Positions 1 to 40,113 of a DNA stretch of 40,113 nucleotides are shown in pieces (within the stretch, counting starts at the first letter, position 1; the number at the start of each line of letters is the position of its first letter). Location: the NCBI GenBank assembly GCA_020446525.1, contig JAGREO010000004.1:1-40113 (forward strand), given 5' to 3'. A program made the translations under genes and the position numbers. A model generated the notes under the pieces. That model worked only from the letters and a program-made list of their open reading frames with translations. It was not told the DNA's origin and ran no database searches. The stretch comes from Geminicoccaceae bacterium (lineage in GTDB: Bacteria > Pseudomonadota > Alphaproteobacteria > Geminicoccales > Geminicoccaceae).

Positions 1-678
1 GCGGTCTTCGGTGGCGAGTGCCGGATCGCGCGCGCCGCTGCGGTAGGCGGCATAGACCGCGGCGATACCGTCGGGGCGCTCGAAGAGGCGCAACCGGTCG
101 GCGGCGAAGGCGAGAACGCCGATCAGGCTCAGCGCCACGATGATGCGGGCGGCGCGCGGCGTCGACGTTCCGCCGCGGCGTCGTGCTGCGGGCGGAACCG
201 CGGTGCGCCCGGCGCCGACGTCGAGGCCCGCCCGGCCCGTCGAAGCGCGGGTCGTTTTGCGCACCGTTGCGCCGCCGGTCGCCGTGCCGCGTTGGGCCGG
301 CGGCACGGTGAGTGCGCGATGGCCGCTCGCCTTCGCGCCGTCGCGGCGCGGGATGCCACCCGCCGCCCGGTGGCCCGGCACCTCGTCGACCACGTTCCCG
401 CGTCCCGGACCGGTCTCCGGCGCGTGCCCGCGGCATCCCTCGCCGTCATTCTCGTGGCGGCCGACCAGATCGACCTCGATCGGCGCCCAGAGCGAGGGCT
501 CTTCGCCCATCGCGCGGAACCGCCGGCGCAGTTCGATCTCGAAACGCCGCAGACGGGTGACCCGGGCGGCGCAGCTTCGGCAGGTGGCGAGATGCTGGCG
601 CATGGCGGCGGTGCGCACGCGCCCGAGCCGGCCTTCGAGCGTCGCTTCGAGATAGCTCTCCAGTTCCGAGCACCGCAT
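1..678 (-). CDS. Anti-sigma-factor-like membrane protein with zinc-finger domain (3' end outside window)
   Basis: The reading frame stays open from the ATG at 678 to the window edge, giving 226 residues with no stop. Residues 29-36 carry H-x3-C-x2-C (H29, C33, C36), the zinc-binding signature of ZAS/zf-HC2 anti-sigma factors, preceded by a short helical N-terminus. A long low-complexity Arg/Gly/Ala/Pro linker (about 75-175) leads to one predicted membrane segment (about 177-193), and the C-terminal part would be periplasmic. AGGGAGC sits 5 bases before the start. In this family the N-terminal zinc domain holds an ECF sigma factor at the membrane. No sigma gene lies directly upstream here, so the partner is unknown. 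The motif and topology are seen; the role is inferred. Confidence 0.7.
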   Translation of the reverse strand, partial: MRCSELESYLEATLEGRLGRVRTAAMRQHLATCRSCAARVTRLRRFEIELRRRFRAMGEEPSLWAPIEVDLVGRHENDGEGCRGHAPETGPGRGNVVDEVPGHRAAGGIPRRDGAKASGHRALTVPPAQRGTATGGATVRKTTRASTGRAGLDVGAGRTAVPPAARRRGGTSTPRAARIIVALSLIGVLAFAADRLRLFERPDGIAAVYAAYRSGARDPALATEDR

Positions 679-1071
679 GGTTCGCTCCCTGGTGTACGCA
701 ACACCGCGATCGTTTCGACCCCCCGTCCGTCCGCCCGATCGATCGCGGGGTGTCGCTCGTCGGCACGCATTCTTTTCTCTCGCAATTGTCACCGCCTTGC
801 AATGGCCGCCTTGCGCGGGGGCCGGGACCGGTCGAGCCGGCGGATCGGCGCAAGATCGGGGTTGCCATGCGCCCGAGACGCGGCACATTGGCCCTCGTGC
901 GGTTCGAAGCGGGGTTCGCGAGTGACCGGCCCCGCGGATCGGACGCCATCGGCGCGAAGGTGCTCTTGCGGTACTTCGCTGCGCTTCGGCGGATCGGTTC
1001 GGGCCGCGGCGGGGGCGGGCGACGATACCGACGGGCGGTGAGAAGTGCGGGCGGTGAGAAGGGGAGGCAGC
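679..1071. other. Divergent intergenic region without a supported gene
   Basis: This 393-base stretch separates the anti-sigma-like gene (minus) from the EF-G paralogue (plus) and should hold both promoters. Open frames crossing it are continuations of shadows of the flanking genes and have no recognisable product. The ten-base sequence GGCGGATCGG occurs twice (839-848 and 988-997), with no clear structure around it. I could not pick out a convincing promoter or RNA gene. Confidence 0.5.
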
Positions 1072-3144
1072 ATGGCGCAGGATTCGGGTACATCCAATCG
1101 GGCGGGCGCGGCGCAGACGGCGAACGGCGACGACGGGCGTGCCGCCATCCGCAACGTGGCGCTCGTCGGGCCCAACGGCACCGGCAAGACGACCCTGCTC
1201 GAGAGCCTGCTGTTCGTCACCGGTGCTGTGTCGCGCAAGGGCCGGGTGGCCGACCGCAACAGCGTGGGCGACGCCTCGGCCGAGGCACGCGAGCGGCAGA
1301 TGAGCACCGAAGTGTCGATCGCCAGTTTCGTCCACGAAGGCATCCGCTTCAATCTGCTCGACTGTCCGGGATCGACCGAGTTCCAGCAGGAGGCGCGCAA
1401 CGCGGTGCTGGGTGCCGATCTGGCGGTGGTCTGCGTCGAGCCGGTGGTCGAGCGGATGATGGCGGTGGCGCCGCTGCTGCAGTTTCTCGACGCCCACGAC
1501 CTGCCGCATCTGGTCTTCGTCAACAAGATGGACCGTTCGGAGGTGCGCTACCGCGACCTGCTGCAGGCCCTCCGCGACGTCAGCGCCAGGCCCGTCGTGC
1601 CGCATCAATACGCCATCGGCCGGGGCGAGGAGCTGGTCGGCTACATCGATCTCGTCGGTGAGCAGGCCTATCACTACAATGCCGACGGCCCCTCCGACCG
1701 TATGGCCCTGCCCGACGATTACCGCGAGCGCGAGCAGGCGGCGCGCACCGAAATGCTCGAGACGCTGGCCGATTTCGACGACGATCTGATGGAAAAGCTG
1801 CTGGAGGACCAGCAGCCGAGCGAGGAGGAGTTGCTCCGGGAGTTGCAGCGTACCCTGGGCGCCGATCAGGTGGTGCCGGTCTTCATGGGTGTGGCCGAGC
1901 GGGACATGGGCGTGCGCCGGCTGCTCGAGGCGCTGGTCAAGGAGGCGCCGTCACCCGAGCGGCGCGCCCAGGCGCTCGGCATCGACGAGGCCTCGGGCGG
2001 CACCCTCGTGCAGGTGCTCAAGAACTTCCACCTGCCGCACGCCGGCAAGCTCTCGCTGGTGCGGGTCTGGCGGGGTGCGGTGAAGGACGGGATGCAACTG
2101 GGCGGGATGCGGGTCGGCGGCGTCTACCGCCTGCTCGGCGGCCAGCAAGAGGCGGTCGGCTCCGCCGAGGCGGGCGACGTCGTCGCACTCGCACGCATGG
2201 ACGAGGCGAAGACGGGGCAGATTCTCGACGACCAGGGCGGCGCCGAAGCCGTCGCGCTGCCGCGGGCGGAGCCCATGCAGCCGATGTTCGCCTTCGCCGT
2301 CCAGGCGGTCAACCGCAGCGACGAGGTCAAGCTCTCCGCCGCCTTCGCGAAGCTGGTCGACGAGGACCCCTCGCTCGAGGTCGAGCAGGACCAGGAGATG
2401 CACCAGATGCTGCTGCGCGGCCAGGGCGAGATGCACCTCAAGGTCGCTCTCGACCGGTTGCGCAACAAGTACAATATCGAGGTCGAGGCGACGCCGCCGC
2501 GGACGCCCTATCGCGAGACCATCCGCAAAAGTGCGCAGGCGCACGGCCGGCACAAGAAGCAGTCGGGCGGTCACGGCCAGTTCGGTGACGTCAAGATCGA
2601 GATCCGCCCCCTGCCGCGCGGCGAGGGGTTCGTCTTCCACAACAAGATCGTCGGCGGCGCCATCCCCAAGCAGTTCATCCCGGCGGTCGAAGCCGGCGCC
2701 CGGGAGCATCTGGAAAAGGGGCCGCTCGGCTTCAAGGTGGTCGACGTCGCCGTCACCCTCAACGACGGCCAGTTCCACACCGTGGACAGCAACGAGATGT
2801 CGTTCAAGATGGCCGCCGCCCTGGCGCTCAAGGAAGGGCTGGCGAACTGCGCGCCGGTGCTGCTCGAGCCGATCCTCGCCGTCACCGTCTCGGTGCCGAC
2901 CGATTACACCAGCCGTGTGCTGCAACTGGTGAGCCAGAAGCGCGGCCAGATCCTGGGCTACGAGGCCAAGGCCGGCTGGACCGGCTGGGACGAGGTCGCG
3001 GTGCACATGCCGCAGGGCGAGATCCACGATCTGATCGTCGGCCTGCGGTCGCTCTCGCAGGGTACGGGCTTCTACCAGTGGTCGTTCGACCACCTGCAGG
3101 AAGTGCCCGACAAGCTGGCGGAGTCCATCGTCGCACAGGCGTGA
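1072..3144 (+). CDS. Elongation factor G-like GTPase (EF-G paralogue, FusA2 type)
   Basis: A 690-residue protein with full EF-G layout. The GTPase domain has P-loop GPNGTGKT at 33-40, DCPG at 97-100 and NKMD at 151-154. Domain II follows, then domain III-V with the domain IV GGHGQFGDVKIEIRP stretch. The P-loop is not the GHIDAGKTT form of canonical EF-G, and the usual RGITI of switch I is replaced by a QMSTEVSI stretch; both are typical of the EF-G-like subfamily rather than the main translocase. There is no rpsL/rpsG/tuf neighbourhood. The start at 1072 is chosen because GGGGAGG lies five bases upstream; an upstream GTG at 1045 in the same frame lacks such a site. The family is ribosome-associated, but its exact task (recycling, stress translation) is not settled by sequence. 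Confidence 0.9.
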   Translation: MAQDSGTSNRAGAAQTANGDDGRAAIRNVALVGPNGTGKTTLLESLLFVTGAVSRKGRVADRNSVGDASAEARERQMSTEVSIASFVHEGIRFNLLDCPGSTEFQQEARNAVLGADLAVVCVEPVVERMMAVAPLLQFLDAHDLPHLVFVNKMDRSEVRYRDLLQALRDVSARPVVPHQYAIGRGEELVGYIDLVGEQAYHYNADGPSDRMALPDDYREREQAARTEMLETLADFDDDLMEKLLEDQQPSEEELLRELQRTLGADQVVPVFMGVAERDMGVRRLLEALVKEAPSPERRAQALGIDEASGGTLVQVLKNFHLPHAGKLSLVRVWRGAVKDGMQLGGMRVGGVYRLLGGQQEAVGSAEAGDVVALARMDEAKTGQILDDQGGAEAVALPRAEPMQPMFAFAVQAVNRSDEVKLSAAFAKLVDEDPSLEVEQDQEMHQMLLRGQGEMHLKVALDRLRNKYNIEVEATPPRTPYRETIRKSAQAHGRHKKQSGGHGQFGDVKIEIRPLPRGEGFVFHNKIVGGAIPKQFIPAVEAGAREHLEKGPLGFKVVDVAVTLNDGQFHTVDSNEMSFKMAAALALKEGLANCAPVLLEPILAVTVSVPTDYTSRVLQLVSQKRGQILGYEAKAGWTGWDEVAVHMPQGEIHDLIVGLRSLSQGTGFYQWSFDHLQEVPDKLAESIVAQA

Positions 3145-3178
3145 TCGGGTCGAACCGGTCGGGGTCGATCGCGAACTC

Positions 3179-3192
3179 CCTAAAATTTTAGG
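3179..3192. promoter_or_regulatory. Perfect AT-rich palindrome CCTAAAATTTTAGG upstream of the candidate small RNA
   Basis: A 14-base perfect inverted repeat 34 bases after the EF-G paralogue stop. Its A/T core is striking in a very GC-rich setting. It sits just upstream of the proposed -35 of the small RNA, centred about 51 bases before the inferred transcript start. That position would suit a regulator site or an UP-like element. The protein that might bind it is unknown. Confidence 0.4.
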
Positions 3193-3201
3193 CGATAGTT
3201 C

Positions 3202-3230
3202 TTCCCATCGTTCAACCTTCGCGTTAGGGT
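3202..3230 (+). promoter_or_regulatory. Possible weak sigma-70 promoter for the small RNA
   Basis: TTCCCA at 3202-3207 and TAGGGT at 3225-3230 are 17 bases apart. Both are imperfect matches to the -35 and -10 consensus. The expected start, about seven bases downstream, falls at 3237, exactly where the first hairpin of the candidate RNA begins. That coincidence is the main support. Confidence 0.3.
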
Positions 3231-3236
3231 CATCGC

Positions 3237-3326
3237 GTGTTCACGGGTACTCCTCGTGACACCCGACTTGAGGCGTTTCCTCCCTATTGGATTGGGGTCG
3301 CGGGCTTGCCCGCGGCCCCTTTTTTT
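3237..3326 (+). ncRNA. Candidate trans-acting small RNA with anti-Shine-Dalgarno motif
   Basis: About 90 bases with two hairpins and a U tail. Hairpin one pairs 3237-3245 with 3255-3262, with one bulged T. Its apical part contains ACTCCTC. An unpaired stretch then carries TTTCCTCCC (3276-3284), complementary to a strong ribosome binding site. Hairpin two (3294-3319) followed by seven T is an intrinsic terminator. Because the EF-G paralogue ends at 3144 and the next gene starts at 3470, the terminator fits an independent short transcript. The layout resembles alphaproteobacterial small RNAs with CCUCC-type loops, but I cannot assign a family. An alternative is a simple 3' terminator of the EF-G paralogue mRNA. 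Confidence 0.5.
3294..3326 (+). terminator. Strong Rho-independent terminator
   Basis: GGGGTCGCGGG (3294 on) pairs with CCCGCGGCCCC across a CTTG loop, with one T·G wobble, and is followed by seven T residues at 3320-3326. The U tract is on the plus strand only. It ends the candidate small RNA and/or the EF-G paralogue transcript. Confidence 0.85.
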
Positions 3327-3469
3327 GCCTTTCTGCATCACATGCTGTGTGCCGAAGATCACACTTGGGGGTGCGTGATGGGTTTTGGGGTGGACGTGGC
3401 GGAGTCGATCCCGGAAAATCGGGCCATCGACCATTCGGCTTCTCCGGCTTCAGTCAGCGAAGAGGCGTG

Positions 3470-4423
3470 ATGTCAGCAGTTCCGCGCGTCAGCATCGGTA
3501 TACCGGTCTTCAACGGCGAGAATTATCTCGACGAGGCGATCGCGTCGGTTCGTGCCCAGACCTTCGACGATCTGGAAGTGATCGTCTCCGACAACGCCTC
3601 CACCGACCGTACCGGCCAGATCGCCCTCGACCATGCCGCCTCCGACGAGCGGGTGCGCTACGTACGCAACGAACGCAACCTCGGCGCGGCGCCCAACTAC
3701 AACCGCGCCTGGTCGGAAGCCCGGGCACCCTACTTCAAGTGGCTGGCGCACGACGACCGGATCGCGCCCGACTATCTTTCGGCGACGACGGACGTTCTGG
3801 ACCGAGAGCCCGACGTCGTGCTGTGCAACACCGTGGTGGATTATATCGACTGCCGGGGTGATTCGATCGGCACCTATCGCTCGGTGCTGCACGAGGCCGG
3901 GGTCGACGATCCGGCGCGGCGCTTCGCGGTGATGGTGCTGCGCTCGCATTCCTGTGTCGACTTCTTCGGCCTCGTGCGCCGCTCGGCGATGCAGGATTCG
4001 CTTCTGCACGGGCCGTTCCACGGCGCCGATCGCGCGTTCCTGGCGCAGATGACGCTGCGCGGGCGGCTGGTGCAGGTCGACCGCCCGCTGGTCGAGATGC
4101 GCGAACACGAGCAACGCTACACCAGAGTCCAGCAGAAGGCGCGGGACCGGCAATCGTGGCACGATTCGCGCCGTAATGGAGCGATCGAACTGCCGACCTG
4201 GCGGCTCTATCGCGAATATCTGTCGATGCTGCGCAACGAGGACCTCCCGGTCGGTGCACGGGCGCGGGCCTATGGTGTGCTCGCCCGATGGTGGCTGGTG
4301 AACTACAATGCCCTTCGCGTCGGCGTGGACGTCGCAGCGACGATCGCACCCGGCCTTCCGGCGATGGCGGAGACGGTTCGCGAGCGCCTGTTCGGCGCGC
4401 CTCCGGGTCATCTGAAAAATTGA
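3470..4423 (+). CDS. Glycosyltransferase family 2 protein
   Basis: A 317-residue GT-A fold glycosyltransferase. The N-terminus reads VSIGIPVFNGENYL, followed by the nucleotide-binding SDNASTDRT and the metal-binding region LAHDD near residue 100. It would transfer a sugar from a nucleotide donor onto a lipid-linked or cell-surface glycan; donor and acceptor cannot be read from sequence. The ATG at 3470 is preceded by GAAGAGG and begins just before the conserved fold; longer upstream frames run through the terminator region and are not credible. It is separated by one base from the flippase gene, so the two are probably co-transcribed and, with the GT4 gene, form a polysaccharide unit. Confidence 0.88.
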   Translation: MSAVPRVSIGIPVFNGENYLDEAIASVRAQTFDDLEVIVSDNASTDRTGQIALDHAASDERVRYVRNERNLGAAPNYNRAWSEARAPYFKWLAHDDRIAPDYLSATTDVLDREPDVVLCNTVVDYIDCRGDSIGTYRSVLHEAGVDDPARRFAVMVLRSHSCVDFFGLVRRSAMQDSLLHGPFHGADRAFLAQMTLRGRLVQVDRPLVEMREHEQRYTRVQQKARDRQSWHDSRRNGAIELPTWRLYREYLSMLRNEDLPVGARARAYGVLARWWLVNYNALRVGVDVAATIAPGLPAMAETVRERLFGAPPGHLKN

Positions 4424-4424
4424 G

Positions 4425-5912
4425 GTGCGAACGGGGACGGCGGACGCGCTGAAGACACGTAGCGACGATGGCGGGTCGGCGGCCAGGCGGCTGGCCGGCA
4501 ACATGGCGGTGGTGGTCGTCGGCAAGATCGCCAGCGTCGTCGTCGGCCTGGCGACGATGGCGATCGTCACGCGTCATCTGGGCCCGGAAGGCTTCGGCCA
4601 TTACCGCACCGTCCTGACCTATGTCTCGCTGACCGCCGTGCTGGCCGATCTCGGCCTGCAGATGGTGGCGCTGAAGGAAATCTCGAAGCCCGGTGCCGAC
4701 GCGCGCGGCATCCTCGGTGCGGCCATGAGCCTGCGGCTGCTCGCCAGCACCGTGCTGCTGCTGGTCGCGGCGACGGTGGCGCTGGTCATCCCCTACGACC
4801 CGGTCGTGCATCGGGGCATCTTTCTGGCGATCCTGCTCTACGTGGCCTTTCAGGGCAGCGAGTTCCTGGCGGCGGTGTTTCACGTCAAGCTGGCGCAGGC
4901 GCCGCGGGCGCTCGCCGAGATGACCGGTGGTCTGGTCACGCTCGCCGCCTGCTGGCTGGTGCTGTTGAGCGGCCTCTCCACCCTGGCGATGATCGCCGCG
5001 ACCGTGGCCGGGGGCATCGTCACCTTCGCCATGTGCTGGTATTTCGCCTGCCGGCTGGTGCCTTTCAGGATGGTCGTCGACCTGGCGCGCTGGCGCAATC
5101 TGATCGCCATGGGTCTGCCGCTCGGCGGCTCGCAGGTGCTGCTGCTGGCGATGATGCGCGGCGACACCTTCATCCTGTCGTTGTTTCATGCCGCCACCGA
5201 CGTCGGCATCTACGGCATGCCGACCAAGATCTTCGAGATCCTCAGCGCCATGCCGGTGATCTTCGCCGGCATGACCATGCCGCTCTTCGCCGCGGCCCTG
5301 GCTCGGCGCGACGAGGAGGGGTTCGGTCTGCGCCTGGGCTACGCCGTCGAGACGATGCTGGTCTTCGGCGTCGGCATCGCCGTCACCTTCCTCGTGCACG
5401 CGGAGGGCGTCCTCGAGCTGATCGGCGGCGCCGCCTATCGCGACGGCGGCGATGCGCTGCGCCTCGTCGCCGTCGGTCTCGCCGCCCTTTCGCTCGCGCA
5501 CATCTACCGCTTCGCCCTGATGGCCCGGGAGATGCAGGCGCTCGTGCTGCGGATCGATCTGCTCGGTGCCTGCACCGGCATCGGGCTCTATCTCCTTCTG
5601 ATCCCGCCCTTCTCCTATGACGGGGCGGCGCTGGCGACGGCGCTGAACGAGTTCATCGTGCTGGCCGGGCTGGTCTATCTGATGTGGCGCACGGGCACGC
5701 GCGCACTGCACGTCCGACGCCTGCTCTTGGTGTTCGTCGGCGCACTCGCCATGGCCGTCTGTCTCGATCTGCTGGAGCGGCTCGGCATGCCGATGCTCTT
5801 GGCCTTCGTGGTCGGCGGCCTGGTCTATCTCGCAGCGCTGGCCGCCCTGGGCGTCATCTCGCGCGAGTTGATCGACACGCTGCGCAGCAAGGAAACGGAC
5901 ACGCCGGCGTAG
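4425..5912 (+). CDS. Wzx-like polysaccharide/oligosaccharide flippase
   Basis: A 495-residue, very hydrophobic protein with the character of the MOP/polysaccharide transport family. The N-terminal signature is GKIASVVVGLATMAIVTRHLGPEGFGHY, split across the first two helices, and roughly 12-14 membrane segments follow. Such proteins move undecaprenyl-linked oligosaccharides across the inner membrane. The GTG start at 4425 follows the preceding stop by one base, implying translational coupling. The first 25 residues are hydrophilic and less certain, and no other good start is seen before the first helix. The neighbouring glycosyltransferases support a role in surface polysaccharide export. Confidence 0.88.
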   Translation: MRTGTADALKTRSDDGGSAARRLAGNMAVVVVGKIASVVVGLATMAIVTRHLGPEGFGHYRTVLTYVSLTAVLADLGLQMVALKEISKPGADARGILGAAMSLRLLASTVLLLVAATVALVIPYDPVVHRGIFLAILLYVAFQGSEFLAAVFHVKLAQAPRALAEMTGGLVTLAACWLVLLSGLSTLAMIAATVAGGIVTFAMCWYFACRLVPFRMVVDLARWRNLIAMGLPLGGSQVLLLAMMRGDTFILSLFHAATDVGIYGMPTKIFEILSAMPVIFAGMTMPLFAAALARRDEEGFGLRLGYAVETMLVFGVGIAVTFLVHAEGVLELIGGAAYRDGGDALRLVAVGLAALSLAHIYRFALMAREMQALVLRIDLLGACTGIGLYLLLIPPFSYDGAALATALNEFIVLAGLVYLMWRTGTRALHVRRLLLVFVGALAMAVCLDLLERLGMPMLLAFVVGGLVYLAALAALGVISRELIDTLRSKETDTPA

Positions 5913-6067
5913 CGGAGAGCTTGTCCGGCGTGGTGTGACCGCTACATTTCAGCATGAAAAATCTCGTAGAAAAGATGGAACGATCGGCGCGGCCGCCGGT
6001 CGTGTAATCAGATCATGATCGATCGAGGCGCCGGGCGGGCGTCGCTGTGGCGATAAGGAGAATGTGT

Positions 6068-7330
6068 GTGACGTTTCGTATCGCCATGGTCGCGGCGTGT
6101 CCCTTTCCTGCGCGCCGCGGCACGCCCTTGCGGATCGAGCGTCTGGCCGATGCCCTGCAGGCACGGGGCAACGAGGTCGAGGTCGTCACCTACCATCTGT
6201 GCGACGAGCCCTCGAGCACCGGCTATCCGGTCCATCGCATCCGTGGCAGGACCGTCGTTCGCTCGCTGCCGCCCGGCCCGACCGTGCGCAAGCTCGCCCT
6301 CTATGACCCGCTCCTGGCCCGGCTCATCCGCCGCATCCTCACCGCGCGGCCCTTCGACGTGATCCACGCGCATCACTTCGAGGGCGTCATCACGGCGCAC
6401 TGGGCGCGTGACGCGGCGAGCCCGCCGCTGGTCTACGACGCCCACACCATGCTGCATTCGGAATTGCCCTCCTATTCGAGCGGTATCGGCGCCGATCTCT
6501 CGAGGCGCTTCGGCGGGCTGCTGGACGGCCGGTTGCCGCGGCTGGCGGATCACGTGGTGACGGTGACCGACGACATCCGCGACCGGCTGGTGCAGCGCGA
6601 AGGGCTCGATCCGTCCCGGGTGACGACCTGCATGAACGGTGTGGAACTGGACTATTTCGCCAGCGCCGCCGAGGCGCGGCCGCTCAACAGCGGCCGGATC
6701 ATCTATACCGGCACGCTGGCGGCCTATCAGGGCTTCGACCTGTTGCTCGAAGCCTTCGCCAAGGCATTGGCGGTGCGGTCGGACCTGCGTCTGGTCTGTG
6801 CCGCGAGCTCCAGCTTCGCACCTTACGAGAAGCGGGTGCGCGAACTTGGCATCCGTCACGCCATCGAGCTCGAGGCCGACAGCTTCGCCAAGCTGCCCGG
6901 CCGGCTGGCGGCGGCACAGGTGGCCGTCCTGCCACGCACCGCCTGCGACGGCATCCCGCAAAAGCTGCTCAACTACATGGCGGCGGGCAAGGCCATCGTC
7001 GCATCGCGCGGCTCGGCCAAGACGATCGAGGACGGTCGGACCGGTCTGGTGGTCGAGAACGACGACGCCGAGGCCTTCGCCCAAGCGATCCTGCGGCTCT
7101 GTGACGATCAGGAGCTCGCCGCCGGGCTCGGCCGGGCGGCCCGCGCGCACGTCGAGGCGCACTGCAGTTGGGACGAGACCGCGCGGCTCTGCGAGGAGGT
7201 CTATGCCGGCCTCATCCTGCCTGCGGCCTCACGCCCGGCGAGCGGTGACCGTGCGCCCGTTCTTCAGAGTGCGACGAGCTTCGGCGACAGCCCCAGTTCG
7301 GCCAGATCGCGGCCGATCTCCTCGCGATAG
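6068..7330 (+). CDS. Glycosyltransferase family 4 protein
   Basis: A GT-B glycosyltransferase of about 420 residues. It has an N-terminal acceptor domain (PFPARRGTPLRIERLADALQ), a central IIYTGTLAAYQGFDLLLEAF segment typical of GT4, and a C-terminal donor-binding stretch (IPQKLLNYMAAGKAIVAS). AAGGAG at 6055-6060 is one base from the ATG at 6062 but seven bases from the GTG at 6068, so GTG 6068 is preferred; ATG 6062 remains possible. The last 67 bases overlap the convergent methyltransferase gene, and the tail there is Ser/Arg-rich and unlike the rest of the family. It probably acts with the upstream GT2 and flippase in surface glycan assembly. Confidence 0.87.
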   Translation: MTFRIAMVAACPFPARRGTPLRIERLADALQARGNEVEVVTYHLCDEPSSTGYPVHRIRGRTVVRSLPPGPTVRKLALYDPLLARLIRRILTARPFDVIHAHHFEGVITAHWARDAASPPLVYDAHTMLHSELPSYSSGIGADLSRRFGGLLDGRLPRLADHVVTVTDDIRDRLVQREGLDPSRVTTCMNGVELDYFASAAEARPLNSGRIIYTGTLAAYQGFDLLLEAFAKALAVRSDLRLVCAASSSFAPYEKRVRELGIRHAIELEADSFAKLPGRLAAAQVAVLPRTACDGIPQKLLNYMAAGKAIVASRGSAKTIEDGRTGLVVENDDAEAFAQAILRLCDDQELAAGLGRAARAHVEAHCSWDETARLCEEVYAGLILPAASRPASGDRAPVLQSATSFGDSPSSARSRPISSR

Positions 7331-8442
7331 ATCGGGTTCATCGCCACGACCACGTCGGGGCGCAGCTCCCGCAGGGCCGCGGGCGAGACGATCTCGTTGC
7401 CCGCACCGGCAAGGTACTTGCCCCATTTGTGCGGGTTGATGTCGACCACGGCATCGATCCGTTCGGCGAGATCGAGGGTGGTCAGGTAGGAGACCGCCTT
7501 CGATCCCGAGCCCCATAGCACGACGCGCTTCCCTTGCGCCTTCCAGCTCTCGACATCGTCGACGAGCGCCCGCCGTCTGGGGCCGATCTTCGCTTCGAAT
7601 TCGGCGACCAGGGCGGAGATCGCCGCCAGATCGTCCTCCGCCGCCAGCCGTGCCGGCGTCGGTCCGTCCGCGGGGAATGCCTCGAGCATCAGATATTGAT
7701 CGTCATAGGCCGTCCAGAGTTCGTGCACGTCGAAGCCCGAGCGGCGGAACAGCCGGGCCAGCGAGCCCAGACTGAAATAGGTGCAGTGTTCGTAATAGAT
7801 GTCCCAGAACGCCTGCTCGGCCAGCACCCGCTCGACCGCCGGCAGCTCGAAGAAGACGGCGGTCTCGGGCCGGTCGCCGATGCTGTGGCGCACCAGCGTC
7901 ATGAAGTCGAAGACGGGTCCGATATGCTCGAGCGTGTGCCGGCAGCAGACGTAATCGGCCTGCAGGTGCGCGTAGGCCGGCCCGTAGAAGTCCTGGATGA
8001 AGCGGATGCGATCCGCGGCTTCGCTCACCGTCCGTTCGGGCCGGTAGCCCGGATCGATGCCGATGCCGGCGCAGCCGGTGCGCTCGCACAGGGCGACGAG
8101 GAACTCGCCCTTGCCGCAGCCGATCTCCAGCGCCGTCTTGCCGGCCAGATGGTATTTGCGGTTCTGGTCGTCGCAGATCTCCTCGACGAAGCGCATGAAG
8201 CGCGTTGAGAAGGCCTGGGTCTCCTCGTAGTCCGGTGAGTAGTTCTGCAGGGCCGCATCGTAACGGTCGTTCTGGATGAAACCGCAGGTCCGGCAGAAAC
8301 CCAGCTCGAGGTCGCCCCTGGGGAAGGCCAGCGCCTTCTCGCGGCTGTCGACCATCAGGCAGGAATGCACGGGCACGCCCCGCACCGAATAGAAGACGTG
8401 CCGGTCGGTGCCGCCGCAGGCGCGGCAGGAGACGGCGGTCAA
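7264..8442 (-). CDS. Zinc-domain class I SAM-dependent C-methyltransferase (second copy)
   Basis: A 392-residue protein. An N-terminal zinc-binding domain (CRACG near residue 7, CRTCG near 50) is followed by a SAM-binding Rossmann core with ALEIGCGKGEF near residue 105 and a C-terminal domain that re-forms a nucleotide-sugar-binding Rossmann unit (RVVLWGSGSKAVSYL). This is the layout of the TylC3-type sugar C-methyltransferase family (Methyltransf_13/core/Methyltransf_14). The ATG overlaps the preceding gene's stop in an ATGA. It is related in layout to its upstream neighbour but clearly diverged, suggesting old duplication. The substrate is probably a CDP-linked keto sugar, by context. Confidence 0.82.
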   Translation of the reverse strand: MTAVSCRACGGTDRHVFYSVRGVPVHSCLMVDSREKALAFPRGDLELGFCRTCGFIQNDRYDAALQNYSPDYEETQAFSTRFMRFVEEICDDQNRKYHLAGKTALEIGCGKGEFLVALCERTGCAGIGIDPGYRPERTVSEAADRIRFIQDFYGPAYAHLQADYVCCRHTLEHIGPVFDFMTLVRHSIGDRPETAVFFELPAVERVLAEQAFWDIYYEHCTYFSLGSLARLFRRSGFDVHELWTAYDDQYLMLEAFPADGPTPARLAAEDDLAAISALVAEFEAKIGPRRRALVDDVESWKAQGKRVVLWGSGSKAVSYLTTLDLAERIDAVVDINPHKWGKYLAGAGNEIVSPAALRELRPDVVVAMNPIYREEIGRDLAELGLSPKLVAL

Positions 8443-9668
8443 ACGATCACCGGTTCGGGAATGGGCACGATGAAGCGGCCGCCGCGCCGGCCGTGCGCCG
8501 CCTGCTGGTGCATGATTTCGTCCTTGAAGTTCCAGGGCAGGATCAGGAGCGCGTCCGGCCGTTCCTCCTCGATCCGCTCGGGTGCCACGATCGGCAGCCC
8601 GACACCCGGGATCCAGCGGCCCTGCTTGTGGGTGTTGCGGTCGCAGACGAAGGCCAGGGTCTCCGCCCCGATGCCGGCATAGTTGAGCAGGATCGTGCCC
8701 TTGGCGGCGGCACCGTAGCCGGCGATCTTCGCCCCTCCGCGCGCGAGGTCGGCCAGAAGTGTGCGCAACCGCTCGCGGATGCCGGCGACGCGTTCGGCGA
8801 AGGAGGCGTAATAGCCGAGATCGTCGATGCCCAGAGCCCGTTCCTCGGCCAGCAGCCTTTCGATCGACGCGTCCGGTGCCTTCTTCGGCTCGACGAAGAG
8901 GCGCAGCGAGCCGCCATGGATGGAGAGCCGCTCGACCCGGTTGAGATAGAGGCCGTGGCGGGCGAACATCGAGGAGAGTGCGGTGCCCGAGAAGTAGCAG
9001 AGATGCTCGTGATAGATGGTGTCGAACTCGCCGTGATCGATCAGGTCGCGGACATAGGGCGCTTCGATCACCGCCACGCCGTCGGGTGCAAGCAGCGTGG
9101 CGATGCCTTCGATGAAGCCGTTGGTGTCGGCCACGTGCGCCAGCACGTTGTTGGCGTGCAGCACGTCGGCACGCACACCGTCACGGGCGAGCTCGCGCGC
9201 CAGATCGACACCGAAGAAGGCCAGCCGCGTGTCGATGCCCCGCCTGCGTGCGGCCTCGACCGGGCCCGGTGCGGGATCGATGCCCAGATGCGGGATGCCG
9301 GCGTCCTTGTAGTTCTGCAGGAGATAGCCGTCGTTGCTCGCCAGCTCGACGACCATGCTGTGCGGACCGAGGCGGCGTTCAGCCATGCGTGCTTCGACAT
9401 TGGCCCGGCTGTGCGCCAGGAGCGCGTCGGTGAAGGAGGAGAAGTAGGGATAGTCCGCGCCGAACAGTTCTTCGGGCGGCACCGTGTGGAGGATCTGCAC
9501 GAGCGAGCAGGCGTGGCAGAAGGCGACGTCGAGCGGGTAGCGCGGCGCGTCGAGCGCTTCCTCGCGGGTCGCCACGAAGCCGTCGGACAAAGGCAGGTCG
9601 CCCAGCGACAAAAAGGTGTCGAGCCGCGTCGATCCGCAGGCCCGGCAGCCCCCGATGCGAATGCTCAA
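8439..9668 (-). CDS. TylC3-like nucleotide-sugar C-methyltransferase
   Basis: A 409-residue protein with the three-part layout of NDP-hexose C-methyltransferases: zinc domain (CRACGS near residue 8, CHAC near 51), SAM core (VVELASNDGYLLQ) with the YHEHLCYFS segment typical of this family, and a C-terminal domain with IAGYGAAAKGTILLNY and FIVPIPEP. Known members methylate C3 of a keto-deoxysugar nucleotide. It overlaps the genes on both sides by four bases (ATGA), so it is translated within one operon with the epimerase, the cytidylyltransferase and the second methyltransferase. Confidence 0.87.
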   Translation of the reverse strand: MSIRIGGCRACGSTRLDTFLSLGDLPLSDGFVATREEALDAPRYPLDVAFCHACSLVQILHTVPPEELFGADYPYFSSFTDALLAHSRANVEARMAERRLGPHSMVVELASNDGYLLQNYKDAGIPHLGIDPAPGPVEAARRRGIDTRLAFFGVDLARELARDGVRADVLHANNVLAHVADTNGFIEGIATLLAPDGVAVIEAPYVRDLIDHGEFDTIYHEHLCYFSGTALSSMFARHGLYLNRVERLSIHGGSLRLFVEPKKAPDASIERLLAEERALGIDDLGYYASFAERVAGIRERLRTLLADLARGGAKIAGYGAAAKGTILLNYAGIGAETLAFVCDRNTHKQGRWIPGVGLPIVAPERIEEERPDALLILPWNFKDEIMHQQAAHGRRGGRFIVPIPEPVIV

Positions 9669-10702
9669 GCGGCCCTCCGGCGCCGCGCGAGGCCGGAATC
9701 GATCACGCCCTGCGCCATCATCTCCTTGACCCGCGCCACCCGGAAGAAGCGGGCGCTCAGGAAGGTCGCTTCGTCCAGTCCGGCCGCCTCATAGGCCTCG
9801 TGGATCTGTCGGATGCCGGCCTCGAGGGTCCAGCGGGGACGAAAGCCGTCGAGGGTACGGGCGATCTTGTCGCAAGCGACACGATAGTTGCGGGCGTCGG
9901 GGCTGGCGTCGCCAGCGAAGGTGACCTTCGAGCCCGGGACGATTTCGGCGACCATGTCCGCGACCTCACGCACACGGTAGTTCTCCTTGGTCCGGCCGAC
10001 GTTGAAGGCCTGATTATGCACGGCTTCGCGGGGCGCTTCCATCACCGCCTTGAAGGCCGCCGCGATGTCCTCGATGTGCACCAGCGGTCGCCACGGCTTG
10101 CCGTCGCTCTTGATCAGCACGTGGCCGGTGGTGAACGCATAGCCGACGAGATTGTTGACCACCAGATCGCCACGCAGCCGCGCCGACATGCCGTAGGCCG
10201 TGGCACTGCGCAGGAAGGTGGGGCTGAAGGCGTCGTTCGCCAAGGGGGCCACGTCCCGCTCGACCCAGACCTTGCTCTCGGCATAGGGCGTGACCGGATG
10301 GAACGGGGCCTCCTCGGTCAGGAACCCGTCGCCCGAAGCGCCGTAATTGCTGCAGGACGAGGAGAAGACGAAGCGCGCCACGCCGGCCTCGCGGGCCAGC
10401 CGCGCCAGACGCACGGACGCTTCGTGATTGATCGCATAGGTGGTCTGCGGCTCGAGATCACCCAGGGGGTCGTTCGACAGGCCGGCCAGATGCAGCACCG
10501 CCTCGAAGCCGTCGAGATCGCGCCGCTCCACCTCGCGGATGTCCTTGACGATCGTCTCGCAAGAGGCACGCGGCTGGCCCGGAAAGTCGCAGCCGTCGAA
10601 CAGCATGCTGTCGAGCCCCACCACCTCGTGCCCCGCCTCCTGCAGCATGGGCACGAGCACCTGTCCGATATAGCCGTCGTGGCCCGTCACCAGAACGCGC
10701 AT
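9665..10702 (-). CDS. NAD-dependent epimerase/dehydratase (extended SDR)
   Basis: A 345-residue extended short-chain dehydrogenase acting on a nucleotide sugar. It has GHDGYIG at residues 7-13 for NAD binding, SSSCSNYG around 115, and PYAESK supplying the catalytic Tyr and Lys. The C-terminal part has the sugar-nucleotide-binding pattern RPLVHIEDIA and FNVGRTKENYRV. It could be a dehydratase, epimerase or reductase; similarity to characterised enzymes is not enough to decide. It lies between the cytidylyltransferase and the methyltransferases and is likely to process the CDP-sugar before or after methylation. Confidence 0.85.
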   Translation of the reverse strand: MRVLVTGHDGYIGQVLVPMLQEAGHEVVGLDSMLFDGCDFPGQPRASCETIVKDIREVERRDLDGFEAVLHLAGLSNDPLGDLEPQTTYAINHEASVRLARLAREAGVARFVFSSSCSNYGASGDGFLTEEAPFHPVTPYAESKVWVERDVAPLANDAFSPTFLRSATAYGMSARLRGDLVVNNLVGYAFTTGHVLIKSDGKPWRPLVHIEDIAAAFKAVMEAPREAVHNQAFNVGRTKENYRVREVADMVAEIVPGSKVTFAGDASPDARNYRVACDKIARTLDGFRPRWTLEAGIRQIHEAYEAAGLDEATFLSARFFRVARVKEMMAQGVIDSGLARRRRAA

Positions 10703-10755
10703 CGTCGCAACCTCTCAATCACTCGTCGAATTTCGCTCGATCGGCCCGCCCCGGC

Positions 10756-11526
10756 TCAGTCCCAGAGCTTCCAGGGGGCCTTGCTCGCGTCCCACATCTC
10801 TTCGAGCCGCACCTTGTCGCGCACCGTGTCCATGCACTGCCAGAAGCCGTCGTGACGGTAGGCCATCAACTGACCTTCCTGCGCCAGATGCTCGAGCGGT
10901 TCGCGTTCGAAATGCGTCATGTCGTTGTCGATATAATCGAAGATGCCGGGCTCCAGCACGAAAAAGGCGCCGTTGATCCAGCCTTCGCTCATCTGTGGCT
11001 TTTCCTCGAACGACACGACCTCGTCGCCCTGGATGTCGAGCCGGCCGAAGCGCGCCGGCGGCCGCACGGCCGAGACCGTCGCCAGCTTGCCGTGACGCTT
11101 GTGGAAGGCCAGGAGCGCGTCGAGATCGATGGTCGAGACGCCGTCGCCCCAGGTCAGCATGAAGGTGCCGTCGCCCATATAGGGCTTGAGCCGCTTGATC
11201 CTGCCGCCCGTCTGCGTCTGCTGTCCGGTGTCGACCAGATCGACACGCCAGTCCAGCGTGGTGCCGGCGTGCTGCTCGATCTTGCCCCGCCGCATGTCGA
11301 CGGTGAGATTGCTGTTGAGCGAACAATAATCGGCCATGTACTTCTTGATATATTCGCCCTTGTAGCCGAGCGCGATGACGAAATCCTTGTGGCCGTAGAA
11401 CGAATAGTGCATCATGATGTGCCAGAGGATCGGCACGCCACCGATCTCGACCATTGGCTTGGGCTTGACCGTGGTTTCTTCGGAAAGGCGGGAGCCCAGC
11501 CCGCCCGCGAGAATGCCGACCTTCAT
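10756..11526 (-). CDS. rfbF: Glucose-1-phosphate cytidylyltransferase
   Basis: A 256-residue sugar nucleotidyltransferase. It starts MKVGILAGGLGSRLSEET, has KPKPMVEIGG, LTWGDGVS and WINGAFFVLEPGIFDYI, all close to the RfbF/AscA family. The enzyme makes CDP-glucose from CTP and glucose 1-phosphate, the entry to CDP-deoxysugars. ATG 11526 is used because residue one there begins the conserved nucleotidyltransferase fold; a 19-residue extension to 11583 is unlike the family. It is the first gene of the minus-strand sugar operon, with 53 bases before the next gene. The usual partner, CDP-glucose 4,6-dehydratase (rfbG), is not in this window. Confidence 0.9.
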   Translation of the reverse strand: MKVGILAGGLGSRLSEETTVKPKPMVEIGGVPILWHIMMHYSFYGHKDFVIALGYKGEYIKKYMADYCSLNSNLTVDMRRGKIEQHAGTTLDWRVDLVDTGQQTQTGGRIKRLKPYMGDGTFMLTWGDGVSTIDLDALLAFHKRHGKLATVSAVRPPARFGRLDIQGDEVVSFEEKPQMSEGWINGAFFVLEPGIFDYIDNDMTHFEREPLEHLAQEGQLMAYRHDGFWQCMDTVRDKVRLEEMWDASKAPWKLWD

Positions 11527-11668
11527 ATGTCGATTGCTCCGGGGTCGCCGCGAAAATTGGTCCGTGGGGCGATGGTGTCGCAAGAGCGGCGTTCAATTTC
11601 CACCGGAAAACGCGCAAATGCACATCCCGGGCGCGCTTTGCCGGCGCCTGTTGCGCTCGAGTGTGGCT

Positions 11669-11693
11669 GCCGGGACCCGTCCACGGTCCCGGC
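11669..11693 (-). terminator. GC-rich hairpin after msrB
   Basis: GCCGGGACC and GGTCCCGGC form a perfect nine-base stem around a seven-base loop, starting eight bases after the msrB stop. No T run follows on the minus strand, so it is not a standard intrinsic terminator. It may act as an mRNA 3' end stabiliser or with Rho. Confidence 0.45.
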
Positions 11694-11700
11694 GTCTCCG

Positions 11701-12210
11701 TCAGGCGGCGGTCTCGGGATGGAACTGCAGCGCCACGCCGTTGATGCAGTAGCGCAGGCCGGTCGGCGGCGGGCCGTCCTCGAACACGTGGCCCTGATGG
11801 CCGCCGCAACGGGCGCAGTGCACCTCCGTGCGCACCATGAAGAGGCTCGCGTCGCGCCGGGTGCCGATGGCGCCCTCGATCGGCGCGAAGAAGCTGGGCC
11901 AGCCCGTGCCGCTCTCGAACTTGGTGGCGGACGCGAAGAGCGGGTTGTCGCAACCGGCGCAAGCGAAGGTGCCCGCACGCTTCTCGTGGTTGAGCGGGCT
12001 GGTGTTCGGGCGCTCCGTGTCGTGCTGGCGCAGAACCCGATACTGCGCCGGCGTCAGCTGGCGCCGCCACTCGGCCTCACTCTTCGACACCTCGAAGGAG
12101 GGATCGGCCGCCGTCGTCGCCCGCGCCTCGTGGCCGCTCGGCGCGAACCGCGAGGCGATCGCCGCACCGACCGCAGCCAGGGAGCCGCCCAGGAGCCATC
12201 GTTTGGTCAT
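11701..12210 (-). CDS. msrB: Exported peptide-methionine (R)-S-oxide reductase
   Basis: A 169-residue MsrB that repairs the R form of methionine sulfoxide. A hydrophobic signal or anchor (about 5-20) precedes the SelR domain. The zinc ligands are C84, C87, C132 and C135, and the catalytic cysteine is C155 in RYCING. GTGWPSF is also present. Unlike cytosolic MsrB, it should work in the periplasm or membrane-anchored. ATG 12210 is supported by GGAG ten bases upstream; the longer frame to 12300 is Arg-rich and unsupported. It appears monocistronic, between the sugar-nucleotide operon and the sugar ABC operon. Confidence 0.9.
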   Translation of the reverse strand: MTKRWLLGGSLAAVGAAIASRFAPSGHEARATTAADPSFEVSKSEAEWRRQLTPAQYRVLRQHDTERPNTSPLNHEKRAGTFACAGCDNPLFASATKFESGTGWPSFFAPIEGAIGTRRDASLFMVRTEVHCARCGGHQGHVFEDGPPPTGLRYCINGVALQFHPETAA

Positions 12211-12352
12211 CGTCGTTTCTCCGTCGTCCGTATCGCGCCGCCGCACCGCGGCACGCGCTCGAACCCTCAGATGGTGTGCGAAGGTCCGGCGCCCACTCAC
12301 GATGGCGTCAGGCGAGTTACGTTCGCCGACGTCGGCCGGATTGCCGCGCAGG

Positions 12353-13291
12353 CTATTTGACGATCGGGATCTTCGAACGGTCGATGGTCAGCGCCACGGC
12401 GATCACCAGCATCGCGCCGAAGACGGATTGCTGGATGAAGATGTCGACGTTGAGGAAGGTCATGCCCGAGCGCACCACGGTGATGATGAGCGCGCCCACC
12501 AGCGTGCGCCAGACGCTGCCGACGCCGCCGGTGATCGCCGTGCCGCCGACGATCACCGCGGCGATGGCCGGCAGAAGCAACTGGTCGGCCAGGGTGGGCG
12601 ATCCGCTGGCGAGCCGGCCGGCGAGGATCGCACCGGCGAGACCGGCCGCGGCGCCCGAGAGCATGCAGGCGATGGTCTTGTGCAGGCCGACGCGGATGCC
12701 GGCCGCGTGAGCCGCCGGCTCGCCGGCGCCGATCGCCTGGCTGTAGCGGCCGAAGGCGGTGTAGTGCTGCACCACCGTACCAAGGGCGAGCACGACCAGG
12801 GCGATCAGCACCTCGTGCGGGATGCCGAGCGACGTGCCGGTGATCCAACCCACATAACCGCGCTCGACCTCGCCCAGCGTGATCGCCTGCGCGTCCGCCA
12901 GCAGGAGGGCGACGCCGGCCGCGACCCCGCCCACCGCCAGGGTCGCGATGAAGGAGGGGATCTTGAGCTGGACGTGGGCGATGCCGGAGAGAAGGCCGGC
13001 CAGGGCGCCGACCAGCACTGCCACGGGAAAGGCCAGATAGCCCAGCGGTGTGATCAGCAGCGCCACCGCCACGCTGGCGAGCGAGGCGACCGACTGGATC
13101 GACAGATCGATGCCGCCCAGCATGATGACGAAGGTGACGCCCATCCCCAGCACGAAGAGGGTGGCCGTGTCGGACGCCATGCCGAGCAGGGTCGCGGGAT
13201 TGACGAAACTCGGCTGGAAGGCGGCGACGAGCACGACCAGGACAACCAGCGTGACGATCGGCATGAGCTGACGCAGCGTGTCGCGGTTCAT
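12353..13291 (-). CDS. Sugar ABC transporter permease (RbsC/BPD_transp_2 family)
   Basis: A 312-residue membrane protein with about 8-10 hydrophobic segments. It shows VTFVIMLGGIDLSIQSV near the N-terminus and GLHKTIACMLSGAAAGLAGA later, both typical of carbohydrate uptake transporter family 2 permeases. It is the last gene of the five-gene minus operon and pairs with the permease at 14831-15829, probably forming a heterodimeric channel. Substrate unknown. Confidence 0.88.
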   Translation of the reverse strand: MNRDTLRQLMPIVTLVVLVVLVAAFQPSFVNPATLLGMASDTATLFVLGMGVTFVIMLGGIDLSIQSVASLASVAVALLITPLGYLAFPVAVLVGALAGLLSGIAHVQLKIPSFIATLAVGGVAAGVALLLADAQAITLGEVERGYVGWITGTSLGIPHEVLIALVVLALGTVVQHYTAFGRYSQAIGAGEPAAHAAGIRVGLHKTIACMLSGAAAGLAGAILAGRLASGSPTLADQLLLPAIAAVIVGGTAITGGVGSVWRTLVGALIITVVRSGMTFLNVDIFIQQSVFGAMLVIAVALTIDRSKIPIVK

Positions 13292-13307
13292 GGGCTCACA
13301 TCCGCGC

Positions 13308-14834
13308 TCAGACCATGTGCTCGACGAGATCGACCTGGCGCGGCTTGGCGCCGGAGGGGGCGTCGAAACGGCGGGTCACGCGCCCGTCGCGCATCACCAT
13401 GATGCTGTGACAGAGGCCGATGGTCTCCTCGAGCGTGTCGGCGATCAGCAGCACGCCCAGACCCTGGGCCGACATCGAGCGTACGAGGTCGTAGACCTCC
13501 TCCTTCGCCCCGACGTCGAGACCGCGAGTCGGATGATCGAGGATGATGATGCGTGCATGCGCGTTCATCCATTTGGCCAGCACGATCTTCTGCTGATTGC
13601 CGCCCGAGAGGTTGAGGCAGAGTGCGCGGATGGAGGGCGTGCGGATGTGCAGGCGCTCGACCCATTCGCCCGCGAGCCTCGCTTCGGCGGCGTGGTCGAT
13701 CATGCCGTGGCGCATCACCCGGCGCAGGCTGGCCAGCGTCATGTTGGCGGCGACCGAGAGGAACAGCACCAGCCCCTCGTTGCGGCGCTCGCGCGGCACG
13801 TAACCGATCCCGGCCGCCACGGCGTCGGCCGGGCCCGCGATCCGTGCGGGCGCGCCGTCGAGCAGGATTTCGCCCGCCGTCGGCTGCTCGAAACCAAAGA
13901 GCGTGCGGCAGAGGCTCTCGCGGCCCGAGCCGATGACACCGGCGATGCCGAGCACCTCGCCCACGTGAAGCGTGAGATCGACGTCACGATAGTGTGCGCC
14001 GGCGCAGAGCCCGCGGGTCTCGAGCAGCACCTTCTCGCCGAAGGGCCGTTGCTGCGCCTCGCGGTAATATTCGGAATGGCGGTCGCGACCGACCATGAGC
14101 TGGTGGAGCTGGCGGGTGTCAGCTTCGGCCGCCGGCAGCTCGGCGACCACGCCGCCGTCCTTCATGACGTAGACGCGGTCGCTCAGAGCCAGCACCTCGT
14201 CGAGCCGGTGCGAGACGAAGACGAAAGACGCGCGCGCCTTGAGTGCCCGCACCCGGGCGAAGAGGATGTCGATGTCGGCCTGCTCGAGCACCGAGGTCGG
14301 CTCGTCGAGCAGGATGACGAGGTGACCTTCGCCTGCTTCTTCGAGCGTCATCGCCTTGGCGAGCTCGACCATCTGCCGGGTGGCGAAATCGAGATCGCCG
14401 GTGATCGTCGAGGGATCGACGTCGACCTGGACCTTGGCGAGCTGCCGGGCGGCGGCGGCATAGAGCCTGCTCCATTGCACGATGCCCATGCGGGAGAACT
14501 GCGCTTCGGCCCCCAGATAGATGTTCTGCCCGACGGTGAGGTTGGGCAGCAGCGACTGCTCCTGGAAGACCATGGCGATGCCGCGCCGGGCGGCGTCCTG
14601 CGCGTTGCGCAGGACGGTATCCTCGCCGTGCAGGCGGATGTTGCCGGCATCGGGCTGGTAGACGCCCGAGAGGATGCGCATGAGCGTCGACTTGCCGGCG
14701 CCGTTCTCGCCGATCAGCCCGACCACCTCGCCCACGCCGAGGGTGATCGACACATCCTGAAGTGCCTTGACGCCGGGAAAGCTCTTCTCGATGCCGACCA
14801 GTTGCAGGGCCGGAGCGGGTGCGGCGGTACTCAT
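13308..14834 (-). CDS. Sugar ABC transporter ATP-binding protein (RbsA/MglA type, two ATPase domains)
   Basis: A 508-residue protein with two fused nucleotide-binding domains. The first has Walker A GENGAGKST and DEPTSVLE, but its signature region reads LDFATRQM instead of LSxGQQQM. The second has a degenerate Walker A (GVIGSGRES), a normal signature (LSGGNQQ), and Walker B ILDHPTRGLDVGAK with His where the catalytic Glu normally is. In the assembled ATPase all the degenerate pieces fall into one of the two composite ATP sites. The ATG at 14834 overlaps the upstream permease stop in ATGA. A much longer frame extends upstream to 15758, but that part is a shadow of the permease gene. Confidence 0.9.
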   Translation of the reverse strand: MSTAAPAPALQLVGIEKSFPGVKALQDVSITLGVGEVVGLIGENGAGKSTLMRILSGVYQPDAGNIRLHGEDTVLRNAQDAARRGIAMVFQEQSLLPNLTVGQNIYLGAEAQFSRMGIVQWSRLYAAAARQLAKVQVDVDPSTITGDLDFATRQMVELAKAMTLEEAGEGHLVILLDEPTSVLEQADIDILFARVRALKARASFVFVSHRLDEVLALSDRVYVMKDGGVVAELPAAEADTRQLHQLMVGRDRHSEYYREAQQRPFGEKVLLETRGLCAGAHYRDVDLTLHVGEVLGIAGVIGSGRESLCRTLFGFEQPTAGEILLDGAPARIAGPADAVAAGIGYVPRERRNEGLVLFLSVAANMTLASLRRVMRHGMIDHAAEARLAGEWVERLHIRTPSIRALCLNLSGGNQQKIVLAKWMNAHARIIILDHPTRGLDVGAKEEVYDLVRSMSAQGLGVLLIADTLEETIGLCHSIMVMRDGRVTRRFDAPSGAKPRQVDLVEHMV

Positions 14835-15829
14835 TTGACGAGCTTGGCGCGCATGCGGTCGACGCTGAGCGCCACCGCGGCGATGATCAGCAGGCCCTGG
14901 ACGATCTGCTGGACATAGGGCGAGACACCCATCAGCACCATGCCGTTGGCCAGCACCACGACGATCAGCACGCCGATCAGCGTGTTGAGCACACCGCCCT
15001 GACCGCCCCACAAGGCGGTACCGCCGACGACCACGGCGGTGATCGCGGTGAACAGGCGGCCGCCGCCGATCAGTGCGAAGGCGGAGCCCTGCTGCGCCGC
15101 CGCCATGATCCCGGCCAGCGCATAGAAGACACCGGCCATGGTGAAGGTGGCGATGCGCACGAGGCCGGTGCGGATGCCCGAGAGCCGGGCCAGATCCTCG
15201 CCCCCGCCGATGGCGAAGATGTAACGGCCGAGGCGTGTGTGTTCCTGCACCACCCAGGCGACGGCGAGTGCGCCCAGCGCCAGCCAGACCTGGAACTTGA
15301 GTCCCAGGAACTGCTCGAGCGCAAGGGCGCGGATCAGCGGATCGTTCACCCGCACCTGGATGCCGCCCAGGATGGCGTTGCCGATGCCGATGCCGACGAA
15401 CCACATGCCGAGCGTCACCATGAAGGAGGGGATCTGCAGCCCCACATGGACGATGCCGTTGGCGAAGCCCATCGCCGCACCGATCACCAGAACCGCAAGC
15501 GCGCCCAGAAGGCCGAAATCGTTGGCGTTGGCGCCGTTGGCGACGAGCAGGCAGAGGATGATGGCGGCGAACGCCACCACACCTTCCATCGACAGGTCGA
15601 TGCTGCCCATCAGGATGACGAAGGTGACGCCCAGCCCGAGCACCAGGGGGATCGACGCCGCATCGGCGATGCGCGCGAAATTGCGCAGCGACACGAAGCG
15701 GCCATTGACCAGGGCGATGGCGATGCAGAGCGCCAGCAGGACCAGCAGCGGCGCCCATGGGGCGAGGCGCCGGCGCAGCTTCTTCCAGCCCGCCGCGCGC
15801 CCGTCCCCGATGGTGGCCGCCTCAGCCAT
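14831..15829 (-). CDS. Sugar ABC transporter permease (RbsC family)
   Basis: About 332 residues with several membrane helices and VTFVILMGSIDLSMEGV, the CUT2 permease signature; an aqueous N-terminal tail of about 25 residues precedes helix one. The start is either ATG 15829 or the adjoining GTG 15832; no strong ribosome site separates them. It is followed with a four-base overlap by the ATPase gene. It is related to, but distinct from, the second permease of the operon, so the transporter is probably a heterodimer. Confidence 0.88.
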   Translation of the reverse strand: MAEAATIGDGRAAGWKKLRRRLAPWAPLLVLLALCIAIALVNGRFVSLRNFARIADAASIPLVLGLGVTFVILMGSIDLSMEGVVAFAAIILCLLVANGANANDFGLLGALAVLVIGAAMGFANGIVHVGLQIPSFMVTLGMWFVGIGIGNAILGGIQVRVNDPLIRALALEQFLGLKFQVWLALGALAVAWVVQEHTRLGRYIFAIGGGEDLARLSGIRTGLVRIATFTMAGVFYALAGIMAAAQQGSAFALIGGGRLFTAITAVVVGGTALWGGQGGVLNTLIGVLIVVVLANGMVLMGVSPYVQQIVQGLLIIAAVALSVDRMRAKLVK

Positions 15830-15864
15830 CACGCAGCGAAGACGCCGCGCTCACGGGACCGTCC

Positions 15865-16959
15865 TCAACCGTACTGAATCTGACCGGCCACCCGGCCCCA
15901 GAGGTCGGTGAAGTCGAGCTCGGGCGAAGCCTTGATGTTGTTGTCGTAGAATTCCTGGGCGTTCTCCTCGGTGACGACGATGCCCGTGCCGTAGAATTCG
16001 CGATGTTCCCTGGGCTCCTTGGACGGATCGAAGGCGCCGGTGCGGGCGTGGTAGCCGATCGAGAGGCCCATGCCGCCCTGCCAGAAGGGATCCCAGGCGA
16101 CGGTGCCGGCGAACTCACCCGCCAGGATCGCCTCGACCGCCAACTGGATGCCGTCGATGCCCGAGACCGGCACCTGGCCGGCCATGCCCTCGGCACGCAG
16201 CGCCTCGAGCGCCGCCAGCCCCATGCCGTCATTGGCCGCCCAGATGCCCTTGATGTCGTCGCCGAAGCGGGTCAGCCAGGCGTTGGTCAGCTCGAGTGCC
16301 TTGTTCGGGTCCCAGTTGGCGGTCTGGAAATCGAGCAATTCGACGTCCGGGTTGGCCGCCAGCGCCTCGTCCAGGCCTTTCTTGCGCTCGATCGCCGGCG
16401 TGTTGGAGAGAATGCCGCCCAGGGCGACGATACCGCCCGAGCCGCCCATTTTGGCGAACAGCGCCTCGGCCATCGCCTTGCCCGCCGGCACGCCGCTGAA
16501 CGAGATGTGCGAGACGTAGTAGGGGTCGTGGTCCCAGGGGTGGAGGTCGTCGGGCTTGTTCCACTGGGTGACGACGTGCACGCCCGCCGCCTCGCATGCT
16601 TCGACGATCGGCCGCGCGTCCGGGCTCTCGTTGGGATCGACGTTGAGCACCATGTCGCCGCCGGTCCTGGCGATGATCGCCTTGATGTCGGCCACACCCT
16701 TTTCGCTGTCGCCTTCGGTGACCAGCGTGACGTACTCCGCGCCGGCCCACTTGGCGAAGGCTTCGCCGCCGGCGTTCCAGGTGGCGTGATAGGGGTTGGA
16801 GAGCGAGCGGATGGAATTGACCACCGTCGGCTTGGCCTGGGCGCGCAGGCTCTTCGGCCCGAAGCCGACGAGGCTCGCTGCACCGGCCATGGCCGTGCCG
16901 CTCAGGAAACGCCGGCGGTCGAGATAGCCGGCACGGATGCGCGTCTGGATGTCGTGCAT
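15865..16959 (-). CDS. Tat-exported sugar-binding protein of the ABC transporter
   Basis: A 364-residue periplasmic-binding-protein type I (RbsB-like, Peripla_BP_4). The N-terminus has a twin-arginine signal, DRRRFLSG, followed by a hydrophobic run and an A-x-A-like cleavage site near residue 41. The mature protein contains DIKAIIARTGGDMVLNVDPNE and GIWAANDGMGLAALEAL, the two-lobe pattern of this family. ATG 16959 follows GGGGAGG. It supplies the substrate to the permeases and ATPase downstream. The ligand cannot be named; the linked SDR suggests a sugar or polyol that is oxidised after uptake. Confidence 0.88.
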   Translation of the reverse strand: MHDIQTRIRAGYLDRRRFLSGTAMAGAASLVGFGPKSLRAQAKPTVVNSIRSLSNPYHATWNAGGEAFAKWAGAEYVTLVTEGDSEKGVADIKAIIARTGGDMVLNVDPNESPDARPIVEACEAAGVHVVTQWNKPDDLHPWDHDPYYVSHISFSGVPAGKAMAEALFAKMGGSGGIVALGGILSNTPAIERKKGLDEALAANPDVELLDFQTANWDPNKALELTNAWLTRFGDDIKGIWAANDGMGLAALEALRAEGMAGQVPVSGIDGIQLAVEAILAGEFAGTVAWDPFWQGGMGLSIGYHARTGAFDPSKEPREHREFYGTGIVVTEENAQEFYDNNIKASPELDFTDLWGRVAGQIQYG

Positions 16960-17078
16960 GTGTTTCGATCCTCCCCGGACCGCGGCCTCGTTTCCTGCCG
17001 CATCGTTGCGTGACGTCGCGCGGTCCTCCTCGAACATTGATCGGGGTGCGCCGGGCTGTCAACAAGCCTGTATGGCAG

Positions 17079-17873
17079 TCATTTCACGCCCTTGATCATG
17101 CCGCCGTCGACATAATAGGTGGCGCCGACCGAATAGCTGGCGCGCGGCGAGCAGAGAAAGACGAGAAAGGCGGCGACCTCCTCGGGCGTGGCGAAGCGCC
17201 TGATCGGCGCATGCTCGTCCGCCACCTCCTGGATGTAATCCTCCCAGCCGCGGCCCGTGCCTTCGGTCAGTTGCGTGGCGGTCTTGATCCAATCGGGTGT
17301 GAGCACCAGTCCCAGATTGACGGCGTTCACCCGGATGCCGTGCGGGATCAGCTCGTTGGCGAGGTTCTTGGAGAACATCACCAGTGCCGCCTTGGTCGTG
17401 TTGTAGATCGGCTCGTACCAGAGCGGCTGGGTGGCGCAGACCGAGCCGTTGTTGAGGATCACCCCGCCGCCGCGGCGGATCATCATCGGCGCCAGCCCGC
17501 GGGAGAGACGCACCGCGGCCATCACGTGCAGGTTCCAGTAGCGATCCCACTTCTCGTCCGGCGCCTCGAGGATCGTCTCGTTGCTGCCGCTGCCGGCATT
17601 GTTGAAGAGGATGTCGCAGCCGCCGAACAGCTCGTTGGTCCCGGCGATCACCGCGTCGCAGCCGGCGGCGAGGCTGACGTCGGCGGCGATCGCCGTGCTG
17701 CGCACGCCGTGGCGCTCGGCGATGTCCGCCGCCTCCTTCTCGGCCCGGCCACCGTCGCGGGCGGCGATCAGCACGTGCGCGCCCTCGGCCGCCAGTCCGT
17801 GCGCCGTCGCAAGGCCTATGCCGACGCTGCCGCCGGTGATCACCGCCACCTTGTCCTTCAAGCCCAGGTCCAT
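17079..17873 (-). CDS. Short-chain dehydrogenase/reductase linked to the sugar transporter
   Basis: A classical SDR of 264 residues with complete motifs: TGGSVGIG at 13-20 for NAD(P), NNAG at 91-94, catalytic S144, Y157 and K161 (YNTTK). The C-terminus ends in YYVDGGMIKG, typical of the family. GGGAGG lies seven bases before ATG 17873. It is the first gene of the operon with the binding protein, permeases and ATPase, so it most likely oxidises the imported sugar or sugar alcohol. The specific reaction is unknown. Confidence 0.85.
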   Translation of the reverse strand: MDLGLKDKVAVITGGSVGIGLATAHGLAAEGAHVLIAARDGGRAEKEAADIAERHGVRSTAIAADVSLAAGCDAVIAGTNELFGGCDILFNNAGSGSNETILEAPDEKWDRYWNLHVMAAVRLSRGLAPMMIRRGGGVILNNGSVCATQPLWYEPIYNTTKAALVMFSKNLANELIPHGIRVNAVNLGLVLTPDWIKTATQLTEGTGRGWEDYIQEVADEHAPIRRFATPEEVAAFLVFLCSPRASYSVGATYYVDGGMIKGVK

Positions 17874-17987
17874 CGCATCGCCTCCCTTCGGGTCGCGACA
17901 TCGTATCTAGAAGAGATGGGGTCCGGGGTCGACGATGCCCTCAGCCCGTCGATCGTTTCCGCCGCCGTGGCAACCCGCCTTCGCCGC

Positions 17988-18623
17988 TCAGAGCCCGACT
18001 TCCTCGTGCGCGACGCTCCAGGACTCGGCCCGGGCCTCCTCCTGCCAGCGGCGCATCGCCGGATGGTCGAGAAGGGCCGCGGCATAAGCTCGGGCCGTAC
18101 CTTCGAGCGGCACGCCATAGGTCCGAAAGCGGGTGGCCACGGGCGCGAACATGGCGTCGACCGCACCGAAGGGGCCGAAGAGGAACGGCCCCGCCGCATC
18201 GCTCCAGATGCTCTCGATCCGATGGATGTCGGCGGCGGTCGCGGCTTCGATGGCGACCTTTCGGCCCGAGGCGCGCAGGTTCATCGGCAGGGCGCTCCTC
18301 AGAGCGGCGAAACCCGCATGCATTTCGGCGGCCAGTGATCGGGCGCGTGCGCGCTGCTCGATCGGCTTCGGCCACAGCTCGGGGTGACGCTCGGCCAGAT
18401 GCTCGAGGATCGCCAGGGATTCCCAGACGTGCAGGCCGCGATCGATCAGAACCGGCACGCGGCCGGCCGGCGTGTGCCGGGCGATCGAGGCCGCCGTCTC
18501 GGGCCGGTCGAGGGGTATGATGATTTCGTCGAATTCCAGCCCCAGATGGCGCATCGCCAGCCAGGGCCGGAGCGACCAAGAGGAGTAGTTCTTGTTGCCG
18601 ATGACCAGAGAAAGCTCGCGCAT
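17988..18623 (-). CDS. Glutathione S-transferase family protein
   Basis: A 211-residue protein with an N-terminal thioredoxin-like GST domain (LVIGNKNYSSWSLRPWLA) including the TPAGRVPVLI loop with its cis-proline and the WESLAILEHLAE glutathione-binding segment, and an all-helical C-terminal domain. NYSSWSLR places it in a bacterial GST subgroup whose substrates are mostly unknown. The start is ATG 18623, with GGGAG seven bases ahead; a GTG directly before it (18626) is less well placed. It is 114 bases upstream of the SDR on the same strand, so it could be co-transcribed but need not be. Confidence 0.87.
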   Translation of the reverse strand: MRELSLVIGNKNYSSWSLRPWLAMRHLGLEFDEIIIPLDRPETAASIARHTPAGRVPVLIDRGLHVWESLAILEHLAERHPELWPKPIEQRARARSLAAEMHAGFAALRSALPMNLRASGRKVAIEAATAADIHRIESIWSDAAGPFLFGPFGAVDAMFAPVATRFRTYGVPLEGTARAYAAALLDHPAMRRWQEEARAESWSVAHEEVGL

Positions 18624-18802
18624 CACACGTCTCCCGCTCGTTGCCGTGCGAGACTAGTTCCGCCAGGCGACGATGCGAAACGACGAAAGCTGATCGATGG
18701 CATAACGCGCCCGCATGGCCCGCGTCCGTGCAGCCGTCACGGGTGGCCCAAGGAGGGTCGGCGCAGAGATACTTCGAGCGGTGTCGGGGGCGGGTACGGG
18801 TG

Positions 18803-18878
18803 TGGTGGAGCCGATGGGGATCGAACCCACGACCTCTAGAGTGCGATTCTAGCGCTCTCCCAGCTGAGCTACGGCCCC
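18803..18878 (-). tRNA. tRNA-Ala (anticodon CGC)
   Basis: A 76-base cloverleaf on the minus strand. Acceptor GGGGCCG pairs with CGGCTCC and includes the G3·U70 pair that marks alanine tRNAs. The D arm is GCTC/GAGC, the anticodon stem CTAGA/TCTAG with loop ATCGCAC gives anticodon CGC, and the T arm is GTGGG/CCCAT around TTCGATC. The CCA end is encoded. It reads GCG, a frequent codon in this GC-rich genome. Confidence 0.97.
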
Positions 18879-18889
18879 GGCCCGGCGGT

Positions 18890-18918
18890 TGTATGCGAGC
18901 GGGTCCCTTAGGTGTCAA
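18890..18918 (-). promoter_or_regulatory. Sigma-70 promoter of tRNA-Ala
   Basis: On the minus strand, TTGACA (18918-18913) and CATACA (18895-18890) are separated by 17 bases. The expected start is a few bases before the tRNA 5' end at 18878. The -35 is a perfect consensus match. Confidence 0.8.
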
Positions 18919-19037
18919 GAGACTTGCATCCGGCCGCATCAGGCCATACCTGCCTTGCCAGCGGCCGTTCAGCCGCGCTTCGCGGCCCCGCGCCCTGCGG
19001 TGGCGACCGGCTCACTCACGAACCCTGAGGCGCCTGC

Positions 19038-19325
19038 ATGTCCGCTCTCTGCTGGTTGATCGATACGGCGATCGGTCTCTACATCTGGCTGTTGATCGCC
19101 TCGGTGATCCTGACCTGGCTGGTGGCGTTCAACGTGGTCAACACCGGCAACCGGATCGTCTACCAGATCGGCGAGTTCCTGCACCGCATCACCGAGCCGG
19201 CGCTCCGGCCGATCCGCAACATGCTGCCGTCGATGGGCGGCATCGACATCTCGCCGATGATCCTCATTCTCGGTCTGGTGTTCGTGCAGAAGCTCGTCGT
19301 GCACGATCTGCTCGGCTGCTGGTGA
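19038..19325 (+). CDS. yggT: YggT family membrane protein
   Basis: A 95-residue protein with two hydrophobic helices (about 8-30 and 72-90) around a loop with EFLHRITEPALRPIRNMLP, the diagnostic YggT motif. Proteins of this family are inner-membrane and have been linked to osmotic tolerance and to division or envelope organisation, without a firm biochemical role. It is a single gene on plus, ending four bases from the convergent lpxR-like gene. Confidence 0.9.
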   Translation: MSALCWLIDTAIGLYIWLLIASVILTWLVAFNVVNTGNRIVYQIGEFLHRITEPALRPIRNMLPSMGGIDISPMILILGLVFVQKLVVHDLLGCW

Positions 19326-19329
19326 ACGC

Positions 19330-20346
19330 TCAAAAGCGCAGCGACAGGCTGACCGCGCCGAAATTGCCGCTGCCGCCGCGGCCCTCGAACTCGGGCGTAC
19401 GCAGTACGGTGGTGTAGGTCAGCCGGACCTGGTCGAAGGTGGCAGCCACGCCGAACTGCAGATCGCCCACCAGCGGTTCCTTGTCGACGCTCGGCCCGTT
19501 CTCGAAGGTGTTGCCGTCGAGGAAGATGTTGCGGGCGACGGTGCGGCCCTCCAAGCCGGCGAAGGCGTACCAGGCGAAGCCCGGCTCCGGCTCGAAGAAG
19601 CCCGAGCCCGGCAGGCTCGGCTGGATGCGCGGCGCGCCATAGTCGCGCGGCAGGTTCCAGCCGAAACGGGCCGTCGCACCGAAATTGGCATAGGTGAAGA
19701 CGTTGCCCAGAGCACCGCCGGCGTGCGGCGTCAGATCGAAGCCCAGGCCCGTGTCGAAGAGCTGGTCGCGGGCCACATAGCTGCGCCAGCTCCGCTGATA
19801 GGTGAGGAGCAGCGTCGGCTCGTTCTTCAACTGCGTGTCCCAACCCTCCGGGCGGGGTGAGCCGACGATCTCGTGCACCCTCTTCTGCGTGCGTTCGGCG
19901 CCCGCGGCCGGGCCGACCACGCCCAGCGTCAGCTCGAGCCGATCGAGACGTTGGCCGGTCTCTGCCAGCAGGCCCACCGAGCCGTAGAGCCATCCGGCAT
20001 AGGGCCGGTCGTCCGCCGGCGGGTTCTCGAGCGTGATGTCGCTCGGCGTATACATCGCCTGACCCAGTGCGTAGCTGGTGCGTACCGTGCCGATCTCGGG
20101 AAAGAGCGGAAACAGCCTGGCCGCCCGCAGCACGAGGTCGGGCGTCTGGCCGATCCCGCCCAGCCAGGTCACCGCCACGCCGTTGGTGTAGTTGCGGTCG
20201 GTGTCGGCGAAGAGGTCGTTCTCGAAGATAAGGCTGAGCGTGTTCGGGTCGACGGCCGGTTGGGCTCGCACTTCAGCTCCGACGAGCATGCCCGACAGCA
20301 CCGACACGAGAGCCGGCGCGCAGCGTGCGAAGCGCTCAGACGGCAC
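19330..20346 (-). CDS. LpxR-like outer-membrane lipid A 3'-O-deacylase
   Basis: A 338-residue predicted beta-barrel of the LpxR/DUF2219 family, which removes the 3'-acyloxyacyl group of lipid A. After a signal peptide (residues 1-27, ending VRA-Q) it has the family's LIFENDLFADTDRNYTNG, containing the conserved Asn-Asp pair, the DDRPYAGWLY segment, and a His in LTPHAGGALGN that aligns with the catalytic histidine. The C-terminus ends in aromatic Phe (LSLRF), as in barrel proteins. The start is probably GTG 20346, overlapping the SDR gene end by 11 bases; no clear ribosome site is visible, so coupling is likely. Confidence 0.85.
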   Translation of the reverse strand: MPSERFARCAPALVSVLSGMLVGAEVRAQPAVDPNTLSLIFENDLFADTDRNYTNGVAVTWLGGIGQTPDLVLRAARLFPLFPEIGTVRTSYALGQAMYTPSDITLENPPADDRPYAGWLYGSVGLLAETGQRLDRLELTLGVVGPAAGAERTQKRVHEIVGSPRPEGWDTQLKNEPTLLLTYQRSWRSYVARDQLFDTGLGFDLTPHAGGALGNVFTYANFGATARFGWNLPRDYGAPRIQPSLPGSGFFEPEPGFAWYAFAGLEGRTVARNIFLDGNTFENGPSVDKEPLVGDLQFGVAATFDQVRLTYTTVLRTPEFEGRGGSGNFGAVSLSLRF

Positions 20347-21043
20347 GGGTGAGCGCCCCGTCGACGCGGATGTTCTGGCCGGTGACGTAGCCGGCGCCCT
20401 CGGAGAGGAGGAAGGCCACGGTGGCGGCGATCTCCTCCATGCCGCCATAGCGCCCCATGGGGATTCGTGCGCGGAGTTCGTCCTTCACCGGCTTGCTGTC
20501 GATGAAGCCGGGCAGCACGTTGTTCATGCGCAGGCCGTCCGCTGCGTAGCGGTCGGCGAAGAGCTTGGTGAAGGCGGAAAGGCCGGCCCGGGCGACGCCC
20601 GAGGTCGGAAAGAGCGGGTCGGGCTCGAAGGTGGCGTAGCTGGTGATGTTGACGAAGGCGCCCTCGCCCTGGCGCAGCATGATCGGCGTGACCAGGCGGG
20701 CGATGCGCACCATCGGCAGGAAGTAGACGTCGAGACCTTCGTGCCAGTCGGCGTCGGTCAGCTCCAGCACGCCGCCGCGCGGTCCGTTGCCGGCACTGTT
20801 GACCACCGCGTCGATCCGCCCGAAGCGCTGCATCGCGCCGTCGACCAGAGCGCGCATGGCGGCTTCGTCCTGATTGGAGCCGGTGACGCCGAAGCCGCCC
20901 AGTTCCACGGCCAGCGCCTCGCCCTTGCCGGAGGAGGAGAGGATCGCCACGGCGTAGCCGTCGGCGGCCAGCCGCCGGGCGCACGCCGCACCCATGCCGC
21001 TTCCGGCGGCGGTCAGAAGAGCGACCTTGTCGCGTGACGTCAT
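20336..21043 (-). CDS. SDR family protein with degenerate catalytic residues
   Basis: A 235-residue SDR with Rossmann motif TAAGSGMG (11-18), NSAGNG and a C-terminal [14 protein letters not shown]. Ser135 is in place, but where the catalytic Tyr-x3-Lys belongs the sequence reads SGVAR (148-152): Tyr to Ser and Lys to Arg. It may therefore be a divergent enzyme using another acid/base, or a non-catalytic binding protein. ATG 21043 is preceded by GGAGAG. It overlaps the lpxR-like gene by 11 bases, so the two are probably one transcript. Confidence 0.83.
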
Positions 21044-21176
21044 CGGCGATCTCTCCGAGGCTTGCCGTGCGCGCCGCTTGAAGCCGATCGCGCGCGAACG
21101 GGCAAGCTTGACGGGGCGGCGACCGCGGGCGAAAGGTGCCGCCCCCGTGCGATCAGGCAGCAGGACGACGACGCTC

Positions 21177-22172
21177 ATGACCGGCCGCATCTTCTCCGGC
21201 ATCCAGCCGACCCACGGCATCCAGCTCGGCAATTATCTGGGCGCCATCCGCAACTGGGTGAAGCTGCAGCAGGATTACGAGTGCATCTATTGCCTGGTCG
21301 ACCTGCACGCGCTGACGACGGTGCACGACAAGGATGCGATGACCCGCAACACCCGCGAGGTGGCGGCCGCCCTCCTGGCCTGCGGCGTCGATCCGAAGCG
21401 GTCGATCCTGTTCGCCCAGAGCAACGTCGCCGCCCATGCGCAACTGGCTTGGGTGCTGAACTGTGTCGCGCCGATCGGCTGGCTCAACCGGATGACCCAG
21501 TTCAAGGAGAAGGCGGGCAAGAACCGCGAGAAGGCGCCGGTCGGCCTGTTCGTCTATCCGGTGCTGATGGCCGCCGACATCCTGGCCTACAAGGCGACTC
21601 ACGTGCCGGTCGGCGAGGACCAGAAGCAGCATCTCGAGCTGGCGCGCGACATCGCCGGATCGTTCAACAACCGCTTCGCCGAAGGTTTCTTTCCGCTGCC
21701 CGAGCCCTTGATCCTGGGCGAGGCGACGCGGGTGATGTCGCTGCGCGACGGCCGGGCGAAGATGAGCAAGTCCGATCCCTCCGACATGAGCCGGATCAAC
21801 CTGACGGACGACGCAGAGAGCATCGTCGCCAAAATCAAGAAGGCCAAGTCGGACGCCATCGTCGGCATCACCTACGATCCGGAGAACCGGCCCGAGGCGT
21901 CGAATCTCCTGACGATCTATGCCGCACTGGCGGAGCGGAGCCGAGCGGATGTGGCGCGGCAGTTCGCCGACACGCCGTTCTCGACCTTCAAGGCCGAGCT
22001 GGCCGATCTGATGGTCGACAAGCTGGCGCCGATCACCGCCGAGATGCGCCGGCTGATGGACGATCCGGGCCACATCGATGCGGTCCTGCGCGAGGGTGCG
22101 GCGCGTGCCGACGCGATCGCCGCACCGGTGCTCGAAGAGGTTTATGCCGAGGTCGGCTTCCTGCGGCCCTGA
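21177..22172 (+). CDS. trpS: Tryptophanyl-tRNA synthetase
   Basis: A 331-residue class I aminoacyl-tRNA synthetase that charges tRNA-Trp. It starts [19 protein letters not shown], where THGIQLGN is the HIGH-region equivalent, and carries KMSKS at 195-199. [16 protein letters not shown] is typical of bacterial TrpRS. The start at 21177 aligns with the usual family start; the preceding open frame is a shadow. It is transcribed divergently from the SDR gene, with 133 bases between. Confidence 0.96.
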
Positions 22173-22192
22173 CCCGGCGCGGTTACGACGGC

Positions 22193-22780
22193 TCAGGGTG
22201 CCGGCGCGATCTCGAGATTGATCGAGGCGTACCAGTCGGCGGCCTCCCGCATCGCGGCGTCGTCCATCGCGGCGGCGATCGGCTGCATGACGTCGCTGGC
22301 GCGGCGGCCGGCTCTGAAGGCTTCGAGCTGCTGCCGGATGTAGGTGGCGTTCTCGCCGGCGAGGTTGGGCGCCTCTTCGATGACGGCGACGCCGTTCGCA
22401 CCGTGGCAATCAACGCACGCCTCGGGCGCCCGATCGGCGGCGGTACCGGGCGGCAGGCTCGCCTCGATCTGCTGGCTAGCATACCAGGCGGCGAGGTCGG
22501 CGATAGCCTCGTCGTCGAGGCCGGCCGCCACCACCGACATCATCTCGTTGACCCGCGTGCCGTCGTGAAAGGCGTGTAACTGGTTTTCGATGTAGAGCGC
22601 GTTTTCGCCGCCGATGTGCGGGGCGAGCGGCATCTTGGCGTAGCCGTTCAGGCCGTGGCAAGTGCGGCAGATGCCGGCTTTGGCCCGTCCGGCTTCGGCA
22701 TCGCCCGAAGGTTCCTCGGCGAGGGCGCCCTGGGCGAGGATCACCCCGCCCAGGAGCCCGGCGATCGCCTGCCGTCTCAA
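22193..22780 (-). CDS. Dihaem cytochrome c (c4-like)
   Basis: A periplasmic cytochrome of about 195 residues with two haem c sites, CRTCH and CVDCH, in two similar halves. Each half has a GGENALYIENQLHAF or AGENATYIRQQLEAF segment, the pattern of c4/class I tandem cytochromes. A signal peptide (RRQAIAGLLGGVILAQGALA) precedes it. The likely start is TTG 22780, overlapping the dehydrogenase stop as TTGA; no ATG or GTG fits. Its coupling to the PQQ-type dehydrogenase suggests that it accepts electrons from that enzyme. Confidence 0.87.
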   Translation of the reverse strand: MRRQAIAGLLGGVILAQGALAEEPSGDAEAGRAKAGICRTCHGLNGYAKMPLAPHIGGENALYIENQLHAFHDGTRVNEMMSVVAAGLDDEAIADLAAWYASQQIEASLPPGTAADRAPEACVDCHGANGVAVIEEAPNLAGENATYIRQQLEAFRAGRRASDVMQPIAAAMDDAAMREAADWYASINLEIAPAP

Positions 22781-24033
22781 GGGCCTTCGTACCAGATGCG
22801 GTAGAGCGCGCCCGCCAGATCGTCCGACACCAGGATCGAGCCGTCGGGCAGTTGCGCCACGTCCACCGGCCGGCCGAGATATTCGCCGTTCTCGTCCAGC
22901 CAGCCTTCGGCGAAAGGCTCGATCGAGGCGTTGCCCTCGTCGTCGACGAAGGTGACCATCACCCGCGCGCCGATCGGCTCGGTGCGGTTCCACGAGCCGT
23001 GCTGGGCCGAGAAGATGGCGTTGGCGTACTTCTCGGGGAACATCGTGCCGGTATAGAAGGTCATGCCCAGATCCGCGGCGTGCGCCACCGTTTCCACCGC
23101 CGGCATCACCACCTCGACCGGCACCTCCTGGCCCTCATATTCCCTGGTCCGCACGCTGCCGCCGCCATACCAGGGATGGCCGAAATTCTGGCCCATCGCC
23201 GTCTGGTGGTTGATCTCGCCGGGCGGAATGTCGTCGCCCATGCCGTCGACCTGATTGTCGGTGAACCAGAGATCGCCGGTCTTCGGGTCGAAATCGTGGC
23301 CGACGGAATTGCGGATGCCGCGGGTGTAGACCTCGCGGCCGGTGCCGTCGGTGTTCATGCGGATGATGCCGCCGATGCCGTGCTCGGCATAGAAGTCGAG
23401 CTTCTCCGGCGGTGCGACGTTGAAAGGCTGGCCGAGCGAGATATAGATCTTGCCGTCGGGGCCGATCCTGCAGACCCGCGCCGTGTGGTTGAAGCTCTCT
23501 TCCGCCTCGGGGATCAGTTCTCCTTCGGCCACCAGGTTGAAGGCGGCGACGTCCGGGCTCTCGTAGAAGAACTCGGCGGCCGGGAACAGCAGGACGCGGT
23601 TCTGCTCGGCGATGTAGAGAAAGCCGTCCTTGGAGAAGCACGGGCCGTTGGGGATGGTGAACTGCAGCGACGGGGCGAAATCCTTCACCTCGTCGGCCCT
23701 GCGGTCCTTGTTGCGATCGGTCACCGCCCAGACCTTGTCCTTGCGCGTGCCGACGAAGGTCACGATGCCCTGCGGCCCGACGGCCATGTGCCGGGCGTCC
23801 GGCACCACCGCATAGAGGCCGATCTCGAAGCCGTCGGGCAGGGTGATGCGCTCAAGCGTCTTCTCGATGCCCTGGGCGAAGGGGCCACCCTGCTCGATCC
23901 GGACGAACGATGTCGTCCCGGTCGACCGGAAGCTGGACAGCTTTTCGAGATTGTCCGGAACCTCGGGCGATTGTGCCGCGGCCATGCCGGCCGAAAGCAG
24001 GACGAGAACCGCGGTCGACGTCGTGATGCGCAT
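22777..24033 (-). CDS. PQQ-dependent sugar dehydrogenase (sorbosone dehydrogenase family)
   Basis: A 418-residue exported beta-propeller enzyme. After a signal peptide (1-20) it shows ITLPDGFEIGLYA, GNxVG-like repeats, GIRNSVGHDFDPKTGDLWFTDN and NHQTAMGQNFGHPWYGGG, and ends LPDGSILVSDDLAGALYRI, all features of soluble glucose/sorbosone dehydrogenases (GSDH/L-sorbosone family). The family oxidises aldoses or aldehydes in the periplasm using PQQ. ATG 24033 has a strong GGGAGG six bases ahead. The next gene encodes a dihaem cytochrome c that probably takes the electrons. The true substrate is not determined. Confidence 0.88.
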   Translation of the reverse strand: MRITTSTAVLVLLSAGMAAAQSPEVPDNLEKLSSFRSTGTTSFVRIEQGGPFAQGIEKTLERITLPDGFEIGLYAVVPDARHMAVGPQGIVTFVGTRKDKVWAVTDRNKDRRADEVKDFAPSLQFTIPNGPCFSKDGFLYIAEQNRVLLFPAAEFFYESPDVAAFNLVAEGELIPEAEESFNHTARVCRIGPDGKIYISLGQPFNVAPPEKLDFYAEHGIGGIIRMNTDGTGREVYTRGIRNSVGHDFDPKTGDLWFTDNQVDGMGDDIPPGEINHQTAMGQNFGHPWYGGGSVRTREYEGQEVPVEVVMPAVETVAHAADLGMTFYTGTMFPEKYANAIFSAQHGSWNRTEPIGARVMVTFVDDEGNASIEPFAEGWLDENGEYLGRPVDVAQLPDGSILVSDDLAGALYRIWYEGP

Positions 24034-24095
24034 GTTTCCTCCCATCGTTCGTGACGGGCGAGCGACCCCCTCCGGCCGCTCCCTCCCGCACGACG

Positions 24096-24123
24096 ATCGT
24101 ACCCACACTCCCCACGGACGCAA
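24096..24123 (-). promoter_or_regulatory. Probable sigma-70 promoter of the PQQ dehydrogenase operon
   Basis: On the minus strand TTGCGT (24123-24118) and TACGAT (24101-24096) are 16 bases apart. A start near 24089 would give a leader of about 56 bases. Confidence 0.4.
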
Positions 24124-24131
24124 AGCGCGAT

Positions 24132-25643
24132 CTACGAGCGAGGCGTGCCGCAGCGAACCCGGCCCGATCGCGCGTGGGCTTCCACGCGGTGGGCGAGGCG
24201 GGTGATGCCTTCGGGGATGCGGGCGGGGGGGATGGAGGAGAAGCCGAGGCGAAAGAAGCGGCAGGGTGCGGCGGGGCCGGCGAAGAAGGGGGCGCCGGAT
24301 TCGATCAGCACGCCGTCTTCGCGCAGTTCCTGGGCCAGGGCCGTCGCATCGAGGCCCGGCGGGCCTTCGAGCCAGAGGCTGGTGCCGCCGAAGCGGGAGG
24401 AGCCGGCGATCTTCAGCCCGGTGCGATCGAGCGCCTCGATCATCGTCGTATAGCGCTCGTGGAAGGCGTCGCGCATCCGGCGGATCAGCGCGTCGTAGGA
24501 GCCCCTAGCGAGGAAATGGGCGACGGTGCGCTGCAGGTGTCCCGGCGGATGGCGCAGCATCAGCGCGCGCATCGCCCGGGCCTCGGCGATCAGCGGTGCG
24601 GGGCCGACCAGATAGCCCAGGCGCAGGCCGGGAAAGAGCGATTTCGAGAAGCTGCCGACATAGATGACGCGGCCCCGCCGATCGAGCGACTTGAGCGCCG
24701 GCGACGGGGGGGCGAGAAAGCTCATCTCGAACTCGTAATCGTCCTCGACGATGACGAAGTCGCGGGCATCGGCGGCTTCGAGCAACTGCCGGCGGCGCTG
24801 CAGCGGCATGGTGACGGTGGTCGGCGCCTGATGGCTGGGCGTGACGACGAGCACGTCCAGCCGGGCGGGCAGCGATGCGGGCGGCAGGCCCTCCGCGTCG
24901 ACGTCGACCGCCGATACCGCGGCACCGCTCAGATGCAGGGCGCCGGCGATGTCGGGATGGCCCGGATTCTCGTGCGCCGCCCGGCGTTCCGGCCCGAGCA
25001 GCAGAGCCGTGGCGATCCAGAGCGCGTTCTGTGCGCCCAGCGTCACCAGCACCTCCTCCGGCTTCGCCTCGATGCCGCGCAGCGGCAGGCCGTGCGAGCG
25101 GATGTGGTCGACCAGCATCGGGTCGTCGGCGGCCGCGGCGTCGCTCGCCATCTCCTCGAAGTCGCGCCGCGCCAGCGCCATGCGCGAGCATTCCCGCCAT
25201 TCCGCCAGATCGAACAGGCTCATGTCCATCTGACCGTAGAGGAACGGGTAGGGATAGCGCTGCCAGTCGAACGGCTTGACGATCGGCCGGTGCAAGTGCC
25301 CCGCACGTCGCAGGCGTGCATGCCAGTCGACGCCCGCACCCTCGGCCGCTGTCGCCGCTCCGGCCGGACCCAGCGGCCTGCCGCGGTCGGCCACCCGATG
25401 GGCGCTGCGGGCGGCCGCCTCGAGATAGCCCTGCGCGCCGAGCTCCTGATATGCGAGGGTCACGGTGGTGCGTGAGATGTGCAGGTAGTCCGCCAGCCGG
25501 CGGGTCGAGGGCAGCCGGTCGCCCGGGCGTATCTGCCCCGTCAGGATGGCGGCGACGACCCTCTCGCGGAGCTGCGCCTGAAGATTGGCTCCGCTCCCGT
25601 GGCGCAGGAAGAAGATCTCCGGTGCAACGCTCGAGGCGCGCAT
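24132..25643 (-). CDS. tauR: TauR-like MocR-family regulator of taurine genes
   Basis: A 503-residue MocR regulator: an N-terminal GntR winged helix-turn-helix (LPSTRRLADYLHISRTTVTLAYQEL split near 44-69) fused to a type I aminotransferase-like domain with PLP lysine K334 (SFSKSLFPGLRLGY) and the EDDYEFE segment. TauR of Rhodobacter capsulatus is such a protein and activates taurine genes. The ATG at 25643 has GGGAGG six bases ahead. The gene is divergent from tauK, and three CTGG-led repeats lie between them. PLP or a taurine-PLP adduct is probably the signal, by analogy. The name rests on family plus context. Confidence 0.88.
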   Translation of the reverse strand: MRASSVAPEIFFLRHGSGANLQAQLRERVVAAILTGQIRPGDRLPSTRRLADYLHISRTTVTLAYQELGAQGYLEAAARSAHRVADRGRPLGPAGAATAAEGAGVDWHARLRRAGHLHRPIVKPFDWQRYPYPFLYGQMDMSLFDLAEWRECSRMALARRDFEEMASDAAAADDPMLVDHIRSHGLPLRGIEAKPEEVLVTLGAQNALWIATALLLGPERRAAHENPGHPDIAGALHLSGAAVSAVDVDAEGLPPASLPARLDVLVVTPSHQAPTTVTMPLQRRRQLLEAADARDFVIVEDDYEFEMSFLAPPSPALKSLDRRGRVIYVGSFSKSLFPGLRLGYLVGPAPLIAEARAMRALMLRHPPGHLQRTVAHFLARGSYDALIRRMRDAFHERYTTMIEALDRTGLKIAGSSRFGGTSLWLEGPPGLDATALAQELREDGVLIESGAPFFAGPAAPCRFFRLGFSSIPPARIPEGITRLAHRVEAHARSGRVRCGTPRS

Positions 25644-25653
25644 GCGAGGCCTC

Positions 25654-25708
25654 CCGAACTGGCCGAACCCGCCGAACTGGCCTTATCGATTCTTCCATCT
25701 GGATATAC
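25654..25708. promoter_or_regulatory. Probable TauR operator: CTGG-led direct repeats
   Basis: CCGAACTGGCC occurs twice (25654-25664, 25672-25682), 18 bases apart. Reading from CTGG, three units appear: CTGGCCGAAC at 25659, CTGGCCTTAT at 25677, CTGGATATAC at 25699. These resemble the direct repeat CTGGACYTAA that I recall for TauR of R. capsulatus. The repeats begin 11 bases before the tauR start codon, so the site could also control tauR itself. Confidence 0.55.
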
Positions 25709-25807
25709 GGCGAAAATCCATCCTCGTGTAGTCAAAGCCGTGTCAGCGGCATCGGAGTTCGCCGAGCCGCGCAAGTTCGAGAGCAACGAAATCGGGAGAG
25801 GTCGACG

Positions 25808-26839
25808 ATGATCGCCAAACGAAACCTTCTCAAGTCGGCGGCGTGCGCGCTCGCCATCCTGGCCGCCGGCACGCTCGGCGCCGGCAGTGTCGAGGCGCAG
25901 ACGACCTTCAAGATGGCGCTCGGTGATGCCGCAGGCGGCACCCAGGACGCGGCCGGCAAGAAGTTCGCGGAGGAGCTCGGCTCCCTGACCGACGGTCAGG
26001 TTAAGGTGCAGATGTTCCACAACGGTCAGCTCGGCAGCGAGCAGGACACCGTCAACGATGCCGCCATGGGTCTGCTCGATTTCTCCGTGCTGGCGATCAA
26101 CAACATCACGCCCTTCTCGCCGACGGTGGGCGTGCTGACGCTGCCCTACATGATGCTCAGCCTCGACGACGCGGTGAAGCTGACCCAGGGAGAGATCGGC
26201 CAGCAGCTCGTCGAGAACACCATCGAGGATGCGGGTGTGCGCATCATCGCCTGGTCCTATGCCGGATTTCGCGTACTCTCGAATTCCAAGCACCCGGTCA
26301 AGACCGTCGAAGACCTTCAGGATCTCGTCATTCGTGTGCCCAAGAACGAGATCATGATCGCGACCTACCAGTCCTGGGGCAACAATCCGACGCCGATGGC
26401 TTGGTCGGAGACCTTCGCCGCCCTGCAGCAGGGTGTCGTCGACGGTCAGGACACGCCCTACATCACCATCTATGCGATGAACTTCCAGGAAGTGCAGAAG
26501 TACATCACCGAGTTGCGCTATCTCTTCCTGCTGGAGCCGATCGTCATCAGCGAGCAGATCTTCCAGGAGCAGTCGGAGGACGTGCAACAGGCGATCCTCG
26601 ACGCCGGCAAGGCGGCGACCGAGTATAGCGCCCAGTACCTCACCGAGACCGAGGCTTCGATCAAGCAGAAGCTGACGGATGCCGGCATGCAGATCGACGA
26701 GCCGGCCGACGACGAGAAGGCCTTTATCGACGCGGCGACCAACGCTGTGTGGCCGCAATTCTACGACAGCGTCGGCGGCAAGGAGAAGGTCGACGAGGCG
26801 CTGACCGCGCTCGGCCGGGAATCGCCGGTCAAGGAGTGA
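25808..26839 (+). CDS. tauK: TRAP transporter substrate-binding protein, taurine
   Basis: A 343-residue DctP-type periplasmic binding protein. A signal peptide (1-30, ending GAGSVEA) precedes the two-lobe fold, with VIRVPKNEIM containing the conserved substrate-binding arginine and FAALQQGVVDGQDTP, the DctP signature. It should bind taurine and deliver it to TauLM. ATG 25808 is preceded by GGGAGAGG. It is the first gene of the operon divergent from tauR. A hairpin separates it from the permease genes and could raise its expression over theirs. Confidence 0.9.
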   Translation: MIAKRNLLKSAACALAILAAGTLGAGSVEAQTTFKMALGDAAGGTQDAAGKKFAEELGSLTDGQVKVQMFHNGQLGSEQDTVNDAAMGLLDFSVLAINNITPFSPTVGVLTLPYMMLSLDDAVKLTQGEIGQQLVENTIEDAGVRIIAWSYAGFRVLSNSKHPVKTVEDLQDLVIRVPKNEIMIATYQSWGNNPTPMAWSETFAALQQGVVDGQDTPYITIYAMNFQEVQKYITELRYLFLLEPIVISEQIFQEQSEDVQQAILDAGKAATEYSAQYLTETEASIKQKLTDAGMQIDEPADDEKAFIDAATNAVWPQFYDSVGGKEKVDEALTALGRESPVKE

Positions 26840-26850
26840 GCCCGCGGGTC

Positions 26851-26872
26851 GGGCCGCTCCGAAGAGCGGTCC
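26851..26872 (+). repeat. Hairpin between tauK and tauL
   Basis: GGGCCGCTC pairs with GAGCGGTCC across a CGAA tetraloop (one G·T pair), 12 bases after the tauK stop. No T run follows. Such hairpins often protect the 3' end of binding-protein mRNA and lower expression of the permease genes. Confidence 0.55.
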
Positions 26873-26947
26873 GGCCCCGCCCGCCTGCGCCGACGAGGAG
26901 ACCCCTGCGCCGACGATCGAAACAAGGCCGGGGTGGGAGGAACGTAC

Positions 26948-27469
26948 GTGACGCATTTCTGGAACAACATCGAAAGCTACATCTGCCGCACGCTGCTGGC
27001 GACTTTCGTCCTGCTGCTGTTTGCGCAGATCATCAGTCGTGAAGTGTTCGAGCACTCGATTCCTTGGAGCGAGGAGCTCTCGACCTACATGTTCGTCTGG
27101 TTCGTTTTTTTCGGCGCGAGCTATGCCGCCAAGCTGGGTGCGCACAACCGCGTCACCTTCCAGTTCAAGATGCTGCCCCGGCGGGCGGTCTACTGGATCG
27201 AGGGCGTGGCCGATCTGATCTGGCTCGCCTTCAACGTCTACTTCGTCTACCTCTCGACCAGCTTCATCTTGTCGATGAACAAATTCGTCAAATCGCAGAC
27301 GCTCGGCGTTCACATGAGCTGGTTCTACTGGGTGCTGCCGATCGCCTTCACGCTGATGTCGATCCGCATCGTCCAGGTCAATTATCTGCGCCTGGTGAAG
27401 GACATCGACGTCCGCGATCCCGACGAGGTGCAGCGCGACGAAATTCTGCACGACAGCGCCAAGGCCTGA
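26948..27469 (+). CDS. tauL: TRAP transporter small permease, taurine
   Basis: A 173-residue DctQ-type membrane protein with four predicted helices and the PWSEELSTYMFVWFVFFGAS segment typical of the family. GTG 26948 is chosen because GGGAGG ends seven bases upstream; the earlier GTG at 26933 overlaps that site. It forms the membrane part with TauM. Confidence 0.9.
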   Translation: MTHFWNNIESYICRTLLATFVLLLFAQIISREVFEHSIPWSEELSTYMFVWFVFFGASYAAKLGAHNRVTFQFKMLPRRAVYWIEGVADLIWLAFNVYFVYLSTSFILSMNKFVKSQTLGVHMSWFYWVLPIAFTLMSIRIVQVNYLRLVKDIDVRDPDEVQRDEILHDSAKA

Positions 27470-27511
27470 TCGACCAACGACAATCAAGAAGAGTTTGGGG
27501 AACGCGCCGCC

Positions 27512-28849
27512 ATGGATTCGGTCGTTGAAGTTCTTTTCGGAGCCTTTCTGCTCCTGCTCGCCATCGGTGCGCCGATCACGGTCGCGCTGGGCGTCTCGGG
27601 GCTCGCCGCCTTCATGTTCCTGGGCGACAATCCGATCAAGATCGTGCAGATCGCCTTTCGCTCGGTCGGCAACTTCCCGCTGATGGCGCTGCCGGCCTTC
27701 ATCCTCGCCGGCGCCCTGATGGAGGCAGCCGGCATCTCGCGGCGACTGGTGACGCTGGCCGAGAGCCTGGCCGGCCCATTCACCGGCGGCCTCGGCGTGG
27801 CCACGGTCTTCGCCTGCCTCTTTTTCGGCGCGATCTCCGGCTCGGGTCCGGCGACCACCGCGGCCGTCGGCATGCTGATGATCCCGGCCATGACGGCGCG
27901 CGGTTACGACAAGGGCTATGCCGGCTCGCTCACCGCGTCGTCGGGCTCGCTCGGCATCATCATTCCGCCCTCGATCCCGATGGTCATCTTCGGCATCGCT
28001 GGGCTCGGCATGCAGCCGCCGCCTGCGGCGATCGAGAAGTTCGGCACCTTCGCCTCGCTTTCGATCTCCAAGCTGTTCATCGCCGGCTTCGTTCCGGGCA
28101 TGCTGATCTCGGGCGCGCTGTTGATCATGAACTATTATCTCTCGAAGAAGCGCGGCTATACCGGCAGCGATGAGAGCTGGTCGTTCCGCGGTGTGCTCTG
28201 CGCGCTCTACAAGGGTTTCTGGTCGGTGCTGGCACCCCTGGTCATCCTGGGTGGCATCTATACCGGCTTCTTCACGCCGACCGAGGCGGCCATCGTCGCC
28301 ATCTTCTACACCCTCTTCGTCGGCTTCGCGATCCATCGCGAGTTGAGCTTCTCCGACATCGGCCGCTCGCTCGAGACCACCACCTGGATCACCGGCCGCG
28401 TGCTGCTGATCCTCTTCACCGCCACCGTCTTCGGCCGGCTGCTGGTGGAGAACCGGATCCCGGCGATCATCGCCGAAGGTCTGCTCTCGCTCACCGACAG
28501 CCTCTATCTCATCTGGGCGCTGATCATCTTCTTCCTGCTGTTCGTCGGCATGTTCATGGAGACGCTGGCGACGATCCTGATCCTGACGCCGGTGCTGCTG
28601 CCGGTGGCCTACAATCTGGGCATCGATCCGACCCACTTCGGCGTGGTCATGGTCTGCTGCCTGGCGATCGGTTTCCAGACGCCGCCTCTGGGTGAGAACC
28701 TGTTCATCGCGTCGGGCATCTCCGGCAGTTCGATCGAGGAACTCTCCCTCAAGGCGCTGCCGTTCGCCGCGATCAACATCATCGCCGTCTTCCTGATCGC
28801 CTACGTGCCGGTGCTCAGCCTATGGCTGCCCCAACTCTTCGGCTACTGA
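27512..28849 (+). CDS. tauM: TRAP transporter large permease, taurine
   Basis: A 445-residue DctM-type protein with about 12-13 membrane segments. It has FFGAISGSGPATTAAVG, SGSLGIIIPPSIPMVIFGI and the later FTPTEAA and PLGENLFIASG, all highly conserved in TRAP large subunits. It drives taurine import using an ion gradient, together with TauK and TauL. It sits 42 bases after tauL. Confidence 0.93.
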   Translation: MDSVVEVLFGAFLLLLAIGAPITVALGVSGLAAFMFLGDNPIKIVQIAFRSVGNFPLMALPAFILAGALMEAAGISRRLVTLAESLAGPFTGGLGVATVFACLFFGAISGSGPATTAAVGMLMIPAMTARGYDKGYAGSLTASSGSLGIIIPPSIPMVIFGIAGLGMQPPPAAIEKFGTFASLSISKLFIAGFVPGMLISGALLIMNYYLSKKRGYTGSDESWSFRGVLCALYKGFWSVLAPLVILGGIYTGFFTPTEAAIVAIFYTLFVGFAIHRELSFSDIGRSLETTTWITGRVLLILFTATVFGRLLVENRIPAIIAEGLLSLTDSLYLIWALIIFFLLFVGMFMETLATILILTPVLLPVAYNLGIDPTHFGVVMVCCLAIGFQTPPLGENLFIASGISGSSIEELSLKALPFAAINIIAVFLIAYVPVLSLWLPQLFGY

Positions 28850-28877
28850 AGTTCTCCCTCATCGAGGATCCACGTCG

Positions 28878-29369
28878 ATGCTCCCGCAGATCAAGCACAT
28901 CCTCTTCGCCACCGACTTCAGCCGCAACGCCTGCGAGGCGGCGAAGCATGCCGCGGGCCTGGCGCTGGCCACCGGTGCTTCGGTGCACGTGCTGCACGTC
29001 GTCGAGCCGCTCTCGGAGGACGCCCGCTTCGCGCTCATGGCCTTCATCCAGGATCCCAAGCTTCGCCACCAAGCGCTCGAGAATCGAACGCAAGCGGCCC
29101 GGGCGATGGTGGCACAGCGCGAGGAGCAGTTCTGGGCCACGTTGGACCAGGAGCAGAAGGCGGTGCGCGAGCGCATGGGCGAGCTCGAGGTGGTGGAGGG
29201 CTTTCCGCCGCACGAGATCCTCGAGCGCGCCAACGGCGGCCGCTACGACATGCTGGTCATGGGCGGCCACGAGCACGGCATCAGCCATTCCTTCATGGGC
29301 GACACCGCCAAGCGGGTCTTGAGAAGGGTCACGATCCCGACCCTGATCGTTCCCCGCGGTCACGCCTGA
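28878..29369 (+). CDS. uspA: Universal stress protein family
   Basis: A 163-residue UspA-fold protein: HILFATDFSRNACEAAKHAAGLA at the N-terminus and a C-terminal DMLVMGGHEHGISHSFMGDTAKRVLRRVTIPTLIVP, split here by family motifs. The ATP-binding G-x2-G-x9-G(S/T) pattern is altered (GD instead of GS), so nucleotide binding is uncertain. A UspA gene at this place, between tauM and tauX, is described for taurine clusters in Rhodobacter and relatives; its task there is not known. Confidence 0.87.
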   Translation: MLPQIKHILFATDFSRNACEAAKHAAGLALATGASVHVLHVVEPLSEDARFALMAFIQDPKLRHQALENRTQAARAMVAQREEQFWATLDQEQKAVRERMGELEVVEGFPPHEILERANGGRYDMLVMGGHEHGISHSFMGDTAKRVLRRVTIPTLIVPRGHA

Positions 29370-29394
29370 CACATCGAGAAAGAGGAGAAAAACG

Positions 29395-29781
29395 ATGGGC
29401 AAGCAGCTCACCGAGCAGGATCTGATCGACACCTTCGACGCCTTCAACCGCCACGACATCGACGCGGTGATGAAGCATTTCGCCGACGATTGCGTCTTCT
29501 ATACGGTCGCCGGCAACGAGGTCTATGGCGGCAAGGTCGAGGGCAAGGACGCCATCGCCAAGGCCTTTTCCTCGGTCTGGCAGACCATGAAGGATGCCCG
29601 CTGGGACCATCGCAACCACTTCGTCAAGGGCGACCGCGCCGTCTCGGAGTGGACCTTCTCCGGCACCAACCCAGACGGCAGCCGGATCGAGGCAGAGGGC
29701 GCCGACCTCTTCACGCTGCGGGACGGAAAGTTCGTCGTCAAGCAGGCGCTGCGCAAACAGAGGCCACCCATCACGAAGTAA
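29395..29781 (+). CDS. tauX: Taurine dehydrogenase small subunit, SnoaL-like
   Basis: A 128-residue protein of the SnoaL/NTF2-like fold (DLIDTFDAFNRHDIDAVMKHF, GKDAIAKAF). In the taurine dehydrogenase of Paracoccus and Rhodobacter, TauX is the small partner of the flavoprotein TauY. Size and position directly before tauY match. AGGAG lies nine bases before ATG 29395. The exact contribution to catalysis is unclear; it may be structural. The name rests on context and fold. Confidence 0.82.
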   Translation: MGKQLTEQDLIDTFDAFNRHDIDAVMKHFADDCVFYTVAGNEVYGGKVEGKDAIAKAFSSVWQTMKDARWDHRNHFVKGDRAVSEWTFSGTNPDGSRIEAEGADLFTLRDGKFVVKQALRKQRPPITK

Positions 29782-29822
29782 TTCGGATGGATTGACGCCT
29801 CTCACATTGTCGGACACCAACC

Positions 29823-31223
29823 ATGGACCAGCCACTTCGGCCGCGGCACTGGCCGCGTGCGAGCTATGATCCGCACTACGACCCGCTCGTCGATGCGGGC
29901 CCCGGACACAATCGCGACTATGCACCCACCTACTGGATCGGCACCGCCGGGCCGGCGCCCGTCGACGACGGTCCGATCTCCGGCGACACCGACGCCGACG
30001 TCGTCGTCATCGGCTCGGGCTATACCGGGCTGTCGTGCGCCATCCATCTGGCCAAGGAGCACGGCATCAAGGCGCGTGTGCTCGAGGCCAACACGGTGGC
30101 CTGGGGCTGCTCGACCCGCAACGGCGGTCAGGCACAGATCTCCTCGGGCCGGCTCAAGCGCTCACAATGGATCGAGCGCTGGGGTGTCGACGTGGCCAAG
30201 AAGATGCACGTCGAGATCTGCGAGGCGTTCGATCTCTTTCGCGATCTGATCGGCTCGGGCGAGTTCGACTGCGAGCCGCAGGACGGCGGACACTTCTACA
30301 TCGCCCACAAGCCGGGCGTCATGCCGGTGCTCGAGAAGGAGACAAAGCTTCTCAACGAGACTTTCGGCTACGGAGCTCGGATGGTCTCGCGCGAGGAACT
30401 GCACGAGAATCACGTGCGTGATCAGGAAGCCGCCGGCGCGGTCCACGAGCCGGACGGCATCGGCGTGCACGCCGCCAAGCTCGCCTTCGGTTACCAGAAC
30501 CTGGCGCGCAAGCTCGGCGCGAAGATTCATCCGGGCAGCCCGGTGATGGGTTGGAAGACGGTGGGCGGCGTGCATCATCTGACGACGCCCGGCGGTACCG
30601 TGCGCGCCAAGGCGGTGGCCATCGCTACGGCCGGCTACACGCCCGAGGGCCTGACCAGCTATACCAACCACCGGCTGATGCCGATCCTCTCCAACTCGAT
30701 CGTCACCAGGCCGCTGGACGAGGCGGAGAAGGAGGCCTGCGGCTTCACGACCCGCTCACCGCTCACCGACACCCGCACGCTCCGGCACTATTACCGCTTC
30801 TTGCCGGACGACCGGGTGCAGATCGGTTCGCGCAGCGCCGTGACCGGCAAGGATGCGGAGAATCCAAGGCACCTGGCGCTGCTGCAGGAAGGGCTCTACC
30901 GCAAGTTCCCGGCCCTGCGCGACATCGATCTGGACTATTCCTGGTGGGGCTGGGTCGATGTCTCGCACGACATGATGCCGCGCATTTTCCAACCCGATCC
31001 CGAGCAGACGATCTTCTACGCCATGGGCTATGGCGGCAACGGCGTCATGTATTCCGCCCAGGCCGGCCGGCGGATGGCGCAGATGGTCGCCGGCAAGGGG
31101 CAGGGTCTCGACCTGCCGATCTTCACCTCGCAACTGCCGAGCCACGGCATCCTGACGCCGTTTCGGCGCATGGGCCAGCGCTTCATGTACGTCTGGTATC
31201 ACATCCGCGACGAGCGGCTTTGA
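29823..31223 (+). CDS. tauY: Taurine dehydrogenase large subunit (FAD-dependent oxidoreductase)
   Basis: A 466-residue DAO-family flavoprotein. After an N-terminal extension of about 55 residues it has DVVVIGSGYTGLSCAIHLA for FAD binding, WGCSTRNGGQAQ, and a C-terminal GYGGNGVMYSAQAGRRMAQMV that completes the FAD site. With TauX it oxidatively deaminates taurine to sulfoacetaldehyde and ammonium, passing electrons to the respiratory chain. No transaminase alternative (tpa) is present here. The gene is followed by xsc, which consumes the product. Confidence 0.88.
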   Translation: MDQPLRPRHWPRASYDPHYDPLVDAGPGHNRDYAPTYWIGTAGPAPVDDGPISGDTDADVVVIGSGYTGLSCAIHLAKEHGIKARVLEANTVAWGCSTRNGGQAQISSGRLKRSQWIERWGVDVAKKMHVEICEAFDLFRDLIGSGEFDCEPQDGGHFYIAHKPGVMPVLEKETKLLNETFGYGARMVSREELHENHVRDQEAAGAVHEPDGIGVHAAKLAFGYQNLARKLGAKIHPGSPVMGWKTVGGVHHLTTPGGTVRAKAVAIATAGYTPEGLTSYTNHRLMPILSNSIVTRPLDEAEKEACGFTTRSPLTDTRTLRHYYRFLPDDRVQIGSRSAVTGKDAENPRHLALLQEGLYRKFPALRDIDLDYSWWGWVDVSHDMMPRIFQPDPEQTIFYAMGYGGNGVMYSAQAGRRMAQMVAGKGQGLDLPIFTSQLPSHGILTPFRRMGQRFMYVWYHIRDERL

Positions 31224-31254
31224 CCCCGATCCCTCGAGAATGGAGGAACACGCT

Positions 31255-33033
31255 ATGAAGATGACCACCGAAGAAGCCTTCGTCAAAACCCTGCAGATGC
31301 ACGGCATCGAACATGCCTTCGGCATCATCGGCTCAGCGATGATGGCGATCTCCGACCTGTTCCCGGCTGCCGGGATCAAGTTCTGGGACTGCGCGCACGA
31401 GTGCAGCGGCGGCATGATCGCCGACGGCTACACCCGTGCCACCGGCAAGATGTGCATGGCGATCGCCCAGAACGGCCCCGGCATCACCAACTTCGTGACG
31501 CCGATCAAGACCGCCTACTGGAACCACACGCCGATGCTGCTGGTGACCCCGCAGGCCGCCAACAAGACCATCGGCCAGGGCGGGTTCCAGGAAATGGAAC
31601 AGATGAAGATGTTCGAGGACGTGGTCAGCTATCAGGAGGAGGTGCGTGATCCCTCGCGCATCGCCGAGGTCCTGAACCGCGTGATCGCCAAGGCCTGGCG
31701 TAACAGCGCCCCGGCGCAGATCAACATCCCGCGTGACATGTGGACCCAGGTCATCGACATCGAGCTGCCGCAGATCATCGAGATCGAGCGGCCGGCGGGC
31801 GGCGAGAAGGCCACGAGCGAGGCGGCCGAACTGCTCTCCAAGGCCAAGTTCCCGGTCATCCTCAACGGTGCGGGCGTGGTGCTGGGAAACGCCATCGAGG
31901 AGTCGAAGAAGCTGGCCGAGCGGCTCGACGCGCCGGTCTGCTGCAACTACCAGCACAACGACGCCTTCCCGGGCTCGCATCCGCTCTCGGTCGGTCCCCT
32001 GGGCTACAACGGCTCGAAGGCGGCCATGGAGCTGATCGCCAAGGCCGACGTGATCCTGGCGCTGGGCACGCGGCTCAATCCCTTCTCGACCCTGCCCGGC
32101 TACGGCATCGACTACTGGCCCAAGAACGCCAAGATCATCCAGGTCGACATGAACCCCGACCGCATCGGCCTGACCAAGAAGGTCAGCGTCGCTATCTGCG
32201 GTGATGCGAAGAAGATCGCGACGCAGATTCTCGAAAAGCTCTCGAGCGATGCGGGCGATGCCGGCCGGGAGGAGCGCAAGGCGCTGATCCACAAGACCCG
32301 CTCGTCCTGGCTGCAGGAGCTGTCCTCGATGGACCACGAGGATGACGATCCCGGCACCACCTGGAACGAGCGCGCCCGCAAGCGCGAGCCCGATCGCATG
32401 TCGCCGCGTCAGGCCTGGCGGGCGATCCAGGCGGCGATGCCCGAGGACGTCATCATCTCCTCCGACATCGGCAACAATTGCGCCATCGGCAACGCCTATC
32501 CGACCTTCGAGCACGGCCGCCGCTACCTGGCGCCGGGCCTCTTCGGTCCCTGCGGCTACGGCCTGCCGGCGATCCTCGGCGCCAAGATCGGCCGTCCCGA
32601 TCTGCCGGTGATCGGCTTTGCCGGCGACGGTGCCTTCGGCATCGGCATGAACGAGATGACGGCTTGCGGCCGCAACGACTGGCCGCCGATCACCATGGTC
32701 ATCTTCCGCAACTATCAATGGGGTGCGGAAAAGCGCAACACCACGCTCTGGTTCGACGACAATTTCGTCGGCACCGAGCTCAATGTCGGCGTCAACTATG
32801 CCAAGGTGGCCGAGGGCTGCGGGCTGAAGGGCGTTCAGGTCAAGACGCCCGAGGAGCTGACCGAGGCGCTCAGGACGGCGGTCAAGGAGCAGATGGAGGA
32901 CGGCGTCAACACCTTCATCGAGGTCGTGCTCAATCAGGAGCTGGGCGAGCCGTTCCGCCGCGACGCGATGAAGAAGCCGGTGTCGATCGCCGGCATCGAC
33001 AAGGCCGACATGCGTCCGCAGAAGGCCGCCTGA
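31255..33033 (+). CDS. xsc: Sulfoacetaldehyde acetyltransferase
   Basis: A 592-residue thiamine-diphosphate enzyme. The catalytic glutamate lies in HECSGGMIADGYTRA (about E49) and the ThDP-binding motif GDGAFGIGMNEM is near residue 460. The sequence WGAEKRNTTLWFDDNFVGTEL is characteristic of Xsc rather than acetolactate synthase. It converts sulfoacetaldehyde and phosphate to acetyl phosphate and sulfite, the C-S bond-breaking step. ATG 31255 is preceded by TGGAGGAAC; the 31240 start would place that site inside the gene. Pta, which uses the acetyl phosphate, is two genes downstream. Confidence 0.96.
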   Translation: MKMTTEEAFVKTLQMHGIEHAFGIIGSAMMAISDLFPAAGIKFWDCAHECSGGMIADGYTRATGKMCMAIAQNGPGITNFVTPIKTAYWNHTPMLLVTPQAANKTIGQGGFQEMEQMKMFEDVVSYQEEVRDPSRIAEVLNRVIAKAWRNSAPAQINIPRDMWTQVIDIELPQIIEIERPAGGEKATSEAAELLSKAKFPVILNGAGVVLGNAIEESKKLAERLDAPVCCNYQHNDAFPGSHPLSVGPLGYNGSKAAMELIAKADVILALGTRLNPFSTLPGYGIDYWPKNAKIIQVDMNPDRIGLTKKVSVAICGDAKKIATQILEKLSSDAGDAGREERKALIHKTRSSWLQELSSMDHEDDDPGTTWNERARKREPDRMSPRQAWRAIQAAMPEDVIISSDIGNNCAIGNAYPTFEHGRRYLAPGLFGPCGYGLPAILGAKIGRPDLPVIGFAGDGAFGIGMNEMTACGRNDWPPITMVIFRNYQWGAEKRNTTLWFDDNFVGTELNVGVNYAKVAEGCGLKGVQVKTPEELTEALRTAVKEQMEDGVNTFIEVVLNQELGEPFRRDAMKKPVSIAGIDKADMRPQKAA

Positions 33034-33041
33034 CCACCCGC

Positions 33042-33071
33042 ACCGGGAGCGGCAGGTTCGCCGCTCCCGGT
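33042..33071 (+). terminator. Strong hairpin between xsc and tauZ
   Basis: ACCGGGAGCGGC and GCCGCTCCCGGT form a perfect 12-base stem with a six-base loop, eight bases after the xsc stop. It is followed by pyrimidine-rich CTCTTCTTTCG rather than a clean T run. It could partly terminate transcription or stabilise the xsc mRNA. Confidence 0.55.
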
Positions 33072-33103
33072 CTCTTCTTTCGTTTCGGTTCGGAGCTTGC
33101 GTC

Positions 33104-34138
33104 ATGAGCGCGCGATTGAGCGCCGTGAAATTCGACGTTCGCGGTTATGTGTCCCGGGTGCCGGAGCTGGCGCCGGGCTTTCTCGTCTCGGTTGCGGTGG
33201 CGATCGTGGCGCAGTTCCTCTCCGAGCATTACGGCGTGCCGGCCATGCTGATGGCGCTGCTGCTCGGTATCGCCTTCGCCTTTCTCGCCGAGGAAGGCAA
33301 ATGCGTGCCCGGCATCGCGTTCACTTCGCGCACGGTGCTGCGGATCGGCGTGGCCCTGCTCGGCGCGCGCATCAGCGTGGCCCTGCTGATTGATCTGGGC
33401 TGGCAGACCATCCTGCTCACCGTGCTCGCGGTGGCGCTGACCATCGGCTTCGGCTATCTCGGCGCCCGGGCCCTGGGCCGCGGCTGGCGGCTCGGGCTGC
33501 TGACCGGCGGCTCCGTCGCCATATGCGGCGCCTCGGCGGCCATGGCGATCGCCGCCGTCCTGCCCAAGAACGAACATTCCGAGCGCAATCTGCTGTTCAC
33601 CGTGCTCGCCGTCACCGTGCTCTCGACCATCGCCATGGTGGTCTATCCGATCATCGTCCAGCCGATGGGCTTCGACGATCAGCAGGTGGGCGCGATTCTG
33701 GGCGGCACCATCCACGACGTGGCGCAGGTGGTCGGCGCCGGCTTTTCGGTATCCGTCGAGGCCGGCGACGCGGCGACGCTGGTCAAGCTGATTCGCGTCA
33801 CCATGCTGGCACCGGTGGTGCTGGTCTTCGCGCTGATCATCCGCCGGCTGCCGGAAGCGGCCGAGCCGGGTGCCGCGCGGCCGCCTCTGGTGCCGACCTT
33901 CGTCGCCTTCTTCCTCCTGCTGGCGGCGATCAACTCGCTCGGACTGATTCCGGCGCAACTGGCGGCGCTCGCCGGCGACGCCTCGCGCTGGGCACTTCTG
34001 ATCGCCATCGCCGCGGTCGGCATGAAGTCGTCGCTCAAACGCATGCTGGACGTGGGCGGTCAGGCGATCATCCTGATCGTCGCCGAGACCGTCTTCATCG
34101 GCGCGTTCTTCCTGGCCGGTCTGGCCTTGCTGCTTTGA
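33104..34138 (+). CDS. tauZ: TauZ-type putative sulfite/sulfate exporter (YeiH/UPF0324 family)
   Basis: A 344-residue membrane protein with about 10 helices. It has FTSRTVLRIGVALLGARIS, GSVAICGASAAMAIAAVLP and LGGTIHDVAQVVGAG, all diagnostic of the YeiH family. Taurine clusters of this type carry such a gene, and the protein is proposed to remove the sulfite or sulfate released by Xsc; direct transport data for this family are limited. It lies between xsc and pta. Confidence 0.88.
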   Translation: MSARLSAVKFDVRGYVSRVPELAPGFLVSVAVAIVAQFLSEHYGVPAMLMALLLGIAFAFLAEEGKCVPGIAFTSRTVLRIGVALLGARISVALLIDLGWQTILLTVLAVALTIGFGYLGARALGRGWRLGLLTGGSVAICGASAAMAIAAVLPKNEHSERNLLFTVLAVTVLSTIAMVVYPIIVQPMGFDDQQVGAILGGTIHDVAQVVGAGFSVSVEAGDAATLVKLIRVTMLAPVVLVFALIIRRLPEAAEPGAARPPLVPTFVAFFLLLAAINSLGLIPAQLAALAGDASRWALLIAIAAVGMKSSLKRMLDVGGQAIILIVAETVFIGAFFLAGLALLL

Positions 34139-34166
34139 GCGCGGAGCTCTCGAGGAGAAGCCGCAC

Positions 34167-35174
34167 ATGACCCCGTTCGATCGCATTCTCGACGAGGCGC
34201 GGGCCGACCCGCGTCATCTGGTGATGGCCGAGGGCGAGGATCCGCGTATCGTCGCGGGTTCCGCCAGGGCCGTGCGCGACGGTGTGGCGCGCATCACCCT
34301 GGTCGGTTCGCGCGCGCGCGTCGAAGCGGAACTGAACCGCCAGCAGATCGACGCGTCCACGCTGACGATCGTCGATCCCGCCGACGCTCCAGAGACCGAA
34401 GCCTTCGCCCAAAGCTTCTTTCAACTGCGCAAGCACAAGGGTATCGACGAGGCGGCGGCCGCGGCGGCCGTGCGCGAGCCGCTCACTTTCGCCGCACTGA
34501 TGGTCCGCGAAGGGCATGCCGAGGGCACGATCGGCGGTGCGGTGGCGACCACCGCCGACACGGTGCGCGCCGCCCTGCAGATCATCGGCCGCGCCGCTCA
34601 CAGCCACATGGTCTCGAGCTTCTTCCTGATGCTGCTCGACAAGGCGCATCATCCGGTACAGGACACGCTGATCTTCGCCGACTGCGGCCTCGTGGTCGAA
34701 CCGGAGATGGACGAACTGGCGGAGATCGCCCGGGCTTCGGCCGGATCCTACCGATCCCTCGTGCGCCAGACCCCGCGTGTCGCCATGCTTTCCTTCTCGA
34801 CCCACGGCAGCGCGCGACACGCGCGGGTCATCAAGGTCGCCGAAGCGACACGGCTGGTGCGTGAGAAGGAACCCGATCTCCTGATCGACGGCGACCTGCA
34901 GTTCGATGCGGCCTTCGTGCCGGCGATCGCCAAGGCCAAGGCGCCTTCCTCGCCGATCGAGGGGGCGGCCAACGTCTTCGTCTTTCCGAGCCTGGAGGCC
35001 GCCAACATCGCCTACAAGGTCGCCGAGCGGATCGGCGGCGCCAAGGCGATCGGCCCGATCCTGCAGGGCCTGGCCGAACCGGCCAACGATCTCTCACGCG
35101 GCTGCAGCGCCGACGACGTCCATCAGATGATCGCCGTCACCGTGGTGCAGGCTCAGGCGAACCGGCGTTCCTGA
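34167..35174 (+). CDS. pta: Phosphate acetyltransferase
   Basis: A 335-residue single-domain Pta. The family regions AEGEDPRIVAGSARAVRDGVA, GTIGGAVATTADTVRAALQIIG, DLLIDGDLQFDAA and NVFVFPSLEAANIAYK are all present. It makes acetyl-CoA from the acetyl phosphate produced by Xsc, closing the taurine pathway. Acetate kinase is absent from the window. GAGGAG lies before ATG 34167. A hairpin follows the gene, and it looks like the last gene of the operon. Confidence 0.94.
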   Translation: MTPFDRILDEARADPRHLVMAEGEDPRIVAGSARAVRDGVARITLVGSRARVEAELNRQQIDASTLTIVDPADAPETEAFAQSFFQLRKHKGIDEAAAAAAVREPLTFAALMVREGHAEGTIGGAVATTADTVRAALQIIGRAAHSHMVSSFFLMLLDKAHHPVQDTLIFADCGLVVEPEMDELAEIARASAGSYRSLVRQTPRVAMLSFSTHGSARHARVIKVAEATRLVREKEPDLLIDGDLQFDAAFVPAIAKAKAPSSPIEGAANVFVFPSLEAANIAYKVAERIGGAKAIGPILQGLAEPANDLSRGCSADDVHQMIAVTVVQAQANRRS

Positions 35175-35206
35175 CCGCAGCCGACCGAAGGGACGCAACG
35201 GTGCGG

Positions 35207-35235
35207 TTCGGCGCCGCTCGGATGGCGGCGCCGAA
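35207..35235. terminator. Hairpin between convergent pta and the DUF465 gene
   Basis: TTCGGCGCCGC and GCGGCGCCGAA form a perfect 11-base stem around a seven-base loop. It sits between the 3' ends of two convergent genes and could serve both, though neither side has a T run. Confidence 0.5.
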
Positions 35236-35243
35236 TCACTTCG

Positions 35244-35459
35244 TCAGCGGAACGCGAAATCGCCCGCCGAAGGGGGCGGGCGACTGGCGTCGGAAATCGT
35301 ATCGCCGTGGCCGATTTCGTCCTTGATCTTGAGCTTTTCCTTCTTCAATCGGGCAATCTTGGCGTCGTCGGGGTGGGGGCGGTGAAGTTCGTCGTCGATG
35401 AGTTGTTCGAGACGGGCATGCTTGGAACGGAGGCTTTCGACATGCTCATTCAAGGCCAT
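35244..35459 (-). CDS. DUF465 (YdcH-like) small protein
   Basis: A 71-residue protein, mostly charged helical hairpin (HVESLRSKHARLEQLIDDE, then KIARLKKEKLKIKDEI), the pattern of the YdcH/DUF465 family of unknown function. The C-terminal 18 residues are irregular. ATG 35459 begins the conserved helix; the longer frame to 35495 adds an unlikely extension. It is monocistronic on minus, convergent with pta. Confidence 0.85.
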   Translation of the reverse strand: MALNEHVESLRSKHARLEQLIDDELHRPHPDDAKIARLKKEKLKIKDEIGHGDTISDASRPPPSAGDFAFR

Positions 35460-35539
35460 CGCTGAAGAACCCTTCCGTGTTGTTGCATCCAACATCTACA
35501 ACCTAGTGATGCGGGTGCCGGATTGCCATAAAAATTGAG

Positions 35540-35568
35540 CTTGCTGCCTGCGGGATCGGGCCCTATGA
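35540..35568 (+). promoter_or_regulatory. Probable sigma-70 promoter of thrC
   Basis: CTTGCT (35540-35545) and CTATGA (35563-35568) are 17 bases apart, matching the alphaproteobacterial CTTGAC/CTATAT pattern reasonably. A start near 35575 would leave a leader of about 125 bases before thrC. Confidence 0.45.
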
Positions 35569-35675
35569 AGCGGGATTTTTCGGCCCGTGACCCATCTTCC
35601 CTTGCGGGATCAACGCCCTTCACCATTCAACCGGACGTAAAAAAAGTTCCGATTCCAGCCTGTGAGTCCCCGTCG

Positions 35676-35702
35676 ATGACCCTCGTGATCTCCCTCTCAT
35701 GA
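35676..35702 (+). CDS. Possible 8-residue upstream ORF (MTLVISLS) overlapping thrC
   Basis: ATG at 35676 opens an eight-codon frame whose TGA (35700-35702) overlaps the thrC ATG at 35699. The peptide contains Thr, Leu, Val, Ile and two Ser in eight residues. thrC lacks a visible ribosome site, since the preceding bases are pyrimidine-rich, so translation of this short frame could bring ribosomes to thrC. The site ahead of the short frame is itself weak. It could be chance. Confidence 0.3.
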   Translation: MTLVISLS

Positions 35703-37072
35703 TCTCTTACGTCAGCACGCGCGGCGAGGGCGGCCGGCGCAGCTTCGAGGAGGTGCTGCTGGCGGGGCTGGCAGAAGACGGTGGTCTGTTCGTGCCGGAA
35801 AGCTGGCCTTCTCTCGACCCGGCCGCGTTCGACGGGCTCGATTATGCGCAGACCACGGCCAGGATCTTGGCCCCCTTTACCGAAGGCTGCTTCGACGAGG
35901 CGACGCTGCTGGAGATGGCGCGCGCGGCCTATGCCGGCTTCGCCGATCCCGCGGTGGCACCCTTGCGGCAGATCGACCACGACGCCTGGGTGATGGAGCT
36001 GTTCCACGGGCCGACGCTGGCGTTCAAGGATTTCGCCCTGCAACTGCTGGGCCGGATGTTCGAGCGCGTGCTGGCGTGCAGCGGGCGGACCATCACCATC
36101 GTCGGGGCCACCTCGGGCGACACCGGCTCGGCCGCCATCCACGCCACCGCCGGCCGTGCCGGCATGCGCATCTGCATCCTCCACCCGCAGGGCCGCGTCT
36201 CCGAGGTGCAGCGCCGGCAGATGACCACGGTCGACGACGCCAACGTCCTCAACATCGCCGTCGCCGGCACCTTCGACGATTGTCAGGATCTGGTGAAGGC
36301 GATGTTCGCCGACACGGCGTTCCGGCGCACGCATCGTCTGGCGGCGGTCAACTCGATCAACTGGGCGAGGCTGGCGGCCCAGGCGGCCTATTACGCCTTC
36401 GCCGCCGTCCGGCTGAAGGGCCCTCTCGCCTTCGCCGTGCCGACCGGCAATTTCGGCGACGTCTATGCCGGCTACATCGCGCAGCGCATGGGCCTGCCGA
36501 TCGAAAAGCTGATCGTCGCCACCAACCGCAACGATATCTTGGCGCGCTTCTTCGCCGACGGCCGCTATGCGGCGGGCACGGTGCATCCGACCATCAGTCC
36601 GTCCATGGACATCCAGGTCGCGAGCAATTTCGAGCGCCTGCTGTTCGACGTGCACGATCGCGACGGCGCCGCCACGGCCGCCATCATGCGCGCCTTCGCC
36701 CGTGATCGGCAGTTGAGCGTGCCATCGGCGCGGCTGGACGAGCTGCGGGATCTCTTTGCCGCCCGACGCGTCGACGAGCAGGAGACGGCGCACACGATTG
36801 CCGGTCTCGCGCACGAGGCGGGCTACGTCGTCGATCCGCATACTGCCGTCGGCATCGCCGCAGCCCGTGCCGCGGCACCTCGGGATCGGCCGGTCGTCAC
36901 GCTCTCGACCGCGCACTCGGCGAAGTTTCCCGACGCCGTCGAGGCGGCCTGCGGCATCCGTCCCGAGCTTCCGGCGCGCATGAGCGACCTGCTGCAACGG
37001 CCCGAGCGGTCGACCGCCTGCGCCGCCGAGCTCTCCGCCATTCAGCGAACCATCGAGAACTGGCCCGTATGA
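35699..37072 (+). CDS. thrC: Threonine synthase
   Basis: A 457-residue PLP enzyme that converts O-phosphohomoserine to threonine. It begins MISYVSTRGEG, as in the family, with the PLP lysine K110 in LAFKDFALQ, the phosphate-binding GATSGDTGSAA and the GNFGDVYAGYIA region. The length matches the longer bacterial type. No in-frame start is seen further upstream. Its stop overlaps the M16 peptidase ATG (ATGA), so both are co-translated, a common arrangement in alphaproteobacteria. Confidence 0.96.
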   Translation: MISYVSTRGEGGRRSFEEVLLAGLAEDGGLFVPESWPSLDPAAFDGLDYAQTTARILAPFTEGCFDEATLLEMARAAYAGFADPAVAPLRQIDHDAWVMELFHGPTLAFKDFALQLLGRMFERVLACSGRTITIVGATSGDTGSAAIHATAGRAGMRICILHPQGRVSEVQRRQMTTVDDANVLNIAVAGTFDDCQDLVKAMFADTAFRRTHRLAAVNSINWARLAAQAAYYAFAAVRLKGPLAFAVPTGNFGDVYAGYIAQRMGLPIEKLIVATNRNDILARFFADGRYAAGTVHPTISPSMDIQVASNFERLLFDVHDRDGAATAAIMRAFARDRQLSVPSARLDELRDLFAARRVDEQETAHTIAGLAHEAGYVVDPHTAVGIAAARAAAPRDRPVVTLSTAHSAKFPDAVEAACGIRPELPARMSDLLQRPERSTACAAELSAIQRTIENWPV

Positions 37073-38331
37073 CCGACGCATATCGAATGACCACGCTCGC
37101 CAACGGCCTGCGCGTGGTGACCGAAACCATGCCCCGACTGGAGACCGCCGCCATCGGCATCTGGGTCGACGTGGGCAGCCGGCACGAGAAGGCCGAGGTC
37201 AACGGCGTCGCCCACATGCTCGAGCACATGGCCTTCAAGGGCACCACCCGGCGCAACGCCCGGCGCATAGCCGAGGAGATCGAGGACGTCGGTGGCTCCC
37301 TGAACGCCTACACCTCGCGCGAACGCACCGCCTACTACGCCCGCCTCCTGGCCGACGACGTGCCGCTGGCAGCCGACATGCTCGCCGACATCCTGCAGCA
37401 TTCGACCTTCGACGAGACCGAGCTGGAAAAGGAACGCAACGTCGTCCTGCAGGAGATCGGCGAGGTGGACGACACGCCGTCGGACCTGGTCTTCGACCTG
37501 TTCCAGGAGACCGCCTATCCGGACCAGGCGATCGGCCGCTCGATCCTGGGCCCCGAGCACATCGTCGAGGCGATGCCACGCGAGGCCCTGCTCGACTATG
37601 TGAAGGATCATTATGCCGGCGCGCGTATGCTGCTCTCGGCATCGGGCAAGGTCGAGCACGAGGCCGTCGTCCGGCTCGCCGAGGACCTCCTCGGCGATCT
37701 GCCGGCGGGCACTCCGGCGGCGATCGAGCCCGCGGCCTATCGGGGCGGCGAGCGGCGCGAGGCGCGCGACCTCGAGCAGGTCCACATCTGCCTCGGCGTC
37801 GAAGCTTTCGCCTACACCGACCCCGACTATTACGCCCTGCAGGTCTTCTGCGCCGCCCTCGGCGGCGGCATGTCGTCGAGGCTCTTCCAGAATGTGAGGG
37901 AGGATTTGGGGCTCTGCTACTCCATCTACTCCTTCACCGACCTCTACCGCGACAGCGGTGTCCTGGGTGTCTATGCAGGCACCGGCGCCGAGGACGTCGG
38001 TCGCATGATGCCGGTGATCTGCGACGAGATGCGCCATCTGGCCGAGACCATCGGGCCGGTGGAGCTTGCGCGGGCCAAGGCGCAGATGAAAGCCGGCCAG
38101 ATGATGGCGCTCGAAGGCTGTCTGTCCGTCTGCCAGGATATGGCGGGACAGCATCTGTGCTTCGGCGACCGTCTGAGTGCGGCCGAGCTCGCCGCACGGA
38201 TCGAGGCCGTGGACCGAGACGCGATCGAGCGGGTCGGCCACCGCCTGTTCCACGGCCGAACCCGACCGACACTGACCGCGATCGGCCCGGAAAAGGGACT
38301 TCCCGACATGGAGAGCCTGAAGGGCCTCTGA
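37069..38331 (+). CDS. M16 family zinc metallopeptidase (processing-protease-like)
   Basis: A 420-residue insulinase/MPP-type peptidase. The inverted zinc motif HxxEH is present (H49-M-L-E52-H53), with the distal Glu in the ELEKERNVVLQEI region near residue 125. The second half has the matching non-catalytic fold. This is the alphaproteobacterial relative of the mitochondrial processing peptidase beta subunit. The physiological substrate is unknown. It is coupled to thrC by a four-base overlap. Confidence 0.93.
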   Translation: MTDAYRMTTLANGLRVVTETMPRLETAAIGIWVDVGSRHEKAEVNGVAHMLEHMAFKGTTRRNARRIAEEIEDVGGSLNAYTSRERTAYYARLLADDVPLAADMLADILQHSTFDETELEKERNVVLQEIGEVDDTPSDLVFDLFQETAYPDQAIGRSILGPEHIVEAMPREALLDYVKDHYAGARMLLSASGKVEHEAVVRLAEDLLGDLPAGTPAAIEPAAYRGGERREARDLEQVHICLGVEAFAYTDPDYYALQVFCAALGGGMSSRLFQNVREDLGLCYSIYSFTDLYRDSGVLGVYAGTGAEDVGRMMPVICDEMRHLAETIGPVELARAKAQMKAGQMMALEGCLSVCQDMAGQHLCFGDRLSAAELAARIEAVDRDAIERVGHRLFHGRTRPTLTAIGPEKGLPDMESLKGL

Positions 38332-38359
38332 GCGCCGCCACGCGGACGGGGGAGGGAGC

Positions 38360-39535
38360 ATGAGCCGATTGTTCGAGCAGCTTAACGTCGCCCGTATCGT
38401 CAACGCCAAGGGCACTGCGACCCGCCTTTCGGGCGGCGTCATGCACCCCGAGGTCGCGCAAGCCATGGTTGAGGCGACCCGGCTCTGCGTCGATTTGGCG
38501 ACCCTGCAGGCCGCGGCCGGCGCGTGTGTCGCCCGGCACACCGGCGCAGCGTCCGGGCTCGTCACCTCCGGCTGCGCCGCGGGCCTGCTGCTCGGTGCCG
38601 CCGCCTGCATCACCCGCCTCGATCCGGGTCGCATGGCGCGGCTGCCCGACACGGGTGACGTCCGTCCCGAAGCCGTCGTTGTTCGCAGCCAGCGCAATCA
38701 GTACGACCACGCCCTGCGCACCACCGGCCTGCGGCTGATCGAGGTGGGCCTGCCCGATCGCTACGCAGGGGCCGGCTGCCGCGATGCCGAAGCGTGGGAG
38801 ATCGCCGAAGCTATCGGTCCGCGCACGGTGCTGGTCTTCCACGTCGCCGACGCCAGCAGCCGGCCATCGCTCGAAGAGACCGTGGCGGTGGCGCACGAGC
38901 GGGGTGTGCCGGTGCTGGTCGACGCCGCAGCCGAGCTGCCGCCCAAGGCCAACCTGCGCCGCTTCATCGAGGCCGGCGCCGATCTGGTTGCCTTCAGCGG
39001 CGGCAAGGCGCTGGGCGGGCCGCAGGCGTCGGGCATGTTGTGTGGTGATCGTGAGCTGATCGCCGCGGCGGCACTGCAGATGCTCGACATGGATTACCCT
39101 CTGGGCGCGTTCCGGCCGCCTTCGTCCTACATCGACGCGGGTGCGCTGTGCGGGCTGCCGCCGCACGGCATCGGCCGGCCGTGCAAGGTCGGCAAGGAAC
39201 AGATCGCCGGATTGATCACCGCCCTCGAGATGTTTGTCGCCGAAGAGGACGAGACACGCACCGCGCACTGGACGGCGGTGCTCGAGGAGGTGGCCGGGAG
39301 GATCGGCCGGATCGACGGTCTCGAGGTGACGCTGCGGCCGGCCCTCGTGCCCACGCTCGAGCTCCGGGTCGGGTCGGGTGCCGAGGCGGCATCGCGCCTG
39401 CGGCTGTCGCTGCTCGACAAGGAGCCCGCGGTGCATCTCGACCAGTCGCCGACGCAGCCCGACCGGCTCGTGATCAACCCGCTCTGCCTCGTCGAAGGGG
39501 ACGCCGGGCTCATCGCCGCCGCTCTTCGCGGATGA
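38360..39535 (+). CDS. SelA-like PLP-dependent enzyme (D-glucosaminate-6-phosphate ammonia-lyase type)
   Basis: A 391-residue aminotransferase-fold protein of the SelA/DgaE-like family. The N-terminus reads RIVNAKGTATRLSGGVMHPEV, D188 lies in VLVDAA, and the Schiff-base lysine is probably K216 in SGGKALGGPQASG. GGGGGAGGGAGC precedes ATG 38360. There is no selB, tRNA-Sec or selD in view, so it is unlikely to make selenocysteine. Family members act as ammonia-lyases or aldolase-like enzymes on amino sugars or sugar acids. The reaction here is not assigned. Confidence 0.8.
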   Translation: MSRLFEQLNVARIVNAKGTATRLSGGVMHPEVAQAMVEATRLCVDLATLQAAAGACVARHTGAASGLVTSGCAAGLLLGAAACITRLDPGRMARLPDTGDVRPEAVVVRSQRNQYDHALRTTGLRLIEVGLPDRYAGAGCRDAEAWEIAEAIGPRTVLVFHVADASSRPSLEETVAVAHERGVPVLVDAAAELPPKANLRRFIEAGADLVAFSGGKALGGPQASGMLCGDRELIAAAALQMLDMDYPLGAFRPPSSYIDAGALCGLPPHGIGRPCKVGKEQIAGLITALEMFVAEEDETRTAHWTAVLEEVAGRIGRIDGLEVTLRPALVPTLELRVGSGAEAASRLRLSLLDKEPAVHLDQSPTQPDRLVINPLCLVEGDAGLIAAALRG

Positions 39536-39595
39536 CCGCGCCGCTTGCATGGCAACGCCGTTTATGCCTTGATCGCCTTCGGTTCGGGAGGCCCG

Positions 39596-40113
39596 ATGGC
39601 GACGCTGCAGATCGAGAAACTGGTCAAACGCTACGGTGACGTCACCGCCGTCGACGGCATCGATCTCGACGTCGCCGACAAGGAATTCGTGGTGCTGGTG
39701 GGGCCGTCCGGCTGCGGCAAGAGCACCACGTTGCGCATGATCGCCGGGCTCGAGGATATCTCCTCGGGCCATATCCGCATCGGTAATCGGGTGGTCGACG
39801 AGCTCGAGCCCAAGGACCGCGACATCGCCATGGTCTTTCAGGACTATGCGCTCTATCCGCACATGTCGGTCTTCGAGAACATGGCCTTTGGCCTGCGCTA
39901 CCGCAAATACGCCAAGGCCGAGATCAGGCGGCGGGTGACCGAGGCGGCGCAAATCCTCGACATCGAGCCTTTGCTGGCCCGCCGGCCCAAGCAGCTCTCG
40001 GGCGGTCAGCGTCAGCGGGTGGCGATGGGCCGGGCACTGGTGCGCAACCCGGACGTGTTCCTGTTCGACGAACCGCTGTCGAACCTGGACGCCAAGCTGC
40101 GCGTCGACATGCG
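39596..40113 (+). CDS. ABC transporter ATP-binding protein, UgpC/MalK type (3' end outside window)
   Basis: The first 172 codons of a sugar-importer ATPase. Walker [10 protein letters not shown] (36-44), the Q-loop [13 protein letters not shown], signature [16 protein letters not shown] and Walker [14 protein letters not shown] are all intact. [14 protein letters not shown] is typical of the UgpC/MalK/MsmK group, which usually adds a C-terminal regulatory domain beyond the window. GGGAGG lies five bases before ATG 39596. The remaining transporter parts would be further downstream or elsewhere. Confidence 0.93.

What the first reader, a model, noticed from the sequence alone, without database searches (positions are those of the whole stretch)
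3237..3326. Candidate small RNA with exposed anti-Shine-Dalgarno sequences between the EF-G paralogue and the polysaccharide genes
The sequence shows a bulged 8-pair hairpin with ACTCCTC in its apex, then unpaired TTTCCTCCC, then a textbook terminator with seven T, all in 90 bases and starting where a weak promoter would start transcription. Two separate CUCC motifs are what a translational repressor RNA would present. Alphaproteobacterial RNAs with this design are known, but I cannot match this one to a named family.
Basis: partly seen in the sequence, partly recalled or inferred. Interest (0 to 1): 0.6.

Follow-up and report, generated by a model that had tools for sequence, protein, structure and literature searches.

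The report
Geminicoccaceae αR8-like anti-Shine-Dalgarno small RNA
The window carries one of two copies of a roughly 90-base regulatory RNA gene that is conserved through one family of Alphaproteobacteria and probably blocks ribosome binding sites, like a known RNA family; unexpectedly, copies of the same gene also sit in two tiny-genome Patescibacteria (CPR bacteria).

Summary
The RNA-like element at 3237-3326 is real: fold z = -4.9, 11-pair terminator with T7. It belongs to a sequence family found by BLASTN in 22 of 30 Geminicoccaceae genomes, with about 30 near-invariant bases (GACACCCGACUUGAGGCGUUUCCUCCCUA). A conserved promoter position and an orthologous site (rnj-mce-DUF1467-[RNA]-proS) show it is an independent gene; the window copy is a paralogue, and the proS-linked copy is elsewhere in the same genome. 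It carries the exact ten-base core (UUUCCUCCCU) of the αR8 family (MmgR; SisA-D), whose SisA represses mRNAs by pairing at the ribosome binding site through Hfq. It scores below Rfam's αR8 cut-off (34 versus 41 bits), lacks the usual FGase neighbour, and has its own 5' hairpin, so I call it a Geminicoccaceae αR8-like variant. Beyond the finding: two Patescibacteria of one family, without a detected Hfq, carry this gene. Each copy is closest to a different Geminicoccaceae sequence, one from the same lake, which points to repeated horizontal transfer. Function there is unknown.

The parts
3192..3201 (+). upstream motif GCGATAGTTC, resembling CGAWAGTTCG-like motifs upstream of several relatives; possible regulator site
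   Evidence: Match to GCGATAGTTCG in upstream regions: mean 7.85/11 in 27 members vs 6.48 (sd 0.14) shuffled; consensus was chosen by eye, and position in the window copy (-45) differs from most relatives (-66 to -77), so weak
3201..3229 (+). degenerate promoter CTTCCC-N17-TTAGGG at the place of the family's conserved TTGC..-N17-[CT]ATA promoter
   Evidence: Gibbs motif TTTTTCTCTTGCGA starting 41-44 bases before the hairpin in most of 27 members; window copy itself matches poorly
3237..3326 (+). small RNA gene (predicted transcript)
   Evidence: fold z -4.86, model R1 90.9 bits, family conservation
3237..3262 (+). 5' bulged hairpin GUGUUCACGGG-UACUC-CUCGUGACAC
   Evidence: predicted in nearly all members; 96.7% of cells paired, but no two-sided changes in the alignment register
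3263..3275 (+). near-invariant linker CCGACUUGAGGCG
   Evidence: invariant or nearly so in 21 sequences; GAGG 3270-3273 pairs weakly with CCUC 3279-3282
3276..3285 (+). anti-Shine-Dalgarno 10-mer UUUCCUCCCU, identical to the αR8 core; proposed seed
   Evidence: sequence; αR8 core given in PMC12559287
3294..3326 (+). intrinsic terminator, 11 pairs, loop 4, T7
   Evidence: four pairs with two-sided changes in relatives
1045..3144 (+). upstream neighbour: EF-G paralogue, 699 aa
   Evidence: NF009379 977 bits vs cut-off 513; Pfam EF-G domains
3470..4423 (+). downstream neighbour: family 2 glycosyltransferase
   Evidence: PF00535 E 3.4e-31

Best explanation
An independently transcribed, ~90-nt trans-acting small RNA, the second paralogue of a Geminicoccaceae-wide αR8-like family. 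Transcription starts near 3234-3237 and stops at the terminator at 3326. The RNA binds Hfq through the U-tail and pairs by its UUUCCUCCCU core, possibly extended by the near-invariant CUUGAGGCG linker, to purine-rich ribosome binding sites of several mRNAs, blocking 30S entry. The 5' hairpin protects the end, and the weak GAGG/CCUC hairpin may tune seed exposure. Shown here: conservation, gene independence, promoter position in the family, terminator covariation, exact αR8 core, hfq gene in the genome. Inferred: expression, Hfq binding, pairing, repression and targets.
For: Fold z -4.86. Second genomic copy 91% identical and homologues in 22/30 family genomes. About 30 near-invariant bases across 21 sequences. 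Orthologous site rnj-mce-DUF1467-RNA-proS in several genera, with this genome's C305 copy in the matching place. -35-like motif at a fixed distance in most of 27 members. Model R1 88-98 bits in Geminicoccaceae vs at most 44.5 in the other sampled Alphaproteobacteria, where the matches read by eye are mostly canonical αR8 genes of the type CUUGGGCGUUUCCUCCCU. αR8 SisA represses its target through the 10-mer with Hfq, shown by compensatory mutation (PMC12559287). Hfq gene in G000, G001, G006, G013.
Against: No expression data. The window copy's promoter is degenerate, so this paralogue may be weakly expressed. Core partly paired. A scan of 268 gene starts in 400 kb of G006 gave no duplex energies beyond shuffled controls, so no targets can be named. 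The 5' helix shows no two-sided changes.
Confidence: 0.75

Rival explanations
1. It is just the 3' end/terminator of the EF-G paralogue mRNA, with structure conserved because the terminator is needed; any short RNA is a decay product.
For: Lies 93 bases after the EF-G stop codon on the same strand; window promoter weak; 3'UTR-derived sRNAs are common (general knowledge).
Against: Homologues lie beside unrelated genes (DUF1467/proS, and others), with a -35-like element at fixed distance and an invariant core that a terminator does not need.
Confidence: 0.1
2. A divergent but true αR8 (RF00519) member with unchanged function, merely missed by Rfam's threshold. (Not exclusive of the best explanation: it differs on membership, not on mechanism.)
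For: Exact 10-mer and terminator; RF00519 is the best Rfam match, 34.4 bits; CUUGAGGCGUUUCCUCCCUA resembles canonical CUUGGGCGUUUCCUCCCU; no genome of the family searched has a match over the RF00519 cut-off.
Against: Below gathering score; canonical upstream GCCC/GGGC hairpin replaced (non-standard pairs); different neighbours; a long near-invariant linker not seen in canonical members.
Confidence: 0.5
3. A sponge or decoy RNA: the near-invariant CUUGAGGCGUUUCCUCCCUA pairs mainly with another small RNA rather than with mRNA ribosome binding sites.
For: Conservation is longer than a seed needs; αR8 RNAs are themselves sponged by CrfA in Caulobacter (PMC12559287).
Against: No complementary partner RNA was found or searched for genome-wide; conservation alone does not show it.
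Confidence: 0.12
4. A cuckoo-type (αr14/CcsR) anti-Shine-Dalgarno RNA.
For: CU-rich anti-Shine-Dalgarno sequence; alphaproteobacterial.
Against: No CCUCCUCCC in hairpin loops, which is that family's signature.
Confidence: 0.03

Closest known systems
αR8 family (MmgR of Sinorhizobium, SisA-D of Caulobacter; Rfam RF00519 'suhB')
   Same: exact UUUCCUCCCU core downstream of a hairpin, intrinsic terminator, similar length, sibling copies in one genome, alphaproteobacterial host with hfq
   Different: below RF00519 cut-off; different 5' hairpin; extra near-invariant CCGACUUGAGGCG linker; weak GAGG/CCUC hairpin over the core; beside proS or EF-G/glycosyltransferase, not an FGase gene
cuckoo RNAs (αr14 NfeR1, CcsR/RSs0680)
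   Same: anti-Shine-Dalgarno small RNAs of Alphaproteobacteria
   Different: those carry repeated CCUCCUCCC in hairpin loops; this has one UUUCCUCCCU in a linker
SorY (RF02651) and SorX (RF02784)
   Same: CCUCCCU followed by terminator; weak matches 26.5 and 21.2 bits
   Different: far below cut-offs 111 and 46.6
AbcR/αr15
   Same: CU-rich anti-Shine-Dalgarno motifs, Hfq-binding (literature)
   Different: no Rfam match here; other length and layout

Membership tests
αR8 / RF00519 | 10-nt core 5'-UUUCCUCCCU-3' | tested here: met
   3276-3285; definition in PMC12559287
αR8 / RF00519 | Rho-independent terminator | tested here: met
αR8 / RF00519 | core single-stranded downstream of a weak hairpin | tested here: inconclusive
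   UUU and the final bases unpaired, CCUCC P unpaired about 0.2-0.5
αR8 / RF00519 | score over Rfam gathering threshold (41 bits) | tested here: not met
   34.4 bits; none of the Geminicoccaceae genomes searched reaches it
αR8 / RF00519 | next to N-formylglutamate amidohydrolase gene (most species) | tested here: not met
   EF-G/GT2 at the window copy; DUF1467/proS at the orthologous site
αR8 / RF00519 | Hfq-dependent | not testable with these tools
   hfq gene present in the genome
cuckoo / αr14 | CCUCCUCCC in loops of several hairpins | tested here: not met
   absent in 3237-3326; definition from PMC10746234 and PMC3927594
SorY RF02651 / SorX RF02784 | score over gathering threshold | tested here: not met
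   26.5 vs 111; 21.2 vs 46.6

The most novel reading that the evidence does not exclude
Patescibacteria of one family have repeatedly acquired and kept small RNA genes of Geminicoccaceae, presumably their hosts, and use them to act on host mRNAs (a bacterium-to-bacterium riboregulatory mimic), since they themselves have no detected Hfq. The horizontal presence is well supported for one of the two genomes and likely for the other; the host relationship and the host-directed function are speculation.
Probability: 0.12. Interest if true: 0.92.

Novelty: new variant of a known kind. Interest (0 to 1): 0.58.

Why it matters
It defines what appears to be an undescribed small RNA family in an alphaproteobacterial family for which the library searched holds no small RNA paper, with an orthologous site that makes experiments straightforward in cultured strains. 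The Patescibacteria copies, if confirmed, would be a rare case of a regulatory RNA gene moving across phyla into reduced genomes, and would give a testable clue to a partner organism: the soda-lake and J119 copies each match a different Geminicoccaceae.

Tried and rejected
Pattern hits in Phycisphaerae L043 and IMG/VR L066 are chance matches inside coding sequence. BLASTN hit in G029 is terminator-only. R1 hits in two other Patescibacteria (G243, G408) lack the core. No match in plasmid or phage records or in viral contigs with the 20-mer. Tetranucleotide signatures could not assign the short contig L055 (0.42 to its own bin, 0.40 to soda-lake Geminicoccaceae), and its NusG/L11 had no homologue in the partial Patescibacteria sequence held. 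Target scan without signal. A home-made unit counter for chance expectation found no unit even in the real window, so its zero for shuffled sequence says nothing and was discarded. In one search the row labelled J119 copy 2 is in fact copy 1 extracted again and was not used.

Full report
OBSERVATION. The element is at the stated place: hairpin 3237-3262, core TTTCCTCCCT 3276-3285, terminator 3294-3326. The 90-base RNA folds at -43.6 kcal/mol against -28.0 (sd 3.2) for shuffles. The genome is a 3.77 Mb MAG; that it is a Geminicoccaceae is inferred from its family relatives, many of which carry that name in GenBank.

FAMILY. BLASTN finds a second copy in the same genome (C305:10119-10222, 91%) and homologues in 22 of 30 other genomes of the family, some with two or three copies (G029 excluded after reading). 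An exact 20-base core pattern scanned through 84,980 species genomes returned 26 stretches. One is a chance match in a Phycisphaerae coding sequence and two are on Patescibacteria contigs; the others are in Geminicoccaceae or in records titled only Alphaproteobacteria, Rhodospirillales, Pseudomonadota or bacterium, many of them identical to contigs of the family genomes. In 21 aligned sequences TGACACCCGACTTGAGGCGTTTCCTCCC is invariant or nearly so, while apical loop, spacer and terminator sequence vary. Four terminator pairs have two-sided changes; the 5' helix is 96.7% paired without two-sided changes, although the Geminicoccus and G008 copies form the stem partly with different bases.

GENE INDEPENDENCE. 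Several genera share the order rnj-mce-DUF1467-[RNA]-proS. This genome's C305 copy has DUF1467-like and proS-like neighbours by sequence similarity; its proS fragment, cut by the contig end, gave no Pfam match. So C305 is the likely orthologue, and the window copy, between an EF-G paralogue and a glycosyltransferase, the duplicate. Unsupervised motif search put a -35-like TTTTTCTCTTGCGA 41-44 bases before the hairpin in most of 27 members. The window copy is degenerate there (CTTCCC-N17-TTAGGG).

RELATION TO αR8. Literature: αR8 RNAs have a terminator and a 10-nt single-stranded UUUCCUCCCU downstream of a weak hairpin, in most species one copy next to an FGase gene; SisA represses its target by pairing through the 10-mer with Hfq and is sponged by CrfA (PMC12559287). 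Here the 10-mer is exact and the terminator present. The RF00519 score is 34.4 against a cut-off of 41, and no Geminicoccaceae genome searched reaches the cut-off, while seven other Alphaproteobacteria in the same search do, with 42-69 bits. The reverse model R1 gives 88-98 bits in Geminicoccaceae and at most 44.5 in the other Alphaproteobacteria sampled (289 genomes in all). I therefore do not file it as an RF00519 member; it most likely works like one. The ten-mer is partly covered by GAGG/CCUC in predictions.

MECHANISM. Proposed: Hfq-assisted pairing of the core to ribosome binding sites and translational repression. This is inferred from the αR8 precedent. A target scan in 400 kb of a related genome gave no signal over shuffled controls, as may be expected for a seed that matches any good Shine-Dalgarno sequence, so no target is named.

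PATESCIBACTERIA COPIES. Contig L055 (Ca. Kaiserbacteria CSSed11_315) holds a 97-bit copy; L052 (Ca. Parcubacteria J119) holds two (57 and 41 bits). Both genomes fall in one family of ten genomes, of which the other eight gave no match; of 380 genomes drawn from the phylum only J119 had true copies. For J119 the chromosomal setting is firm: murD-murC-rsmI-DUF4015 is syntenic in relatives G450 and G444, whose murC-rsmI gap lacks the insert, and copy 1 follows a TTGACA-N17-TATCAT promoter-like site. For L055 the setting is less firm: its GC (0.53) equals other contigs of its bin (0.53-0.54) and not Geminicoccaceae (0.66-0.72), it carries nusG-rplK, but marker proteins could not be compared, tetranucleotides were uninformative and no promoter passed the scan. 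The L055 copy is closest to L019/L060 (82/89), a MAG from the same Cock Soda Lake, with a compensatory terminator pair (GGCCGCGG/CCGCGGCC to GGTCGCGG/CCGCGACC). The J119 copy is closest to that of HRbin40 (65/69), and the two Patescibacteria copies match each other only 58/67. J119 is inferred from its naming to come from Jinata Onsen, a hot spring (the paper's text does not name it). Two acquisitions fit best, though sequences this short do not exclude one. No Hfq gene was found in either genome (both may be incomplete).

SECOND FAMILY. Geminicoccaceae also carry AGACGTTTAGCCTCCCTGATCTACTTGGCCGG plus terminator, seen in some other Alphaproteobacteria too. An HMM of it hits the same Kaiserbacteria genome (L075:246-298, E 6e-12 in a small set, 8.7e-10 over all loci held), downstream of a TATAAT box and divergent from an rnr-like gene named here by eye. 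So that bin holds relatives of two such RNAs.

LIMITS. Everything is sequence-based; no transcript, binding or target is shown.

Noticed in passing
L032:1509-1565 (-), L088, L092, L095, L096, L102, L072, L077, L074, L270; also L113, L135: A second conserved small RNA-like family in Geminicoccaceae and some other Alphaproteobacteria: AGACGTTTAGCCTCCCTGATCTACTTGGCCGG followed by a terminator; below the RF00519 cut-off in Geminicoccaceae.
   Followed up: partly
L055:3617-3707 (-); L052:5141-5206 and 4320-4420 (-): Copies of the window's small RNA in two Patescibacteria genomes of one family; the J119 copies follow promoter-like sites of their own.
   Followed up: partly
L075:246-298 (-): Relative of the second small RNA family in the same Kaiserbacteria genome, after an AT-rich hairpin and a TATAAT box, divergent from an rnr-like gene.
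   Followed up: partly
L052:4040-5345: Partial tandem duplication between murC and rsmI in J119, including an ORF fusing an rsmI start to a murC end, and further CCTCCC-plus-terminator units.
   Followed up: partly
L057:4251-4525: Two tandem copies of the small RNA about 250 bases apart, each with its own upstream GAAACGATACTTG motif.
   Followed up: no
window 3192-3201 and upstream regions of relatives: Recurrent CGAWAGTTCG-like dyad upstream of many copies, a possible shared regulator site; position varies.
   Followed up: partly
L170:14432-14509 (G060:C16): Another short CCTCCC-plus-terminator unit with a promoter-like upstream sequence in the Patescibacteria genome J119.
   Followed up: no
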